Shown here: one piece after another, positions 1 to 53,107 of the stretch | How the letters are laid out: each line of letters begins with the position of its first letter | How positions within the stretch are numbered: the first letter of the stretch is position 1 | From: an uncultured Planctomycetaceae bacterium | GTDB lineage: Bacteria > Planctomycetota > Planctomycetia > Pirellulales > UBA1268 | Direction: 5' to 3' | Assembly (NCBI GenBank): GCA_913052575.1 | Contig: CAJXFK010000008.1 | Location: 1-53,107 of the forward strand | Length of the DNA: 53,107 nt | Notes under the pieces: model-generated | Seen by the model: only the letters and a program-made list of their open reading frames with translations | What the model was told of the DNA's origin: nothing | Database searches by the model: none | Made by a program: the position numbers and the translations under genes

Positions 1-216
1 CCTTTACTACGAGACTCTCAGCAGTCGCAACCACTGCACTGACTGCCGCCGAGCGGACCATCTGACTAAGTCAGAAAACTCGTTTATTAAGCCCGAAGAC
101 TCAACATATTTATAGTAGCAGCCGGTCTGATGCTGTGGATATGTTGATCTCCATTGACTCCGTTATTGAGGTGAATTTCTGTCAGAATTCATGTTTTAAA
201 GCTTGTCCAGTGGGTA
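1..216. other. Left-edge stretch without a confident gene
   Basis: One forward frame is open from the left edge to a stop near position 115 (about 37 codons, ending ...KPEDSTYL). It could be the tail of a gene starting outside the window, but its residues match no family I recognise. The 135..611 forward ORF is a shadow of the methyltransferase on the other strand. No hairpin or promoter was convincing here. Confidence 0.3.
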
Positions 217-828
217 TTAGAGCCTTTGGAATTGTAGTACGTGCTCTCGGCCTTCCCTTCCCGGATAACATGCGTTTGGCTTTTCCGAGTCTAAGAGGAC
301 AAATTCGCTGTCTGCTAAAAAGAGCGATTCTATCTCTTCAAGACTTGTTCCGTGAGGCGGTCCATCGTCTGGTGTTGTCGCGTCGAACTGTGGGTTTAAA
401 TAAAAGATTCCAAGCAATCTCCCGTTTGGCTTCAGGGCGGAAGCGATTGCCGAAACGTATTGGGGACGTTTGGAAGGATCAATTGCGCAGTAACAGGTGT
501 GTTCCCAAACCCAATCAAAGGCTGTGTGGAATTTCCGTGGTAATTGGAAAAGATCTGCCTGCTGGTACTGCTCGTTGTCATGCACCTTGTTCTGCTGACA
601 CGTTGCAATAGCAGTCGGGGAAATATCTATACCAAGAGGTGATGATGTTTGTTCAGCATCAGCGATTGCGCGTACATCATGGCCGGTGCCACATCCAGGA
701 ATCAGAATATGTCCCGATATTCGTCCAGGGTAATTCTTCAGCCAATAAATGAGTGCTGGTGAGGCGTGGCCCTTGTCCCAGGGGGTATCTCCATGACGAT
801 AACGTTGGTCCCAGTCCGGCTGCATCAT
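217..828 (-). CDS. TPMT-family SAM-dependent methyltransferase
   Basis: This 203-residue protein belongs to the thiopurine/thiol/halide methyltransferase (TPMT-like) family, soluble enzymes that transfer a methyl group from S-adenosylmethionine to sulfur, thiocyanate, halide or related small nucleophiles. The N-terminus has the family signature WDQRYRHGDTPWDKG, followed by the SAM-binding glycine motif IPGCGTGHDVRAIAD (residues about 42-56), an acidic ribose-binding segment (GIDIS) and the FDWVWEHTCYCAID segment typical of plant HOL/TMT and bacterial relatives. Length is normal for the family. The start is weakly defined because two ATGs are adjacent and no clear ribosome site precedes them. 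The next gene upstream on the same strand is an SRPBCC protein 47 bases away. The family call is firm; the true acceptor cannot be read from sequence. Confidence 0.85.
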   Translation of the reverse strand: MMQPDWDQRYRHGDTPWDKGHASPALIYWLKNYPGRISGHILIPGCGTGHDVRAIADAEQTSSPLGIDISPTAIATCQQNKVHDNEQYQQADLFQLPRKFHTAFDWVWEHTCYCAIDPSKRPQYVSAIASALKPNGRLLGIFYLNPQFDATTPDDGPPHGTSLEEIESLFLADSEFVLLDSEKPNACYPGREGREHVLQFQRL

Positions 829-875
829 TGATTGTTTGACGTCGTTTCTAACTATTCTACCGTTGAGTGAGATTC

Positions 876-1334
876 TTAAACTTCTGAAGCTGCTTTAAAA
901 CAAGTTCTTCGGGTGATCCAGCGGCGATAGCAGAACATGAAGTACAGATTGGGATAAGAGAAAAGAAGCCGGGTCACAACTCCCCAGAAACCTCTTTTGT
1001 GCTCGTATTCGATATGTTCGGTCACTCGCGTGTTTTTTCTATCGATTTCCGTAAAGGTATGGGTGTGTTCCCATCTTTTTGCGGGACCACTTTGTTGTAC
1101 GTCAGTAAAGCCATTGACTGAAACATTTTTGTGAATCGCAGTCCAGTTCAGAGGTAGTGGTCCAACCCATAGGGTGAATCGCGAAATGGAACCCTCTGCC
1201 AGCGGCTCAACAGAGTGGATTTTTACAAGTGTTGGGGGCGGAGTTAATTGCTTGAGAGCAGACGTGCTGTTGTGAAATGCCTGCACAACATGGAGCGGGG
1301 CAGGAACTTCGAAGGCGAAATCAAATACAGGCAT
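876..1334 (-). CDS. SRPBCC (START-like) ligand-binding protein
   Basis: A 152-residue protein with the pattern of the SRPBCC/polyketide-cyclase-like helix-grip fold. It opens with a strand (VFDFAFEVPAPLHVVQAFH), has a middle sheet ending in the RWEHTHTFTEI strand and the TRVTEHIEYEHKRG strand, and closes with an amphipathic helix carrying many aromatics (LLFSYPNLYFMFCYRRW). Such proteins bind small hydrophobic ligands in a cavity, and many have no known reaction. It lies between the peroxiredoxin and the methyltransferase on the same strand with short gaps, so co-transcription is plausible. No catalytic residues can be named. The fold call is good; the function is unknown. Confidence 0.7.
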   Translation of the reverse strand: MPVFDFAFEVPAPLHVVQAFHNSTSALKQLTPPPTLVKIHSVEPLAEGSISRFTLWVGPLPLNWTAIHKNVSVNGFTDVQQSGPAKRWEHTHTFTEIDRKNTRVTEHIEYEHKRGFWGVVTRLLFSYPNLYFMFCYRRWITRRTCFKAASEV

Positions 1335-1353
1335 AGCAGCATTAGTCGTGTGG

Positions 1354-1899
1354 TTAGAGGCTTTTCAGAGTCTCTTTTGCTTTTTTGACATGTTTGGCAG
1401 CAGAGAACTGAGACGAAAAAGCGAGGCGAATAATCCCGGTTCGGTCGATCACAAATGTTGTTCGGCCGGGTAGTATGCCAAGGGTTCGGGGAACATGAAA
1501 TGCTTTACGAAGCTCGCCGTGAGGATCACTCGCAAGTTGGAAAGGCAAGGAGTGCTTCTCAGCAAAACCTTGATGGCTCTCTGGCGTATCACTACTAATA
1601 CCGATGACTTCTGCATCAAGGCTTTCGAAATCTGGATACGCGTCACGAAATCCGCAAGCCTCGGTCGTACATACTGGAGTATTGTCTTTCGGGTAGAAGA
1701 AGAGCACCACAGATTGCTTGCCCTGGAAGTCTGAGAGTTTAATGACGTTTCCGTCATGTAGTTGAAGGGAAACATCTGGTGCTTGTGTACCAACGGTTCC
1801 TTGCATAGGTATTCCTTTTTCTGTTGCTGTGTTATTGCACCCGATAGCGCAGGCTAGAGCCATACACGTTATGTTGCATAAGAATGTTTGCAATGTCAT
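1354..1899 (-). CDS. Lipoprotein-type peroxiredoxin (Bcp/AhpC-TSA family)
   Basis: This 181-residue thiol peroxidase reduces hydrogen peroxide and organic hydroperoxides. The thioredoxin-fold core shows the peroxidatic site PKDNTPVCTTEACGFRD, where the first Cys is peroxidatic and the second, five residues on, is the usual resolving Cys of Bcp/PrxQ proteins. A later conserved Arg region lies around PGRTTFVIDRTG. Unlike ordinary cytoplasmic Bcp, the N-terminus reads as a lipoprotein signal (MTLQTFLCNITCMALACAIGC), which would anchor the enzyme outside the cytoplasmic membrane. An internal Met (MQGTVG) would give a cytoplasmic form, but the first ATG overlaps the stop of the DUF502 gene in an ATGA, which supports the long form and translational coupling. 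Confidence 0.88.
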   Translation of the reverse strand: MTLQTFLCNITCMALACAIGCNNTATEKGIPMQGTVGTQAPDVSLQLHDGNVIKLSDFQGKQSVVLFFYPKDNTPVCTTEACGFRDAYPDFESLDAEVIGISSDTPESHQGFAEKHSLPFQLASDPHGELRKAFHVPRTLGILPGRTTFVIDRTGIIRLAFSSQFSAAKHVKKAKETLKSL

Positions 1900-2564
1900 T
1901 GGGTGGTGTCATTTTTTTTCATAAATTGACCAGCGGTTGCACCCATAGATAAATACATGCTCATCAGTCCATCAATCGACATGCCGGCGGGAACAACGTT
2001 TTCAACAGGTACAAACATCATAGCGCCACCAAAGGGAACTGGAGCAGTCGGAATAATAACAATCAGGTGATCACGTTCGAGTACGCTATATCGCTCAGAA
2101 GATACAAGAAGGGCTAATACCCGCGACGGTGAATCCTTGCCGAAGGAACAGAAGACAGGCGTCATTCCCTTCATGGCATCATTTTCGCTTGGGCCGATCA
2201 TGTCAATCATCTGTCGGCTCGTGCTATAAATACTACCGACGAGTGGGATACGTTTGAATGCACTTTCTACGGTCTTCCCAATCCATTTTTTTGCACCTAG
2301 TTCCACCAGAAGACCGACTGCAAAGACAACAATAATCACGACCGACCATCCAAGGAAGTACGGTGTTGAAGCGTCTTTGCCCACTTGCATACCAATCGCA
2401 GTGAGTTGTCGACCTATGAGTGTCTCCGGGCCACAGATATATTGAATATATTCAATGACCCACACAACTACCGCAACTGTGACAACAATCGGTAGAATTG
2501 CCAGGACACCCGCTATAAAAAATCCGGTGAGGCGACGGAGAAGAGCCAGAGCAAGACGAGCCAT
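1896..2564 (-). CDS. DUF502 family inner-membrane protein
   Basis: The track ORF begins at 2663, but the ATG at 2564 (MARLALALLRRL) is preceded by AAAGGAA at good spacing and removes a leader without homology, giving 222 residues. The protein has two predicted membrane segments (about residues 10-35 and 65-90), followed by a soluble beta-rich domain with VPLVGSIYSTSRQMIDMI-like and VPTAPVPFGGAMMFVP-type motifs characteristic of DUF502. The family has no established reaction; plant relatives are LIKE COV proteins involved in trafficking. Its stop codon overlaps the start of the peroxiredoxin gene, so the two are probably made together. The long ORF upstream of 2564 overlaps the symporter gene end and is rejected. 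Confidence 0.85.
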   Translation of the reverse strand: MARLALALLRRLTGFFIAGVLAILPIVVTVAVVVWVIEYIQYICGPETLIGRQLTAIGMQVGKDASTPYFLGWSVVIIVVFAVGLLVELGAKKWIGKTVESAFKRIPLVGSIYSTSRQMIDMIGPSENDAMKGMTPVFCSFGKDSPSRVLALLVSSERYSVLERDHLIVIIPTAPVPFGGAMMFVPVENVVPAGMSIDGLMSMYLSMGATAGQFMKKNDTTQ

Positions 2565-2599
2565 GAGCGATTCCTTTAAGGTTTTTTGGGTATCAGGAA

Positions 2600-4081
2600 T
2601 TAAGTCGTTTTGACTGATCTGTTTTTGCTTGAACGTTGTTCGAGTGCCGCGACAACGGCACATCCACAGGAATCACTCCAGACATTCACACTGGTACGAA
2701 ACATATCTAATACTCGATCAACAGCAAGAATAATTCCCTGCATTTCAATGGGAAGCCCCACCGCCTGGAGAATCACGATCATCATAACAAGTCCAGCGTG
2801 AGGAATGCCTGCGGCTCCAATACTGGCCAGAAGTGCAGTGATTGCAACAATCAGCTGCTGTTCCAGCGGCAGGACTGCACCATAGTAGAGTTGGCCGATA
2901 AATAAGACTGCAACGGCTTCGTAGAGTGCAGTGCCGTCCATGTTTATTGTTGCTCCCAGTGGAAGCACAAACGAAGAGATGCGGTTATCAACACCAGCTC
3001 TATTTTCTACACAAGCCATGGTAAGCGGAAGCGTACCATTTGAGGATGCGGAGCTAAAAGCCGTGAGAAGAGCAGGGGAAAGAGCCTTTGCGTAGGCAAT
3101 CGGATCACGTCTTGCAACAAAACGTAGTATGAGCGGCAGCACAATCAAAGCATGCGTCAGTAATGCCGCAACCACAGTCAATAAGTACCAAAAGAGTGAT
3201 GCGAACACGGCGGGTCCTTGTGTAGCAGTCACAAAAAGCATTAAGCACAATACCCCGATGGGAGCGAGGGCAATGATTGCCATCGTCATTGCCATCATGA
3301 CTTCAAAACCAGCCTCAGCTGCTGCACGCACGGCTTTCAGCGTTTTTCCTCCGACAATGACAGCGAATATCGAAAATGCAAGCGTAAATGAAATGATTGA
3401 CAAGAAATGAGAGTTCGCGATTGCAGCTATCGGATTCGTTGGAATCATCCGTTCGACCTGCTCGAAGAGAAGGGTTCCAAGAGATTGGCCAGCTGTTTCT
3501 ACGACTTGGACAGCCGGAGCAGCGTTTTCGGTAATTCCGGGCCGGAAGATATTGACTGCGACCAGTCCAATGGTGATAGCTGCTGCACTTGTACAGATGT
3601 AGTAAAGGATTGTTCGAAGAAACATGCCGCCGAGGCTTGCAGCATCACCAAGGCCTGTGATCCCACAAATGAGTGAAGTGATAATAAGTGGCACGGCAAC
3701 CATTTGAAGAAGTCTGAGAAAGAGATTTCCTATGAGTTGAGAGGTTTCGCCAACCACTCGGGCAGTACTACGACCAAATTGATGAAACCAGGCAGCGGCC
3801 TCAGGCTGAGTGTGCCGAAGTTCATCTACGGTTGCAGCCGCTCCGGGAGTCTTGCGTGTGCCATCGACAATCGCGGATCGTTTGTCACCAGAAGCTGTTG
3901 TCCAATCAATTCTTATGTGATTCGATGAATCATGAATTTCTAGAGAGGTGATTGCAGCGGGGAGTTCATCCACCTGGACAATAGTAGTTCGGGTTCCTCC
4001 ATATATGTTCAGGCTGATGCCAATGAGTGCACCAAGTGTCATCCCAATAGCTATTTGCCAATGCAGTGCAAGTTTCATCAT
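2600..4081 (-). CDS. SDF-family sodium/proton-dicarboxylate symporter with large periplasmic insert
   Basis: A DAACS/GltP-type secondary transporter of about 493 residues that brings in dicarboxylates or acidic amino acids with Na+ or H+. The core is clear: RLLQMVAVPLIITSLICGI, the serine-rich re-entrant loop FSSASSNGTLPLTM, the NMDGTALYEA motif that forms the cation and substrate site, and the second hairpin SIGAAGIPHAGLVMM. The ATG pair at 4081/4078 starts MMKLALHWQIAIGM, a good first helix, so the 40-residue upstream extension is discarded. Between helix 1 and the next helix there is an insert of roughly 90 hydrophilic residues (VQVDELPAAITSLEIHD onward) not present in GltP. It should face outside the cytoplasm. 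Confidence 0.88.
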   Translation of the reverse strand: MMKLALHWQIAIGMTLGALIGISLNIYGGTRTTIVQVDELPAAITSLEIHDSSNHIRIDWTTASGDKRSAIVDGTRKTPGAAATVDELRHTQPEAAAWFHQFGRSTARVVGETSQLIGNLFLRLLQMVAVPLIITSLICGITGLGDAASLGGMFLRTILYYICTSAAAITIGLVAVNIFRPGITENAAPAVQVVETAGQSLGTLLFEQVERMIPTNPIAAIANSHFLSIISFTLAFSIFAVIVGGKTLKAVRAAAEAGFEVMMAMTMAIIALAPIGVLCLMLFVTATQGPAVFASLFWYLLTVVAALLTHALIVLPLILRFVARRDPIAYAKALSPALLTAFSSASSNGTLPLTMACVENRAGVDNRISSFVLPLGATINMDGTALYEAVAVLFIGQLYYGAVLPLEQQLIVAITALLASIGAAGIPHAGLVMMIVILQAVGLPIEMQGIILAVDRVLDMFRTSVNVWSDSCGCAVVAALEQRSSKNRSVKTT

Positions 4082-4100
4082 AAGGATGTTTTGCTTTCCT

Positions 4101-4700
4101 TTAGGGCGCAATAATGGACCACGATACTGGATTATTCTTAACAGAGAGAAGAACACGCTGATGTCCTGTTGCGTGAAGCGTGAGGATTTCGAGTTCTTCA
4201 AATTGGCATGCTACAACTACAAATTGGGAGAAGCCTTTCGAGTCACCTGTCTTTGGTACGAGAGGAGCGGGTGGAAACTGGTCCACGTGGGCTCCGGGTG
4301 GATTTGGTGTCCCGTAGCATGCACGGCTTGAGTTGCGGGAGTCTTGCCACGCCTGCTTGGCACGTTCATTTTGATTGTGGGTTGTAGCAAGGGCATTGAG
4401 GCGTATTTGAACACGTGCCAAAGAATCATACCAATGCAGGCAAAGATTCTTGCAATGCTGCAGGTCTTTGATCTTTGGAGAGCGAAGATCTGTATGAAAC
4501 GTAAACTCCGGAAGTGTTTCATTAAATTGGCGAAGTACAACCGAACGTGTCTGGGGAAATCCATTACCTGTAACGCTACTGACATTTGCTACATGAAACG
4601 GGTGCTTCGCAGAATGAATTGCATTGTTGAATTGGGTGATGCAGAAGTCCCAGAAGGACAAGGCATTGTATTGGGTGAGGTCCCAGGCTGAATTGTTCAC
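4101..4700 (-). CDS. FMN-binding PNPOx-like protein (Alr4036 type)
   Basis: A split-barrel flavin protein similar to the Alr4036/pyridoxamine-phosphate-oxidase-like family. The FMN-phosphate strand reads TGNGFPQTRSVVLRQF, followed by FHTDLRSPKIKDLQHC, which matches the usual T(D)xRSxKxxQ flavin motif. A late PPGAHVDQFPPAPL segment and a C-terminal basic strand (HQRVLLS) follow. The track starts at a GTG at 4829, but that codon has no ribosome site and sits inside the start region of the divergent DUF1080 gene. The GTG at 4700 (VNNSAWDLTQYNALSFW) fits the family start better and gives about 199 residues. The start remains uncertain. Substrate unknown; most members are not true PdxH. Confidence 0.72.
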   Translation of the reverse strand: MNNSAWDLTQYNALSFWDFCITQFNNAIHSAKHPFHVANVSSVTGNGFPQTRSVVLRQFNETLPEFTFHTDLRSPKIKDLQHCKNLCLHWYDSLARVQIRLNALATTHNQNERAKQAWQDSRNSSRACYGTPNPPGAHVDQFPPAPLVPKTGDSKGFSQFVVVACQFEELEILTLHATGHQRVLLSVKNNPVSWSIIAP

Positions 4701-4830
4701 AATAGAACTTTTCTCGTGGCGTGTGTAAAACGCGTAGGTATACTTCGCGCCTGTTGGGTGTGGTTCGTCCGGAAGAGATGTAGCATACCTTGATAAGGTT
4801 AAAATAAATGACTGTTTTAAGGAGGCCACG

Positions 4831-5595
4831 ATGATTCGAAGCTATGGCAGTATTTTTGTTTTTCTGGGATTCGTTTGTGGAATTGCTCAGATTCATGCAG
4901 ATGAGATGTCAGTCAAGGTTGTTGAGGCACCGGCCGAGACACCAGGGATGAGGGCCCTTTTTAATGGAAAAGATCTCGCAGGATGGACAGGTGATGCACG
5001 TCTTTGGAGTGTTCGGGATGGAGTCCTTCGCGGAGAAACCACCGAAGATGAATCCACTAGTGGAAATACCTTCCTTATTTTTAAAGGAGATGGGGAAACA
5101 CCAGAAGAATTTGATGACTTTGAGCTGCGACTCTCTTTCCGGTGTAATGCAACGAATAATTCCGGTATTCAGTATCGATCAGAATGGTTGTCAGATCGGA
5201 AGAATGGCTGGGTGCTCGCTGGGTACCAGCATGAAGTCCGGAATGAAATTGGTTTCCCAAATGTATCATCATTTATTTATGACGAGAAAGGGAAGGGGAA
5301 GCGGTTGTGTAATATCGGTGAGGTATGTGAACGTAATAAACAAGGCGAAAAGACAGTGACGGAACTGCTCATTGATGAACGACAATTTCAAAAACTATTT
5401 CATCTCGATGGCTGGAATGATGTCGTGATCACCGCTGAGGGTAACCGTGTGCGTCATTTTCTTAACGGGCGGCAGGTTATCGACTTTGTGAATTTGGACG
5501 CAGGAACAGTTCGGGAAAAAGGCATTCTTGGTTTGCAGCTTCACCAAGGCAAGCCCATGTGGGCAGAATTCAAAAACATCCGAATAAAAAACTGA
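4831..5595 (+). CDS. Secreted DUF1080 (3-keto-disaccharide hydrolase type) protein
   Basis: A 254-residue exported protein. Residues 1-23 form a signal peptide ending IAQIHA-DE. The rest is a concanavalin-like jelly-roll with the DUF1080 hallmarks: RALFNGKDLAGWTG, WSVRDGVLRGE, FDDFELRLSFRCNATNNSGIQYRSE, and the closing GILGLQLHQGKPMWAEFKNIRIK. Characterised members hydrolyse 3-keto-glycosides produced by Gfo/Idh-type or FAD-type sugar oxidases; many planctomycete paralogs are untested. GGAGG lies just before the ATG. It is a single-gene unit, divergent from the FMN protein and closed by a strong hairpin. A Gfo/Idh/MocA protein occurs later in the window (30.1 kb) but is not linked. Confidence 0.88.
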   Translation: MIRSYGSIFVFLGFVCGIAQIHADEMSVKVVEAPAETPGMRALFNGKDLAGWTGDARLWSVRDGVLRGETTEDESTSGNTFLIFKGDGETPEEFDDFELRLSFRCNATNNSGIQYRSEWLSDRKNGWVLAGYQHEVRNEIGFPNVSSFIYDEKGKGKRLCNIGEVCERNKQGEKTVTELLIDERQFQKLFHLDGWNDVVITAEGNRVRHFLNGRQVIDFVNLDAGTVREKGILGLQLHQGKPMWAEFKNIRIKN

Positions 5596-5650
5596 GTGTA
5601 TTGGTGAAAGTTATTCTGGAAACGATGTTTTAAAAAATCTAATTCTTTTA

Positions 5651-5697
5651 AAAAAAGAGCCCGTCGATATCGCGAAGGACATCGACGGGCTTTCTTA
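5651..5697. terminator. Bidirectional rho-independent terminator
   Basis: A 10-bp perfect stem GCCCGTCGAT / ATCGACGGGC (5659-5690) with a 12-base loop is flanked by an A-run on the left and TTTCTT on the right. It sits between the convergent DUF1080 and ammonium-transporter genes, so it can stop transcription from both. Confidence 0.85.
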
Positions 5698-5703
5698 TAA
5701 AGA

Positions 5704-7047
5704 TTAGACGAGGTCGTACGCTTGTTCCTGATGTTCTGTCAGATCGAGCCCCATCTGTTCTGTTTCAAGGGATACCCTCATGCCAATAAGTTTGTTGACA
5801 AGGATGAAGGCAAGTATGGAGACCACGCCACTCCATACGATTGTGACAAGGACACTCTTTGTTTGAACCCATACTTGATCCAACATGTCAAGTTCCATTC
5901 CGGAACCACCGAGGGCTTCGGCTGCAAACACACCGGTTAAAATTGCGCCTATGATGCCGCCGACGCCATGCACACCAAAAACATCGAGGCTATCGTCGTA
6001 GCCGAATTTATGTTTCACGCTCGTAGCAAAGTAGTAGCAGACCAATGATGAAATAGCACCCAGGGCAATAGCCCCAAGTGGACCCGCGGTGCCGCTGGCG
6101 GGAGTAATAGCTACCAGACCGGCAACTGCACCAGTTGCGATGCCAAGTGCTGATGCTTTCCCGTGAGCCCATACTTCGATGAGCATCCAGACGGTTGCTG
6201 CTGTTGCCGCAGCGATATGCGTGACCAAGAGTGCCATGGCGGCAGTTCCGTCGGCAGCTAGTTCGCTGCCTGCATTAAATCCGAACCATCCTACCCACAG
6301 CATGCCGGCACCCATGACAGTGAAGGGCAGATTGTGAGGACGCATGGGTTCTCGTGGAAAGCCCTTACGAGGTCCAAGAAGAAGGCATGTCACCAGGCCG
6401 GCAATACCCGCATTGACGTGAACTACTGTGCCTCCAGCAAAGTCAAGAACACCCCAATCAGCAAATAACGCACCCTCGCCAGCCCACGCCATATGGCAAA
6501 TTGGTAGGTACGAGAATGTAAACCAGAGAATACTGAAGAGCATCATGCCAGAGAATTTCATTCGCTCGGCAAATGCTCCTACAATGAGAGCTGGTGTAAT
6601 AATGGCAAATGTCATTTGGAACGCTGCAAATAATGATTCTGGAATCGTACCACTTACGCTATCTACCGTAATGCCTTTGAGCAGGATTTGGTCAAAGCCG
6701 CCAATGTATTTCTGGAAATCACCACCATGTGTAAACGCCAGGCTGTATCCATAGATAACCCAGAGTAGTGTCATCACGCCAGCAAGTGCAAAACATTGCA
6801 CAAGTACTGAAAGAACATTTTTGGATCGAACAAGACCACCATAGAAAAGTGCGAGTCCGGGAAGTGTCATAAAAAGAACAAGTGCAGTTGCCACAATCAT
6901 CCAGGCGGTATCGGCTCCATTAAGAGTCGAAGGAGCACTATCCGAGGCAAATAATTGACTTGATTGTGAGAGGCATATGACGCCAGTAAAAAATCCGATC
7001 CGCGATATCGCAGCCATTTGGGATATCGCAGCCATTAATGTGTGCAT
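5704..7047 (-). CDS. amt: Ammonium transporter (Amt family)
   Basis: A 447-residue inner-membrane channel for ammonium uptake. After a signal-like N-terminus (IGFFTGVICLSQSSQLFAS) come the Amt segments GADTAWMIVATALVLFMTLPGLALFYGGLVRSKN (helix 1), FAFAER-like gate region (GAFAERMKFSG), LDFAGGTVVHVNAGIAGL with the first pore His, and DVFGVHGVGGIIGAILTGVFA with the second pore His. The ATG at 7047 follows AGGGGAAAACG and is preferred over the track start at 7266, whose extra 73 residues are not Amt-like. Two further in-frame ATGs occur within the next 30 bases because of a short duplication (MAAISQMAAISR). No GlnK/PII gene is adjacent, so regulation by PII cannot be judged here. Confidence 0.95.
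   Translation of the reverse strand: MHTLMAAISQMAAISRIGFFTGVICLSQSSQLFASDSAPSTLNGADTAWMIVATALVLFMTLPGLALFYGGLVRSKNVLSVLVQCFALAGVMTLLWVIYGYSLAFTHGGDFQKYIGGFDQILLKGITVDSVSGTIPESLFAAFQMTFAIITPALIVGAFAERMKFSGMMLFSILWFTFSYLPICHMAWAGEGALFADWGVLDFAGGTVVHVNAGIAGLVTCLLLGPRKGFPREPMRPHNLPFTVMGAGMLWVGWFGFNAGSELAADGTAAMALLVTHIAAATAATVWMLIEVWAHGKASALGIATGAVAGLVAITPASGTAGPLGAIALGAISSLVCYYFATSVKHKFGYDDSLDVFGVHGVGGIIGAILTGVFAAEALGGSGMELDMLDQVWVQTKSVLVTIVWSGVVSILAFILVNKLIGMRVSLETEQMGLDLTEHQEQAYDLV
7004..7036. repeat. 18-bp-period tandem repeat inside amt signal region
   Basis: GATATCGCAGCCATT occurs twice, at 7004-7018 and 7022-7036, an exact copy with an 18-bp period. On the coding strand it yields MAAIS repeated as MAAISQMAAIS. 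It keeps the frame and duplicates a possible start codon. Confidence 0.85.
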
Positions 7048-7085
7048 CGTTTTCCCCTGAAGACGTCGAGTTTGTAGAGGTTTTC

Positions 7086-7130
7086 CGTCGGGTCCGTATG
7101 TACGCCCTTTCGTCGGGTCCGTATCTACGC
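7086..7130. repeat. Direct repeat in the amt leader
   Basis: CGTCGGGTCCGTATGTACGC (7086-7105) recurs as CGTCGGGTCCGTATCTACGC (7111-7130), differing by one base, with a 25-bp period. It lies 40-80 bases upstream of the amt start, in the untranslated leader or promoter. The remainder of the 7048-7428 gap contains no convincing gene; the 7156..7413 forward ORF looks like noise. Confidence 0.75.
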
Positions 7131-7428
7131 ACGTTTTATTGAGCCAGAGAATACCATGCAGGCCCATTCTCGTCATTGGGTGCCCGATGTTTTCGGGCGA
7201 GAAGGGCAGCCAGGTAGGGACTTTTTTACAATACGAGGAAAATATGCAGTGACGTGCCTGTTTCAATGCAATATCCGATATGACTTCAGGCAGACGGAAG
7301 TTCTTCTTCGTGTTCTCCCTAGGTCCTTAAGATTTGGACTGTGTGCCGCCCAAGAGAGAGTGCTCAAGCAGTGTCATGGGCATCATTCGGTAGTGCCAGT
7401 TTCTAAGGCATAAGGGAACCAGTCACGT

Positions 7429-10400
7429 TTATGATTCTGACTTCATATGCACATCTACTTGAGGGAAGGCAATCTCAATATTTTCTTCAGCAAAGCGTTC
7501 AGCTATTGCATTATGGAGTTCATTGACGGTAGCAAAACGATTGTCGAGCGTTGCGAGATAAAAGCGGACAGCAAAGTTCAGCGTCGAATCTCCAAACTCG
7601 TCGAAGGTCACTATGGGTCCTGGTTCTTTTAGGATGTGTGGCGTATTGCGACAAATTTCTCTGAGAATTTCACCCACGCGTCTGGTGTCCGTTCCATATG
7701 CAACACCGACCCGGACGAGTGAACGGTTTACAGAATCTGAAAGGGTCCAGTTAATGACACGGCCCGTAATGAGATCCTTATTTGGGATTACATATTCCTG
7801 ACGTTCATACGTTGTGACTGTCGTGGCTCGCATTCGAATTCGTGATACAACACCCGTGACTGAATCAATCGTGACGACATCTCCCACCCGAATAGGCTGT
7901 TCAAACAGAACGATCAGCCCGCACACGAAATTTGCGACAACTTCCTGGAGTCCAAAACCAAGGCCGACACTTAGGCCTGCAGCGAGCCATTGCACGCTAC
8001 TCCAGCGAAGCCCTAGTGCTCCAGCAACAACGATCACTCCACAAAAAGCAAAAACGTAACTGATGAGTGTGTTCAGGGCATACCGTGCCGCATTATCGAG
8101 GGGCAGCCGCTGAAGAATAAGTGCCTCAAGGAGCCCGGGTGTATTACGGACAAGCACAAAAGTAATGAGTAAGGTCGGTAGCGCTACAAGAACGTTACCG
8201 AGTGAAACCGAACTCAGGACTTTCCCATCCGGCGCCAGTTCCTGCCAAAGAACAATCGATTCGAGAAATGAAAGAGCAGGCAAGACGGGGCTCCAGATCC
8301 AGAGAAGTCCCGAGAAGAGCACGATAAGAACTGATGCATTGATAAGCCGGTGTGTCTGCTCGTCAATTGCAGACAGTTTCATCTGGTTGACATCAAGAAG
8401 ATCGGTTGCAGCGCCTGAGGCCTCCGCCTGTTCCTTTATTGCCATTTGCTCTTTCAGTTGCCGCAATGCAATGCGTCTTTTCGATACAAGGAGCCATCGT
8501 TCGGCGATACCTTGTAGCACTGCTGTAGCAACGACAAGCCAGATTGTTTGGTACAGCGATATTGTTAATTGTCCAGCAGCATACGCGTAGCCAGACAGGC
8601 TTAGGCCTGCAAGAACAATTGGAATTACGATAAGGAACGGCCGCCAGATCCACTCAAACCTTGCAATGAGGCTATCGGGTTGGGTTGCTCGCAGCCCTGC
8701 AACAACACCAGACTTTTTATCAAGAAGTCTCCAGAGGGTTCCCGCGATGAAAAGCATTAGGATCGCAAAAATAATGCGGGCCAGTGCAGAGATTTCTCGA
8801 TGCACGTATCGTTCAAGTAGGAGAAAGGTCGCAAGGAAAACAAGTGTCAAGCCAACCCAGCCAATGCGTCGTACAGCCTGACCAAGTGGTTTGATGACAA
8901 GTTCAGGCCATCCAAAGTGAGCAGTTGCAACGCCGTGTGGACGGATCAGTTGTCGAAGTATTTCAAGGGGCAAGAAAACAAGGCCTGCGACCCAAAGCCC
9001 ATTCGCGATAGACGCCTCAGTCGACTCTGGCTCAGCATATCGTCCAAGAAACCAGGCCACCGCGGAGAGTGCGAGCCACACCGGAAGAGAAGCGCATACT
9101 GTGAAACAGACTGCTTGTATCGTTGGCCATAAACGCATTGCGTTTGAGCCGTTAACCGAACTACTTATGGCAGTGATGCGTCGAATGAAGACTCGGTAAC
9201 AGAGTGCCATTGCAACCGTGGCTAATAAAAACGATATAGCGAGAAAAGGTTTGGCAGTTACGTTGCTCCAAAATGATTTTATGATTGAGCCAACAGGCTG
9301 TGATTCAAAGCGCTTCGCGACTGTGTAAAGACGGCTTATATCTGAGAGACGAATCGGCTTGTCGCTACGAACCCAAAGAAGATTGGTGTCGATAAGGTGC
9401 TGGTACTCGTCGATGATGTGTGATACTTGATCGAGGGTCACACCGAGAGGAATAAGGATGTCGATAAGACAGCGGTCAATGTCGATACTCATGGTGCTCA
9501 GGATTTTTTTCCTGGCTTTGAGTGCGTCTTCTTTTTCCTGATTATTATTCAACGATAATTGTTGTTCGACTTTATCGAGTTCGGTGTCGATGTCACCGAG
9601 GATATCTTGTGCATTATCGACCGCCGAACCTTGCGAATAGGACTGGTAAAGGAGAGTCCGTTCCCGGTTGAGCATGACATGCTTCCTGCGCAGCAGATAG
9701 CCAGCTGTGCGACTCAGACCAGAGCCTGTTGCACGATCGGAGTCAACGAGCGACATCGTTTCCTGCATGTCTTCTCGTAGACGCTTTGTCTTTTCTTTAA
9801 GGGCAAGCAGTTGCGTGCTCAAAGTCTCTGCGTTTGAGACTGTCAGAGGCCATTGGTCAAGCAGTTTGGAAAAATGGTCAAAATCGTATGAGTCATTAAA
9901 GTCTTTTTCTTGTGCACTAGCACGATAGGTAGCAATCTTGGAATTGATTTCATCGGTATGTCGTCGTGTAACCCATGCTGTGACTGTTGTAATTGTTCTT
10001 GAGATTGCCGCTGCACGTTTGTCTAAGTCGGTTTTCTCGAGGGGTAAGACGGATGCCTCAGCATCATAGGTAATGATTTTTTGTTGAGCTAATTCGAGAA
10101 TGGTCTCGAGTTTGGCTCTCTTGGCAACAGTGGCTTGTTTGAGTGCTGATGTAAGAACAGGGTTTTCCCCTTTTGTCTCTATCGGGGAGGAAAGCGTGGC
10201 CAATTCTTCTTCTGTCTGGGAAATCTGTATTGGCAGTTCTTTAGTTTCTGTGCGACGTTCGTTGAGCTGCTGCTGGATTTTATTTGCTTCCGCGGTTGTC
10301 GATAAAAGCTGTTTATTGAGAGTTCGCAGAAGTTCTTCAATTTGTGCACCATCACTTTCAGCCGTCACTCCGTTGAGCGGTATATTTATCTCTTGATCTT

Positions 10401-10875
10401 CAAGACGTTCAGCTACTTTCTTTCTTTGCTCGGAGGACCTGGCTGCCTGAGCCAGTGTTTCCATGAGTTGTTGATCTTGTACCTGGCTTTCGATGTCTTT
10501 CAGTGTGTTGGTGAGCACTTCCTGGCATCGGGTCCGTAATTCCTCTGGGAGAGAATTGTCTGTTCGAACGGCCTCAATGGCATCACGAATTCTTTCAGCA
10601 TCGCTTGTGGATGCACTTGATGAATTCTCTGGAGTATCTGGAGTTGAAACTGCAGCCTGCGCATCGTTACGCGTTTCTTGTTGTTGTTGTTGTTGTTGTT
10701 GTTGAGCAGATTCTTGAGCCCTGGCTGTGTCTTTTGGTTCTGTGTCGGCTGCCAAGGTTGCTATTGGCGTAAAGGAGCCTTGGAAAACCAAGATTGCGAA
10801 TAACACAATGCACAATCGAGGTAAGCGAAATTGTTGATATAATCGATAGAAGCTATGCTGGAGCCAAATGTGCAT
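7429..10875 (-). CDS. Large MscS/MscK-type mechanosensitive channel
   Basis: An 1148-residue member of the MscS superfamily, sized like MscK. It has a signal peptide (to about residue 43, ATLAAD), a long periplasmic coiled-coil region with many Glu/Gln/Lys heptads (about 45-520), roughly a dozen membrane helices (about 545-980), then the channel domain. The pore-lining helix and MscS beta domain are seen in GLSVGLGFGLQEVVANFVCG, LFEQPIRVGDVVTID, the RATTVTTYERQEYVIPNKDL segment and the C-terminal cytoplasmic cage ending ENIEIAFPQVDVHMK. Such channels release solutes on sudden osmotic downshift. A run of about nine Gln encoded by a pure CAA repeat lies just after the signal peptide. Single-gene unit, divergent from egtD. 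Confidence 0.93.
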   Translation of the reverse strand: MHIWLQHSFYRLYQQFRLPRLCIVLFAILVFQGSFTPIATLAADTEPKDTARAQESAQQQQQQQQQETRNDAQAAVSTPDTPENSSSASTSDAERIRDAIEAVRTDNSLPEELRTRCQEVLTNTLKDIESQVQDQQLMETLAQAARSSEQRKKVAERLEDQEINIPLNGVTAESDGAQIEELLRTLNKQLLSTTAEANKIQQQLNERRTETKELPIQISQTEEELATLSSPIETKGENPVLTSALKQATVAKRAKLETILELAQQKIITYDAEASVLPLEKTDLDKRAAAISRTITTVTAWVTRRHTDEINSKIATYRASAQEKDFNDSYDFDHFSKLLDQWPLTVSNAETLSTQLLALKEKTKRLREDMQETMSLVDSDRATGSGLSRTAGYLLRRKHVMLNRERTLLYQSYSQGSAVDNAQDILGDIDTELDKVEQQLSLNNNQEKEDALKARKKILSTMSIDIDRCLIDILIPLGVTLDQVSHIIDEYQHLIDTNLLWVRSDKPIRLSDISRLYTVAKRFESQPVGSIIKSFWSNVTAKPFLAISFLLATVAMALCYRVFIRRITAISSSVNGSNAMRLWPTIQAVCFTVCASLPVWLALSAVAWFLGRYAEPESTEASIANGLWVAGLVFLPLEILRQLIRPHGVATAHFGWPELVIKPLGQAVRRIGWVGLTLVFLATFLLLERYVHREISALARIIFAILMLFIAGTLWRLLDKKSGVVAGLRATQPDSLIARFEWIWRPFLIVIPIVLAGLSLSGYAYAAGQLTISLYQTIWLVVATAVLQGIAERWLLVSKRRIALRQLKEQMAIKEQAEASGAATDLLDVNQMKLSAIDEQTHRLINASVLIVLFSGLLWIWSPVLPALSFLESIVLWQELAPDGKVLSSVSLGNVLVALPTLLITFVLVRNTPGLLEALILQRLPLDNAARYALNTLISYVFAFCGVIVVAGALGLRWSSVQWLAAGLSVGLGFGLQEVVANFVCGLIVLFEQPIRVGDVVTIDSVTGVVSRIRMRATTVTTYERQEYVIPNKDLITGRVINWTLSDSVNRSLVRVGVAYGTDTRRVGEILREICRNTPHILKEPGPIVTFDEFGDSTLNFAVRFYLATLDNRFATVNELHNAIAERFAEENIEIAFPQVDVHMKSES
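10678..10704. repeat. (TTG)9 trinucleotide microsatellite
   Basis: Nine uninterrupted TTG units, read as CAA (Gln) on the coding strand of the MscS gene, lie just after its signal peptide. Being a triplet, changes in copy number would lengthen or shorten the glutamine run without shifting the frame. Confidence 0.95.
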
Positions 10876-11129
10876 CTGATAAAGCCTGGTGATAACGGTG
10901 TTTATAGGTGTGGCTGTTTACTGAAAAGTTGGTGTTAGGGACGTTTTACAGGTTAAAAAGCAATAAATTTTGAAAAATAGTTGATCATTTGCTAACTGGG
11001 CTGTAGGGTTCGTGGAGAGAGTGAGCCCACTTGGGAACGCCATGTACGCTATTATAGTGTTGTAGTACGTTATTTTTGTGTGTGTACGCTGATTTGGTGC
11101 ACTTAATAAGTCTAAGGAATGGGGTATAC
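10876..11129. other. Divergent intergenic region between the MscS channel and egtD
   Basis: About 250 AT-rich bases between two start codons pointing away from each other; promoters for both genes must lie here. I could not fix -35/-10 pairs with correct spacing, and saw no riboswitch-like fold. The 10918..11148 minus ORF is not protein-like. Confidence 0.5.
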
Positions 11130-12173
11130 GTGTCCGTCGATAATACATTTGAGTCGCAGTTGGAACAGGATCAAGTAGCGGTACAAGACGGACTTCAACT
11201 TATTGAATTCGCACCTCAGCAACGGCCTTTAATTGAGGAAGTCCTTGAGGGTTTAACTGCGAAGGAGAAGTCGCTTCCTGCAAAATTACATTACGACCAG
11301 CGTGGAAGTATGTTATTTGAACAGATTTGCGATGTTGATGAATACTATATTACCCGGACGGAACTCGCTCTGATGCGGGAGATTTCCGGAGCTATTGGCG
11401 ACACGCTTGGTAAAGGCTGCATGCTTATTGAACCGGGTAGTGGTGCCAGCCTTAAGACAGATCTTCTCCTGTCGGCGATGCCAAATCCAGCAGCATATGT
11501 CCCGGTAGATATAAGCCGAGATTTTCTTCTTGAATCGGCAACTGCCATTGCTGATAGGCATGATATTGAAGTTCTGCCAGTATGGGCAGATTTTACAAAG
11601 GGACATCCCATACCATCTTGTGAGGCTGTAGTTCGAAATCGGGCAATTTACTTCCCTGGTTCAACGGTTGGTAATTTTAGCCGTTCCGATGCCGCATGCC
11701 TTCTTCAAAATTTTGCATCGATGATACGCGATGACTCTGATGATGAGCAGATAGGTTCTGAAGGCGCTGTTGTCGTTGGCTTTGACTGTAAAAAGGACAC
11801 GTCTCGGATGGAGGCTGCCTATAACGACTCTGAGGGAGTCACTGCTGAATTTAATTACAATGTGATTGATCGCCTTGCACAAGAATTACGTGTGTCGCTT
11901 GATCGTGAAAAATTCACATTTCGTGCTGATTGGGTAGAGGATGAGGGTGCGATTGTGAGTCGGCTGTGGGTAGACGAAAGCCACACAGTAGAAATGGCTG
12001 GCGAAAAAGTACGGTTTGAGGCTGGTGAAGCAATTCGTATGGAAGAATCGCACAAGTACACTCCGGAAGAATTTGAGACACTCGCACAGCAAAGTCGTCT
12101 TGGGATGGAGCGAATCTGGACAGATGATGCTGGCGATTTTGCTGTTGCATATTTGCGACCGCTTTCTGTCTGA
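11130..12173 (+). CDS. egtD: EgtD-type L-histidine N-alpha-methyltransferase
   Basis: A 347-residue SAM-dependent enzyme of the EgtD family, which trimethylates the amino group of histidine to give hercynine, the first step to ergothioneine. Family blocks are all present: LHYDQRGSMLFEQICDVDEYYITRTE, the SAM loop IEPGSGASLKT, YVPVDISRDFL, YFPGSTVGNFSRSDA, and IRMEESHKYTPEEF, whose E-x-S-x-K spacing matches the residues that hold the histidine imidazole in mycobacterial EgtD. The start is the GTG at 11130 after AAGGAATGGGG; the earlier track start adds 18 unrelated residues. No EgtB (sulfoxide synthase) gene is in the window. An OpuC/EgtUV-like ABC importer follows 52 bases downstream on the same strand, which suggests a shared substrate class. 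Confidence 0.9.
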   Translation: MSVDNTFESQLEQDQVAVQDGLQLIEFAPQQRPLIEEVLEGLTAKEKSLPAKLHYDQRGSMLFEQICDVDEYYITRTELALMREISGAIGDTLGKGCMLIEPGSGASLKTDLLLSAMPNPAAYVPVDISRDFLLESATAIADRHDIEVLPVWADFTKGHPIPSCEAVVRNRAIYFPGSTVGNFSRSDAACLLQNFASMIRDDSDDEQIGSEGAVVVGFDCKKDTSRMEAAYNDSEGVTAEFNYNVIDRLAQELRVSLDREKFTFRADWVEDEGAIVSRLWVDESHTVEMAGEKVRFEAGEAIRMEESHKYTPEEFETLAQQSRLGMERIWTDDAGDFAVAYLRPLSV

Positions 12174-12225
12174 TACGTCTGGAACGGAGAACACGAACCG
12201 TGCTGCGAGGAGGTGTTCAAAGAAC

Positions 12226-13023
12226 ATGGATGTTCCTGCAATAGAACTTGTTGCGCTGACGAAGCAGTTTCGGAATACAAAAAAACCCGCAGTAGACTCC
12301 GTTAATCTTTCCGTCTCTCAGGGTGAGGTCCTCGCTATTGTTGGAGGCTCAGGGAGTGGGAAGACGACAACATTAAAGATGATTAATAGACTGATCGAGC
12401 CGAGCTCAGGTTTGATCAGGGTCATGGGTGAGGATGTCACCAATCGTGATCCAGTCATACTTCGACGTTCTATTGGGTATGCCTTTCAGGGTGTAGGGCT
12501 GTTTCCCCACATGACCGTCGGGCAGAATGTCAGCGTGACCCTTCGCTTACTGGGCCAAGATACAGAATGTGTCTCGAAACGAGTCGATGAATTGCTCGCG
12601 ATGGTTGAATTGCCCGCTGAGGAATATCGAGATCGTTTGCCTACAGAACTTTCCGGTGGTCAGCAACAGCGGGTAGGTTTCGCGAGAGCACTCGCGTCTC
12701 AGCCACGCGCAATACTCATGGACGAACCGTTTGGTGCACTCGATCCGATCACACGTGATGCACTCCAACAGGAATTTCGGTCGTTGCAGAAAAAATTACA
12801 AGTGAGTGTTGTTCTTGTGACCCACGATATGTCAGAAGCTGTTCTTCTTTCGGATAGGGTCGCAGTTATGCATGAGGGACAAGTTGCACAGGTGGGAAGC
12901 CCGCATGAACTGTTGACAAAGCCCGTGAATGACTATGTCGCTCAATTGATTGACACACCTCGTCGTCATAGTGATTTCATAGAGTCGTTGATGCGTGAGG
13001 CACCGATTGAAGGTACATCATGA
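12226..13023 (+). CDS. OpuC/EgtV-type ABC transporter ATPase
   Basis: A 265-residue ATP-binding subunit of a quaternary-amine or betaine-type importer. Walker A is GGSGSGKTTTLK, the Q-loop region is GYAFQGVGLFPHMTV, the signature is LSGGQQQRVGFARAL, Walker B is AILMDEPFGALDP, and the switch His is in VTHDMSEAVLLSDR. The protein stops soon after the nucleotide-binding core and lacks the CBS-domain tail found in many OpuA/OpuC ATPases, as in EgtV. ATG at 12226 follows GAGGAGG; the track ORF's 70 extra N-terminal residues overlap egtD and are discarded. It overlaps the next gene by four bases (ATGA). Its position directly after egtD suggests import of ergothioneine, hercynine or histidine betaine-like compounds, but family members also carry choline, carnitine or glycine betaine. 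Confidence 0.88.
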   Translation: MDVPAIELVALTKQFRNTKKPAVDSVNLSVSQGEVLAIVGGSGSGKTTTLKMINRLIEPSSGLIRVMGEDVTNRDPVILRRSIGYAFQGVGLFPHMTVGQNVSVTLRLLGQDTECVSKRVDELLAMVELPAEEYRDRLPTELSGGQQQRVGFARALASQPRAILMDEPFGALDPITRDALQQEFRSLQKKLQVSVVLVTHDMSEAVLLSDRVAVMHEGQVAQVGSPHELLTKPVNDYVAQLIDTPRRHSDFIESLMREAPIEGTS

Positions 13024-14597
13024 CACCCAAGATGCAAATTCTCTTTGAACAGTTACCTGATCTGTTAGGCGGTCATCTCACTCTTGCTGTGCCAGCAATT
13101 TTCATGGGCGTACTCATAAGCGTGCCCCTTGGAATACTCTGTGTGAAGTCAGCAAGAATACGTGGGCCAGTGATGTCGCTCGTGTCGCTTGTTCAAACAA
13201 TACCGAGTATTGCTTTGCTCGCAATTATGGTGGCATTGTTAGGTGGGACAATAGGCTACTGGCCTGCTTTCATCGCTCTGCTCATATATAGTATTCTGCC
13301 AATTATTCGAAACACTATTGTTGGTTTAGAATCAGTAGATCCGGCGATGCGGGAAGCTGCGAAAGCTGTTGGTATGAGGCCAGTTCAGCAACTTCTCTGG
13401 GTTGAATTGCCGCTCGCGTTACCAGTGATTCTCGCAGGTATTCGTACTGCCACTGTCTGGGTGGTAGGCATCGCCACACTTTCAACACCAGTTGGAGCAC
13501 CCAGTTTAGGAAATTATATTTTTAGTGGTCTTCAATTACGCGATTGGCAGAGAGTTATTTTTGGGTGTGTTGCCACAATGACACTTTCGCTTGTATTAGA
13601 TCAGCTCATTGCTGTTATTGAAAAAAGTATTCAGGCACGGCATAGGGTGTCTTTGGTATTGGCAAGTTGTGCGCTTGCAGGGCTCGTCGGGATTGGCCTT
13701 GCCCCCGGCTTTATGGCAGAAGATGCTGCAGGATTTTCAAACCTACTTGGGAGTAGAGAAGGCGTAGCAGAATCTTTGGAACCAGAAGAATCGCCATTAA
13801 CACTGGATGGACAAGTTATACGTATTGGCGCAAAGGGTTTTACTGAACAGTTTATTCTGGCAGAAGCACTCCGTGAAAGAATACGAAAAGTTGGTGGTAC
13901 ACCTGAAGTGCTTACCAATATGGGATCCACCATTGTGTTTGATGCGCTTGCTAAAGATACAATAGATATCTACATCGACTATACCGGGACCCTTTGGAGC
14001 ACCGTATTCAAGGAAGCAAATCCTATCGGCCGAGTTTCGATGCGAGCCGACGTAGCTGGAAGGCTTTTTAATGATTTTGGTATTGTTCTCCTTGGGCCAC
14101 TTGGATTTGAAAACACCTATGCCCTTGTGACGCAACGCAAGACTGCATTTCGGTATGGTCTTTCAGAGATTGGTGACCTTACACCAGTAGCAAAAGATCT
14201 ACGGATTGGTGGAGATCCAGAATTTTTTGGACGTCCAGAATGGCAGCGTGTAAGACAGCTCTATGCTTTGGATGACATTACTGAGGTTGGAATGGATTCC
14301 ACCTTCATGTATCAAGCGGTAGCTGACGGACAGGTCGATGTTGCTGCAGGTTTTTCTACGGACGGCAGGATCGATGCCTTCGACCTTACCGTACTCGGTG
14401 ATCCGAAACAGGCATTTCCACCCTACGATGCGGTAGTTCTGCTATCACCACGAGCTGCGAAAAACCAAAATCTTGTGCATGCAATCGAGCCGTTACTGAA
14501 TCGGGTATCAGTTACGGCGATGCGGGCAGCGAACAGGCTCGTAGACGAAGACGGAGAGTCACCAAGAGAATCCGCGCGGCAATTATTAGCAGACTAG
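13020..14597 (+). CDS. Fused ABC permease and substrate-binding protein (OpuC/EgtU-type)
   Basis: A 525-residue two-domain protein. Residues about 10-230 form the permease, with several helices and the ATPase-docking EAA loop MREAAKAVGMRPVQQLLWVELPLALP. Residues about 262-523 form a periplasmic binding domain of the OpuAC/ProX-like class: IRIGAKGFTEQFILAEAL, DIYIDYTGTLW, LGFENTYALVTQ and GFSTDGRIDAFDL. Permease-binding protein fusions of this order occur in EgtU ergothioneine importers and in some osmolyte importers. The ATGA overlap with the ATPase gene means the two are coupled, and only these two proteins are needed for a complete importer. It closes the egtD operon. Ligand cannot be decided by eye; the egtD linkage is the main hint. 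Confidence 0.88.
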   Translation: MTPKMQILFEQLPDLLGGHLTLAVPAIFMGVLISVPLGILCVKSARIRGPVMSLVSLVQTIPSIALLAIMVALLGGTIGYWPAFIALLIYSILPIIRNTIVGLESVDPAMREAAKAVGMRPVQQLLWVELPLALPVILAGIRTATVWVVGIATLSTPVGAPSLGNYIFSGLQLRDWQRVIFGCVATMTLSLVLDQLIAVIEKSIQARHRVSLVLASCALAGLVGIGLAPGFMAEDAAGFSNLLGSREGVAESLEPEESPLTLDGQVIRIGAKGFTEQFILAEALRERIRKVGGTPEVLTNMGSTIVFDALAKDTIDIYIDYTGTLWSTVFKEANPIGRVSMRADVAGRLFNDFGIVLLGPLGFENTYALVTQRKTAFRYGLSEIGDLTPVAKDLRIGGDPEFFGRPEWQRVRQLYALDDITEVGMDSTFMYQAVADGQVDVAAGFSTDGRIDAFDLTVLGDPKQAFPPYDAVVLLSPRAAKNQNLVHAIEPLLNRVSVTAMRAANRLVDEDGESPRESARQLLAD

Positions 14598-14650
14598 TCC
14601 GGACTTCAGTCATTTGGATACTGCTGCTTAGCGTGTTTGTAATGTGGAGA

Positions 14651-15685
14651 TCAGACGGATTCGATTGTAGCAACCGCTTTGAGCACACCGCTTGATGGAT
14701 CAACAAGCTGTGGAAAAATTTCTGGTAGTTCTGTCCAGCTCATGCGATGGGTTATCCAGGGTGCCGTGTTGATTCGGCCAGCCTCAATATCTTTCACGAT
14801 ACGATCAAAGTCACGTGACAAAGCATTTCGACTTCCAAGGATTGAGAGTTCTCGACGATGGAGAAGCGGAGCGTGTGGGAATGAAAGCTTGCCTTGAGTT
14901 ATTCCTACGTACACCACCCGCCCACCAAATGCACAGAATTCAAGTGAACGGTTCATGCTGCGATCACTACCCGTTGCATCAATGACGACATCACAGAGTT
15001 CGTTGCGGGTCATTTCTTCGATTTTGTTTAGATCTGCTTCTGTTCCATCAGCACAGACTGTGTCGGTGAGATTATAGATTTTTTGAACAAAGTCCAGTCG
15101 GCTTTGAACCATGTCCATTACGATGAGGCGAGCCCCAGTGAGACGAACGAATTCCATCGCAGAAAGTCCGATTGGACCAGCACCTATAACAAGGACGGTT
15201 TCCTGAGCAGTGATCGTGGCTCTATCAACTGCGTGACACCCAATGGCAAGTGTTTCTACAAGTGCATTTTGCTCAGGAGTGAGATTTGGAGATGTGTGGA
15301 GTTTTCTTGCAGGCATGATGAATTGAGGCCGAAGCCCTCCATCGCAGTGTACGCCAAGCGTTTGATGATGCTCACAACAATTTGTTTTCCCAAGTCGACA
15401 TGAGTGACAATCCTGGCAATTGATATAGGGCTCAACGCAGCAGCGATCTCCAGCGGAGATGTTTTCGACATCGTCAGCAGTCCTGATGACTTCAACACCA
15501 AGCTCATGACCAGGAATTCTTGGGTAGCTAAAAAAAGGCATTTTTCCGAGGTACCCACCGTAGTCGGTGCCGCAGATGCCAACTGCTTCAACACGCACAA
15601 GGGCCTCACCAGGTTGCAATGTACCCGGCTCTGTAATGTCAATCATTGCCCATTGTTTTGGCTGTACGAGTTGGAGCGCTTTCAT
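14651..15685 (-). CDS. Zinc-dependent MDR dehydrogenase (sugar/polyol type)
   Basis: A 344-residue medium-chain dehydrogenase resembling threonine, sorbitol and galactitol dehydrogenases. Catalytic zinc ligands are visible in GICGTDYGG and PGHELGVEV (Cys and His-Glu), and the four structural-zinc cysteines lie in CQDCHSCRLGKTNCC. The nucleotide site is VLVIGAGPIGLSAME, followed by an acidic residue (VMDM), which favours NAD+. It is the last gene of a six-gene minus-strand operon, 38 bases after the lactonase-like gene. In a fuconate-type pathway it could oxidise L-fuconate or 2-keto-3-deoxy-L-fuconate; the exact step is inferred from neighbours only. It converges on the ABC transporter gene with no clear terminator between. 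Confidence 0.88.
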   Translation of the reverse strand: MKALQLVQPKQWAMIDITEPGTLQPGEALVRVEAVGICGTDYGGYLGKMPFFSYPRIPGHELGVEVIRTADDVENISAGDRCCVEPYINCQDCHSCRLGKTNCCEHHQTLGVHCDGGLRPQFIMPARKLHTSPNLTPEQNALVETLAIGCHAVDRATITAQETVLVIGAGPIGLSAMEFVRLTGARLIVMDMVQSRLDFVQKIYNLTDTVCADGTEADLNKIEEMTRNELCDVVIDATGSDRSMNRSLEFCAFGGRVVYVGITQGKLSFPHAPLLHRRELSILGSRNALSRDFDRIVKDIEAGRINTAPWITHRMSWTELPEIFPQLVDPSSGVLKAVATIESV

Positions 15686-15723
15686 TATTGATGGTTCCGG
15701 AGGAGTCGGTGGGATAAATTTAT

Positions 15724-16560
15724 TTAGTCCTGCACAAGACCATAAAATATTTTTGCATTTCTGCTACGGATTGCATTTGCCTCGTCAAGTGAAAGCTGGT
15801 CAATGAGACTGTTCGCAACGCCAATCACCTCGGCATACTCGGCAGAAAGAAGGCAGACGGGCCAATCACTGCCGAACATAAGTCGGTCTGGCCCGAAAGC
15901 ATCCATTGCAGTTTCTAGGTACGGTGTGAAGTCGCGCTGGCGCCAGATTTTCCAATCAGCTTCTGTTACAAGCCCAGAGACCTTACACATCACATTTTCA
16001 TGCTCTGCTAATTCACTAAAGTCCTGCTTCCAGTCATTGATTTCACCGCTTTTAACTGGTGGTTTCGCCATGTGATCCAAGACAAAGTGTTGTTCTGGAA
16101 AAAGTCTGACCAGCTCAACCGCAGCGGGAAGTTGATGGGGGAAAATAAGGAGATCATAAGTAAGTTCAAAGTCCGCGAGCTGCCGAAGTCCCCTGAGAAA
16201 CTCTGGGCCTAAAAGAAAACGTGGATCGGGTTCATCTTGCACGACATGCCGAACACCAACAAATTTCTTGTTTCGCGAAAAATGTGAGAGATCATCACCT
16301 ACTGATGGACTTCTAAGGTCAACCCATCCAACCACGCCACGAATCGAAGGATACTCATCAGCACATTTAAGGAGCCATTGGGTTTCCTCTTTTGTCTGGC
16401 GAGCCTGAACCGCTACCGAGCCAGAGATATTATACGGTTGACTTGTTTGAACGAGCTCGGATGGCAGGTAGTCTTGAGCCAGACGTTCCATGCCAGAGGT
16501 TATCCATGGATAGTCTGCTTGAGAATATTTCCAGAAATGTTGGTGGGCATCAATGTTCAT
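15724..16560 (-). CDS. Amidohydrolase-family sugar lactonase (L-fuconolactonase-like)
   Basis: A 278-residue TIM-barrel metal hydrolase of the amidohydrolase_2 group that includes L-fucono-1,5-lactonase and L-rhamnono-lactonase. The N-terminal DAHQHFWKY supplies the metal-site HxH, followed by the family segment YPWITSGMERLAQDYLPSEL. Later motifs are HFVLDHMAKPPVKSG, NVMCKVSGLVTEADW and the active-site Asp stretch RLMFGSDWPVCLLSAEY. These enzymes open a sugar lactone to the free aldonic acid. It lies between the aldo-keto reductase (which would make the lactone) and the zinc dehydrogenase, an order that fits a non-phosphorylating deoxy-sugar route. Size is normal for the family. Confidence 0.87.
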   Translation of the reverse strand: MNIDAHQHFWKYSQADYPWITSGMERLAQDYLPSELVQTSQPYNISGSVAVQARQTKEETQWLLKCADEYPSIRGVVGWVDLRSPSVGDDLSHFSRNKKFVGVRHVVQDEPDPRFLLGPEFLRGLRQLADFELTYDLLIFPHQLPAAVELVRLFPEQHFVLDHMAKPPVKSGEINDWKQDFSELAEHENVMCKVSGLVTEADWKIWRQRDFTPYLETAMDAFGPDRLMFGSDWPVCLLSAEYAEVIGVANSLIDQLSLDEANAIRSRNAKIFYGLVQD

Positions 16561-16603
16561 GGATTATGTGAAAGGTTGAGAATCAGAAATAGGTACCCGG
16601 GTG

Positions 16604-17536
16604 TTAGTTGTTTTCCGCGAGCCCTTCACTGTGGCCAATATTCTTTACGGACGCAAATTTGTTAAGAACTGACCGAAGGAGTTCCTGGTCAAGTGGCTCT
16701 CGTAGCCATTCGGCCCATTGCTGAATATTTTTCGGGTTTGCACTTCCGGCAACAGTTGTCGCAATTGCAGGATTGCTTACTGAGAACTGAAGGGCCAGTT
16801 TGGCTAATGATGATCCGTGTTCTTTACAAAATGCCACAGCATCACGAGCAGATTGGCGAACGTTTTCTGGTTCCTTCAGCCATGGAGGAAGCGGAGCATC
16901 AGTAAGCAGCCGAGCGCTAAAAGGTCCGGCGTGCATGACTCCAATGTTTTTTTCTTGTAAGTAGGGGATTGTTTCATCGGCAAATCGTGTGTTTTGAAGT
17001 GTGTATTGGTTGTAATTCAATACGCAGTCAACATCTGTCTGATCACAAATGAATCGAAAGATTTTTTGTGGGTATCCACTGAATCCGATAAACCGGATTT
17101 TCCCGGACTGTTGGGCCTCACGGAGTGCTGGGATTGTCTCATCCACAATTTGTTGCATCGGGACAAATTCGATATCGTGACAAAGCATGATATCAAGGTG
17201 ATCTGTACCAAGTCGATGGAGTGAGATATCAACACTTTCAGCAACTCGCCGTGCCGAAAAGTCAAAGTGACCGACATCATATCGGCCAAGCTTCGTGCAA
17301 AGTAAATAGTTGTCGCGAGGGATGTCTTGTAGTGCTAAGCCGAGCATGATCTCGCTCATGCCGCGGCCATAGAATGGGCTTGTGTCGATGAGATTCATGC
17401 CATTTTCAATAGCAACGCGAACGCTTGACAGTGCCTCGTCGATAGAGATTTTACGAAATTCTTGTCCAAGAGACGAAGCTCCGAAGGATAGAACAGGCAC
17501 TTCAAGACCGGTTTTTCCGAGGGTTCTGGTTTGCAT
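16604..17536 (-). CDS. Aldo-keto reductase (L-galactose/L-fucose 1-dehydrogenase-like)
   Basis: A 310-residue AKR barrel. The catalytic tetrad is readable: Asp and Tyr in NLIDTSPFYGRGMSE, Lys in LLCTKLGRYD, His in DIMLCHDIEFVPM. HDIEF and the overall pattern match plant L-galactose dehydrogenase and bacterial L-fucose or D-threo-aldose 1-dehydrogenases, which oxidise C1 of the pyranose to a lactone with NAD(P)+. The GSANPKNIQQ segment near the C-terminus is the cofactor-phosphate region. It lies 24 bases after the FucU-like mutarotase gene and 43 before the lactonase gene, consistent with consecutive steps mutarotation, oxidation, hydrolysis. Sugar specificity (fucose versus galactose, arabinose or rhamnose) is not decided by the sequence. 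Confidence 0.85.
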   Translation of the reverse strand: MQTRTLGKTGLEVPVLSFGASSLGQEFRKISIDEALSSVRVAIENGMNLIDTSPFYGRGMSEIMLGLALQDIPRDNYLLCTKLGRYDVGHFDFSARRVAESVDISLHRLGTDHLDIMLCHDIEFVPMQQIVDETIPALREAQQSGKIRFIGFSGYPQKIFRFICDQTDVDCVLNYNQYTLQNTRFADETIPYLQEKNIGVMHAGPFSARLLTDAPLPPWLKEPENVRQSARDAVAFCKEHGSSLAKLALQFSVSNPAIATTVAGSANPKNIQQWAEWLREPLDQELLRSVLNKFASVKNIGHSEGLAENN

Positions 17537-17560
17537 GAGAATTCTCTTTAGTTGTGAAAT

Positions 17561-18025
17561 TCAGGGAGTGGAGTCAAAAGTGCGGCAGCCGATTGATAGC
17601 AGGAGATTGGCCCATGGTTGGGTGTCAGCCGTTTGAATTGTGAGAAGGTGGTCTGGGGATTCAACTGCTTTATAGAAGTCCCATTTGACGATTTGTTCAA
17701 GGCTACAAGTGTTTTTTGCCTGCCGGAGAAGATCGCGATATGTACTCCAGACCGGTGGGTCACCTGGAGTCGCTGAGGCATATGAGTCTTCTCTATCTAC
17801 ACCCATTGTCTGGACGCCATCAATCTGAACAGTGCCTAGTATTGCCTGAAATACCTGGGCGACAGTAGGGACGTCTGGCATAACTTGAAGTGATACAACG
17901 TGAGCATGTGTTCCTCGTTTTGTTGCAGCAGGATAATTCCCGTCGGCGATGAGAACAAGTGAATGATGACCACTTGTGGCAAGGATTTTAAGTATTTCAG
18001 GATGTAGGAGTGCTGTGTTGAGCAT
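17561..18025 (-). CDS. fucU: RbsD/FucU-family sugar mutarotase
   Basis: A 154-residue member of the small RbsD/FucU family, cytoplasmic ring-forming proteins that interconvert anomers of L-fucose or D-ribose. Family features are LLHPEILKILATSGHHSLVLIADGNYPA at the N-terminus (with the conserved His and Asp-Gly-Asn), the hydrophobic core VPTVAQVFQAILGTVQID, and the Tyr-rich downstream region around WDFYKAVESPDHLLTIQTAD. In FucU the C-terminal motif helps bind fucose. It is placed between a sugar isomerase-like gene and an aldo-keto reductase that would use the anomer it supplies. FucU is preferred over RbsD because of the fuconolactonase-like and L-fucose-dehydrogenase-like neighbours. Confidence 0.82.
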   Translation of the reverse strand: MLNTALLHPEILKILATSGHHSLVLIADGNYPAATKRGTHAHVVSLQVMPDVPTVAQVFQAILGTVQIDGVQTMGVDREDSYASATPGDPPVWSTYRDLLRQAKNTCSLEQIVKWDFYKAVESPDHLLTIQTADTQPWANLLLSIGCRTFDSTP

Positions 18026-18052
18026 GGCTTGATCGCTATTGAGTGAGATAAA

Positions 18053-18886
18053 TCATGAGGGTTTGCAAGTCTTTATTGACCGTATTGTTTGTTGTGCCGC
18101 GTCAGTTGCAGAAGGTAAGGGGAAAACCTCTGCTGCAAGGTATTTGGCATAACCTCCATCAAGTAGTACCTGGTAGATCGCCTGTGAATTCGAATGGCCA
18201 TACCCCATGGCTTTTCTGTTTGAGTCTGCCCAGTGCACATGACCAATGATGTCTGAATGGATTGTACTGACGTGACGTATCGATTCTGGCACGTTCGACT
18301 CTTCAATATTCATGTGGAAGAGGTCACAGAGGAGTCGAACGCCACGCTGCACGAGATCATTCTCTACCAGAAACTGAGCTGCTGCCTCTTGTGTGTTTAG
18401 CAGATTGGTCTCATAACGATTGAGCGGCTCGTAGAGAAGCATTTGCCCTTGGCCTTTGGCTCGATCAGCCAGAGTCGCTAGCCCTTCTGCAAGAAGTTGA
18501 AGAGCTGACTCACGTGTAGTGGCTTCAGTGCTTTGGCCCTGCATGGAACCAATAATTACCGGAGCATTATATTCGGCCGCGGTATCAATCAGTGCAGAAA
18601 TGAATTCTATGGCCCTTGCTCGTTTCTCGTGGTCTCCATCAGTGAGAGATAGTCGTTGCTTCAACCATCCCGCTCCGGTGCCAACTGCCGCTACATTAAG
18701 AGAATTTTTTTGAAGAAGTGACGAGAGTTTACTAGCCGGGAATTCTTTAGCACTGCTGGGGAATATTTCTACAGCGTCAAAGCCTGCCTCAGCCGCAGCT
18801 TGACAACCGGCTTCGATTCCGTCGTGAAATACGAATGGTCCTCTTTGGGCCTCTGGTACAAGACAAATTGTGATAGCTGATTTCAT
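18053..18886 (-). CDS. Sugar isomerase/epimerase, TIM barrel (AP_endonuc_2 family)
   Basis: A 277-residue xylose-isomerase-like barrel. Metal-site acidic and His residues can be placed in LLYEPLNRYETNLLN (Glu), RLLCDLFHMNIEESN (Asp, His), IIGHVHWADSN (His) and LAAEVFPLP (Glu). This is the pattern of the hydroxypyruvate isomerase, tagatose 3-epimerase and IolE-like group, which act on keto sugars or keto acids. It is the second gene of the six-gene operon, 58 bases after the UxaE-like gene and 27 before fucU. Exact substrate unknown; an epimerase or isomerase acting on an open-chain keto form of the same sugar is the simplest reading. Confidence 0.82.
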   Translation of the reverse strand: MKSAITICLVPEAQRGPFVFHDGIEAGCQAAAEAGFDAVEIFPSSAKEFPASKLSSLLQKNSLNVAAVGTGAGWLKQRLSLTDGDHEKRARAIEFISALIDTAAEYNAPVIIGSMQGQSTEATTRESALQLLAEGLATLADRAKGQGQMLLYEPLNRYETNLLNTQEAAAQFLVENDLVQRGVRLLCDLFHMNIEESNVPESIRHVSTIHSDIIGHVHWADSNRKAMGYGHSNSQAIYQVLLDGGYAKYLAAEVFPLPSATDAAQQTIRSIKTCKPS

Positions 18887-18944
18887 GATATTCCCTCTCT
18901 CGACAACATTGTTCGTGCGCCAAAAGTACTACTTGCCGAAAGCA

Positions 18945-20192
18945 CTACTTCGCGAATAGGGGCTCGAGATGCCTTTCGTAGAGGTTGGTGGTAACCTGTT
19001 CTGCAACAATCTCACGATGTTCTTTTAACAGGTTTGTGTATCGAGAGCCTTCAGCAGCAGCTACCTTGAAGGCAATGTGCAGGAGTTGCCGAACGTGGGG
19101 GTTGAATCGGCTATCAGTCTGAATATGGCGAATAGTTGCAGCAGTATCGGAACCAGAGAGCGCTTCAAAGTTGTCCACCGAGAGCAATTGGTTGGGATTG
19201 ATATCAATCACCGTTGCATATGGCTCGCAGAGTTCTTCACGATTATTCATTGCATATCGATATACGTCACGAACAAGACGAAGCCCATCACCCTCCGCTT
19301 CGGCGAGTCCAATGAGTTCTTCGAGCCACGTTGTGCCAGCCGTTTTAAGATGAACCCCGGAACCGGTCGCGTGTAGTACCCGACGGATAATAGGATACAG
19401 AGAGAATTTGTCACTCCCAGAATGAACAGAAAGTTTGAGTGTCTCTGGGAGTCCATACTGTTTCACTGCGAAGGCACATACCGCAACATCATCTGAGAAT
19501 TCTTGCTCGAATTGTGCAAGATCGCCCACGTAGTCGACCCCCTTGTTGAATCGGCCTGTAAACTTCGGAGCAACCGTTTGCACAGGAATCTTGGCGTCGG
19601 CTAATAGTGCCAGTATGACGAGTAACTCAGGCGGGGTTTGTGGCTCATCAGTTTCATCCATACTCACTTCAATCACAACATCATCGCCACGAGATTGAGC
19701 GATATGGTTGTAGATTACAGACGCGTCCCTGCAGGCTTTGTAATATTTTCGGACGATACGAGCCGTCCCATCCTCAGAGAGACGAATAACCTTGGTAATG
19801 CCTGGTATGGAGACGGGCTTACAAAGTTCTGGGTGAGCGGCAACAAAGGTATGTATATCGGATTCATCAGCTGCTTCACCAATTGAATCCGCAACATCAA
19901 TGGTGAAAAAATCACTTGAACTAAGATACCCGTCTACGGTTTCAAGACGAATGTGATCAGCGTCAACATACCAAGGTCCTTTCCAGCCGGACTCAGCGAT
20001 GGCTACTGCTGCCGCCGCGCGAACATCTTCTGGTTTGCTGCCAATAAAACCATGCTCCCGATGTGATTTATTCCAGACAGGTGAAACGTCGACACCCTCT
20101 TCGGCTAGTCGTTGAAAAGCAGCGAGTTGGGCTTTGGCTTCATGCCCGAAGCGGTCACCGACGCCAAAAGAGAAACGGGGCAAAGTTCGCAT
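18945..20192 (-). CDS. UxaE-like (tagaturonate epimerase family) protein
   Basis: A 415-residue protein resembling the tagaturonate 3-epimerase family common in planctomycetes. Visible features are a start RFSFGVGDRFGHEAKAQ, an acidic and His-rich stretch YVDADHIRLETVDGYL, EVSMDETDEPQTPPELL, VAPKFTGRFNKGVDYVGD, KLSVHSGSDKFSLYP and HLKTAGTTWLEEL, arranged as a TIM-like barrel with probable metal ligands (DADH, SMDE, HSGSDK). UxaE interconverts D-tagaturonate and D-fructuronate. In this operon, with FucU, a C1 dehydrogenase and a lactonase, it might act on a keto-aldonate derived from a 6-deoxy sugar. First gene of the operon, directly beside the divergent AraC regulator. Assignment is from memory of the family; moderate certainty. 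Confidence 0.65.
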   Translation of the reverse strand: MRTLPRFSFGVGDRFGHEAKAQLAAFQRLAEEGVDVSPVWNKSHREHGFIGSKPEDVRAAAAVAIAESGWKGPWYVDADHIRLETVDGYLSSSDFFTIDVADSIGEAADESDIHTFVAAHPELCKPVSIPGITKVIRLSEDGTARIVRKYYKACRDASVIYNHIAQSRGDDVVIEVSMDETDEPQTPPELLVILALLADAKIPVQTVAPKFTGRFNKGVDYVGDLAQFEQEFSDDVAVCAFAVKQYGLPETLKLSVHSGSDKFSLYPIIRRVLHATGSGVHLKTAGTTWLEELIGLAEAEGDGLRLVRDVYRYAMNNREELCEPYATVIDINPNQLLSVDNFEALSGSDTAATIRHIQTDSRFNPHVRQLLHIAFKVAAAEGSRYTNLLKEHREIVAEQVTTNLYERHLEPLFAK

Positions 20193-20272
20193 GGTAGTCC
20201 GTAGGGGTTGAGGGGGACATCTAGTTCACGTATTCAATAGCCTAATTTACGGTCGAAATCTGTGGGATAGTG

Positions 20273-20302
20273 ATTCTTGACTGTCTAATAGCTATTCTTG
20301 AC
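20273..20302. promoter_or_regulatory. 21-bp-spaced direct repeat, likely AraC-type operator
   Basis: ATTCTTGAC occurs at 20273-20281 and again at 20294-20302, the same sequence exactly 21 bases apart. AraC-family dimers typically bind two direct half-sites one such interval apart. The repeat lies between the six-gene catabolic operon and the araC-type gene, at the very edge of the regulator's coding region. Confidence 0.55.
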
Positions 20303-20305
20303 CTC

Positions 20306-21241
20306 ATGCCAACACTCAAAAAGTTGAACAATAAAGGAAAAAGGCTTCCCTCTTTCGTCTCACGGCAGGTGATTACGTCAAAGCGTTATTTTGTTGACCT
20401 CCTGCCAGACCAGACGCGTGCACTTTCAGTCGCGTGTGGTGGTTATGAACAAGTCAGCAAAGACTATGTCATCAGTCGGACTGACTTTCCATATTTTTGT
20501 ATTGAATATGTTTGTGCTGGGAGTGGACGGGTTTGGCTTGGTGAAGGTGCGACGTACGCCCGTATGGAGGATGCGTTGCCGCTGCATAAGGGGACACTCT
20601 TTGCTTATGGCCCTGGTGTTCCTCATCGCATAGAAACCAACAGCAGCCAAACGTTACGGAAATACTATGTTGACTTTGTCGGCCGCCAGGCAGGATCACG
20701 GCTTCGGAGAATGGGGCTTGTAAGTGGGTCAGTTTTACGAGTCAGTCATCCAGATGAGATAAGCGAAGTCTTCGATCTTATGTTGCGGTGTGGCTCTCCC
20801 GCTTCCGTCCACAGTAAAACTCTGTGCACTCAACTACTTGGCGTGCTGTTGGCGAAGGTAAACCAAAGGGTGCTGCCGAAAGAGGCAGTTGATGATCGTG
20901 CGTTTAGAACCTACGAACGATTTCGGACCTTGCTCATCGAACGTTGTGTTGATTGGCAGTCAGTTGAGTCGGTGTGTGTCGCGGCAGGAATCTCACCGGA
21001 ATATGCGTGTCGTCTTTTTGCAAGATACGGAGAGGATAGCCCCTATCGTTTGTTGACCCGACAACGCATGAGTCTGGCTGCTGAATGGCTTGCTCACGAA
21101 CAGATATTAGTTCGCGACGCTGCACTACGCCTTGGCTATCAAGACCAATACCAATTTTCCCGCACATTTAAGCGTGTGTTCGGTCTCGCGCCAGGGTTTT
21201 TTCGGCAGGGACACAATATTGCGACCGTTGCAACAGAATAA
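20306..21241 (+). CDS. AraC-family transcriptional regulator
   Basis: About 311 residues with an N-terminal cupin-like sensing half (YFCIEYVCAGSGRVWLGEGATYARMEDALPLHKGTLFAYGPGVPHRI) and a C-terminal pair of helix-turn-helix motifs. These read SVESVCVAAGISPEYACRLFARYGEDSPYRLLTRQRM and VRDAALRLGYQDQYQFSRTFKRVFGLAPGFFR, with the family signature in the second. It is divergent from the sugar operon, which is the likely target, presumably induced by a sugar bound to the cupin. Start choice is uncertain: the track uses a GTG at 20270 after GGGA; the ATG at 20306 has no clear ribosome site and leaves the direct-repeat operator outside the gene. It converges with the next gene with only two bases between. 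Confidence 0.88.
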   Translation: MPTLKKLNNKGKRLPSFVSRQVITSKRYFVDLLPDQTRALSVACGGYEQVSKDYVISRTDFPYFCIEYVCAGSGRVWLGEGATYARMEDALPLHKGTLFAYGPGVPHRIETNSSQTLRKYYVDFVGRQAGSRLRRMGLVSGSVLRVSHPDEISEVFDLMLRCGSPASVHSKTLCTQLLGVLLAKVNQRVLPKEAVDDRAFRTYERFRTLLIERCVDWQSVESVCVAAGISPEYACRLFARYGEDSPYRLLTRQRMSLAAEWLAHEQILVRDAALRLGYQDQYQFSRTFKRVFGLAPGFFRQGHNIATVATE

Positions 21242-21243
21242 AT

Positions 21244-22437
21244 CTACTGAGACGATTCCTGTCCGATCGCATCTCGTAGGTAATTCGAGGGTTCGTAGTC
21301 TTGAATGACGATTTCCGTCGTATCGCCCCGCACCATTCGTGCCTGTTTCACATAAATCTCAGGGGTTTTTGACGGTGAGAATAAAATGTCATCGTGGGTC
21401 GCGTGCAGTTTCTCGGCGAATAAATCGGGAGTGAGATGTCCACCGAGATGATCACTCCGGCCCGTGGCTACATGAAGTGTTCCTAGAACCTTTTCGTCCT
21501 GAATGTCTCGGCCGGAAACAGGAAGGTCTTGTGTTCCGAATCCCAATTCACCAATTTCACCCGTCACAGGATCTATTTTCAACTTGTGATTAAATGCCTT
21601 TATCAAATCAGCATCTCCAGCAACCAAATTCGCTGTGGTGATGCGTCCACCGGAAACCTCCATGATTGCGAGGGTGCCGTCATCAAATTTCATCGGAAAT
21701 TTGCCAGATGCTCCTGTGGGGACGAAATAGACTTCTCCAGCTGGCAGGTTTGCGATATCGGGAGCTCTCCCAAGGCAAAGGCCATGACTCTTCTGTGCGT
21801 CTTGGCCACCGCACTGAATGGTCAATTGGTATCTCACGTCATTCAGTTCAAAATCAATTTCAAATAAATCAGCATTTGTCAAAGCAAGTCGCATCTTCTC
21901 GGCTTCTTGACTGACATCTCGATAGTCAACAGCAAGTCCTGTGGCAAGAATAATGTCGTTGAGGCCATGAAGTGTTGCTCCGCGAAAGCCAAATTCCTTA
22001 GCGAAGGCCGTAAGGGGAGCAGTCGCCGAAAAAGTCGAAATACAAAGAATCAGGTCATATTTCGTGTAAACCGAGTCCTTTAACGAAATGGCCGTGCCGG
22101 TTGAGTCAACTGCTTCATCAGGTAGATCGAGGTTACTGCCACCAGTCTCCTGATAGGCAAACATCTCCCCACCGGTGACACCAAGCTTTTCTGCGAGGCC
22201 TTGCTCCAAGCCCTGATAAAAGACCTCATATGCTTTCCGCTGTACGGAGAGTTCGGGATCCTGCAAAAACGCAAAATCGCGCATCTGGCTGGTATCAGAA
22301 AGATCAATTAGGATCGCCACTCGGCAACCTTGTATGGGCTCAAATACTGTCCCGAGTAATCGTTCCAGATCAAAACTCGGGAAGTCTTCAATTGTACGTC
22401 GTACAATTGGGGTCGGTTTCATTGTTGCAGTACTCAT
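21244..22437 (-). CDS. M29 aminopeptidase-like metalloprotein
   Basis: A 397-residue protein not immediately obvious, but its C-terminal half looks like the M29 (AmpS/AmpT) leucyl aminopeptidase fold. GEIGELGFG is followed by DIQDEKVLGTLHVATGRSDHLGG and then HATHDDILFSP, matching the spacing of the Glu, Glu, His and HxD metal ligands of M29 enzymes (DEK.GT.H.A.G and H.D). An upstream GEVYFVPTGASGKFPM region corresponds to the GE.f..P substrate segment. The N-terminal half is a Rossmann-like domain, as in that family. Divergence is considerable, so it may have another substrate. It stands alone between araC-type and hrpB genes and shares a 63-base divergent promoter region with hrpB. Confidence 0.6.
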   Translation of the reverse strand: MSTATMKPTPIVRRTIEDFPSFDLERLLGTVFEPIQGCRVAILIDLSDTSQMRDFAFLQDPELSVQRKAYEVFYQGLEQGLAEKLGVTGGEMFAYQETGGSNLDLPDEAVDSTGTAISLKDSVYTKYDLILCISTFSATAPLTAFAKEFGFRGATLHGLNDIILATGLAVDYRDVSQEAEKMRLALTNADLFEIDFELNDVRYQLTIQCGGQDAQKSHGLCLGRAPDIANLPAGEVYFVPTGASGKFPMKFDDGTLAIMEVSGGRITTANLVAGDADLIKAFNHKLKIDPVTGEIGELGFGTQDLPVSGRDIQDEKVLGTLHVATGRSDHLGGHLTPDLFAEKLHATHDDILFSPSKTPEIYVKQARMVRGDTTEIVIQDYEPSNYLRDAIGQESSQ

Positions 22438-22500
22438 AATGTAGTTATAGCAAACTCGCCGCCGGCGTCCGCTTTCAAATTTTATTCATTTGCTGGCACC

Positions 22501-25128
22501 ATGAACAAATGCACAGATGTCGAAGCCTTTCCTAATAATCTGCCTGTCGCAGGGGTACTTCAGGAGGTATTAGCTGCATCCCAGTCAGGTCCGGTAGTCG
22601 TGTGTGCACCCCCGGGTTCAGGAAAAACACTACTTGTCCCGGCAGCCATGCACGACTCCCTTCTCGGGAGGGGAACTGTCGTTTTGGTGCAGCCGCGACG
22701 GTTTGCGGCGCGAGCCATTGCACGGCAGATTGCAGCCATGCGCGGGTGTCAACTCGGCGAAGAGGTCGGGTATCGGGTCCGGTTCGATTCGCGCGTGTCG
22801 CAGGCGACAACACTCTGCGTGCAAACAACGGGTGTTCTACTTCGCCAACTTGTCACAGACCCCACGCTATCCGGTGTTGCGTGTGTCGTTCTGGATGAAT
22901 TTCATGAGCGTTCACTCGATATGGATCTCGTCTTGGGCCTGCTGAAGCGGCTCCGAGAGGTAGGACGACCAGACTTATCGATAGTGATAATGAGCGCGAC
23001 GCTTGATGCGGGTGCCCTCAGCCGATTTCTGGACGGAGCAGAAGTCATTACAGCGAATGCACGGTTGTTTCCTGTCGAAATAACATATGCTCAAAATACT
23101 GGTCCACAGATATCACTCAGAAATTTGCCAGATGTCATTCAGCAAACCTTACCAAAGGCGTTACGCGAGACATCAGGCCACGTCCTTGTTTTTCTTCCAG
23201 GTGTCGGGGAGATCTTTGCAACAGCGAAAGCGGTTGAAGCAGATGTGGAACGCGCAGGGCACCGGCTTGTAAAACTCTTTGGTGACCTCCCAGCAGAGCA
23301 GCAGGATGAAGCCTTGCAGGATGACGGTCGCCGTAAAATTATTCTTGCGACCAATATTGCAGAAACGTCAGTAACTATTCCCGGAGTCACGGGAGTCATT
23401 GATAGTGGGTTGGCACGACAACTGCATGTCTCTTCAGCGACAGGGCTGCCACAGTTACAAACGCTGGCGATTTCACAGGCATCAGCAGCTCAGCGTGCGG
23501 GAAGAGCCGGCAGAACCGCAGCTGGCAGATGTTGGCGTCTCTGGAGCGAAGCTGCGGACCAGCGGCGTCCACAGTTTGAAAGGCCTGAGGCACTGCGGGC
23601 AGATCTTACACAAGCGATTTTATTGTTGAAGGTGATCAATCAGACTGGGGCGTTCCCGTGGCTGGACGAACCATCTCCCGAATTCCTGACAAGGGCCCAT
23701 AAACTTCTTGTAGATCTTGGTTGCGTACATGAAAAAACGGAGGGCCACGGTCTTTCATATGATGTGACAGACCGAGGTAGGGATGTTGCGAGTCTGCCGC
23801 TCCATCCGAGACTGGCAACCTTGTTAATCGAAGGCGGACGGGCAGGGGTGCTTCGTGAGGTATCGCTTGCAGCTGCACTACTCACCGAGCGAGATCCCTT
23901 TCGGGCTGGCGGACGGTCTGGAGATGGCCCACGCGATCGTGTTGAGGCTCATGTTCGTTCAGATCTCTATGAGAAAGTACGTGTGATGCAGCATTTCAAC
24001 CTGGAGCGCGCCGATGTGAACATGTCTGTCTTAGCACCGGTTCACCTTGGTGCTGCCAAATCAGTTTCCCGGGCGGCACAACAATATATTGAGCTCGCTT
24101 CACAGTGGAGTGGCCCACGGGCGACGGATAGTGAAAGCATTTTCCGGCGGGTTTTCCTGACTGCGTTTCCAGACCGGCTGTGTCGGGTACGGGCCGGCTC
24201 AGCTGAGCGTGGAACGATGGTTGGGGGACGGGGCGTACGGTTAGGCAAGCAAAGTTCTGTAAGGCATGAGAAGTTTTTTATTGCAATCGATATCGATGAT
24301 TCGAACCATGAAGTCACGGTACGGTCTGCTTCAGCAGTTGAACCGCAGTGGCTTACGATTAATGGTTCTTTTAAAGAGCATCTTTCAGTTTTTCACGATG
24401 TGACATTCAATCAAGCAAGGAAACGGCTTGAGGGAAGAAGGAAGGTGTCATGGCATGGACTGATCTTGGAGGAATCACCCCAGGCCATTGCAGACGAAAA
24501 TCAAGCACTCGACATACTCTTTGAGCAAGCACTTCGGAAGCCACTGGAGGTACTACCGGAAGAAAAGACTGAAGCAGCAGGTTTTCTTCTACGTGCACAT
24601 TGGCTTCGGCAGGTGCGACACGGAAAATTTGATGTTCTTGCAGAAAAGCTGGATCGAACCCTCGATACAGAGTCTCTTCTTCGCAACGTGCGGAGCGATG
24701 CCCATGGATTTCGCTCATTTGAAGATATACAGAATACAGATTGGATGATGCTCTTTGCATCGCTGCTTGGGATTGATGGAGTCGCTTTAGTGAATAGGTT
24801 GGCACCAGTTCACTGCATGCCGCACAATGGAAAAAAATATAAAATCGAATATGCCATAGGCAAGCAGCCAGAAGTACGGATTCGTATTCAAGAACTCTTT
24901 GGAGTCGTAGAAATCCCAGGTCTTGTTGATGGAGAAGTCACTCTCACGCTTCAGCTTCTTGGGCCAAACAATAAGCCACAGCAGCGAACGGATGATCTTA
25001 TGGGTTTCTGGTTGCATACCTATCCGACGGTGAGAAAAGAGATGAAGCATCGATATCCAAAGCATGCGTGGCCAGAAGACCCAACAGTCGTAGTTCAGAA
25101 AAAGTTGGGACGCTCTAAAAATGTCTGA
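22501..25128 (+). CDS. hrpB: ATP-dependent helicase HrpB
   Basis: An 875-residue DEAH/RHA-type helicase of the HrpB family. Motif I is APPGSGKTLL (residues 36-45), motif II is the HrpB-specific DEFHERS, motif III is SATLDA, and the second RecA domain carries ATNIAETSVTIPGVTGVIDSGLAR (motif V) and QRAGRAGRTAAGRCWRLW (motif VI). The winged-helix/ratchet region follows (LDEPSPEFLTRAHKLLVDLG) and then the HrpB C-terminal domain (RVFLTAFPDRLCRVR, and a final PGLVDGEVTLTLQLLGPNNKPQQRTDDLMGFW). HrpB is an RNA helicase of uncertain biological role, non-essential where tested. Full length for the family. It overlaps the following gene by eight bases. Confidence 0.95.
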   Translation: MNKCTDVEAFPNNLPVAGVLQEVLAASQSGPVVVCAPPGSGKTLLVPAAMHDSLLGRGTVVLVQPRRFAARAIARQIAAMRGCQLGEEVGYRVRFDSRVSQATTLCVQTTGVLLRQLVTDPTLSGVACVVLDEFHERSLDMDLVLGLLKRLREVGRPDLSIVIMSATLDAGALSRFLDGAEVITANARLFPVEITYAQNTGPQISLRNLPDVIQQTLPKALRETSGHVLVFLPGVGEIFATAKAVEADVERAGHRLVKLFGDLPAEQQDEALQDDGRRKIILATNIAETSVTIPGVTGVIDSGLARQLHVSSATGLPQLQTLAISQASAAQRAGRAGRTAAGRCWRLWSEAADQRRPQFERPEALRADLTQAILLLKVINQTGAFPWLDEPSPEFLTRAHKLLVDLGCVHEKTEGHGLSYDVTDRGRDVASLPLHPRLATLLIEGGRAGVLREVSLAAALLTERDPFRAGGRSGDGPRDRVEAHVRSDLYEKVRVMQHFNLERADVNMSVLAPVHLGAAKSVSRAAQQYIELASQWSGPRATDSESIFRRVFLTAFPDRLCRVRAGSAERGTMVGGRGVRLGKQSSVRHEKFFIAIDIDDSNHEVTVRSASAVEPQWLTINGSFKEHLSVFHDVTFNQARKRLEGRRKVSWHGLILEESPQAIADENQALDILFEQALRKPLEVLPEEKTEAAGFLLRAHWLRQVRHGKFDVLAEKLDRTLDTESLLRNVRSDAHGFRSFEDIQNTDWMMLFASLLGIDGVALVNRLAPVHCMPHNGKKYKIEYAIGKQPEVRIRIQELFGVVEIPGLVDGEVTLTLQLLGPNNKPQQRTDDLMGFWLHTYPTVRKEMKHRYPKHAWPEDPTVVVQKKLGRSKNV

Positions 25129-25765
25129 AGACAAAAGAGATTGGGCTGAGACAAAGCAGCGCGACGAGCAGCGTAAGCCGAGCAAATGGCTTGCACGACT
25201 CCAGCGATTTGTAGCAACTGAGCGACAAAGGGCTCGGCCGAAGTCAGAACTTTCTAGGCAACGCATCGAACCGACTGAGAATGCTCGTGTTGCTGAACGA
25301 CAACTACTCGAACATCACATTGGGAGTTGGTTAGCTTGTCTTGATGAACTGCTTGTGGGCGTCAATCGGTGGCAAGCAAAACTGCCCGCCGTTGTCATTA
25401 CCACAAACCCCGTCGGAATTACTGCATGTAATAATCTAGCCCTGAATGAATCTCTTCACGATGCGTTGCTGCGGTGCTGCTGTCTTACAGAAAATGAGTA
25501 TCGGTATTGGTGTAAGCAAGAACCGGATGTTCAGTTTGAATCTCATATAAATTATTGGGCGTGGATAAAAACCTCAGTTCCTGCTGTGCGAGCGAAAGAG
25601 TTTTATAAATTCCCAATAGCCAAAGGTAGCGCATATTGGTTGCTAAGGCATGGCGTGAGCGGTCTTGGTGAATACGATTTTTTCGACTGCAAAGTATTTG
25701 AGTGGGACGGCATGAAACCGACGTTGCTTACGGAGCACTTCCGAGAGAGTGTGCCCTCTGTGTAG
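25121..25765 (+). CDS. Hypothetical protein coupled to hrpB
   Basis: A 214-residue protein I do not recognise. It starts inside the end of hrpB (ATG overlapping the stop by eight bases), so translation is probably coupled. The first 60 residues are highly basic and helical (RDWAETKQRDEQRKPSKWLARLQRF), suggesting nucleic-acid contact. The rest looks globular, with cysteines in LLRCCCLTENEYRYWC and a Trp/Tyr-rich middle (ESHINYWAWIKTS). It ends with a possible strand-rich part (SGLGEYDFFDCKVFEWDG). No signal peptide or membrane segment. Given the basic N-terminus and hrpB linkage, a role with RNA is possible, but this is only inference. Confidence 0.75.
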   Translation: MSEDKRDWAETKQRDEQRKPSKWLARLQRFVATERQRARPKSELSRQRIEPTENARVAERQLLEHHIGSWLACLDELLVGVNRWQAKLPAVVITTNPVGITACNNLALNESLHDALLRCCCLTENEYRYWCKQEPDVQFESHINYWAWIKTSVPAVRAKEFYKFPIAKGSAYWLLRHGVSGLGEYDFFDCKVFEWDGMKPTLLTEHFRESVPSV

Positions 25766-25827
25766 GGTTCCGCTGATCACTTATTCAAATAAGGATTAGT
25801 TTCCGTTATGATCGCGTTACTAATGCA

Positions 25828-25861
25828 ATGTCTGGTAGTTAAAAATGTCTGGTAGTTAAAA
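25828..25861. repeat. Perfect 17-bp tandem duplication in a gene leader
   Basis: ATGTCTGGTAGTTAAAA is present twice back to back (25828-25844, 25845-25861), ending three bases before the ATG of the 2-hydroxyacid dehydrogenase gene. Each copy contains ATG TCT GGT AGT TAA, a four-codon open frame. The duplication occupies the ribosome-binding region of the next gene, which has no other Shine-Dalgarno sequence. Confidence 0.9.
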
Positions 25862-25863
25862 AA

Positions 25864-26850
25864 ATGAAACCCCGCATTCTCGTTACAACAACCTCATTTC
25901 AAGACACCCCTGGCAGACACCATGAGATGCTGGCTGATACGGGGTGGGAGATTATCAAGGAACGTGGGCCACTGTCTGAGGTAGATACGCTGGCAGCGGT
26001 GGGTGCAATTGATGGTTATATTTGCGGCGATGACGTCATCACACGAGCTGTACTTGAACGGGCGTGTCCCCGGTTAAAGGTGCTGAGCAAGTATGGTATC
26101 GGTGTGGATAAAATTGACGTGGATGCAGCCACAGAAATGGGCCTGCCGTTACTTTTTACTCCAGGTGTGAATCATACAACGGTAGCCGAGCATACGTTTT
26201 TGTTACTTCTCTCAATCGAGAAGCATCTGCTGTTTCATGCAGATTCAACTCGGCAAGGTGGCTGGAAGAGAAAAACAGGCCGTGAGATTGCTGGGAAAAC
26301 AATAGGTATTGTCGGTATGGGCCGTATCGGGAAAGAGGTTGCCAGGCGTGCAAAGGCCTTTGGCATGACCGTAATCGGATATGACGTTTATTGGGATGAA
26401 TCCTTTGCCGGCGAGCACAAGATCGAACGAGTGAATGACTTTCACGATCTCTTTCCCCGGGTTGACTATCTTTCGCTTCATACAAATCTGACACCGGATA
26501 CTCGCGAACTTATTCGTGATGAGACAATTAAACTTTTGAAAGATGATGCAGTGATATTGAATTGCGCGCGTGGAGAGATAGTAAATACGAATGATGTTGC
26601 CAAAGCCCTGGAGTCTGGTGCGTTGCGCGGTTATGGGACTGATGTGCTTGATGAAGAACCACCAGCCAAAGATCATCCACTTACAAAGTTGCCAAATTGC
26701 TTGGTGACTCCGCATATTGGTTCACGTACTCTTGAGAGTGTTCAGCGGCAGGCAGTTGCTGCTGTGACAAATCTTGTTCAAGCAATGCGGGGCGAACCAC
26801 CGCTTGCGCAGGTTAATCCAACGGTTGTTGTCCAGAATGTTGTGGGGTAA
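25864..26850 (+). CDS. D-isomer-specific 2-hydroxyacid dehydrogenase (PGDH-like)
   Basis: A 328-residue NAD-dependent dehydrogenase of the phosphoglycerate/hydroxypyruvate group. The Rossmann motif is GKTIGIVGMGRIGKEVARRA, and the catalytic Arg, Glu and His appear in LNCARGEIVNT, DVLDEEPPA and LVTPHIGSRT. The substrate-entry loop KYGIGVDKIDVDAA is standard. It lacks the C-terminal ACT domain of regulated SerA, so it is unlikely to be the serine-biosynthesis enzyme. It heads a three- or four-gene operon with an unrelated-fold Ldh_2 dehydrogenase and a KDG-kinase-like gene, pointing to catabolism of a sugar acid or hydroxyacid. (S)-sulfolactate dehydrogenase SlcC is one known relative in such a pairing. 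The ATG lies directly after a 17-bp tandem repeat. Confidence 0.88.
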   Translation: MKPRILVTTTSFQDTPGRHHEMLADTGWEIIKERGPLSEVDTLAAVGAIDGYICGDDVITRAVLERACPRLKVLSKYGIGVDKIDVDAATEMGLPLLFTPGVNHTTVAEHTFLLLLSIEKHLLFHADSTRQGGWKRKTGREIAGKTIGIVGMGRIGKEVARRAKAFGMTVIGYDVYWDESFAGEHKIERVNDFHDLFPRVDYLSLHTNLTPDTRELIRDETIKLLKDDAVILNCARGEIVNTNDVAKALESGALRGYGTDVLDEEPPAKDHPLTKLPNCLVTPHIGSRTLESVQRQAVAAVTNLVQAMRGEPPLAQVNPTVVVQNVVG

Positions 26851-26894
26851 TTCCATTCATTGAGACCAGCCTTATAAGGATGAAAGAAGGTGAA

Positions 26895-27992
26895 ATGGCA
26901 GAGTTGTTTTATGTTGTTCCTGTCGAGGAGCATGAGCGGGTTGTCTGTGCTGCATATGTAAATCGTGGATTTACAAGCACTGAATCAAAGCAGGCAGCAC
27001 GGCTTGCGACGGCAGCTACGAAACATGGTATTCGGACCCATAATGCAATCAAAGCGATCCACCTCGACGACCTTTTTGGGTCGAGGGTTGGGGGGTGTGT
27101 GCCCGGGGTCGCTGTACAACGGTTGGGCACAAGGTTTGATGCAGTAGAAGTCTGGGATGGGAAAAAAAAGCTTGGACAGGCCGTTGCCTGGGAAGCAATC
27201 GAACGCTGTATTGAACTTGCAGAAATACATGGCTCGGGCACGGTATCGGTCGACAACGCATTTCACTATCTGTGGGGCGGTGGGTACGTCATGGAAGCTG
27301 CAAAGCGTGGCTACATCGCTGTAACCAATTGCACGGCATCGCTCGCTGAGGTTGTTCCGTTTGGAGGAGTATTTCCGACTCTCGGTACCAATCCCCATTC
27401 TTGGGGTTTTCCAACTACCGATGCAGTCGGTTTTCCAATTGTAATTGACTGGGCAACGTCAGTCATCGCAATGGGAAGAGTGCAGCAATTCCAGAGAGAG
27501 GGAAAGCAGCTCCCTCCGAATGCAGCTGTTGATAAAGACGGCAATCCAACGACTGATCCACATGCTGCGGTATCACTCATGCCGTTTGGTGCCCATAAGG
27601 GGTACGGGTTGGCATTAATGAACGAGGTCATCGCAGCTTTTATCGGTGGTTCAGTACCGACGATTCGAAGTCGGCAGCAGGTAGATGGTGAGAAACAGGG
27701 CTGCAACTTCTTTTTTCAGGTGTTGCATCCCGAGGCATTGTCAGCCGGACTATTTGCCAAGAATAGGTCGCAAATGGAAAATGTAAAAGTGGTTATCGAA
27801 GATATTCTTGGCCACGGCAACGATTCGTGCCTTCTGCCGGGACAGTTGGAGGCTCAATTTGCAGCGCGCAGCGAAGAAGCCGGTGGTCTCCTCTTTTCGG
27901 AGGCCGAGGTAGATGCGTTGAATGAGATTGCTACCGAAGCTGGTACACAGCGGTTTGAAAAGCAAGTATTAAAAAATGTTTCTGTTAGTTGA
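26895..27992 (+). CDS. Ldh_2-family malate/L-lactate/ureidoglycolate-type dehydrogenase
   Basis: About 365 residues of the Ldh_2 (MDH2/LDH2, ComC, AllD, DpkA) fold, NAD(P)-dependent oxidoreductases unrelated to the Rossmann LDHs. Typical blocks are TKHGIRTHNAIK (substrate His/Arg region), the central VDNAFHYLWGGGYVMEAAKRG, IAVTNCTASLAEVVPFGGVFPTLGTNPHSWGFPT (cofactor loop), and PFGAHKGYGLALMNEVIAAFIGG with the conserved Lys-Gly-Tyr-Gly. The second ATG (26895) is preferred because AGAAGG precedes it at six bases, while the first ATG (26880) overlaps that site. It is the middle gene of the operon. The paired presence of two dehydrogenases of opposite fold classes would allow stereo-inversion through a keto acid. 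Confidence 0.88.
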   Translation: MAELFYVVPVEEHERVVCAAYVNRGFTSTESKQAARLATAATKHGIRTHNAIKAIHLDDLFGSRVGGCVPGVAVQRLGTRFDAVEVWDGKKKLGQAVAWEAIERCIELAEIHGSGTVSVDNAFHYLWGGGYVMEAAKRGYIAVTNCTASLAEVVPFGGVFPTLGTNPHSWGFPTTDAVGFPIVIDWATSVIAMGRVQQFQREGKQLPPNAAVDKDGNPTTDPHAAVSLMPFGAHKGYGLALMNEVIAAFIGGSVPTIRSRQQVDGEKQGCNFFFQVLHPEALSAGLFAKNRSQMENVKVVIEDILGHGNDSCLLPGQLEAQFAARSEEAGGLLFSEAEVDALNEIATEAGTQRFEKQVLKNVSVS

Positions 27993-28010
27993 TTACAAAG
28001 AGGAGTAAAA

Positions 28011-29108
28011 ATGCCGTTACCGCTGAAAGCTCGTGAGGAGTGTGGTTTTGACGCAGTGTCATTAGGTGAAGTCATGCTTCGACTTGATCCAGGAGAAGGT
28101 CGTATACGAACCTCGAGGGAATTTCATGCATGGGAGGGTGGCGGTGAATACAACGTAACCCGGGGATTAAAAAAATGCTTCAATTTACGTACGGCAGTTG
28201 TCTCTGCTTTTGTCGACAATGAGGTTGGCCACCTTATTGAGGATTGTATTATGCAGGGTGGAGTATGCACGGACTATGTTGTCTGGCGAGATGACGATGG
28301 AATGGGACGGACCGTTCGGAATGGCCTTAATTTCACGGAGCGGGGGCACGGAATACGTGGCGCTGTGGGTAACCCAGACAGAGGCAATACTGCTGCAAGC
28401 CAGCTAAAGCCCGGAGACATAGACTGGGATCAGATATTTGGCAAGATCGGTTCCCGTTGGTTTCATACAGGTGGTATTTTTGCAGCGCTCTCCGAGACGA
28501 CAGCAGCTTTGACTATTGAAGCTGTCACAGCAGCAAAAAAATACGGAACCATCGTCTCGTATGATTTGAATTATCGTCCAAGTCTCTGGAAAAGTATTGG
28601 TGGGCTTGAAAAGGCTCGTGAAGTCAACCGCGAAATTGCGCAGCATGTCGATGTCATGATTGGGAATGAAGAAGATTTTACAGCATCGCTCGGATTCACG
28701 GTCGAGGGTGTTGATGAGTCAATCAGTAAAATTGAGACAGGTGCTTTCAAGCAAATGATTCAGCAGGCCGTTAGACAATTCCCAAACTTTCAAGTCGCGG
28801 CAACCACCTTGCGTCGAGTTCTGACAGCAACTCGTAATGATTGGTCGGCGATACTTTGGCACGAAGGTAAAATGTATGATAGCCAGAAGTTTCCAGAGTT
28901 AGAAATCCTTGATCGAGTTGGTGGGGGTGACAGTTTTGCGAGTGGCTTGGCCTTTGGTTTTCTGGAATTCAATGATCCACAACAAGCGGTTAATTATGGA
29001 GCCGCCCATGGGGCATTGGCGTCAACAACTCCTGGTGATACCTCGATGGCAACCCGCAAGGAAGTTGAGAAGGTCATTTCTGGTGCTGGCGCACGAGTGG
29101 TTCGGTGA
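28011..29108 (+). CDS. PfkB-family sugar kinase (2-keto-3-deoxygluconate kinase-like)
   Basis: A 365-residue ribokinase-fold kinase. The N-terminal VSLGEVMLRLDPGEGRI, the substrate-side WEGGGEYNVTRGLKKCF and the C-terminal DRVGGGDSFASGLAFGFLEF, which holds the catalytic Asp and anion hole, match the KdgK group. Internal SYDLNYRPSLWKS is the PfkB Asp-Asn-Arg segment. KdgK phosphorylates 2-keto-3-deoxy sugar acids at C6, preparing them for aldolase cleavage. It starts 18 bases after the Ldh_2 stop, behind GAGGAG, so it belongs to the operon. No KDPG aldolase is visible in the window; it must be elsewhere or the substrate differs. Confidence 0.85.
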   Translation: MPLPLKAREECGFDAVSLGEVMLRLDPGEGRIRTSREFHAWEGGGEYNVTRGLKKCFNLRTAVVSAFVDNEVGHLIEDCIMQGGVCTDYVVWRDDDGMGRTVRNGLNFTERGHGIRGAVGNPDRGNTAASQLKPGDIDWDQIFGKIGSRWFHTGGIFAALSETTAALTIEAVTAAKKYGTIVSYDLNYRPSLWKSIGGLEKAREVNREIAQHVDVMIGNEEDFTASLGFTVEGVDESISKIETGAFKQMIQQAVRQFPNFQVAATTLRRVLTATRNDWSAILWHEGKMYDSQKFPELEILDRVGGGDSFASGLAFGFLEFNDPQQAVNYGAAHGALASTTPGDTSMATRKEVEKVISGAGARVVR

Positions 29109-29162
29109 TACGTGGTGTGGGCATAAATCGAAGTGTTTCATTGGGTGTGAAAGGGTCTGGCC

Positions 29163-30002
29163 ATGCTTTTGAGAATAGCTGTCTTGGTGGGAATGCTTTT
29201 GGGATGCGGGCTGGGTGAAAAGTGTTCTGCTTTCCAAAATATTTCAGAAGAACAACAAGCCTTGGACATTAGCCAACATGGCTTTGACGGCGTGTCTATG
29301 GCTGTAAGGACGGGCTCGCAGATCATATTGACTCCAACGACACGTGGCAGGTCACAGAAGTACGTAGTTTCCCCACGGTTTTACGCAGCGATTGCGTCTG
29401 TTGAATGTATCGGGCACCCGGAAGTCAAAGTTAAAGTCCAGCCAGAGCCGACAGTGTGGCGTTTACAATGGAGTGAAGCGTTGCCAGAGGGTGCAGATGT
29501 TCTGATAAGGTTTGATACGCCACCGCGTCTGATTTCTGAGCAAACAGCAATCGAGGCTTCATCAGATGGTGCACTGTTTCTCTGGGCCTGCGACGCACGT
29601 ACCGTTGGTGAAAAACTTCGTTATGAGCCACAGCCGTTTAAAAATACTGTGGGATTTTGGGTCAAGCAAAGCGATATCGCAGTGTGGCAGTGTCAGATTC
29701 AGGAGGCCGGATGGTACTCAGTCGCGCTTCTTCAAGGGTGTGGGCATGGCCAAGGGGAAAGTCCGGGCAGGATTATTTTCCTTAAAAAAGGAAATGAAAT
29801 CGACTCAACGGCGTGCGTTATCAAAGAGACAGGACACTTTCAAAATTTTGAGTGGGTGCACAGCGGTCATGTTTTTCTTGGAGAGCCTGGTGACTATACG
29901 GTGCACATACAGCCGGAGCATATCCGAGGGAAAGCGTTTGGTGACATCCGTGCCGTTTCGATTGTTCGCCAACAGAAGCATGTTGCTGCAGGTAATCAGT
30001 AG
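29163..30002 (+). CDS. Secreted protein with DUF5077/fucosidase-tail-like C-terminal domain
   Basis: A 279-residue exported protein of unknown function. The N-terminus (LLRIAVLVGMLLGCGLGEKCSAF) is a signal peptide, possibly of lipoprotein type. Residues about 60-130 look like a beta-sandwich with a C-terminal FDTPPRLISEQ strand. Residues about 160-270 contain GFWVKQSDIAVWQCQIQEAGWYSVALLQGCGHGQGE and a late GDYTVHIQPE strand. That pattern is like the accessory domains behind planctomycete sulfatases and alpha-L-fucosidases (the QGCG-G-G motif). It follows the sugar kinase by 54 bases and ends at a strong terminator, so it may be the last gene of that operon. Binding rather than catalysis is likely, but unproven. 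Confidence 0.7.
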   Translation: MLLRIAVLVGMLLGCGLGEKCSAFQNISEEQQALDISQHGFDGVSMAVRTGSQIILTPTTRGRSQKYVVSPRFYAAIASVECIGHPEVKVKVQPEPTVWRLQWSEALPEGADVLIRFDTPPRLISEQTAIEASSDGALFLWACDARTVGEKLRYEPQPFKNTVGFWVKQSDIAVWQCQIQEAGWYSVALLQGCGHGQGESPGRIIFLKKGNEIDSTACVIKETGHFQNFEWVHSGHVFLGEPGDYTVHIQPEHIRGKAFGDIRAVSIVRQQKHVAAGNQ

Positions 30003-30012
30003 AGCGAAATAG

Positions 30013-30049
30013 CAAAGACGTGGCCTGTCTGCAGACCACGTCTTTGTTG
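30013..30049. terminator. Rho-independent terminator between convergent genes
   Basis: An 11-bp perfect stem CAAAGACGTGG / CCACGTCTTTG (30013-30046) with a 12-base loop follows the secreted-protein stop and precedes the end of the convergent oxidoreductase gene. T-rich bases within the stem end (CTTTGTTG) are modest, so efficiency is uncertain. Confidence 0.75.
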
Positions 30050-30097
30050 AAAGCATTGCGATGTCAGAACTTTTCGTTCCAACTGGTTTCCAGTCGG

Positions 30098-31627
30098 CTA
30101 CGCATTTGCTGGATCTTTACCGTCAATCCATGGGCCCGCCAATGATTGATAGGGCTTTGGTTTGAGCTCGCTGCCCGTCTCTCCTGCTTGCCATCCTGGG
30201 ACATGTTTTGGCTGTCCGCGATGTTTTGAGAGAGTCTCCCAACGATCTGCCCATGCAGGATTGCCGTCTGTATAGCGGCCTCGCTCAGCATCGAAGTGAT
30301 AGACCTTGCCATTTCGATAGCTCATTGCTCCGAGAATCACGGTCGTGACGGCAGCAGCACCTAGATCAGGTGGATTGTTGCAGGCATTGGGGTCGTTTGC
30401 TTCCATGGCGGCGAGCCAGTTCTGGAAGTGGAGTCTCGTAGTGCCACCTTTGGCAAGGCTTCCTTCTTTCATCTCGCTTTGGATAGTTTCATCCTTGATT
30501 GAACTGTCGAGTGTCACCTGAGGACGTTCCGCAAGGAACTGAAATTCCTTGAATGTTTCACCATTCCCGAATTCAAACGCACCGTTATGACCGCGTATGG
30601 TCTGTTTGATACGGGACTTTTCATTGCACATTGTAGCCGTGATCAGACCCTGGCAGCCCTCGTTATAGTCGGCAACAACCGTTGCTACGTCAGGCACATC
30701 TCGAGTGTCTAGTTCAAGGTAGATTCCGCCAGCACCTACGACACGGGCTGGGAAACGTAGGCCTGTTGCCTTCAGCATGGCGGTTGTGCGGTGAACAAAG
30801 AGATCAGTAAACATGCCAGAGCCGAATGGCCAATAGCATCGCCATTGAGCATAAATTGCTCGGTCAAATGGAATCGCTTCGGCAAGTCCTGCGTCAACGC
30901 CAAGCCATCTCTTCCAGTCGATAGACTTTGGTGACATGTTCTTCGTTAATTCATAGTAACGCCATTGGCCAACGTTTGAATTACGGAAGTACTCAGTCTG
31001 GTAGCCAAGTACCTTGCCTAGCTTTCCTCCATCAATCAGTTGTCGAGCCTGGTCCCAGACTGGAAGGCTCGTGGACTGAACACCAACCTGCATGACCCGA
31101 CCGGTGTCCTTCCAGACTTTGACGACGTCCAACGCCTCTTCAACGGTCTTGGTCATCGGTTTTTCTGCGTAGACATGCTTGCCAGCCTTCAGGGCAGCGA
31201 CAATCTGTAAACGGTGCCAGTGATCAGGAGTACCAATGCAAACCGCGTCAACGGTGTCGTCGGCGAGCATATCCTCATAGTCAACATATCGCTTTGGGTC
31301 GGTCCCTGTCTCAGCCTTAATGAAGTCACAGACTTTGTCTTCTTGTGCCTTGTACACTTCGCTTACAGCTACAAGATCGATATTTGCACCTTCTTTGCGA
31401 AGCTTTGCGAGAGTTTTCACATGAGCCCCAAAACCTCGACCTCCAGGGCCAATGAAGCCAATCCGAATACGTTCGTTGGCGTTTGCTGCTTGGCTCTTTG
31501 TGGCGGCAGAGAGTGCTGTGGCGGCAGTCACACCTGCTGCAGAGTGTGTCATAAATTTTCGTCGATTGAGTGAGTCTGCAGTATCTGGTGTTGGAGTATT
31601 GTTTGATACCGTATTTTGAATCGGCAT
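30098..31627 (-). CDS. Tat-exported Gfo/Idh/MocA-family oxidoreductase
   Basis: A 509-residue dehydrogenase with an N-terminal twin-arginine signal (LNRRKFMTHSAAGVTAATAL, about residues 22-45), so it should fold with its NAD(P) in the cytoplasm and be exported. The Rossmann motif is RIGFIGPGGRG. The Gfo/Idh signature AGKHVYAEKPMTKTVEEA has the catalytic-region Lys-Pro. The C-terminal domain carries DLFVHRTTAMLKATG with the usual acid and His. Such exported enzymes are highly expanded in planctomycetes, and some oxidise C3 of sugars to feed DUF1080 hydrolases. The ATG at 31627 follows AAAGGG; the longer track ORF is rejected because it puts 34 unrelated residues before the Tat signal. Confidence 0.92.
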   Translation of the reverse strand: MPIQNTVSNNTPTPDTADSLNRRKFMTHSAAGVTAATALSAATKSQAANANERIRIGFIGPGGRGFGAHVKTLAKLRKEGANIDLVAVSEVYKAQEDKVCDFIKAETGTDPKRYVDYEDMLADDTVDAVCIGTPDHWHRLQIVAALKAGKHVYAEKPMTKTVEEALDVVKVWKDTGRVMQVGVQSTSLPVWDQARQLIDGGKLGKVLGYQTEYFRNSNVGQWRYYELTKNMSPKSIDWKRWLGVDAGLAEAIPFDRAIYAQWRCYWPFGSGMFTDLFVHRTTAMLKATGLRFPARVVGAGGIYLELDTRDVPDVATVVADYNEGCQGLITATMCNEKSRIKQTIRGHNGAFEFGNGETFKEFQFLAERPQVTLDSSIKDETIQSEMKEGSLAKGGTTRLHFQNWLAAMEANDPNACNNPPDLGAAAVTTVILGAMSYRNGKVYHFDAERGRYTDGNPAWADRWETLSKHRGQPKHVPGWQAGETGSELKPKPYQSLAGPWIDGKDPANA

Positions 31628-31814
31628 GAGAACCCTTTCTGAGACAGAAGTAGAAATTGTGATGTGGATACGTCGGACGATTGAGTTTTTGATTTGGTTT
31701 AGCAGATGATTGGCAACCGATTTCCCCAATGCTTGATACGTGATCTAACACAGTTTAAATATCAGTGCAAAGTATATCAGGATGGCTACAAAGCACGAAG
31801 TCTTTGGAGTGTTT
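31628..31814. other. Intergenic region upstream of the Gfo/Idh/MocA gene
   Basis: A 187-base gap between two minus-strand genes. It must hold the promoter of the Tat-exported oxidoreductase. I saw no hairpin with a T-run after the esterase-sulfatase gene and no protein-like ORF; the 31706..31996 and 31745..31945 ORFs look like noise. Confidence 0.45.
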
Positions 31815-34133
31815 CTATAGCGCCGGTACCGATTTTCCGCTTTTCCATAGTTCAATTGTGTCGGTGTCATTCGCCGAACTGGAACCTTCCGTGCTTCTGC
31901 CACGGTGAATATCCGTCTCGAGGAAACGAAAGAGTTGTTCGGCAATGTCGCGATGTTCGCTTTCTAGGTTATGAAGTTCACCGGGGTCAGCTGTAATGTC
32001 ATAAAGCTGAAAGGCCGGCAGCTTTTCTTTTTTGGCCTGGACTTCTTTTGGTGCAGTCCAGCCCCCGGATCCTCTCGCAAGTAGAAGTTTCCAATGGCTG
32101 CTTCGGTATCCAAAGTGGCCGCTTATGGAGGCATGTATGAGACCGTTTCGCGCGTCAGGAACTGGGTCGCCGTAGAGTGCAGGCAAAAAGCTTGCGCTAT
32201 CTTCTGCTGCGAAGGGAGGGACATCGCTGACGAGCAGGTCAGCAATTGTTGCAAACATATCAGTGATACAAACGGTGTTATCGGAGGATGTGTGAGGCTG
32301 TATCGTCCCTGTCCAACGCATGAAGAATGGAATGCGGTGACCACCCTCCCAAAGGTCAGCCTTAGACCCTCTATAGGGGCCGCTGACTCGATGTCCCCGC
32401 TCTGCGAGTTGCTGAATATCGGCCGCTTTTGAGCAGCCATTGTCACTGGTGAAAACAATGAGCGTATGGTCTGATATCCCACAAGAATCAACCGCAGTAA
32501 TGATTTGCCCTACAACATCGTCAGTCTGCATGACAAAATCAGCATAAGGACTGAGCCCACTTTTTCCTTCCCATTGGGCACTCGGGACGATTGGCGTGTG
32601 TGGGGAACTCAAGGGGACATAGAGAAAGAAAGGTTTTTTTGTGTCGGCGGCTTTTCTTATGTAACCAACAGATTGGTGTGCAAGTCGAGGAAGCATGTTC
32701 ACTGAATTATCGTGTTCAATCACCTTGTTGTTTTCGATCACGGCATCCATATCTCGGCTGTGATGAAACCCATGGAAATAATCAAAGCCTCGGGAGGTTG
32801 GCCCGTCAGGAATGAGTGCTCCAACAGGCGGAATTGAATTTTTTTCCCGTTCTAGAAAAGCCCCTGTCGCAGGATCTTGATATTCGAAATTAAGATGCCA
32901 TTTTCCGATGATTGCAGTTTGATATCCAAGGCTTCGCAGGTGTGTGGCTACCGTAGGTCGTGATTCTGTGATGAGACAGGGAGCAAAGCCCTGAACGACT
33001 CCATGCTGAAGTCTGGTTCGCCAGCAATGGCGGCCAGTGAGTAGCCCGTACCGTGTTGGCGTACATACAGCAGAGCCTGAATGAGCGTCAGTGAACGTCA
33101 TTCCATCCGCGGCGAAGGAGTCAATGCATGGTGTTTTGATTTGCCCAAACTCGGGGTTGAGGCACTGGACATCACCATATCCCAGGTCATCACACATGAT
33201 AAAAACGATATTTGGAGTCGGTGGCGCCTGTTTAAGAAGTTCACGAATGAGAGAACGGTCAGGCTTGCCCTCGAGCCATCCGAGGTGATTAAGGAATTGG
33301 TCAGTCCTTATGAAGGTGTCGATGCAGCATCGCTGTGATTGTGTTTCATTGAAAAATCCATGTGACTGTCCTTCGTAGACATACAGTTCTGAATAGACGC
33401 CAGCGTTTCGTAACGCAGTATCAAATGCTTGAGCCGTTTCTACTGGTATAAGTTTGTCGTCTGACCCAAGAAAGACAATCGTCGGTGGATCGTCTGGGGT
33501 GATATTGTGTGCGGGAGAAATTGCTGGAAACTGTTCTTGGACACGGTCGTGGCCATATCCGCTTGGACTGTTGTCATACACAGGGTTGAATAGAAGAAGT
33601 GCATCGGCTTTCGGGCTCACGTGGCCGCTCTTGTCGTCAGGGTCCTCGAAGCCCTCACAGATCCCTGTCGCAGCAGCGACATGGCCTCCCGCCGAACCGC
33701 CGGCTGCGGCTATTCGGTCAGGATCAATACCAAGACGAGAAGCGTGCGTACGAATCCATCGAACTGCTGATTTTCCATCTTGCACGCACGCTACTGGTGG
33801 AGTGCCCTGTCTACTCTTGACACGATAATCTGCAACAAACGCAACCATTCCTCTGTGAGCAAGGTATCTGGCGTATTTTTCGAACTGACGCACGGAGCCA
33901 CCGTTCCAACCACCGCCGAAGAAAAAGACCACTGCGGGACGTCGATCGATAGCTGGATCGTGGTCCTGAGGTTGAAAACGGTATATCCACAGTGCGTCAC
34001 CTGAGGCAGTCTTATAAATCTCTGCGACAACGTCCTGGCCGAATTCAACTTTTTTGGTGTCCGCACTCGCCGGAAATGTTGTGAACCAGTGCGTCGCAAG
34101 AAGTGTAAAAACGAGTATGCTGGAGATTCGCAT
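31815..34133 (-). CDS. Fused carbohydrate esterase and formylglycine sulfatase
   Basis: A 772-residue secreted two-domain enzyme. After a signal peptide (to about residue 24, FPASAD) comes an alpha/beta-hydrolase esterase domain (about 30-290). It has the oxyanion loop FFFGGGWNGGS, nucleophile elbow AAGGSAGGH (Ser near 147), acid LGSDDKLIP and catalytic His in YEGQSHGFF. A linker leads to a full sulfatase domain (about 305-760) with NIVFIMCDDLGYGD metal ligands, the C-T-P-T-R formylglycine site near residue 357, GKWHLNF and TSDNGCSKA. It should remove both acyl and sulfate groups from a polysaccharide, in the periplasm or outside. The fusion is uncut by any stop. The start codon is only 33 bases from the divergent secreted-protein gene. 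Confidence 0.93.
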   Translation of the reverse strand: MRISSILVFTLLATHWFTTFPASADTKKVEFGQDVVAEIYKTASGDALWIYRFQPQDHDPAIDRRPAVVFFFGGGWNGGSVRQFEKYARYLAHRGMVAFVADYRVKSRQGTPPVACVQDGKSAVRWIRTHASRLGIDPDRIAAAGGSAGGHVAAATGICEGFEDPDDKSGHVSPKADALLLFNPVYDNSPSGYGHDRVQEQFPAISPAHNITPDDPPTIVFLGSDDKLIPVETAQAFDTALRNAGVYSELYVYEGQSHGFFNETQSQRCCIDTFIRTDQFLNHLGWLEGKPDRSLIRELLKQAPPTPNIVFIMCDDLGYGDVQCLNPEFGQIKTPCIDSFAADGMTFTDAHSGSAVCTPTRYGLLTGRHCWRTRLQHGVVQGFAPCLITESRPTVATHLRSLGYQTAIIGKWHLNFEYQDPATGAFLEREKNSIPPVGALIPDGPTSRGFDYFHGFHHSRDMDAVIENNKVIEHDNSVNMLPRLAHQSVGYIRKAADTKKPFFLYVPLSSPHTPIVPSAQWEGKSGLSPYADFVMQTDDVVGQIITAVDSCGISDHTLIVFTSDNGCSKAADIQQLAERGHRVSGPYRGSKADLWEGGHRIPFFMRWTGTIQPHTSSDNTVCITDMFATIADLLVSDVPPFAAEDSASFLPALYGDPVPDARNGLIHASISGHFGYRSSHWKLLLARGSGGWTAPKEVQAKKEKLPAFQLYDITADPGELHNLESEHRDIAEQLFRFLETDIHRGRSTEGSSSANDTDTIELWKSGKSVPAL

Positions 34134-34166
34134 GATAATATTTCAACAAGGGGAGAACGGTTCACT

Positions 34167-34925
34167 ATGCATATACATAGCATTCAAGGAAAAGTATTAC
34201 ATCAGGTTTTTCTAATCTGTTGTGTTGGACTTGGCATGTATCTGTGTATAGGTAGTGCTTTGGCAAAAAATGATTTTCAAGCCACAGGTGTGCTCTTTCA
34301 AGATCAATTTGAGCGAACAGAAAAAGATCAAGGAAAAGAGCAGCCCGGAAATGGCTGGGGCACGAACAGTAAAACACGTGCGAAAGGGGTGAAGCAGGTT
34401 TTTCTTGGTGACGGAAAAATGCATATCAGGAGAGCGGCTGTGGCTGACCATGGCGTTTCGGTGACTCAGGACGTAAGTTTTCGCAACGCCCGTATCGCCC
34501 TTAGGTTTATGGTTCCTGAAAATGGTGACCTCGGGATCAACATTGCAGATATGAATGAGAAATCAGTTCATGCTGGACATATTTGCATGGCCCGGATAAA
34601 GCCAGTTTCTCTTGAGATCGTTGATCTTAAGACTGGCCGTATGAAAAAAGAAATACATGAAAAAAATAAGGCAAAAAAGCTCACGAAAGCAGACAGAGCA
34701 CAACTCGCGAAAAAATCTATCGTCGTGCCACTGAAACTGAAGACAGGAATCTGGCATGACTTGGAGATTCTCATCATTGATGACACGATGTCAGTGAAAA
34801 TCGATACCCGTAAAATTGGTTCAATGACGTCGCCGGGCATCGCCCACAAAACCAAAAGACGAATTCGCCTGGCTGTAAACACTGAAGCATGGGTCGATGA
34901 CATTGCAATCTCTGCAGCCGAATAG
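34167..34925 (+). CDS. Secreted LamG-like planctomycete protein
   Basis: About 252 residues. A signal peptide (VFLICCVGLGMYLCIGSALA) is followed by a concanavalin-like sandwich: VLFQDQFERTEKDQGKEQPGNGWGTNSKTRAKG, HGVSVTQDVSFRNARIALRF, HAGHICMARIKPVSLEIVDLKTG, a Lys-rich helical stretch, and GIWHDLEILIIDDTMSVKIDTRKIGS. This layout recurs in planctomycete secreted proteins of unknown role near sulfatases and may bind polysaccharide. The ATG at 34167 follows AAGGGGAG; the track start adds a non-signal leader. It is divergent from the esterase-sulfatase fusion and convergent with apbE. Function not established. Confidence 0.75.
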   Translation: MHIHSIQGKVLHQVFLICCVGLGMYLCIGSALAKNDFQATGVLFQDQFERTEKDQGKEQPGNGWGTNSKTRAKGVKQVFLGDGKMHIRRAAVADHGVSVTQDVSFRNARIALRFMVPENGDLGINIADMNEKSVHAGHICMARIKPVSLEIVDLKTGRMKKEIHEKNKAKKLTKADRAQLAKKSIVVPLKLKTGIWHDLEILIIDDTMSVKIDTRKIGSMTSPGIAHKTKRRIRLAVNTEAWVDDIAISAAE

Positions 34926-35010
34926 AGCGTTGTCAGGAATGGCAGGATGGATGTCAGCCATGGCTGGATCGGACGGTTGAGCAAAGACAGATCCTTCTGA
35001 GTAGAAAACC

Positions 35011-36000
35011 TCAATCCACATTATGAAGATATTGTGTTGATTCAATATCTTCAAAGTCCCTAAGTATTCGTGCCGTGGCTAATGCGTCAGCTTCGGCGCA
35101 CGTCGCAGCGAAAATAACTTGGGGATTGAAGTCATGAGGAAGTGTTACAGCGCGACCCGAGTGCGGATGCACCACAAGTTTCCCTTGTTGTAACGCAGCA
35201 ATCGCAACGGCCTGCCCATCGTCAAGAGTGATCATTGGTTGTGGTTGCGACTTGTTCAAGCGAAGGCGAACGTGCCACGCGTTGGAAGAAACTGGTTGGC
35301 CCCATGCTCGAACCTCACCACCAAGTTCTACGAGGTGAGCCGATGAACCGAGTGAAAGAAGAAGTTCACCAATCTGGTCAACAGCGTATCCGGGCCCGAT
35401 GCCAGAGAAATCTACCGTAACGCCTTCAATAGTCTTCTGCACGCTTGCGCAGCAGGAGTTCCCTAAACAGCTCCGATTTTTTTGACAGCTCTGGTCTTCT
35501 GGAAAGTGAATCTGAAGATGATTCAATCCAACACGATCCATGACTTCTTGTGGCGGAATACCCTGGTGCATTGTAATTGAGCCGAATTCGTCACGAGAAA
35601 CCCTTTTGCGCCACCAATGAATCAGAGGTGCAGCGGTGATATCAAAACGCCCCTCGGTTTCGTGGAAAAGCTTTTCTGCAATGATAAGGACATTGGTCAT
35701 GTGGTGATCAACGTGTAATACGATGTGAGGTGGAGACTGATTGAGTGTGGTTGCGATTGAATCGTCGCGCCACGTGCTCAGCGACTGATCAATCTTCTGG
35801 AGGAGCGAATCCGTTTCTCGATGGATCTCACCGACAGTTTTCTGGGGGATGTGTTTGCCGAGAGTGACCCGGTAGGTTGTGCCCATCGATGGTCCGGAGA
35901 AGGTTGGCAGGCCTTCACCAGCAAATGTGGGCAATGACGTGCATCCTAAAATCGTGAGTGCAAAGCCCGTCAAGCAGAGGTTGGAAAGTATTGACCGCAT
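35011..36000 (-). CDS. apbE: FAD:protein FMN transferase (ApbE)
   Basis: A 329-residue lipoprotein-like flavinyltransferase that attaches FMN covalently, from FAD and with Mg2+, to a Thr of FMN-binding domains outside the membrane. Signal and lipobox: LTGFALTILGCTS. Family motifs: PSMGTTYRVTLGK at the start of the mature part, the LSTWRDDSIATTLN segment, VDFSGIGPGYAVDQIGELL (flavin-binding Gly stretch), LVELGGEVRAWG and the late Asp/Thr metal region ATCAEADALATA. A Cys-rich insert (SCQKNRSCLGNSCC) precedes the VDFSGIGPG motif. The ATG at 36000 overlaps the stop of the FMN-binding protein gene (TGATG), so translation is coupled. That protein is the obvious acceptor. Confidence 0.93.
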   Translation of the reverse strand: MRSILSNLCLTGFALTILGCTSLPTFAGEGLPTFSGPSMGTTYRVTLGKHIPQKTVGEIHRETDSLLQKIDQSLSTWRDDSIATTLNQSPPHIVLHVDHHMTNVLIIAEKLFHETEGRFDITAAPLIHWWRKRVSRDEFGSITMHQGIPPQEVMDRVGLNHLQIHFPEDQSCQKNRSCLGNSCCASVQKTIEGVTVDFSGIGPGYAVDQIGELLLSLGSSAHLVELGGEVRAWGQPVSSNAWHVRLRLNKSQPQPMITLDDGQAVAIAALQQGKLVVHPHSGRAVTLPHDFNPQVIFAATCAEADALATARILRDFEDIESTQYLHNVD

Positions 36001-37727
36001 CACGTAAAGGCTCCAGATGATACAGCGACTCCAAGTGACACAAAAAAACAGCCGCAGAGTACCGCGTCCTGCCAGGTAATACGGCCCGATCGTCGGTGAA
36101 GACGAACATATCGAAGCATGGCACCTGTTGGGCAGCCGTATCTGCAATAGGCCATCGGTGAAAGACTACTGATGGCGAGGCTGACTATGAATATCACAAT
36201 GGCCGATGTTCCAGCGATCGTAGGGAGATATGCATCAAATGGTTCGGCGTCGACGAGTGAAAACTTCAGGTCGAAAATGGAAATGAGAGCGCACACGACA
36301 AAGAGCATCCAGGGAAACCACCACACATGTTGAAGCAGCGGTCCAAGTGTTTTTTGCGTACGTGTGAGGAAACGGAGTCGTTGATTTGGAATTGTGATTT
36401 TCAGCAGCTGTTGTGCAGCACCGTGTGCGCACAATTGATTGCAGTAGACGTTTTTCCCTGTTGTTGCCGGGCTTACAACTGCCAGAAGGCTGAGCAGAAG
36501 AAGCACTGTTGCTCCTTGAGGAATTCCATGTAGTGCCCACCCCCAGAGCTGGGCCTGGGAAAGCAATGCACCTGCTCCAAAACCGAGGTAGGTAAGAACG
36601 AAAAGTGGTAGGACAATTCGCCCGACCCAATGGCCACGAAAGCGGGTGTACCCGATTATGAGTCCAATACTCATGATGAGAACCGCGCCCCATTGTGGCG
36701 CATTCAGGCTCTGGGCACGTGAAACGATATTTTGAATAAAAGATCGCTGTTGGCGACGTTCGCTGGCCGACTGAGAAGCTACGATGATTGCTTGTGCGAT
36801 AGCTTGGCTGGTCATCGTTGCGCCGCTGACACCTTCAGTAGGTGATCTCTCTTTGTCTGCAGATGCGAGTTCCTCAAATGTTTGCCCAATAAAATACTTT
36901 CTGAAGGACGTGTCGTCGCGGACGTAGGACACGTAGGGTTCATTATCAAAAGTCTTCCTGATAGAAAAACCTACGGCTGTACCGGTGCTATCAAAGCCGA
37001 TGAGGCTATCAGTGGGCCCTTGGTATCCAATGACCGAGTCTGCGCCAGGACTCGTTCTGAGTGTCCATCCGAGGGGAATACCTGCATGGTCATAGACATT
37101 CATGATTGACGAGTCTCCTGCATCTGGCCGCAGTTGCATCGCTTTGGGAAAAATTTTCTGTATTTCTTCAAGCGTCGGCTTGTCAGGGAAACGAGTTGTC
37201 CTGTTTTTTTCTCCCAAGCGTTCATTGAGAGCTTCAATCATGGCAAGGCTTGTGAGGGTAGCCCCAGCAGTAGTGAGGTACGGTTGGTTCGGCATCTGTT
37301 TGAGTTCTTCCAGAGTCTTGCCAATAAATTGGCTCCAGAAGGCGTTGTCATTTCTGACGACTGAAACATGGTCGCGGGTGTCTCCGCTAGAAAGAAGTTC
37401 AATACCGCAGATAGTTTTGCTTATGTCACAAATGATTAGAAGATTTGAAGAGCCAGAGAAACCAATCACGGTGTCACTCGCTGGAGAGGTCTGAAAGCAA
37501 AGCCCTACGGTTTCACCGAATGGGTCGAGGAGCTCAATGGCACCACGAACCTGACTCGATTGGGATCCGAAGCGTACTGCTTGTGGCAGGGCGTGTTGAA
37601 ATGTCACAAGCGGAAGTGTCGTAAGTGAAGCAGGAGGCAGCTTGAGGCTTGCAGTGTGCGAGCAGAAGAGACAAATCATGATGCCTGAAAACATGCACAG
37701 TCGTATTGTGTGTATAAGGAACCGCAT
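36000..37727 (-). CDS. Membrane electron-transfer protein with two FMN-binding domains and NosR/NapH-like cysteines
   Basis: A 575-residue protein. N-terminal signal or anchor, then two tandem FMN_bind domains (about 45-175 and 185-320), each ending in a flavinylation-type motif: AGATLTS near 154-160 and the canonical SGATMTS at 301-307. About six membrane helices follow (345-575) with two Cys-x3-Cys motifs, YCNQLCAHGAA near 429 and YCRYGCPTGAM near 527, as in NosR/NapH/RnfH-type proteins. The usual two ferredoxin CxxCxxCxxxC motifs are absent. The layout suggests electrons pass between a membrane carrier and two covalently bound flavins outside. Coupled to apbE by a one-base overlap. Partner and acceptor unknown. 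Confidence 0.85.
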   Translation of the reverse strand: MRFLIHTIRLCMFSGIMICLFCSHTASLKLPPASLTTLPLVTFQHALPQAVRFGSQSSQVRGAIELLDPFGETVGLCFQTSPASDTVIGFSGSSNLLIICDISKTICGIELLSSGDTRDHVSVVRNDNAFWSQFIGKTLEELKQMPNQPYLTTAGATLTSLAMIEALNERLGEKNRTTRFPDKPTLEEIQKIFPKAMQLRPDAGDSSIMNVYDHAGIPLGWTLRTSPGADSVIGYQGPTDSLIGFDSTGTAVGFSIRKTFDNEPYVSYVRDDTSFRKYFIGQTFEELASADKERSPTEGVSGATMTSQAIAQAIIVASQSASERRQQRSFIQNIVSRAQSLNAPQWGAVLIMSIGLIIGYTRFRGHWVGRIVLPLFVLTYLGFGAGALLSQAQLWGWALHGIPQGATVLLLLSLLAVVSPATTGKNVYCNQLCAHGAAQQLLKITIPNQRLRFLTRTQKTLGPLLQHVWWFPWMLFVVCALISIFDLKFSLVDAEPFDAYLPTIAGTSAIVIFIVSLAISSLSPMAYCRYGCPTGAMLRYVRLHRRSGRITWQDAVLCGCFFVSLGVAVSSGAFT

Positions 37728-37836
37728 GAGGAGACATTTCTGGATTGCACGACGAGTTCGATACTAATTCGTTACGATGTATGCAAAATACCCGTTATGC
37801 TACCGAACAATCAGGAAATTAAAAAAAGGGTTGGAA
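37728..37836. other. Divergent promoter region between electron-transfer operon and sulfatase
   Basis: The region of about 110 bases separates starts that point apart. A run AAAAAAAGGG just before 37837 supplies the sulfatase ribosome site. No operator-like repeat was seen. Confidence 0.5.
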
Positions 37837-39384
37837 ATGATTATAAAGCAATCTCAGAGAACACTCTGTGGTGTTCTCGGTGCTGTCACACTACTGTGTG
37901 GTTTCAATCAAAATGCTAGCGATGCAGCTGAACAACACCCAAATGTAGTGCTCTTTCTTGTCGACGACATGGGGCCACTCGATACATCAGTCCCTTTTCT
38001 GACTGATTCCAAGGGGCATCCCGAACGATATCCACTGAATGATTTTTATCGAACACCAGCGATGGAACGGCTTGCCTCACACGGTGTCCGGTTTAGTACC
38101 TTTTACGCGATGAGTGTTTGTTCACCCACACGAACTTCAATTATCACGGGCCAAAACGCAGCACGACATCGGGTGACGCAATGGATTCGCTCTGAAGAGA
38201 ACAATCGAGGCGAATTTGGTCCACCTGATTGGCGATGGGTCGGTGTTCAAGATCCGAGTGTCACGCTGCCTGGTGTCCTCAGGGAAAACGGCTATCGGAC
38301 GATCTTTGTGGGGAAAGCCCATTTTGGTCCTCTTGGCGAACTCTCTGAATGGCCAACGAATCTCGGCTTTGATGTGAATATTGCAGGATGTTCCTGGGGA
38401 CAGCCTGGCAGCTATTACGGGCTCGATGGATACGGAGATATCAAGGGAAACAAGCGACGAGCTGTTCCACATCTGGAAAAATATCACGGAACAGAAACCT
38501 TCCTTTCAGAAGCGCTCACGATCGAGGCAAAGAAACAAATCACTAGCGCTGTGGAGGATAAGAAACCATTCTTTCTCGATTTTGCGCACTATGCTGTGCA
38601 TGCGCCATTTCAATCAGATCCACGATTTGCTTCGCACTACAAAGATTCTGGGAAGCCCAAGAACGCCCAGGCATATGCAACATTGATCGAAGGCATGGAC
38701 AAGTCCTTAGGGGACATACTCGACCATCTGGATTCATTGGGTGTTGCCGAAGAGACGTTTGTGCTATTTGTTGGTGATAATGGTAGCGATGCCCCGCTTG
38801 GTTCTGTCCATGAGCATGCGAGTTCGTATCCACTTCGCGCGAAAAAGGGTACGCATTACGAGGGCGGCATGCGAGTTCCGTTTATTGCATCCTGGGCACG
38901 ACCATCTCAGAAAAGCTCTGTTCAGAAGCGATTGCATATTCCTGAGGGTGCTATCCAGCAACAGCTCGGCACGGTTATGGATATCTACCCGACTGTTCTT
39001 GCGATCACCGGCACACAACCCCCAGCAGACTACACACTCGATGGCACGGATCTACAGACCCAGTTGGAAGGGCATCGAAATAGTAGCCGCGACGAGAAGT
39101 TTCTCATGCATTTTCCGCATAAGCATAGAAGCAGCTATTTCACGTCATTGCGTGATGGAGATTGGAAACTCGTGTACCACTATCGACCAAGTGATAATCC
39201 TGCCAAGACTCCATATGAGCTCTTTAATCTTGCACAGGATCCATTTGAAAAACAAAACCTCGCTGATAGGAAGCCGCAGGTGCTCAGCAGGCTGATGGCA
39301 ACAATGACCGCATCATTACAGGAGCAATCGGCACTCTATCCTGTCGATGCCGATGGGAATGAGATGGTACCGAAAGCCCCTTAA
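37837..39384 (+). CDS. Secreted formylglycine sulfatase
   Basis: A 515-residue arylsulfatase-type enzyme. The signal peptide ends near residue 30 (QNASDAAEQ). The core has NVVLFLVDDMG (Ca2+ aspartates), the C-S-P-T-R formylglycine motif near residue 95 followed by TSIITGQNAARHRV, a GKAHFGPLG loop, DFAHYAVHAPF and FVGDNGSDAPL. CSPTR is activated by a formylglycine-generating enzyme encoded elsewhere. The shape is that of the planctomycete polysaccharide sulfatases; which sulfated sugar is unknown. The ATG at 37837 follows AAAAAAAGGG, whereas the longer track start adds 20 non-signal residues. It converges with the FAD oxidoreductase gene, with about ten bases between stops. Confidence 0.93.
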   Translation: MIIKQSQRTLCGVLGAVTLLCGFNQNASDAAEQHPNVVLFLVDDMGPLDTSVPFLTDSKGHPERYPLNDFYRTPAMERLASHGVRFSTFYAMSVCSPTRTSIITGQNAARHRVTQWIRSEENNRGEFGPPDWRWVGVQDPSVTLPGVLRENGYRTIFVGKAHFGPLGELSEWPTNLGFDVNIAGCSWGQPGSYYGLDGYGDIKGNKRRAVPHLEKYHGTETFLSEALTIEAKKQITSAVEDKKPFFLDFAHYAVHAPFQSDPRFASHYKDSGKPKNAQAYATLIEGMDKSLGDILDHLDSLGVAEETFVLFVGDNGSDAPLGSVHEHASSYPLRAKKGTHYEGGMRVPFIASWARPSQKSSVQKRLHIPEGAIQQQLGTVMDIYPTVLAITGTQPPADYTLDGTDLQTQLEGHRNSSRDEKFLMHFPHKHRSSYFTSLRDGDWKLVYHYRPSDNPAKTPYELFNLAQDPFEKQNLADRKPQVLSRLMATMTASLQEQSALYPVDADGNEMVPKAP

Positions 39385-39394
39385 AGATCGCCTG

Positions 39395-41692
39395 CTACTT
39401 CTTCGGAACAAGCATCACAGCATCGGCGTGTGCAAGGCCACCTGCCGAGTGAGTGCTAATAGTTACAGCACAGCGCTCACCCTTCTTAAGGGAAACCTGA
39501 CCTGCCGTGCCAAACGTTTTATTCAGGGTCGGTGGTTGTTTCATATTAATATGGCATGTGATATCCAATTTCTCTGAAACAACTGAGACTGGGACGGTAT
39601 TTCCGCGATTCGCATGTGGTTGCCAGGCGACAAGAATTTCATAGGTGTCAGCGGCAGGGGCATGAAACGTGAAAGTCGCCGTGGCATCAGATTCAGCTGG
39701 AGCGTACCGATAGCCATACCCAATGTAGCCCTTCAGGCCGTGACCCTTGGTCCATTTTCCTTGAAAGGTTGCGTCACGGTCGTCAAGAATCGTGGCGGAG
39801 AGTTGTCGTGCAAGTTTCACCGGATCAACCCCTAATGGCTCACCGGTGGGTCCTGCAAGAGGCATGATGTCAACAGGTATTTCGAGAGGGGCAGTAGGTG
39901 TCTTGCGGCGGGCTGTGCCCGGCAGTTCTAAGAGGTCAGCTAGTTCCGACCAATGGTGATCGTAGACACTCCGCGGCTTAGCGTTATGCCGAATGGCAAC
40001 ACTTGCTGCCTTGCCAACAACTTCACCCATCATACCGCAGGTCTGCATGACGCGAGTTGTGCCAAGAGCCTGATGCGTCACTGAAATGCATCGCCCGGTC
40101 ATAAAAAGGTTATCCACACTCCGTGAATAAAAACATCGATACGGTACCGGGTAGCCGAAGGACCGATCGATTCGTCTGTCGTGAACAGCTATTGAGATAA
40201 AGGGATTGTCAGGAAATTTCTTCGCGTATTGTTCTTTTGGGTAGTGAAGATCAATTGACCATGTTGACGCGACGCACCCATCAGGAAATTGACGTTTGGA
40301 CACAATATCATCTTGCGTCAACACAACGTCTCCAAGAATACGACGACTCTCACGTGGCCCGCCGATATATGCCACCCAGGTAAGTGCTGCGTTACTGTGG
40401 TTCGGGGCACCATCACCATTTTTCATGGCTGAAAATGCCCCATAGACCGCCCGCAGGTTCCAGTCACGAATGCCTTCAGCGTCATTCAATGGGTCTTTGT
40501 CAAAACCACTCTCCCAAAACCACTGTCCGTGGTGGTCTCGTGGGTAGGGGAAGTCACTCATCATTAATGGAAGAGCCCAGGGAGTCTCGGGGAATTCCTG
40601 TGGCTTGGAGGTTTCTACCCAGGTCCACATATTGCTCATGCCCATCCGGCCCGTCGGCTCCATGACAGTTTCCGCACCAGCCTTGTGTGCAATGGTGGCA
40701 TGCCCTGTCGAGTCACAGAACAATGTGCCGCGAAATATATGTATCTGGTTCGTGCGTGTATCGAAGGCAGTGACATTGTCGATGCGTGACTGAGAACTAC
40801 CAGTTTCAACAGCAAAGGCGTGCATGTTTAGAAATAAGTCAATGTTGGCTTCTTCCCTGACGAAGAACTCTTTTTTCGAGTCACCAAATTCCTCATACGT
40901 CCCAGGGCTTTTCTTGGCATTGTCTCGAAATTCTTCAATGATCTCGCCGATACGTGGATACTTGCCTCGTCGGATAAGTCCCTTTGCCCAGACGCGTACT
41001 TCACTCGATCCATTGCCGCCAAGAACGGGACGGTTCTGGAGCAACGCGACTTTAAGGCCCATTCGTGCAGCTGAGACTGAGGCACCAATTCCGGCGTAGC
41101 CGCCACCAACAACAACAAGATCGTAGTGTTCGTGTGACACTGGCGATTCAGATATGTCGAGCAGTTTTTTTCGCCACGGAGGTAGTACGCTCGATGTATT
41201 CGGAGGTGACTTTTTTTGAGTGGTGAATGCAATACAGTCGCAACGGCCGTCAAAACCACTTGCGTCAATTAATCGAATCGAGTTCGGGCCTTTCTTGGCT
41301 TGTACCGTACCTCCATACTGCCAATGCCATTCGGCACCTTCGGTTCCAAAATCGGTTTCGAGTTGCTTGTTGTTGAAAGATACATGAAATGTGCCTGGTG
41401 TGCCTTGGGCGTGCCATCGGGCCACCCAGTCTTTGGTTCGTACCCAGACGTGATATGTCCCTGAGGAAGCGACATGAAAACTAGTGAAAGCGTCGGCTAC
41501 TGGCGAGCCGAGACCATGAGCAAGAAGGTAAGGCGAACCCATTTCTTCAATGAACTGGGTGTCAAGTTTCCAACCACCATGGTCTTCGAAGCTTTCTGCT
41601 TCGAGAAGAATTGTGGCTGGGTTGCCATTCACGACAGAGGCAATAACCATGTACATCGAGGATACAAGAAAACCGCGGAGAAAAATGTGCAT
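39395..41692 (-). CDS. Secreted FAD-dependent oxidoreductase with flanking sugar-binding-like domains
   Basis: A 765-residue exported flavoprotein. It has a signal peptide, then a jelly-roll module about residues 27-155 (ILLEAESFEDHGGWKLD ... GTYHVWVRTKDWVARW ... IRLIDASG). The FAD_oxidored core runs about 180-620, with the dinucleotide motif YDLVVVGGGYAGIGASVSAARMG, NRPVLGGNGSSEVRVW and the FAD-closing TGRCISVTHQALGTTRVMQTCGMMGEVVGKAA. A C-terminal golvesin/xanthan-lyase-like sandwich (about 645-760) contains ATFTFHAPAADTYEILVAWQP and HADAVMLVPKK. Such proteins are abundant in planctomycetes; the substrate is unproven but the flanking modules suggest carbohydrate. It ends ten bases from the convergent sulfatase gene. 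Confidence 0.88.
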   Translation of the reverse strand: MHIFLRGFLVSSMYMVIASVVNGNPATILLEAESFEDHGGWKLDTQFIEEMGSPYLLAHGLGSPVADAFTSFHVASSGTYHVWVRTKDWVARWHAQGTPGTFHVSFNNKQLETDFGTEGAEWHWQYGGTVQAKKGPNSIRLIDASGFDGRCDCIAFTTQKKSPPNTSSVLPPWRKKLLDISESPVSHEHYDLVVVGGGYAGIGASVSAARMGLKVALLQNRPVLGGNGSSEVRVWAKGLIRRGKYPRIGEIIEEFRDNAKKSPGTYEEFGDSKKEFFVREEANIDLFLNMHAFAVETGSSQSRIDNVTAFDTRTNQIHIFRGTLFCDSTGHATIAHKAGAETVMEPTGRMGMSNMWTWVETSKPQEFPETPWALPLMMSDFPYPRDHHGQWFWESGFDKDPLNDAEGIRDWNLRAVYGAFSAMKNGDGAPNHSNAALTWVAYIGGPRESRRILGDVVLTQDDIVSKRQFPDGCVASTWSIDLHYPKEQYAKKFPDNPFISIAVHDRRIDRSFGYPVPYRCFYSRSVDNLFMTGRCISVTHQALGTTRVMQTCGMMGEVVGKAASVAIRHNAKPRSVYDHHWSELADLLELPGTARRKTPTAPLEIPVDIMPLAGPTGEPLGVDPVKLARQLSATILDDRDATFQGKWTKGHGLKGYIGYGYRYAPAESDATATFTFHAPAADTYEILVAWQPHANRGNTVPVSVVSEKLDITCHINMKQPPTLNKTFGTAGQVSLKKGERCAVTISTHSAGGLAHADAVMLVPKK

Positions 41693-41924
41693 GGTGTATC
41701 CCTCGAGTTATGTCTCGGAACCGTATTCTATATTAACTATTTTCTATTTCAGTCTCTTCAAATTTCTGAAAAACGTGACATAAAAGAAGTCCATCAAAAC
41801 ACTTGGAAGAATTCAGTCATCTTGAGATGAAAAATCTTATATAAAATAAGTAAAATTATGGTGTTAAGTTTAAAGATTGGTCCCGACGGGTTGTTACAGT
41901 GGTCGGGTTATTGTTATTGCAATC
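41693..41924. other. AT-rich intergenic region with one small hairpin
   Basis: About 230 bases upstream of the FAD oxidoreductase gene. The only structured element is CCCGAC at 41882-41887 pairing with GTCGGG at 41902-41907 across a 14-base loop, followed by TTATTGTTATTG. It could be a weak terminator or leader hairpin for the small ORF beyond. The ORFs at 41474..41830 and 41550..41783 are shadows or noise. Confidence 0.4.
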
Positions 41925-42095
41925 ATGGCCGTACACTTTGCCTTTTGTTTTTGGCCGTTTTTGCACATTTGTGATGCGGCAGGGTGGAGTTTTTGTGAGA
42001 ATAATATAAAGCAGGTGGGACTCGCCGAGCGTAACTACCTTTTAACTTTGCGTCATCTGGATGAACTGATTTCGATGGGTGAAACCAATGTCTAG
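41925..42095 (+). pseudogene. Short ORF resembling a DUF1559 pseudopilin fragment
   Basis: A 56-residue ORF (from the ATG at 41925) contains FCENNIKQVGLAERNYLLT. It strikingly resembles the C-x-NN-LKQ-x-GLA-x-x-NY-x-x-T segment that follows the prepilin helix in DUF1559 proteins; the intact DUF1559 gene at 51.3 kb has CSSNLKQIALAANAY. No GFTLIELLVVIAIIG leader or later domain is present. It could be a decayed remnant or a real short exported peptide in front of the TauE gene, 18 bases away. Confidence 0.35.
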
Positions 42096-42113
42096 GACAG
42101 ATGACGCCGCGTG

Positions 42114-42878
42114 ATGGTATTAACTTTTATCATTGGGATTATTGCTTTTGCCTATGCAACCGTCGGACATGCCGGTGCAACTGGCTACATTGCCGTCATG
42201 ACGCTGTTCGGTATCTCTGCAGATATGATTCGTCCGGTGGCACTGAGCCTTAATATTGTTGTGGGGCTCATCACAGCTATTCAATTCACACGAGCCGGTT
42301 TTGTGCGACTTGAATTGATTGTTCCCCTTGTGTGTGGAAGCATACCAGCAGCCCTTGTGGGTGGATGGTTATTGCCCCCACTTCCCTTGATTGAGGCTCT
42401 TGTGGGCTGTGTCCTGGTACTTTCTGCAGTAGGTGTTGGACGCGTTGAGGAGGGCAAAGAATCTGCAACGACCAGTACACGCATGAGTAGCAAGTCAGCG
42501 CTCTTTTTCCTAGGTGTCATGCTTGGTTTCCTGTCGGGTCTCACCGGGGTAGGTGGCGGTGTTTTTCTCACACCGACCCTTCTTGCGATGAGGCTTGCTG
42601 ATGTGAAGCGAGTGGCTGCAACGTCTGCTGTGTTTATTCTCGTGAATTCAGTTGCAGGTCTTACCGGGTGGATGGCCGCCGGGAATATGTTTCCAGAGGT
42701 CATGCCTCGATATATCGTGGTGGTGATTGCCGGTGGTCTTATGGGATCTTATCTAGGCGCATTTTATCTTCCACCACGGATCCTTCGACGGTGCATGGCA
42801 GGTGTTCTTGTGCTTGCCGGCGTGAAACTGCTTTTGCATGCTACGGTGGAGTCTGGGTTGGGTTCAGTTTTTGCTTAA
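42114..42878 (+). CDS. TauE/SafE-family membrane exporter
   Basis: A 254-residue polytopic membrane protein with about seven or eight helices in two related halves. The halves are marked by FAYATVGHAGATGYIAVMTLFG with the GHxG feature and GFLSGLTGVGGGVFLTPTLLAMRLADVKRVAATSAVFI with GxTGxGGG, the signature of the TauE/SafE (sulfite/organosulfonate exporter) group. Substrates in the family include sulfite, sulfoacetate and others; specificity is unknown here. A GTG at 42111 and the ATG at 42114 are both possible starts. Its 3' end overlaps the 3' end of the convergent membrane-protein gene by 38 bases. Confidence 0.87.
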   Translation: MVLTFIIGIIAFAYATVGHAGATGYIAVMTLFGISADMIRPVALSLNIVVGLITAIQFTRAGFVRLELIVPLVCGSIPAALVGGWLLPPLPLIEALVGCVLVLSAVGVGRVEEGKESATTSTRMSSKSALFFLGVMLGFLSGLTGVGGGVFLTPTLLAMRLADVKRVAATSAVFILVNSVAGLTGWMAAGNMFPEVMPRYIVVVIAGGLMGSYLGAFYLPPRILRRCMAGVLVLAGVKLLLHATVESGLGSVFA

Positions 42879-43728
42879 GAAGACCAACGACAATGACAGC
42901 ACTCAGGCTGACAAATAGGAGCACTGCGACATAGAACACCATGGCAAGTGGTATGGGGGCATCGAAACGGGCACGGCCAAGCAGTGTCACGATTGAGGCG
43001 TAAATAAGAAGCAACCCAGTTGCAACACTTGCCACGATGCTCATCTGGCGTTGGACTGACATTCCAAACTTCGCTTTTGCTGCCAACCAGGCAATCGCCG
43101 GAAGCCATTGAAGCGCATGAATCACAACACCATGCGGAAACTTCGGAACACCAGCCTGCCCGTACCGTTCCGGCAGAAGACCTTCCTGAACACGGAGGTC
43201 ACCGCTGAGATTTATTAGAACTCCAAGAATGCAAGAGATTGCAAGGTAAACAAGTCCAGATTGCATGGCGATAACCATCGGGGCGGGCTGGGTGACCTTC
43301 TTTGTAAAAGATCTCACAGTCAGTATGAGAATAACTCCAGTGACCCCAAGGATGAGGATGCCCATGACGTTATAAATGTTTGAATCAAGAGTAGTGGTTC
43401 GGTTAAAGTGACTTGGTACACCCCGCCACTGCTGCAGATCAATCAACCCAACCTCGACGACCAATGCCAACGCTGTTGCCCAACTAAAAAAAGAATCACT
43501 GCGATATTTGGACAAGTTAGACCAGACCCAGCCCATCGAGATGCATGTGAGCCCGGCAGAAATTCCAAAGAGAATGGGTTTTCGCCAGCTTACGGCGCCC
43601 TCCCAGGGCCCTTGGAGGCAAAGATATATGCCTAGATGAAGAACCCCACTGGCAAGGAGAATGACTCCCCCTGCAATAAGTGGCTTGGCTCGCTGATCAC
43701 GACACCACGCTATGTCAATGTGGTTCAT
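42841..43728 (-). CDS. Hypothetical polytopic membrane protein
   Basis: A 295-residue protein with about eight predicted membrane helices (LIAGGVILLASGVLHLGIYLC, KPILFGISAGLTCISMGWVW, the block YNVMGILILGVTGVILILTV and others). Between them are short loops containing WEGAVSWRKPILFG and a His-containing GVPKFPHGVVIHALQWLPAIAWLA. The conserved-looking WRKP and FPHG motifs recall small actinobacterial and planctomycete membrane proteins of unknown role. It lies 60 bases downstream of the DUF1802 gene on the same strand and may be in that operon. I do not recognise the family with certainty. Confidence 0.75.
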   Translation of the reverse strand: MNHIDIAWCRDQRAKPLIAGGVILLASGVLHLGIYLCLQGPWEGAVSWRKPILFGISAGLTCISMGWVWSNLSKYRSDSFFSWATALALVVEVGLIDLQQWRGVPSHFNRTTTLDSNIYNVMGILILGVTGVILILTVRSFTKKVTQPAPMVIAMQSGLVYLAISCILGVLINLSGDLRVQEGLLPERYGQAGVPKFPHGVVIHALQWLPAIAWLAAKAKFGMSVQRQMSIVASVATGLLLIYASIVTLLGRARFDAPIPLAMVFYVAVLLFVSLSAVIVVGLLKQKLNPTQTPP

Positions 43729-43788
43729 GGTGTCACCGCAGAACTGATTGAGGTGTCTATAGTGAAGCCAGGTATAGAGAACATATGT

Positions 43789-44304
43789 CTAGGCTGTCGG
43801 ATGTTCGAAATTCACCCAAGACTTACACCCACGAAATGATTCATTCCAAGGAATTGTAACTGCCGGAGTCACTGGGGTTACATCAACGACAAGCACATGA
43901 AGATTTTCTTTCCACCGATAGAACCGCTCGTTCACAATTGCGTCAGACCAGATGTGTCGTGGCCGTAGTGCTACAAGGTCTTCTGGTTCTGTGACAGTAA
44001 ATGATTCAGTGACACGTATCTGGTGGCGAAACTCAACAGTCCCTGCAGGCGGGCGGTCATCATCGATCGTGTTGAGCAGGTCTCGCGCGTCTGGAATAAG
44101 GTGGTCTTCAGACTGATGAACAAATGTCGGAAAGAGAAAGAATTCATCAGCTATGAGCTTGAAGCTACCATCCGGCTCAACAATGCCTCCTTTTCGCAGG
44201 ATAATATCCTGTCGTCCCGTCGCAAGTGCTCTGCATATCACCGCCCACTCTTTGAAGGCTGTAGATAGCTTGTCATCGTGGTGTGCAGACACGTTGTGTA
44301 TCAC
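43789..44304 (-). CDS. DUF1802 family protein
   Basis: A 171-residue cytoplasmic protein. It has the DUF1802 hallmarks: AFKEWAVICRALATGRQDIILRKGGI near the N-terminus, then EFFLFPTFVHQSEDHL, and a later VRLRPRHIWS-type turn (ALRPRHIWSDAIVNERFYRWKENLHVLVVDV). The family is found in cyanobacteria, bacilli and planctomycetes; no reaction is known. Start is a GTG in a four-base overlap (GTGA) with the stop of the secreted CxxC-protein gene, so the two are translationally coupled. That link to an exported protein is unexplained. Confidence 0.87.
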   Translation of the reverse strand: MIHNVSAHHDDKLSTAFKEWAVICRALATGRQDIILRKGGIVEPDGSFKLIADEFFLFPTFVHQSEDHLIPDARDLLNTIDDDRPPAGTVEFRHQIRVTESFTVTEPEDLVALRPRHIWSDAIVNERFYRWKENLHVLVVDVTPVTPAVTIPWNESFRGCKSWVNFEHPTA

Positions 44305-44843
44305 TTACGAATATAAATACCATTTGCCTTGAGTTGAATGATCGGGAGTGCAAGTTTGGGATTAAAACTGGCGGTGCCACGAATCACGACTACTGCATTG
44401 TTTTCGACACCGAATAATTCACGTGCATCGATTGGTAGTTCATTCTTGTCAGCACCAACAAACTGTACGGCAACCATTGGGGCCTTTGCGAGCTTCTTCT
44501 TGCAGAAGGGGCAATCATCGGGGTTATGGCCTGGTTGACTACCATGGTCATCAGGTAGTTGAAGCATTGCAAAAGAAGCCTTTCCCTTCACGAAGGGATC
44601 CATTCCATTTGCGGCGATCCGGCCTGCAATAACAATTTCTTTTGGACCTTGTGCAATGGCGGCCTTGGCAGCAGTTGGTGTCAGTGCTCCAGCTGGTTCT
44701 TTTTCAAGAAGAAGTGTCGTTCGTGTTTTTTCGACATCAATCGTGGCGGCCACGGCCAGTGAACATGCGCCAACTTGGAATCCTAAGAGAACAATAAGAA
44801 GTAAGACTCCTGTTTTTACGCTCAGGTTTTGTAGCATCTTCAT
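44301..44843 (-). CDS. Secreted protein with a CPFC motif
   Basis: About 180 residues. Start ATG at 44843 sits five bases after GGAGGAG; the longer track ORF lacks a site. A signal peptide (LLLIVLLGFQVGACSLAVAA) is followed by a compact beta-rich domain, possibly OB-like: GPKEIVIAGRIAANGMDPF, ASFAMLQLPDDH, then HNPDDCPFCKKKLAKAPMVAVQFVG and a closing NNAVVVIRGTASFNPKLALPIIQLKANGIYI. The CPFC pair plus nearby His residues (DDHGSQPGHNPDD) could hold a metal or form a disulfide. Co-transcribed with a His-rich lipoprotein upstream and DUF1802 downstream. No function is known to me. Confidence 0.78.
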   Translation of the reverse strand: MKMLQNLSVKTGVLLLIVLLGFQVGACSLAVAATIDVEKTRTTLLLEKEPAGALTPTAAKAAIAQGPKEIVIAGRIAANGMDPFVKGKASFAMLQLPDDHGSQPGHNPDDCPFCKKKLAKAPMVAVQFVGADKNELPIDARELFGVENNAVVVIRGTASFNPKLALPIIQLKANGIYIRK

Positions 44844-44914
44844 ATCACTCCTCCATGAGGTTTGAAAGTATGTGTCGGCTGTAGTATTTTCTGGCAACCT
44901 TTTTTGTCCGTTGT

Positions 44915-45685
44915 CTATTCGGCTTTAGTTGCTGCGTCGTCCTTATCATCGGCAGGCTCGTCATTCGACGTCGTGGCTTTTTCCTTCTTGTCGTCAGCGG
45001 CCTTCTTGTCAGCGGCTTTCTTGTCAGCAGCAGCTTTCTTGTCAGCAGCGGCCTTCTTTTTGTTCTTCTCAGGCTTTTCACCAGAAACTGCATCTTTGGC
45101 TTCTAGCAAAAGAGCCTCAAGGCTTTTTGTGGCTTTGTTGATAGTTGGTCCAAAGCTGCTGAAATCAATTTTTTTGATTTCATCTTCTGCAGCGTGAAGA
45201 GCTTCATCAATTTCGCCATAGGCCTCGAAAATCTTATTCGATGCTACGGTTGCTGCCTCTTTCACTTTTTCATCAATTTTGGCGGCTGCAATCTTTTGGT
45301 TCAGGTCTTCCATAAGATGACCAATCGAGTGAACGAGACTGTCAGCCTTGTCAGTTTCACCACTTTTAAGGGCCTGACGAACTTGACCGGTAATCTTTTT
45401 CAGTTGCGCGATGGCTGCTTCGACAGTTGCCGGCATGTCGTGCGAATGATGATCATCAGCCTTCTGTGCTGATGTTTCGTCAGAATGGTCTTTGTCCATG
45501 TGGTCATGATCATGATCATGGTCATCAGTCTGCGCTGGTGCTTTGACATCTTTTTTGGCAACAGTCTGCGACTTGTTTCCGGTATCACAGCCTGGGAAAA
45601 GAATAAGTGACCCGACGAGAAGGACACACACACTTCCAAGAAACAGATGCGATGGTCGTTTAGCAAGAGTTGGACAGCGCGACAT
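44915..45685 (-). CDS. His-rich lipoprotein with Lys/Ala tail
   Basis: About 256 residues. Start ATG at 45685 follows GGAGAA. The lipobox is LILFPGC, then a low-complexity His/Asp stretch (DDHDHDHDHMDKDH ... DDHHSHD, about residues 48-80), which should bind divalent metal such as zinc, copper or nickel. A helical middle (about 85-190) follows: AIAQLKKITGQVRQALKSGETDKADSLVHSIGHLMEDLNQKIA and later repeats, like a four-helix bundle. The C-terminus is a repetitive KKAAADKKAAADKKAADKK tail ending acidic. It would sit on the outer face of a membrane as a metal buffer or sensor. It is upstream of the CPFC secreted protein gene by 71 bases. Confidence 0.82.
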   Translation of the reverse strand: MSRCPTLAKRPSHLFLGSVCVLLVGSLILFPGCDTGNKSQTVAKKDVKAPAQTDDHDHDHDHMDKDHSDETSAQKADDHHSHDMPATVEAAIAQLKKITGQVRQALKSGETDKADSLVHSIGHLMEDLNQKIAAAKIDEKVKEAATVASNKIFEAYGEIDEALHAAEDEIKKIDFSSFGPTINKATKSLEALLLEAKDAVSGEKPEKNKKKAAADKKAAADKKAADKKAADDKKEKATTSNDEPADDKDDAATKAE

Positions 45686-45786
45686 GAGAGGCTTCTCCGG
45701 TTTGGTGAGGAACACTTTTTTGTATTGGTTTCGGTAATACCCGAGTACATCCGTTCTCGGTACTAGTTATGGTAGCTCGAAAACTC

Positions 45787-47982
45787 TCAGGAATCCAGAC
45801 GCTTTGTTGACTCCCGACTTCCGGCAGCCAGAAGACACAGAAGGCTTCTTTCAGCCAGTATGACGGGCTGAAAGGGATCGAATGCATGAGGTTGATCTGT
45901 TGCTCGGGCCATGTGCTGTCGGCCTGTGTCGATACAAACCTCCCACAGCATCGCTCGCAAGATAGGAGATGATGGAAAATGAAATGTCCGTGGCTCAGTG
46001 CCTGCATTACAGAAAATAAGCACATGTTGTGGCGTTCCATTGAGTCCCCCTGCTTCGGGGTCGTGTTCGTCAATGAGCCGTTCTGGTGTCGGTGCGCCGA
46101 AGAAACACACGAGGCTTTTATCATCCGCAAACCAATCAACATGGCTGCCATCAGATGAAAACCATTCAACATCTGGGAGAGTGCCGAGTTCGCTGCTTCC
46201 GCCTTCTAGAAATGTTCGTCGTCGTAGTGTTGGGTTATTGAGTCGTTTGTGTATCAATGACGTTGTAAATTGAACGAGGTCAGCGTTTTCGACAGTCAGT
46301 TGCCAGTCAAACCATGATATCTCGTTGTCTTGGCAGTATGCGTTGTTATTGCCTTTTTGTGTTCGACGGCATTCATCGCCCGCGAGAAGCATTGGAACAC
46401 CCTGGCTCAGGAATAGCGTCGAAAGCATGTTTCGAATTTGTTTCGATCGTAGAATCGCAATAGTTTCGTTACCAATTAGCCCCTCCGCTCCATAGTTGGA
46501 GGAGAAATTGTTGTTGTCTCCGTCATTGTTGTTCTCACCGTTCGCCTCATTGTGCTTCTGTTCGTAACACACTAAATCATTGAGAGTGAAACCATCATGT
46601 GAAGTGATGAAGTTAATGCTGTGATACGGTTGCCGTTGTTCCCCCGCATAGAGATCACTTGACCCAGCAAGTCGGGTCGCAAGATTTCCTGTTTGGTTCG
46701 CATCTCCGCGCCAATAACGCCTCACGTCATCGCGATATCGTCCGTTCCATTCAGCCCAACGTAATGTGGCAAACGTTCCCACTTGATATGAACCAGCTGC
46801 ATCCCACGCCTCAGCGATTATTTTGGTATCGGCAAGCATCGGGTCTTCCGTAATAGCTTCTATCACAGGAGAGTTTTTTATGAGTTTTCCGTTCTGGTCC
46901 CGGGAAAGAATGCTCGCGAGATCAAAACGGAACCCATCGACATGGTAGGTGTGCACCCAGTGTCGGAGGCAAAGAATAATGAGTTCTCTCACGACAGGGT
47001 GATTTGCGTTTATGGTGTTCCCGCACCCCGTGTAGTTTTGATATGCCCCGCTGTCGTTGTCCAGCATGTAATACACGCTGTTCTCGAGACCTTTCATAGA
47101 GAGGGTAGGGCCCTCGGCATTCCCTTCTGCGGTGTGGTTGAAGACTACATCAAGAATGACTTCAATACCTGCTGCATGAAGAGCCCGTACCATTTCTTTG
47201 AACTCAGATACTTGGGCAGCTGGAAGCTTCGAGGCAGCATAACCCTGATGTGGCGCGAAGAATGCCAATGGGTCATAGCCCCAGTAGTTTTCATGTTTGC
47301 AATGTTTACCAGTGAAGGACTCCAGTGGAAACTCATGGACTGGCATGAGTTCAACTGCAGTAATACCAAGACTTTTGAGATAGGGAATTTTTTCAATGAC
47401 GCCAAGATATGTCCCTGGGTGTGTAACACCACTCGATGCGTCTGCAGTGAAACCCTTTACATGCATTTCATAAATGACCGTATCGGCCAGCCCATGGCGG
47501 AGATGCTGATCTCCTCTCCAGTCAAATGTATCGTCTACAACGACACTCTTTGGTGGTCGAACAATACCATCATGGTGCTGGAGGAAGTGGCCAGCGAGTG
47601 CTTTCGAATATGGATCAATTAATCGTGCTGTAGGGTCGAACGACTGGCCTGAAGAAGTGTCGAAGAGACCGTCTGCTTGAAAATGATACAGCTGACCGTG
47701 CTTGAGCTCTGGTACAAAAATACTCCAGACGTCACCGAATCTGTCATGTTTCGGTTCGAAAGAGATTACCTCAGTTGGATCACGGTCATGAGATTGGTCA
47801 TACAGCAGAACTCGCATTCCAGTTGCATTCCGGCTGAAGACAACAAATTGGACACCTTCTCCTTGGTTTGATTCAGCTTTGTGGAGAATCGCCCCATAGG
47901 GTAGGGGAGTATGGAATTGCAGCGGAGGAAGGCTGCGTTGGCCGCGGGAGTGTTTCTCAGATGTGTGACAAACTTTTGCCAT
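45787..47982 (-). CDS. glgX: Glycogen debranching enzyme GlgX
   Basis: A 731-residue isoamylase-type GH13 enzyme that hydrolyses alpha-1,6 branch points of phosphorylase-limit glycogen. The N-terminal CBM48-like domain (YGAILHKAESNQGEGVQFVVFSRNATGMRVLLYD) precedes the barrel motifs VILDVVFNHTAEG, GFRFDLASILSRD (catalytic Asp), IIAEAWDAAG (catalytic Glu) and FITSHDGFTLNDL. The late region has the GlgX/TreX-type GDECRRTQKGNNNAYCQDNEISWFDW. The internal Met at 47982 is chosen over the track start because the earlier 11 residues are not conserved-like; neither has a strong ribosome site. No other glg gene is in the window. Confidence 0.95.
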   Translation of the reverse strand: MAKVCHTSEKHSRGQRSLPPLQFHTPLPYGAILHKAESNQGEGVQFVVFSRNATGMRVLLYDQSHDRDPTEVISFEPKHDRFGDVWSIFVPELKHGQLYHFQADGLFDTSSGQSFDPTARLIDPYSKALAGHFLQHHDGIVRPPKSVVVDDTFDWRGDQHLRHGLADTVIYEMHVKGFTADASSGVTHPGTYLGVIEKIPYLKSLGITAVELMPVHEFPLESFTGKHCKHENYWGYDPLAFFAPHQGYAASKLPAAQVSEFKEMVRALHAAGIEVILDVVFNHTAEGNAEGPTLSMKGLENSVYYMLDNDSGAYQNYTGCGNTINANHPVVRELIILCLRHWVHTYHVDGFRFDLASILSRDQNGKLIKNSPVIEAITEDPMLADTKIIAEAWDAAGSYQVGTFATLRWAEWNGRYRDDVRRYWRGDANQTGNLATRLAGSSDLYAGEQRQPYHSINFITSHDGFTLNDLVCYEQKHNEANGENNNDGDNNNFSSNYGAEGLIGNETIAILRSKQIRNMLSTLFLSQGVPMLLAGDECRRTQKGNNNAYCQDNEISWFDWQLTVENADLVQFTTSLIHKRLNNPTLRRRTFLEGGSSELGTLPDVEWFSSDGSHVDWFADDKSLVCFFGAPTPERLIDEHDPEAGGLNGTPQHVLIFCNAGTEPRTFHFPSSPILRAMLWEVCIDTGRQHMARATDQPHAFDPFQPVILAERSLLCLLAAGSRESTKRLDS

Positions 47983-48059
47983 GACAGAATGATACACTGA
48001 GATACCCCAAAGCAATCAAGTTTGGTCCATAGCAGGGGTTATGAAGGGTAGATATCGAT

Positions 48060-48695
48060 ATGCAACAAGTGATTCAAAGACTCATCGGGGCGCTCCAGCG
48101 AAGTTTTGATCTCTTGCTCAACACGCCAACGGGTCGGCTGGTAGGAGTCGGGTTACTTGTCCTCGTGGTTCTGGCATTGCTTACACGTAAGGTAGTCAGA
48201 TTATTTCAGAAGCCTCGCGAGGTTTCACTTGTTGATCCGTTACGAGTGGTTGATCTGTCAAACGAAGCTCTTGGGGCAACGTCGAGGTTAGACTTGAAGG
48301 TGCATAATCTGCCCGTTCGGTTAGGTGTTGTGGTCTTGGCGCCACTTGGGCGTATAGAACTCCCTGATGAAGATGAATTACCTTCCATTCTAGATGGACT
48401 GGTCCCCGGGCTTGGGGCTTTTATCGCGATTGATAAACCGATTATTCGAACCTGGTCCAATCAGGTCAGTGTCGGTGGCTTTGCGAATAATCTCGCTCTT
48501 CATATGCAAGTTGAAAACCAGGACCTCACCGAGACGCCGTGGTGTCTTGTTGCTGGGAAAACAAAAAGACCGGATGGGCTTTTGCTCGTGACACTTGTAC
48601 TCGCTGCTGCTATGCCGAATCGTCTTGGTGTTATTCGATTGGAAGATGAGTCACAATGGATGCAGGCTATACAGGTGAGCCCATCGGGAAGTTAG
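48060..48695 (+). CDS. Hypothetical single-pass membrane protein
   Basis: A 211-residue protein with one membrane helix near the N-terminus (RLVGVGLLVLVVLALLTRKVVRLF), then a soluble region of about 165 residues. It contains DLKVHNLPVRLGVVVLAPLGRIELPDEDELPSILDGLVPGLGAFIAIDKPIIRTW and ends VIRLEDESQWMQAIQV. I recognise no catalytic motif. It starts 77 bases from the divergent glgX start and is followed after a 106-base gap by purM. It looks like a planctomycete-restricted protein; no function is proposed. Confidence 0.72.
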   Translation: MQQVIQRLIGALQRSFDLLLNTPTGRLVGVGLLVLVVLALLTRKVVRLFQKPREVSLVDPLRVVDLSNEALGATSRLDLKVHNLPVRLGVVVLAPLGRIELPDEDELPSILDGLVPGLGAFIAIDKPIIRTWSNQVSVGGFANNLALHMQVENQDLTETPWCLVAGKTKRPDGLLLVTLVLAAAMPNRLGVIRLEDESQWMQAIQVSPSGS

Positions 48696-48801
48696 GGAAC
48701 TGACTGCTGGAATCTCTGCGAACTGGGTATGAGGAGAGGGTTCTTTCCGATTGATTGCCGGCAGGGGTTGCAGCAATTTGGCGTCGCGGGAAGATAACAG
48801 A

Positions 48802-49875
48802 GTGAGTGGTGCAACATATTCAAGTGCTGGTGTCGATCTTGCCCTTTATGAAAAGGCAATGGAGAAGCTGCCTGCGCATATGAGAAGAACGCAGTGCCCT
48901 CGTGTGATGAGTAAAGAAGGTGGGTTTGCGGCCATCTTTCAATTGCAGCTACAGGGTCTTTTCGCACGACAGTATGAGGATCCACTGTTGATCTCATGTA
49001 CTGATGGCGTCGGCACGAAACTCAAGGTCGCGTGCACGACTGGGGTTCATCACACTGTTGGTATCGATCTTGTTGCCATGAGCGTGAACGATCTGCTCTG
49101 CACAGGCGCTGAGCCATTATTCTTCCTTGACTACGTAGCGCTTTCACATGACGATCCAGAAAGGCTCGAGGAGATCGTCCGGGGTATTGCAGATGCGTGT
49201 GTGGAGTCAGACTGTGCGCTGGTTGGTGGCGAGACCGCAATACTTCCGGATCTGTATGCTCGAGGTGACTATGATCTCGCAGGATTCTGCGTTGGTGTCG
49301 TTGAACGAAAGCGACTTATTGATGGAAGTCAAATCCAGGAGGGAGATGTCGCTGTTGGCATCGCCTCATCGGGGTTTCATTCAAATGGATATAGCCTGAT
49401 TCGAAAAGTGGTCTTTGATATAGCCGGACTCACAAAAGATGATGTTGTTCCCGAATGTGACAACATGACTGTCGCAGATATTCTTCTTTCGCCGACCCAG
49501 CTCTATGCACGACCAATTCGATCGGTATTACGACATTATCGAGTAAAGCAGGTTGTGCACGGGATTGCTCATATTACAGGAGGCGGACTTGAGGAAAACC
49601 TTGCACGAATTGTGCCTCCAACAATCCAGATTCAAATTGAACGAACGAGCTGGGAAGTTCCATCTGTATTTCGATGGCTTCAGCAACTTGGTGCTATTGA
49701 ACAGCAAGAAATGAACCGTGTATTTAATATGGGCATTGGTATGGTGTTAGTAGTGTCCCCTCACTTTGTTGACAGCATTCAGCATCAACTCTCAGATATG
49801 GGTATGACTTCGTGGAAACTCGGTACTGCGATTGCCGCGCATGAGGAAGAAGATCGAGTCGTTCTCTGCGAATAG
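48802..49875 (+). CDS. purM: Phosphoribosylformylglycinamidine cyclo-ligase (AIR synthetase)
   Basis: A 357-residue PurM, which closes the imidazole ring of AIR in purine biosynthesis with ATP. Motifs: TYSSAGVDLALYEKA at the N-terminus, DGVGTKLKVA (ATP/metal Asp), GIDLVAMSVNDLLCTGAEPLFFLDYVA, ALVGGETAILPDLYARGDYDLAGFCVGVVER, and HGIAHITGGGLEENLARIVP. The GTG at 48802 (VSGATYSSAGVD), preceded by GGGAAG, gives the usual N-terminus; the track's ATG at 48751 adds 17 residues. It is a single purine gene without other pur neighbours, as is common in planctomycetes. Confidence 0.96.
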   Translation: MSGATYSSAGVDLALYEKAMEKLPAHMRRTQCPRVMSKEGGFAAIFQLQLQGLFARQYEDPLLISCTDGVGTKLKVACTTGVHHTVGIDLVAMSVNDLLCTGAEPLFFLDYVALSHDDPERLEEIVRGIADACVESDCALVGGETAILPDLYARGDYDLAGFCVGVVERKRLIDGSQIQEGDVAVGIASSGFHSNGYSLIRKVVFDIAGLTKDDVVPECDNMTVADILLSPTQLYARPIRSVLRHYRVKQVVHGIAHITGGGLEENLARIVPPTIQIQIERTSWEVPSVFRWLQQLGAIEQQEMNRVFNMGIGMVLVVSPHFVDSIQHQLSDMGMTSWKLGTAIAAHEEEDRVVLCE

Positions 49876-50088
49876 TGACGACTGCGGAGTTAGCTGCAAA
49901 AGTCTCATTGGGCAGAGTTTGAAGGTAAGAACAAGAGCCATTTCGTTCTGTACGGTTACCTTTTTTGTCGTGATTTCAATAATTTTTTCGTACGAGGCAT
50001 TGTTGCGGGCGTGGTCAATATTTCTGAAGAGTCGTGATGCACGAATGAACCTCGATGGATGTGTTTCTCAGTGTTACAGGGAAAACTG
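49876..50088. other. Intergenic gap without a recognisable gene
   Basis: About 210 bases between purM and the aldose-epimerase-fold gene. The 49832..50089 ORF overlaps purM and has no family-like content. The ribosome site AGGGAAA for the next gene lies at its end. No terminator hairpin was convincing. Confidence 0.45.
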
Positions 50089-51255
50089 ATGGTAAATAAG
50101 GAAATATATGGACAACCAAGTTTTGTTCTAGAGAATGAACTTGTTTCGCTTGCAATCACAAAACTTGGCGGGCATATGGCACCAGTTGTATTTGGGGCTG
50201 CCAATGACCGACAGATCTGTCCTTATTACATCAGCCCCTGGCAAGATGAGAACCATGCGGACATGCCGGCCGAAGTCCTTGTTCCGTTGCGAGGAGACTT
50301 CTTTTGTTTGCCTTTTGGTGGGAACGCGATTCGCTATCAGAATCAGAAACATCCGGTTCACGGTGAGACGGCCACAGCTGAATGGACATTTGTAGATTCC
50401 GAGGAAGTGGAGTCGGGAATCTCGAGATTGAGACTGGTGCTTGATACAAATGTCAGGAAAGGACGAGTCACAAAAGAAGTTACGTTACGCGATGGACACC
50501 CCGTGGTTTATCAGCGACATTGCGTCGAACACTTTGTGGGACCAACCCCCGTTGGACACCACGCTATTCTCGCGATGCCGGATGAAGAAGGGACCTTTGC
50601 GATTTCTACGAGCCCCTTTCGGCTCGGTATGACCAATCCTGGTGTCTTTGGTGATCCGGCAGCGGGAGAGTATCAGATGCTGGCGGAAGGGAAGACCTTC
50701 TGCGATCTACGGGAAATCCCAACACTTTTCAGAGATCCAGCAGTGGTCGATTGTTCGCGGCTGCCGCTTCGCCGCGGATTCACGGATCTCTTCGCCGTGG
50801 TCGCTGACGCGGAATCATTGTCTGGCAAGCCGGCTTGGACTGCTGCCGTCAACACGAGCGAGAACTGGGCTTGGTTTTCTTTGCGGAATCAAAAGAAATT
50901 GCCAATGACTGCTTTCTGGCTCGAGAACCATGGTCGGCATTCCTTTCCTTGGAATGGCCGTAACCAATGTCTTGGCGTAGAAGATGTCTGTAGTTATTTT
51001 GCTGAAGGCATAGCTGCTTCTGCAAGTGCGAATCTGCTGACAGAGCAGGGCATCGCCACAGCACTTGATTGTACGGATGACTCCCCGCTTGATATTCGAA
51101 GTATTCAGGCAGCAGTACCCGTTCCCGTAGGATTTGACCGTGTAGCCCACATAGATTTTGGAGATGAATGTCTCAGGCTGGTCTCAGGCAGCGGCCTGAC
51201 CGTTGAGGTTACTGTAGATCATTCGTTTGTACTCGGTGACGAAAGTTGTCGGTAG
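50089..51255 (+). CDS. Aldose 1-epimerase-fold protein
   Basis: A 388-residue protein with the galactose-mutarotase-like supersandwich pattern. The segments are FVLENELVSLAITKLGGHMAPVVF, RGDFFCLPFGGNAIRYQNQKHPVHGETATAEW (with the HG-E region), KGRVTKEVTLRDGHPVVYQRHCVEHF and PTPVGHHAILAMPDEEG, whose GHH could provide the catalytic His. The C-terminal Glu expected of GalM-type enzymes is not obvious. Start ATG at 50089 follows AGGGAAA; the track's earlier ATG adds 10 residues. It stands between purM and DUF1559, so no pathway can be deduced. The fold call is moderate. Confidence 0.62.
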   Translation: MVNKEIYGQPSFVLENELVSLAITKLGGHMAPVVFGAANDRQICPYYISPWQDENHADMPAEVLVPLRGDFFCLPFGGNAIRYQNQKHPVHGETATAEWTFVDSEEVESGISRLRLVLDTNVRKGRVTKEVTLRDGHPVVYQRHCVEHFVGPTPVGHHAILAMPDEEGTFAISTSPFRLGMTNPGVFGDPAAGEYQMLAEGKTFCDLREIPTLFRDPAVVDCSRLPLRRGFTDLFAVVADAESLSGKPAWTAAVNTSENWAWFSLRNQKKLPMTAFWLENHGRHSFPWNGRNQCLGVEDVCSYFAEGIAASASANLLTEQGIATALDCTDDSPLDIRSIQAAVPVPVGFDRVAHIDFGDECLRLVSGSGLTVEVTVDHSFVLGDESCR

Positions 51256-51282
51256 ACAACAAAGCCTTTGCAATAATTTCCG

Positions 51283-52221
51283 TTATTTCACCAACTGGCC
51301 GTCTGCCATTCCCGCTAAGTTATTCAGGGTGTCCTGATCAATGTCAAAAGTGAGTCCACGGACTGCTCCATCGGCAGTTGCAAACATGACAACACCAGGG
51401 TGAAGGCTCGTGAACAGTGGTTTGGTGCGGCTTGGGGTGTCGCCCAAACCGTTCAGTACAGGCCACCCTTCGGCACCAAGCCAAGTAATGACACCGGTAT
51501 TCTCACCAAATAAAAGGGTGTTGCTTGTGCCGTCGCGAGCATGCCTGAGAGAGCGAGGAATCCTGTTTATAAATAAGCCGGCATATTGTTTTTCCGATGG
51601 TGTATTTCCAGCCTTGCCTGACACACCCACATAATTGGATCGCCCATAGTCTTTTTCTTTACGCCCTCTAATTTCTACTCGTATACCGTCCGCAGTTTCG
51701 TAGGTAAATGTTGTGTCGATACAAATGTCATAAGGACCTAGGAGTGCTGAGGGGCATAGAAAAACACTTGGTTGGGTAGATGCTGCTTCCTTTGTGGATT
51801 TGCCAGCTGCCCAATGTCCGAAATAGTTCTGTCCGGGATACTTACGAGAATGTTGACGAAGAAGAAGTGGATTCAGCTTGTCCTGTGTGCCACTTTCTTC
51901 AGTAAAGCTTAGAAGTACTGGTAGCATGCCAATGTTCGAAAAATCGAACTGCCAGGGAGGCGCCTCGGCTGCATCGTTCGATCCATTTCCGTTTATATCC
52001 CATGGCCCGAGGAAGCCTATTGGTAGTCGACGATGAAGAGAGTCATAGGCGTTGGCAGCGAGCGCAATCTGTTTGAGATTACTGCTGCACGCGATCCTTC
52101 TCGATGCACCACGAGCTGTTTGGACGGTTGGAAGAAGCAGTGCCACTAGAATACCGATAATGGCAATGACCACGAGTAATTCGATGAGGGTGAATCCCTT
52201 TGTGACGCGGTATACAGACAC
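51283..52221 (-). CDS. DUF1559 prepilin-type protein
   Basis: A 312-residue planctomycete-type pseudopilin. The N-terminus has the class III/type IV prepilin leader KGFTLIELLVVIAIIGILVALLLPTVQ, to be cleaved before the Phe and N-methylated. It is followed by the DUF1559 head ASRRIACSSNLKQIALAANAYDSLHRRLPIGF and tail motifs DGTSNTLLFGENTG and HPGVVMFATADGAVRGL. It begins at GTG after GAGGG. These proteins are present in dozens of copies in planctomycetes, export-linked, of unknown precise role. The 3' end lies 27 bases from the convergent aldose-epimerase-like gene. Confidence 0.95.
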   Translation of the reverse strand: MSVYRVTKGFTLIELLVVIAIIGILVALLLPTVQTARGASRRIACSSNLKQIALAANAYDSLHRRLPIGFLGPWDINGNGSNDAAEAPPWQFDFSNIGMLPVLLSFTEESGTQDKLNPLLLRQHSRKYPGQNYFGHWAAGKSTKEAASTQPSVFLCPSALLGPYDICIDTTFTYETADGIRVEIRGRKEKDYGRSNYVGVSGKAGNTPSEKQYAGLFINRIPRSLRHARDGTSNTLLFGENTGVITWLGAEGWPVLNGLGDTPSRTKPLFTSLHPGVVMFATADGAVRGLTFDIDQDTLNNLAGMADGQLVK

Positions 52222-52346
52222 TGGGTACCCTCGAGATTCAGAATGCGTTTTTGGGCTTCTTCATAATAGGTGCTTGAACGCTCATTAGAATATAATTCGT
52301 ATGAGACCATTACGCATTGGGGAAAAATATTTACGGGAATCATTCT

Positions 52347-52383
52347 TGGTATCAGAGAAACAATTTCTGGTATTAAAGAAACA
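52347..52383. repeat. 21-bp-period imperfect direct repeat upstream of DUF1559 gene
   Basis: TGGTATCAGAGAAACA (52347-52362) recurs as TGGTATTAAAGAAACA (52368-52383), 14 of 16 bases identical. It lies about 125-160 bases upstream of the DUF1559 GTG. The two-helical-turn spacing would suit a dimeric regulator. The rest of 52222-52471 has no gene-like ORF. Confidence 0.55.
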
Positions 52384-52471
52384 TGTCTGATCACGTGAGC
52401 GTACTATTATGTGTGATATTGAGATCGAAACTCTGGCTAAGGCTCTGAGGTAGACCTGTTGAGTAGGGGTC

Positions 52472-53107
52472 TTACGGTGTAAGGCGATGAGGTTTGGTTT
52501 CTGCTGCCTTCCATGCACGTTCAATAAATTCAACAAGTGGTGCTGGGTCGGCAAGTGAATGTGGATGGTGGCCGACACCAGGTTTTCGAATCACCCGTAT
52601 TGTTCCACCAAGTTTGGTGTATTGCATCTCTGCGATATTGGTGTTTTCAGATGGGGGTACGACTGTATCTTCTTGACCGATGACATGAATGATTGGGATG
52701 TTTTCTTTTGCTAAAACATGTAACCGATTGAGAGGCCCGTTGCTGTATGTGACGGCTTCATCGTGTGAAAGACTATAAGCCTTGAGGCACGTTTCCCACG
52801 CATTTGAACCCGGCCCCTGTTTTCCAGCCCGTGTGCCACCGGGCCAACTTCTGAAATCCATGACTGGTGCATCAGCATAGATAGCAGTAACACTATCTGG
52901 ATTCGCTAGTGCCCAGTTGTAAACAAAAAGTCCACCACGACTCATGCCTTCGAGGACAGGTCGTGGTGAAAAGTCATGCTGTGTGACCAGTTTTTTGTAA
53001 AATCGACTTCCGATATGGATGGCCTCCTCGTTTCCGAAGAGATTGCCGACGTCGCAGAATGCAAGATGATATCCACGATTGACCATGGCGAGGTCGAACT
53101 GTGGCTT
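52472..53107 (-). CDS. Alpha/beta hydrolase (truncated at the window edge)
   Basis: The frame stays open past the track's ATG (53086) to the right edge, and the residues beyond (KPQFDLA) read into the domain, so the gene probably starts outside. Visible features of a prolyl-oligopeptidase/esterase-type serine hydrolase are the nucleophile elbow LEGMSRGGLFVYNWA, the Asp in VIGQEDTVVPPSEN, and the His in KPGVGHHPHSL, ending in a C-terminal helix. Planctomycete enzymes of this shape are often secreted carbohydrate-esterase-like proteins; the N-terminus is needed to know. Partial protein of 204 or more residues. Confidence 0.8.
   Translation of the reverse strand, partial: KPQFDLAMVNRGYHLAFCDVGNLFGNEEAIHIGSRFYKKLVTQHDFSPRPVLEGMSRGGLFVYNWALANPDSVTAIYADAPVMDFRSWPGGTRAGKQGPGSNAWETCLKAYSLSHDEAVTYSNGPLNRLHVLAKENIPIIHVIGQEDTVVPPSENTNIAEMQYTKLGGTIRVIRKPGVGHHPHSLADPAPLVEFIERAWKAAETKPHRLTP

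Follow-up and report, generated by a model that had tools for sequence, protein, structure and literature searches.

The window, by which we mean the whole 53,107-nucleotide stretch of DNA that was analysed, comes from an uncultured Planctomycetaceae bacterium and carries a histidine methyltransferase gene, egtD, followed on the same strand by the two genes of an ABC importer. The features of the locus are:

7429..10875, minus strand: divergent MscK-like mechanosensitive channel, a neighbour (PF12794 and MS_channel domains)
11130..12173, plus strand: EgtD, histidine N-alpha-methyltransferase (hercynine synthase), 347 aa (TIGR03438, PF10017)
12226..13023, plus strand: ABC transporter ATPase, ProV/OpuCA type (PF00005)
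13020..14597, plus strand: permease-substrate-binding fusion, 525 aa, permease first and binding domain second (PF00528 and PF04069)
13803..14594, plus strand: OpuAC-type binding domain, residues 262-525 of the fusion (by alignment to AfProX and SpEgtUC)

The egtD frame runs from a GTG at 11130 to the stop at 12173, and opens upstream at a TTG at 11076. It is separated from the ATPase gene by 52 bases, and the fusion starts at 13020, inside an ATGA overlap with the ATPase gene. Coordinates, strand, spacing, overlap and domain content all agree with a previous reading of this DNA made from the sequence only. Pfam assigns residues 35-204 of the fusion to BPD_transp_1 and residues 267-524 to OpuAC. 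An OpuAC domain, a BPD permease and an ABC ATPase encoded together identify an OpuC/ProU-type betaine importer; the best NCBIfam model for the ATPase is TIGR01186 (proV), with a score under the cut-off. A scan of the locus for promoters and terminators gave no more sites than shuffled sequences did. The MscK-like channel adjoins egtD in every locus of the genus that reaches that far; we treat it as a syntenic neighbour, whose membership of a functional module is only putative.

EgtD is intact and under selection

EgtD scored 299.5 bits against the NCBIfam egtD equivalog TIGR03438 (cut-off 290.9) and matched Pfam Methyltransf_33 (PF10017) with E=1.6e-88. Its top solved match is the Mycobacterium smegmatis enzyme (4pim), and equivalents of Y39, F47, Y56, G161, N166, Y206, T213, E282 and S284 are all retained, throughout the genus. 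N166, Y206, E282 and S284 are, with others, what we take to be the histidine-binding positions of EgtD. Two remote paralogs, in genomes G004 and G023, served as a contrast set and have lost histidine-binding residues; the G004 protein and the second G023 match, which are EgtD by BLAST but lack these residues, were excluded from EgtD counts. Within the genus, dN/dS was 0.04-0.06 for egtD, and 0.04-0.07 when the importer gene is included, so that both are under strong purifying selection. EgtD is therefore not a remnant, and the possibility of a relic is ruled out by dN/dS together with the intact active site. The enzyme is predicted to make hercynine in vivo.

No known sulfur-adding enzyme found in the genus

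EgtD is present in 10/10 genomes of the genus, whose members are small uncultivated planctomycetes. The previous reading had noted that EgtB, the sulfoxide synthase, is missing from the window; this is borne out, and EgtB is missing from all ten genomes as well, the top score against TIGR03440 being 67 bits for a cut-off of 360. Elsewhere in the order, 35 of the 38 other EgtD genomes have EgtB. True EgtB combines DinB_2 and FGE in the TIGR03440 layout, whereas the top EgtB-like matches of the window genome belong to FGE-sulfatase proteins and, in contrast to the true EgtB control, carry no DinB_2. No egtB was found in the egtD flanks, which are sequenced through in the genus. Absence through assembly gaps is ruled out, since finding 0/10 would have a probability of about 5e-9 if the genomes were independent, and the flanks were read through.

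Two other enzymes could replace EgtB, and neither was found in the six genomes of the genus that were checked. EanB was not among the rhodanese frames listed in these six genomes (one of which, G000, is only 84.7% complete), and the representative frames read were of the SseA, YgaP, TrhO and CstB types. MES, a protein of about 1136 aa combining molybdopterin and cysteine desulfurase domains, was also missing: molybdopterin frames were 468-787 aa long, and those read were FdhF-like or NuoG. The genomes are without exception draft assemblies from uncultivated organisms, and these searches recognise only known kinds of sulfur-adding enzymes. The genus appears either to have lost the sulfur-adding enzyme or never to have possessed it. 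As the lineage is without EgtB, the ergothioneine pathway would end at hercynine, in support of the partial route that had been suggested from the sequence.

The egtD-importer pairing within and outside the genus

The order egtD-ATPase-fusion is conserved in every genome of the genus, up to its contig end. Absence of such conservation in relatives had been put forward as an argument against a functional link; the neighbour is in fact conserved. In each of six genomes checked, the importer is the sole OpuAC protein. Neither EgtD nor an importer of this type was found in 20 genomes of sister genera, and the importers most closely related to this one belong to family f15, where they lie away from egtD. 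The combination recurs in G154, a distantly related planctomycete of high GC content: its EgtD is 65% identical to that of the genus, EgtB is missing, and its single OpuAC protein belongs to an importer with about 50% identity and an unchanged set of pocket letters (E, N, Y, E, R, F and Y). No adjacency of importer and egtD was found in this genome.

In the order's other families, an OpuC-type importer lies near egtD in 15 of 38 genuine egtD loci, where about 0.25 would be expected from a rough density estimate. These loci usually also hold egtB. Pairings of egtD with such an importer occur in several other phyla too; in Salinivenus and Bacteroidota loci, no sulfur enzyme was found among the egtD neighbours. 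The pairing, which had been called odd, is in fact recurrent and usually comes with egtB, and the proposal that EgtD is functionally linked to a betaine-type importer gains from both this recurrence and the conserved order in the genus. In a tree, the importer of the genus and the order's egt-linked importers form separate clades (support 100/100), and orthology between them is ruled out by the tree and by domain order. The pairing therefore arose independently here. The one egt-linked importer that was queried is nearer EgtUC than ProX. An egt-linked binding domain is also encoded on the SV_7m_r chromosome, from a cultured relative.

A ProX-like binding domain

The AF2 model of the binding domain (pLDDT 93.1) has AfProX (3mam) as its top fold match, with a TM score of 0.92. 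Its sequence likewise scores 154 bits against AfProX, 105 against EgtUC and 82 against Helicobacter pylori EgtU. Alignment to AfProX and SpEgtUC gives as pocket residues K272, F274, Y321, F363, E364, N365, Y367, E401, R405, F445 and Y469. At the positions of the EgtU determinants G244, F293 and Y337 (PMC9732360), the importer has Phe, Tyr and Phe in 7/7 sequences of the genus, and AfProX carries the same letters. Membership of EgtU is ruled out by these diagnostic residues and by the nearest solved structure, ProX; the importer is not of the EgtUV type that the sequence-only reading had considered. That reading would have been abandoned for a pocket matching betaine-binding proteins residue for residue. 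The pocket is indeed ProX-like, but the match is incomplete, with Asn for Asp109 and Phe for Tyr190. Of the ProX cage of four tyrosines, Y321, Y367 and Y469 are present, and the fourth is F445.

A proposed sulfur-free hercynine module and its alternatives

We propose, with a probability of about 45%, that the three genes form a sulfur-free module for the synthesis and recapture of hercynine (histidine betaine), probably osmolyte-like. EgtD would methylate histidine three times to give hercynine. Because the lineage is without known enzymes adding sulfur to it, hercynine would build up as the final product and probably serve as a betaine osmolyte or protectant. The ATPase and the fusion would act as a ProX-type importer recapturing hercynine from outside, and possibly related betaines, much as cells take up again compatible solutes that have leaked. 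What the genus makes and takes back is probably hercynine and not ergothioneine. More tentatively, with hercynine as the end product, the operon may be a dedicated one, assembled independently of egtB-linked importers, and its transporter may represent an undescribed class of hercynine importers. Two sets of observations count against the module: the nearness of the pocket to that of AfProX, a binder of glycine and proline betaine, and the lack of egtD near the f15 relatives, together with the importer and egtD of G154 not being found adjacent.

A glycine-betaine importer beside a hercynine synthase is the main rival. The importer would be a general glycine-betaine/proline-betaine osmoprotectant transporter and EgtD would supply hercynine as a second betaine, the operon being common to osmoadaptation while the ligand is not shared. 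We consider this less likely, although the similarity to AfProX in sequence, fold and the F/Y/F letters, the f15 relatives away from egtD and the adjoining MscK-like channel all agree with it. Moreover, with no second OpuAC importer in the genome, the protein may have to serve all betaines. Against this, F445 stands for one of four cage tyrosines said to be common to glycine-betaine-specific ProX, the ProX Asp is replaced by Asn, and the genus acquired importer and EgtD jointly; both are missing from sister genera, and G154 has the two as well.

Uptake of environmental ergothioneine by an EgtU-like importer using other residues, with EgtD as a remnant or for recycling, is improbable. The permease-first fusion is laid out as in EgtU, N, Y, E and R are kept at EgtU positions 339, 341, 375 and 379, and, according to Zhang et al., ergothioneine can still be taken up, at lower affinity, by transporters from other subclusters that are without the key determinants (PMC9732360). 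However, the three EgtU-specific positions differ, the EgtU scores fall below that of ProX, and the selection on EgtD is not that of a remnant.

More improbable still is a cellular route to ergothioneine, or to a different betaine containing sulfur or selenium, through an unknown enzyme whose gene lies elsewhere. Three unrelated enzymes have already been shown to add sulfur, and EgtD without any of them is a recognised puzzle, with about 25 such genomes (some 80 minus 55) unexplained (PMC9516567); yet no candidate adjoins egtD in any genome of the genus, and the searches for EgtB-, EanB- and MES-like proteins were negative. Chance adjacency is the most disfavoured: linkage within one genus can be mere synteny, and Amt, MscK and a dehydrogenase are likewise syntenic with egtD, but pairings arose independently in other families and phyla, and the two genes are present or absent jointly in the family and co-occur in G154.

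The genus offers a clean case of the EgtD-only puzzle: ten genomes show it, selection is strong, an importer shares the locus, and the question of ligand can be tested. If the proposed module is true, it would constitute a sulfur-free branch of ergothioneine metabolism. In many phyla, OpuC/EgtU-like importers are neighbours of egtB-egtD; we found no description of this in the literature searched, and EgtD goes unmentioned in the main EgtU paper. Because such importers adjoin egtB-egtD so widely, recapture of ergothioneine or hercynine by its producers becomes a general, testable hypothesis.

Comparison with known systems

The EgtD described here resembles the mycobacterial enzyme (TIGR03438; M. 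smegmatis 4pim) in scoring over the family cut-off and in keeping histidine and SAM residues; it differs in having Ser for M252, in the importer adjoining its gene and in belonging to a lineage without EgtB. Archaeoglobus fulgidus ProX, which binds glycine betaine and proline betaine, is the nearest solved relative of the importer by sequence and fold, and the two have K, F, T, Y, F, Y, E, R and Y contacts in common. Unlike ProX, the binding domain is fused behind a permease, its gene is linked to that of EgtD, and the Asp109 and Tyr190 positions differ. With EgtU/EgtUV of S. pneumoniae and H. pylori, the importer shares the permease-binding fusion with a separate ATPase, the cluster F fold and several ligand-contact residues, but not G244, F293 and Y337, and its sequence is nearer ProX. 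EgtU was described from bacteria not making ergothioneine, whereas here a methyltransferase is linked.

In other planctomycetes and in other phyla, the egtB-importer-egtD clusters identified in this analysis likewise combine EgtD and an importer made up of an OpuC-type ATPase, a permease and a binding domain. Their importers are SBP-first fusions of another clade, usually with egtB, whereas the fusion of the genus is permease-first. Finally, hercynine was detected as a cellular betaine in 9/10 cyanobacterial strains (PMC3826126), a role that is predicted here from genes. Unlike the genus, these cyanobacteria carry additional ergothioneine genes, and a thiol of hercynine is present in most of them (PMC3826126).

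Locus and source genome

The three genes studied are arranged as follows:

11130-12173, + strand: EgtD, GTG start
12226-13023, + strand: ABC ATPase (ProV/OpuCA type), 52-base gap after egtD
13020-14597, + strand: permease-binding fusion, ATGA overlap with the ATPase gene; permease domain (residues 35-204) preceding the OpuAC binding domain (residues 267-524)

The three-gene description of the sequence-only reading (gap, overlap and fusion) agrees with these coordinates and domains. The window's genome is a 2.9 Mb draft, 84.7% complete, in 172 contigs; all genus genomes are drafts, and the named public relatives are planctomycete MAGs. Window positions 14651-20192 (- strand) carry sugar-acid catabolism genes: zinc dehydrogenase, amidohydrolase, aldo/keto reductase, RbsD/FucU, xylose-isomerase-like and UxaE-like tagaturonate epimerase.

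EgtD is retained without a known sulfur step

The window EgtD matched Methyltransf_33 (E = 1.6e-88, domain search) and the NCBI equivalog model TIGR03438 (299.5 bits, cut-off 290.9), its best solved match being M. smegmatis EgtD. In the numbering of that enzyme, the equivalents of Y39, F47, Y56, G161, N166, Y206, T213, E282 and S284 are kept in the window and genus, and M252 is replaced by Ser. N166, Y206, E282 and S284 are among the histidine-binding residues. Within the genus, where synonymous change is unsaturated, dN/dS was 0.04-0.06 (EgtD) and 0.04-0.07 (fusion), which shows that both genes are maintained. One genus copy, G113 egtD (L064:8386-9464; G113:C54:44388-45424), is broken near residue 73 into two frames with a 4-base overlap. 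Every other long copy in the genus is intact, so the break is either a recent frameshift or an artefact of assembly.

Two homologues lacking histidine-binding residues, with N166 and Y206 lost, were left out of the EgtD counts: the match in genome G004 (L103:7691-8632) and the second copy in G023 (L104:6587-7522, contig G023:C22), the latter near another ABC importer. They are possibly methyltransferases acting on a different amine.

EgtD was present in 10/10 available genus genomes. EgtB exceeded the TIGR03440 cut-off in none of the ten (top score 67 bits versus 360), so that the absence first claimed for the window extends to the whole set. Elsewhere in the sample of the order (Pirellulales), EgtB was found in 35 of the 38 genuine EgtD genomes, mostly adjoining egtD. 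The top EgtB-like matches in the window's genome were FGE-sulfatase proteins without DinB_2; both DinB_2 and FGE domains were detected in a control EgtB from the order. As this control also reached 358 bits against the SenA model and 113 bits against that of the OvoA N-terminus, SenA and OvoA should likewise have been noticed. Rhodanese frames examined were of SseA-, YgaP-, TrhO- and CstB-like types. Molybdopterin frames measured 468-787 aa; those read were FdhF-like or NuoG-like and lacked the desulfurase fusion seen in MES (1136 aa, PMC9516567). That incompleteness alone hides EgtB in all ten genomes has p ~5e-9, assuming independent genomes, and egtB is absent from the genus egtD flanks, which are sequenced through. 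As far as known enzymes go, the sulfur step is, by these searches, missing in the genus.

Other genomes with EgtD and no EgtB

The closest relative of the genus EgtD (65% identity, grouped with 100% branch support) comes from G154, a planctomycete MAG of 69% GC with no EgtB. Its only OpuAC protein shares about 50% identity with the window importer and is likewise permease-first; its pocket has S274, E338, N339 and F419 (EgtU numbering) in common with the genus. No adjacency of importer and egtD was found in G154. In the tree the G154 importer is no closer to the genus than to f15, another family of the order, and thus gives no support to a joint transfer of the two genes. In G081, from another family and without EgtB, the sole OpuAC importer has the other layout and adjoins egtD. 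Three Rhodothermota/Bacteroidota loci, L210 (Salinivenus lutea, G162), L199 (G160) and L225 (G165), have EgtD without EgtB over the cut-off, a TIGR03440 match being entirely absent in G162; egtD there adjoins an NAD-binding reductase-like gene. These three genomes are further candidates for hercynine as end product.

The importer was recruited independently

Every genus locus keeps the order egtD-ATPase-fusion as far as the contig end, bearing out the conservation that the sequence-only reading had proposed to look for, and 6 genus genomes have no OpuAC-family protein other than this importer. Twenty genomes of sister genera in the same family have neither EgtD nor an importer of the window's type; the other type is present in one of them, G125. 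This joint presence and absence is probably one evolutionary event, so the genus-level co-occurrence was counted once. The link is backed independently by other families of the order, where an OpuC-type importer lies near 15/38 EgtD loci, about 0.25 being expected from a rough density estimate; importer-linked named loci also occur in Phycisphaerae, Armatimonadota, Dadabacteria, Verrucomicrobiota, Myxococcota/Deltaproteobacteria and a Methylumidiphilus. The premise that pairing EgtD with an importer is odd is therefore wrong.

OpuC/EgtU-like importers also stand in egtB-egtD clusters, both in the order (L069, L070, L071, L072, L074, L075, L082; SBP-first fusions) and in other groups (L192, L193, L195, L217, L223, L228, L236, L251). 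They are a possible recapture system for ergothioneine or hercynine, apparently unreported in the literature searched, which covered few subscription papers.

In the order's egt-linked importers the binding domain precedes the permease; in the window importer the permease comes first. One branch with 100/100 support separates the two layouts in a tree of 44 importers, and the neighbours of the window's group are permease-first importers of f15 that are not near egtD. The window binding domain scored 154 bits with ProX versus 105 with EgtUC; the one egt-linked domain queried, from G016, scored 134 with EgtUC versus 114 with ProX. Tree position, layout and ProX-closest binding domain thus indicate that the importer paired with EgtD in this genus is of a different kind.

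Binding pocket and proposed role

The window pocket reads, in EgtU numbering, K242, F244, S274, T275, Y293, T296, F337, E338, N339, Y341, E375, R379, F419 and Y443. EgtU-specific residues are F293 and G244, accompanied by Y337 (Zhang et al., PMC9732360); all three are replaced by the AfProX (Archaeoglobus fulgidus ProX) letters. With the bit scores also favouring ProX, assignment to the EgtU type fails. The fold points the same way: the AlphaFold2 model of the binding domain (mean pLDDT 93.1) fitted AfProX best (TM 0.92, versus 0.90 for H. pylori EgtU). The proposed residue-for-residue comparison with betaine pockets came out mixed, AfProX-like at the three EgtU positions but different at two cage residues, where Asn replaces Asp and Phe replaces the fourth cage Tyr.

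The affinity of EgtUC for hercynine is reported to be about 10,000-fold lower than for ergothioneine (PMC9732360), so an EgtU pocket would serve hercynine import poorly. The missing EgtU determinants therefore fit a sulfur-free ligand but do not discriminate hercynine from glycine betaine. The strongest rival is a general glycine-betaine importer that is regulated together with hercynine synthesis. We consider it most likely that EgtD makes hercynine, that this would be left unmodified as an end product acting as a betaine solute, and that the importer would recapture it. The conserved MscK-like channel beside egtD fits an osmotic setting, as weak evidence, because Amt and a dehydrogenase are also syntenic.

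Cells are known to take back other compatible solutes of their own making. Cyanobacteria contain hercynine as a cellular betaine (PMC3826126). A ProX-type importer recruited independently beside EgtD, in genomes with no sulfur-adding enzyme, appears to be an undescribed combination in the literature searched, few subscription papers being covered; the parts and general logic of the module are already known.
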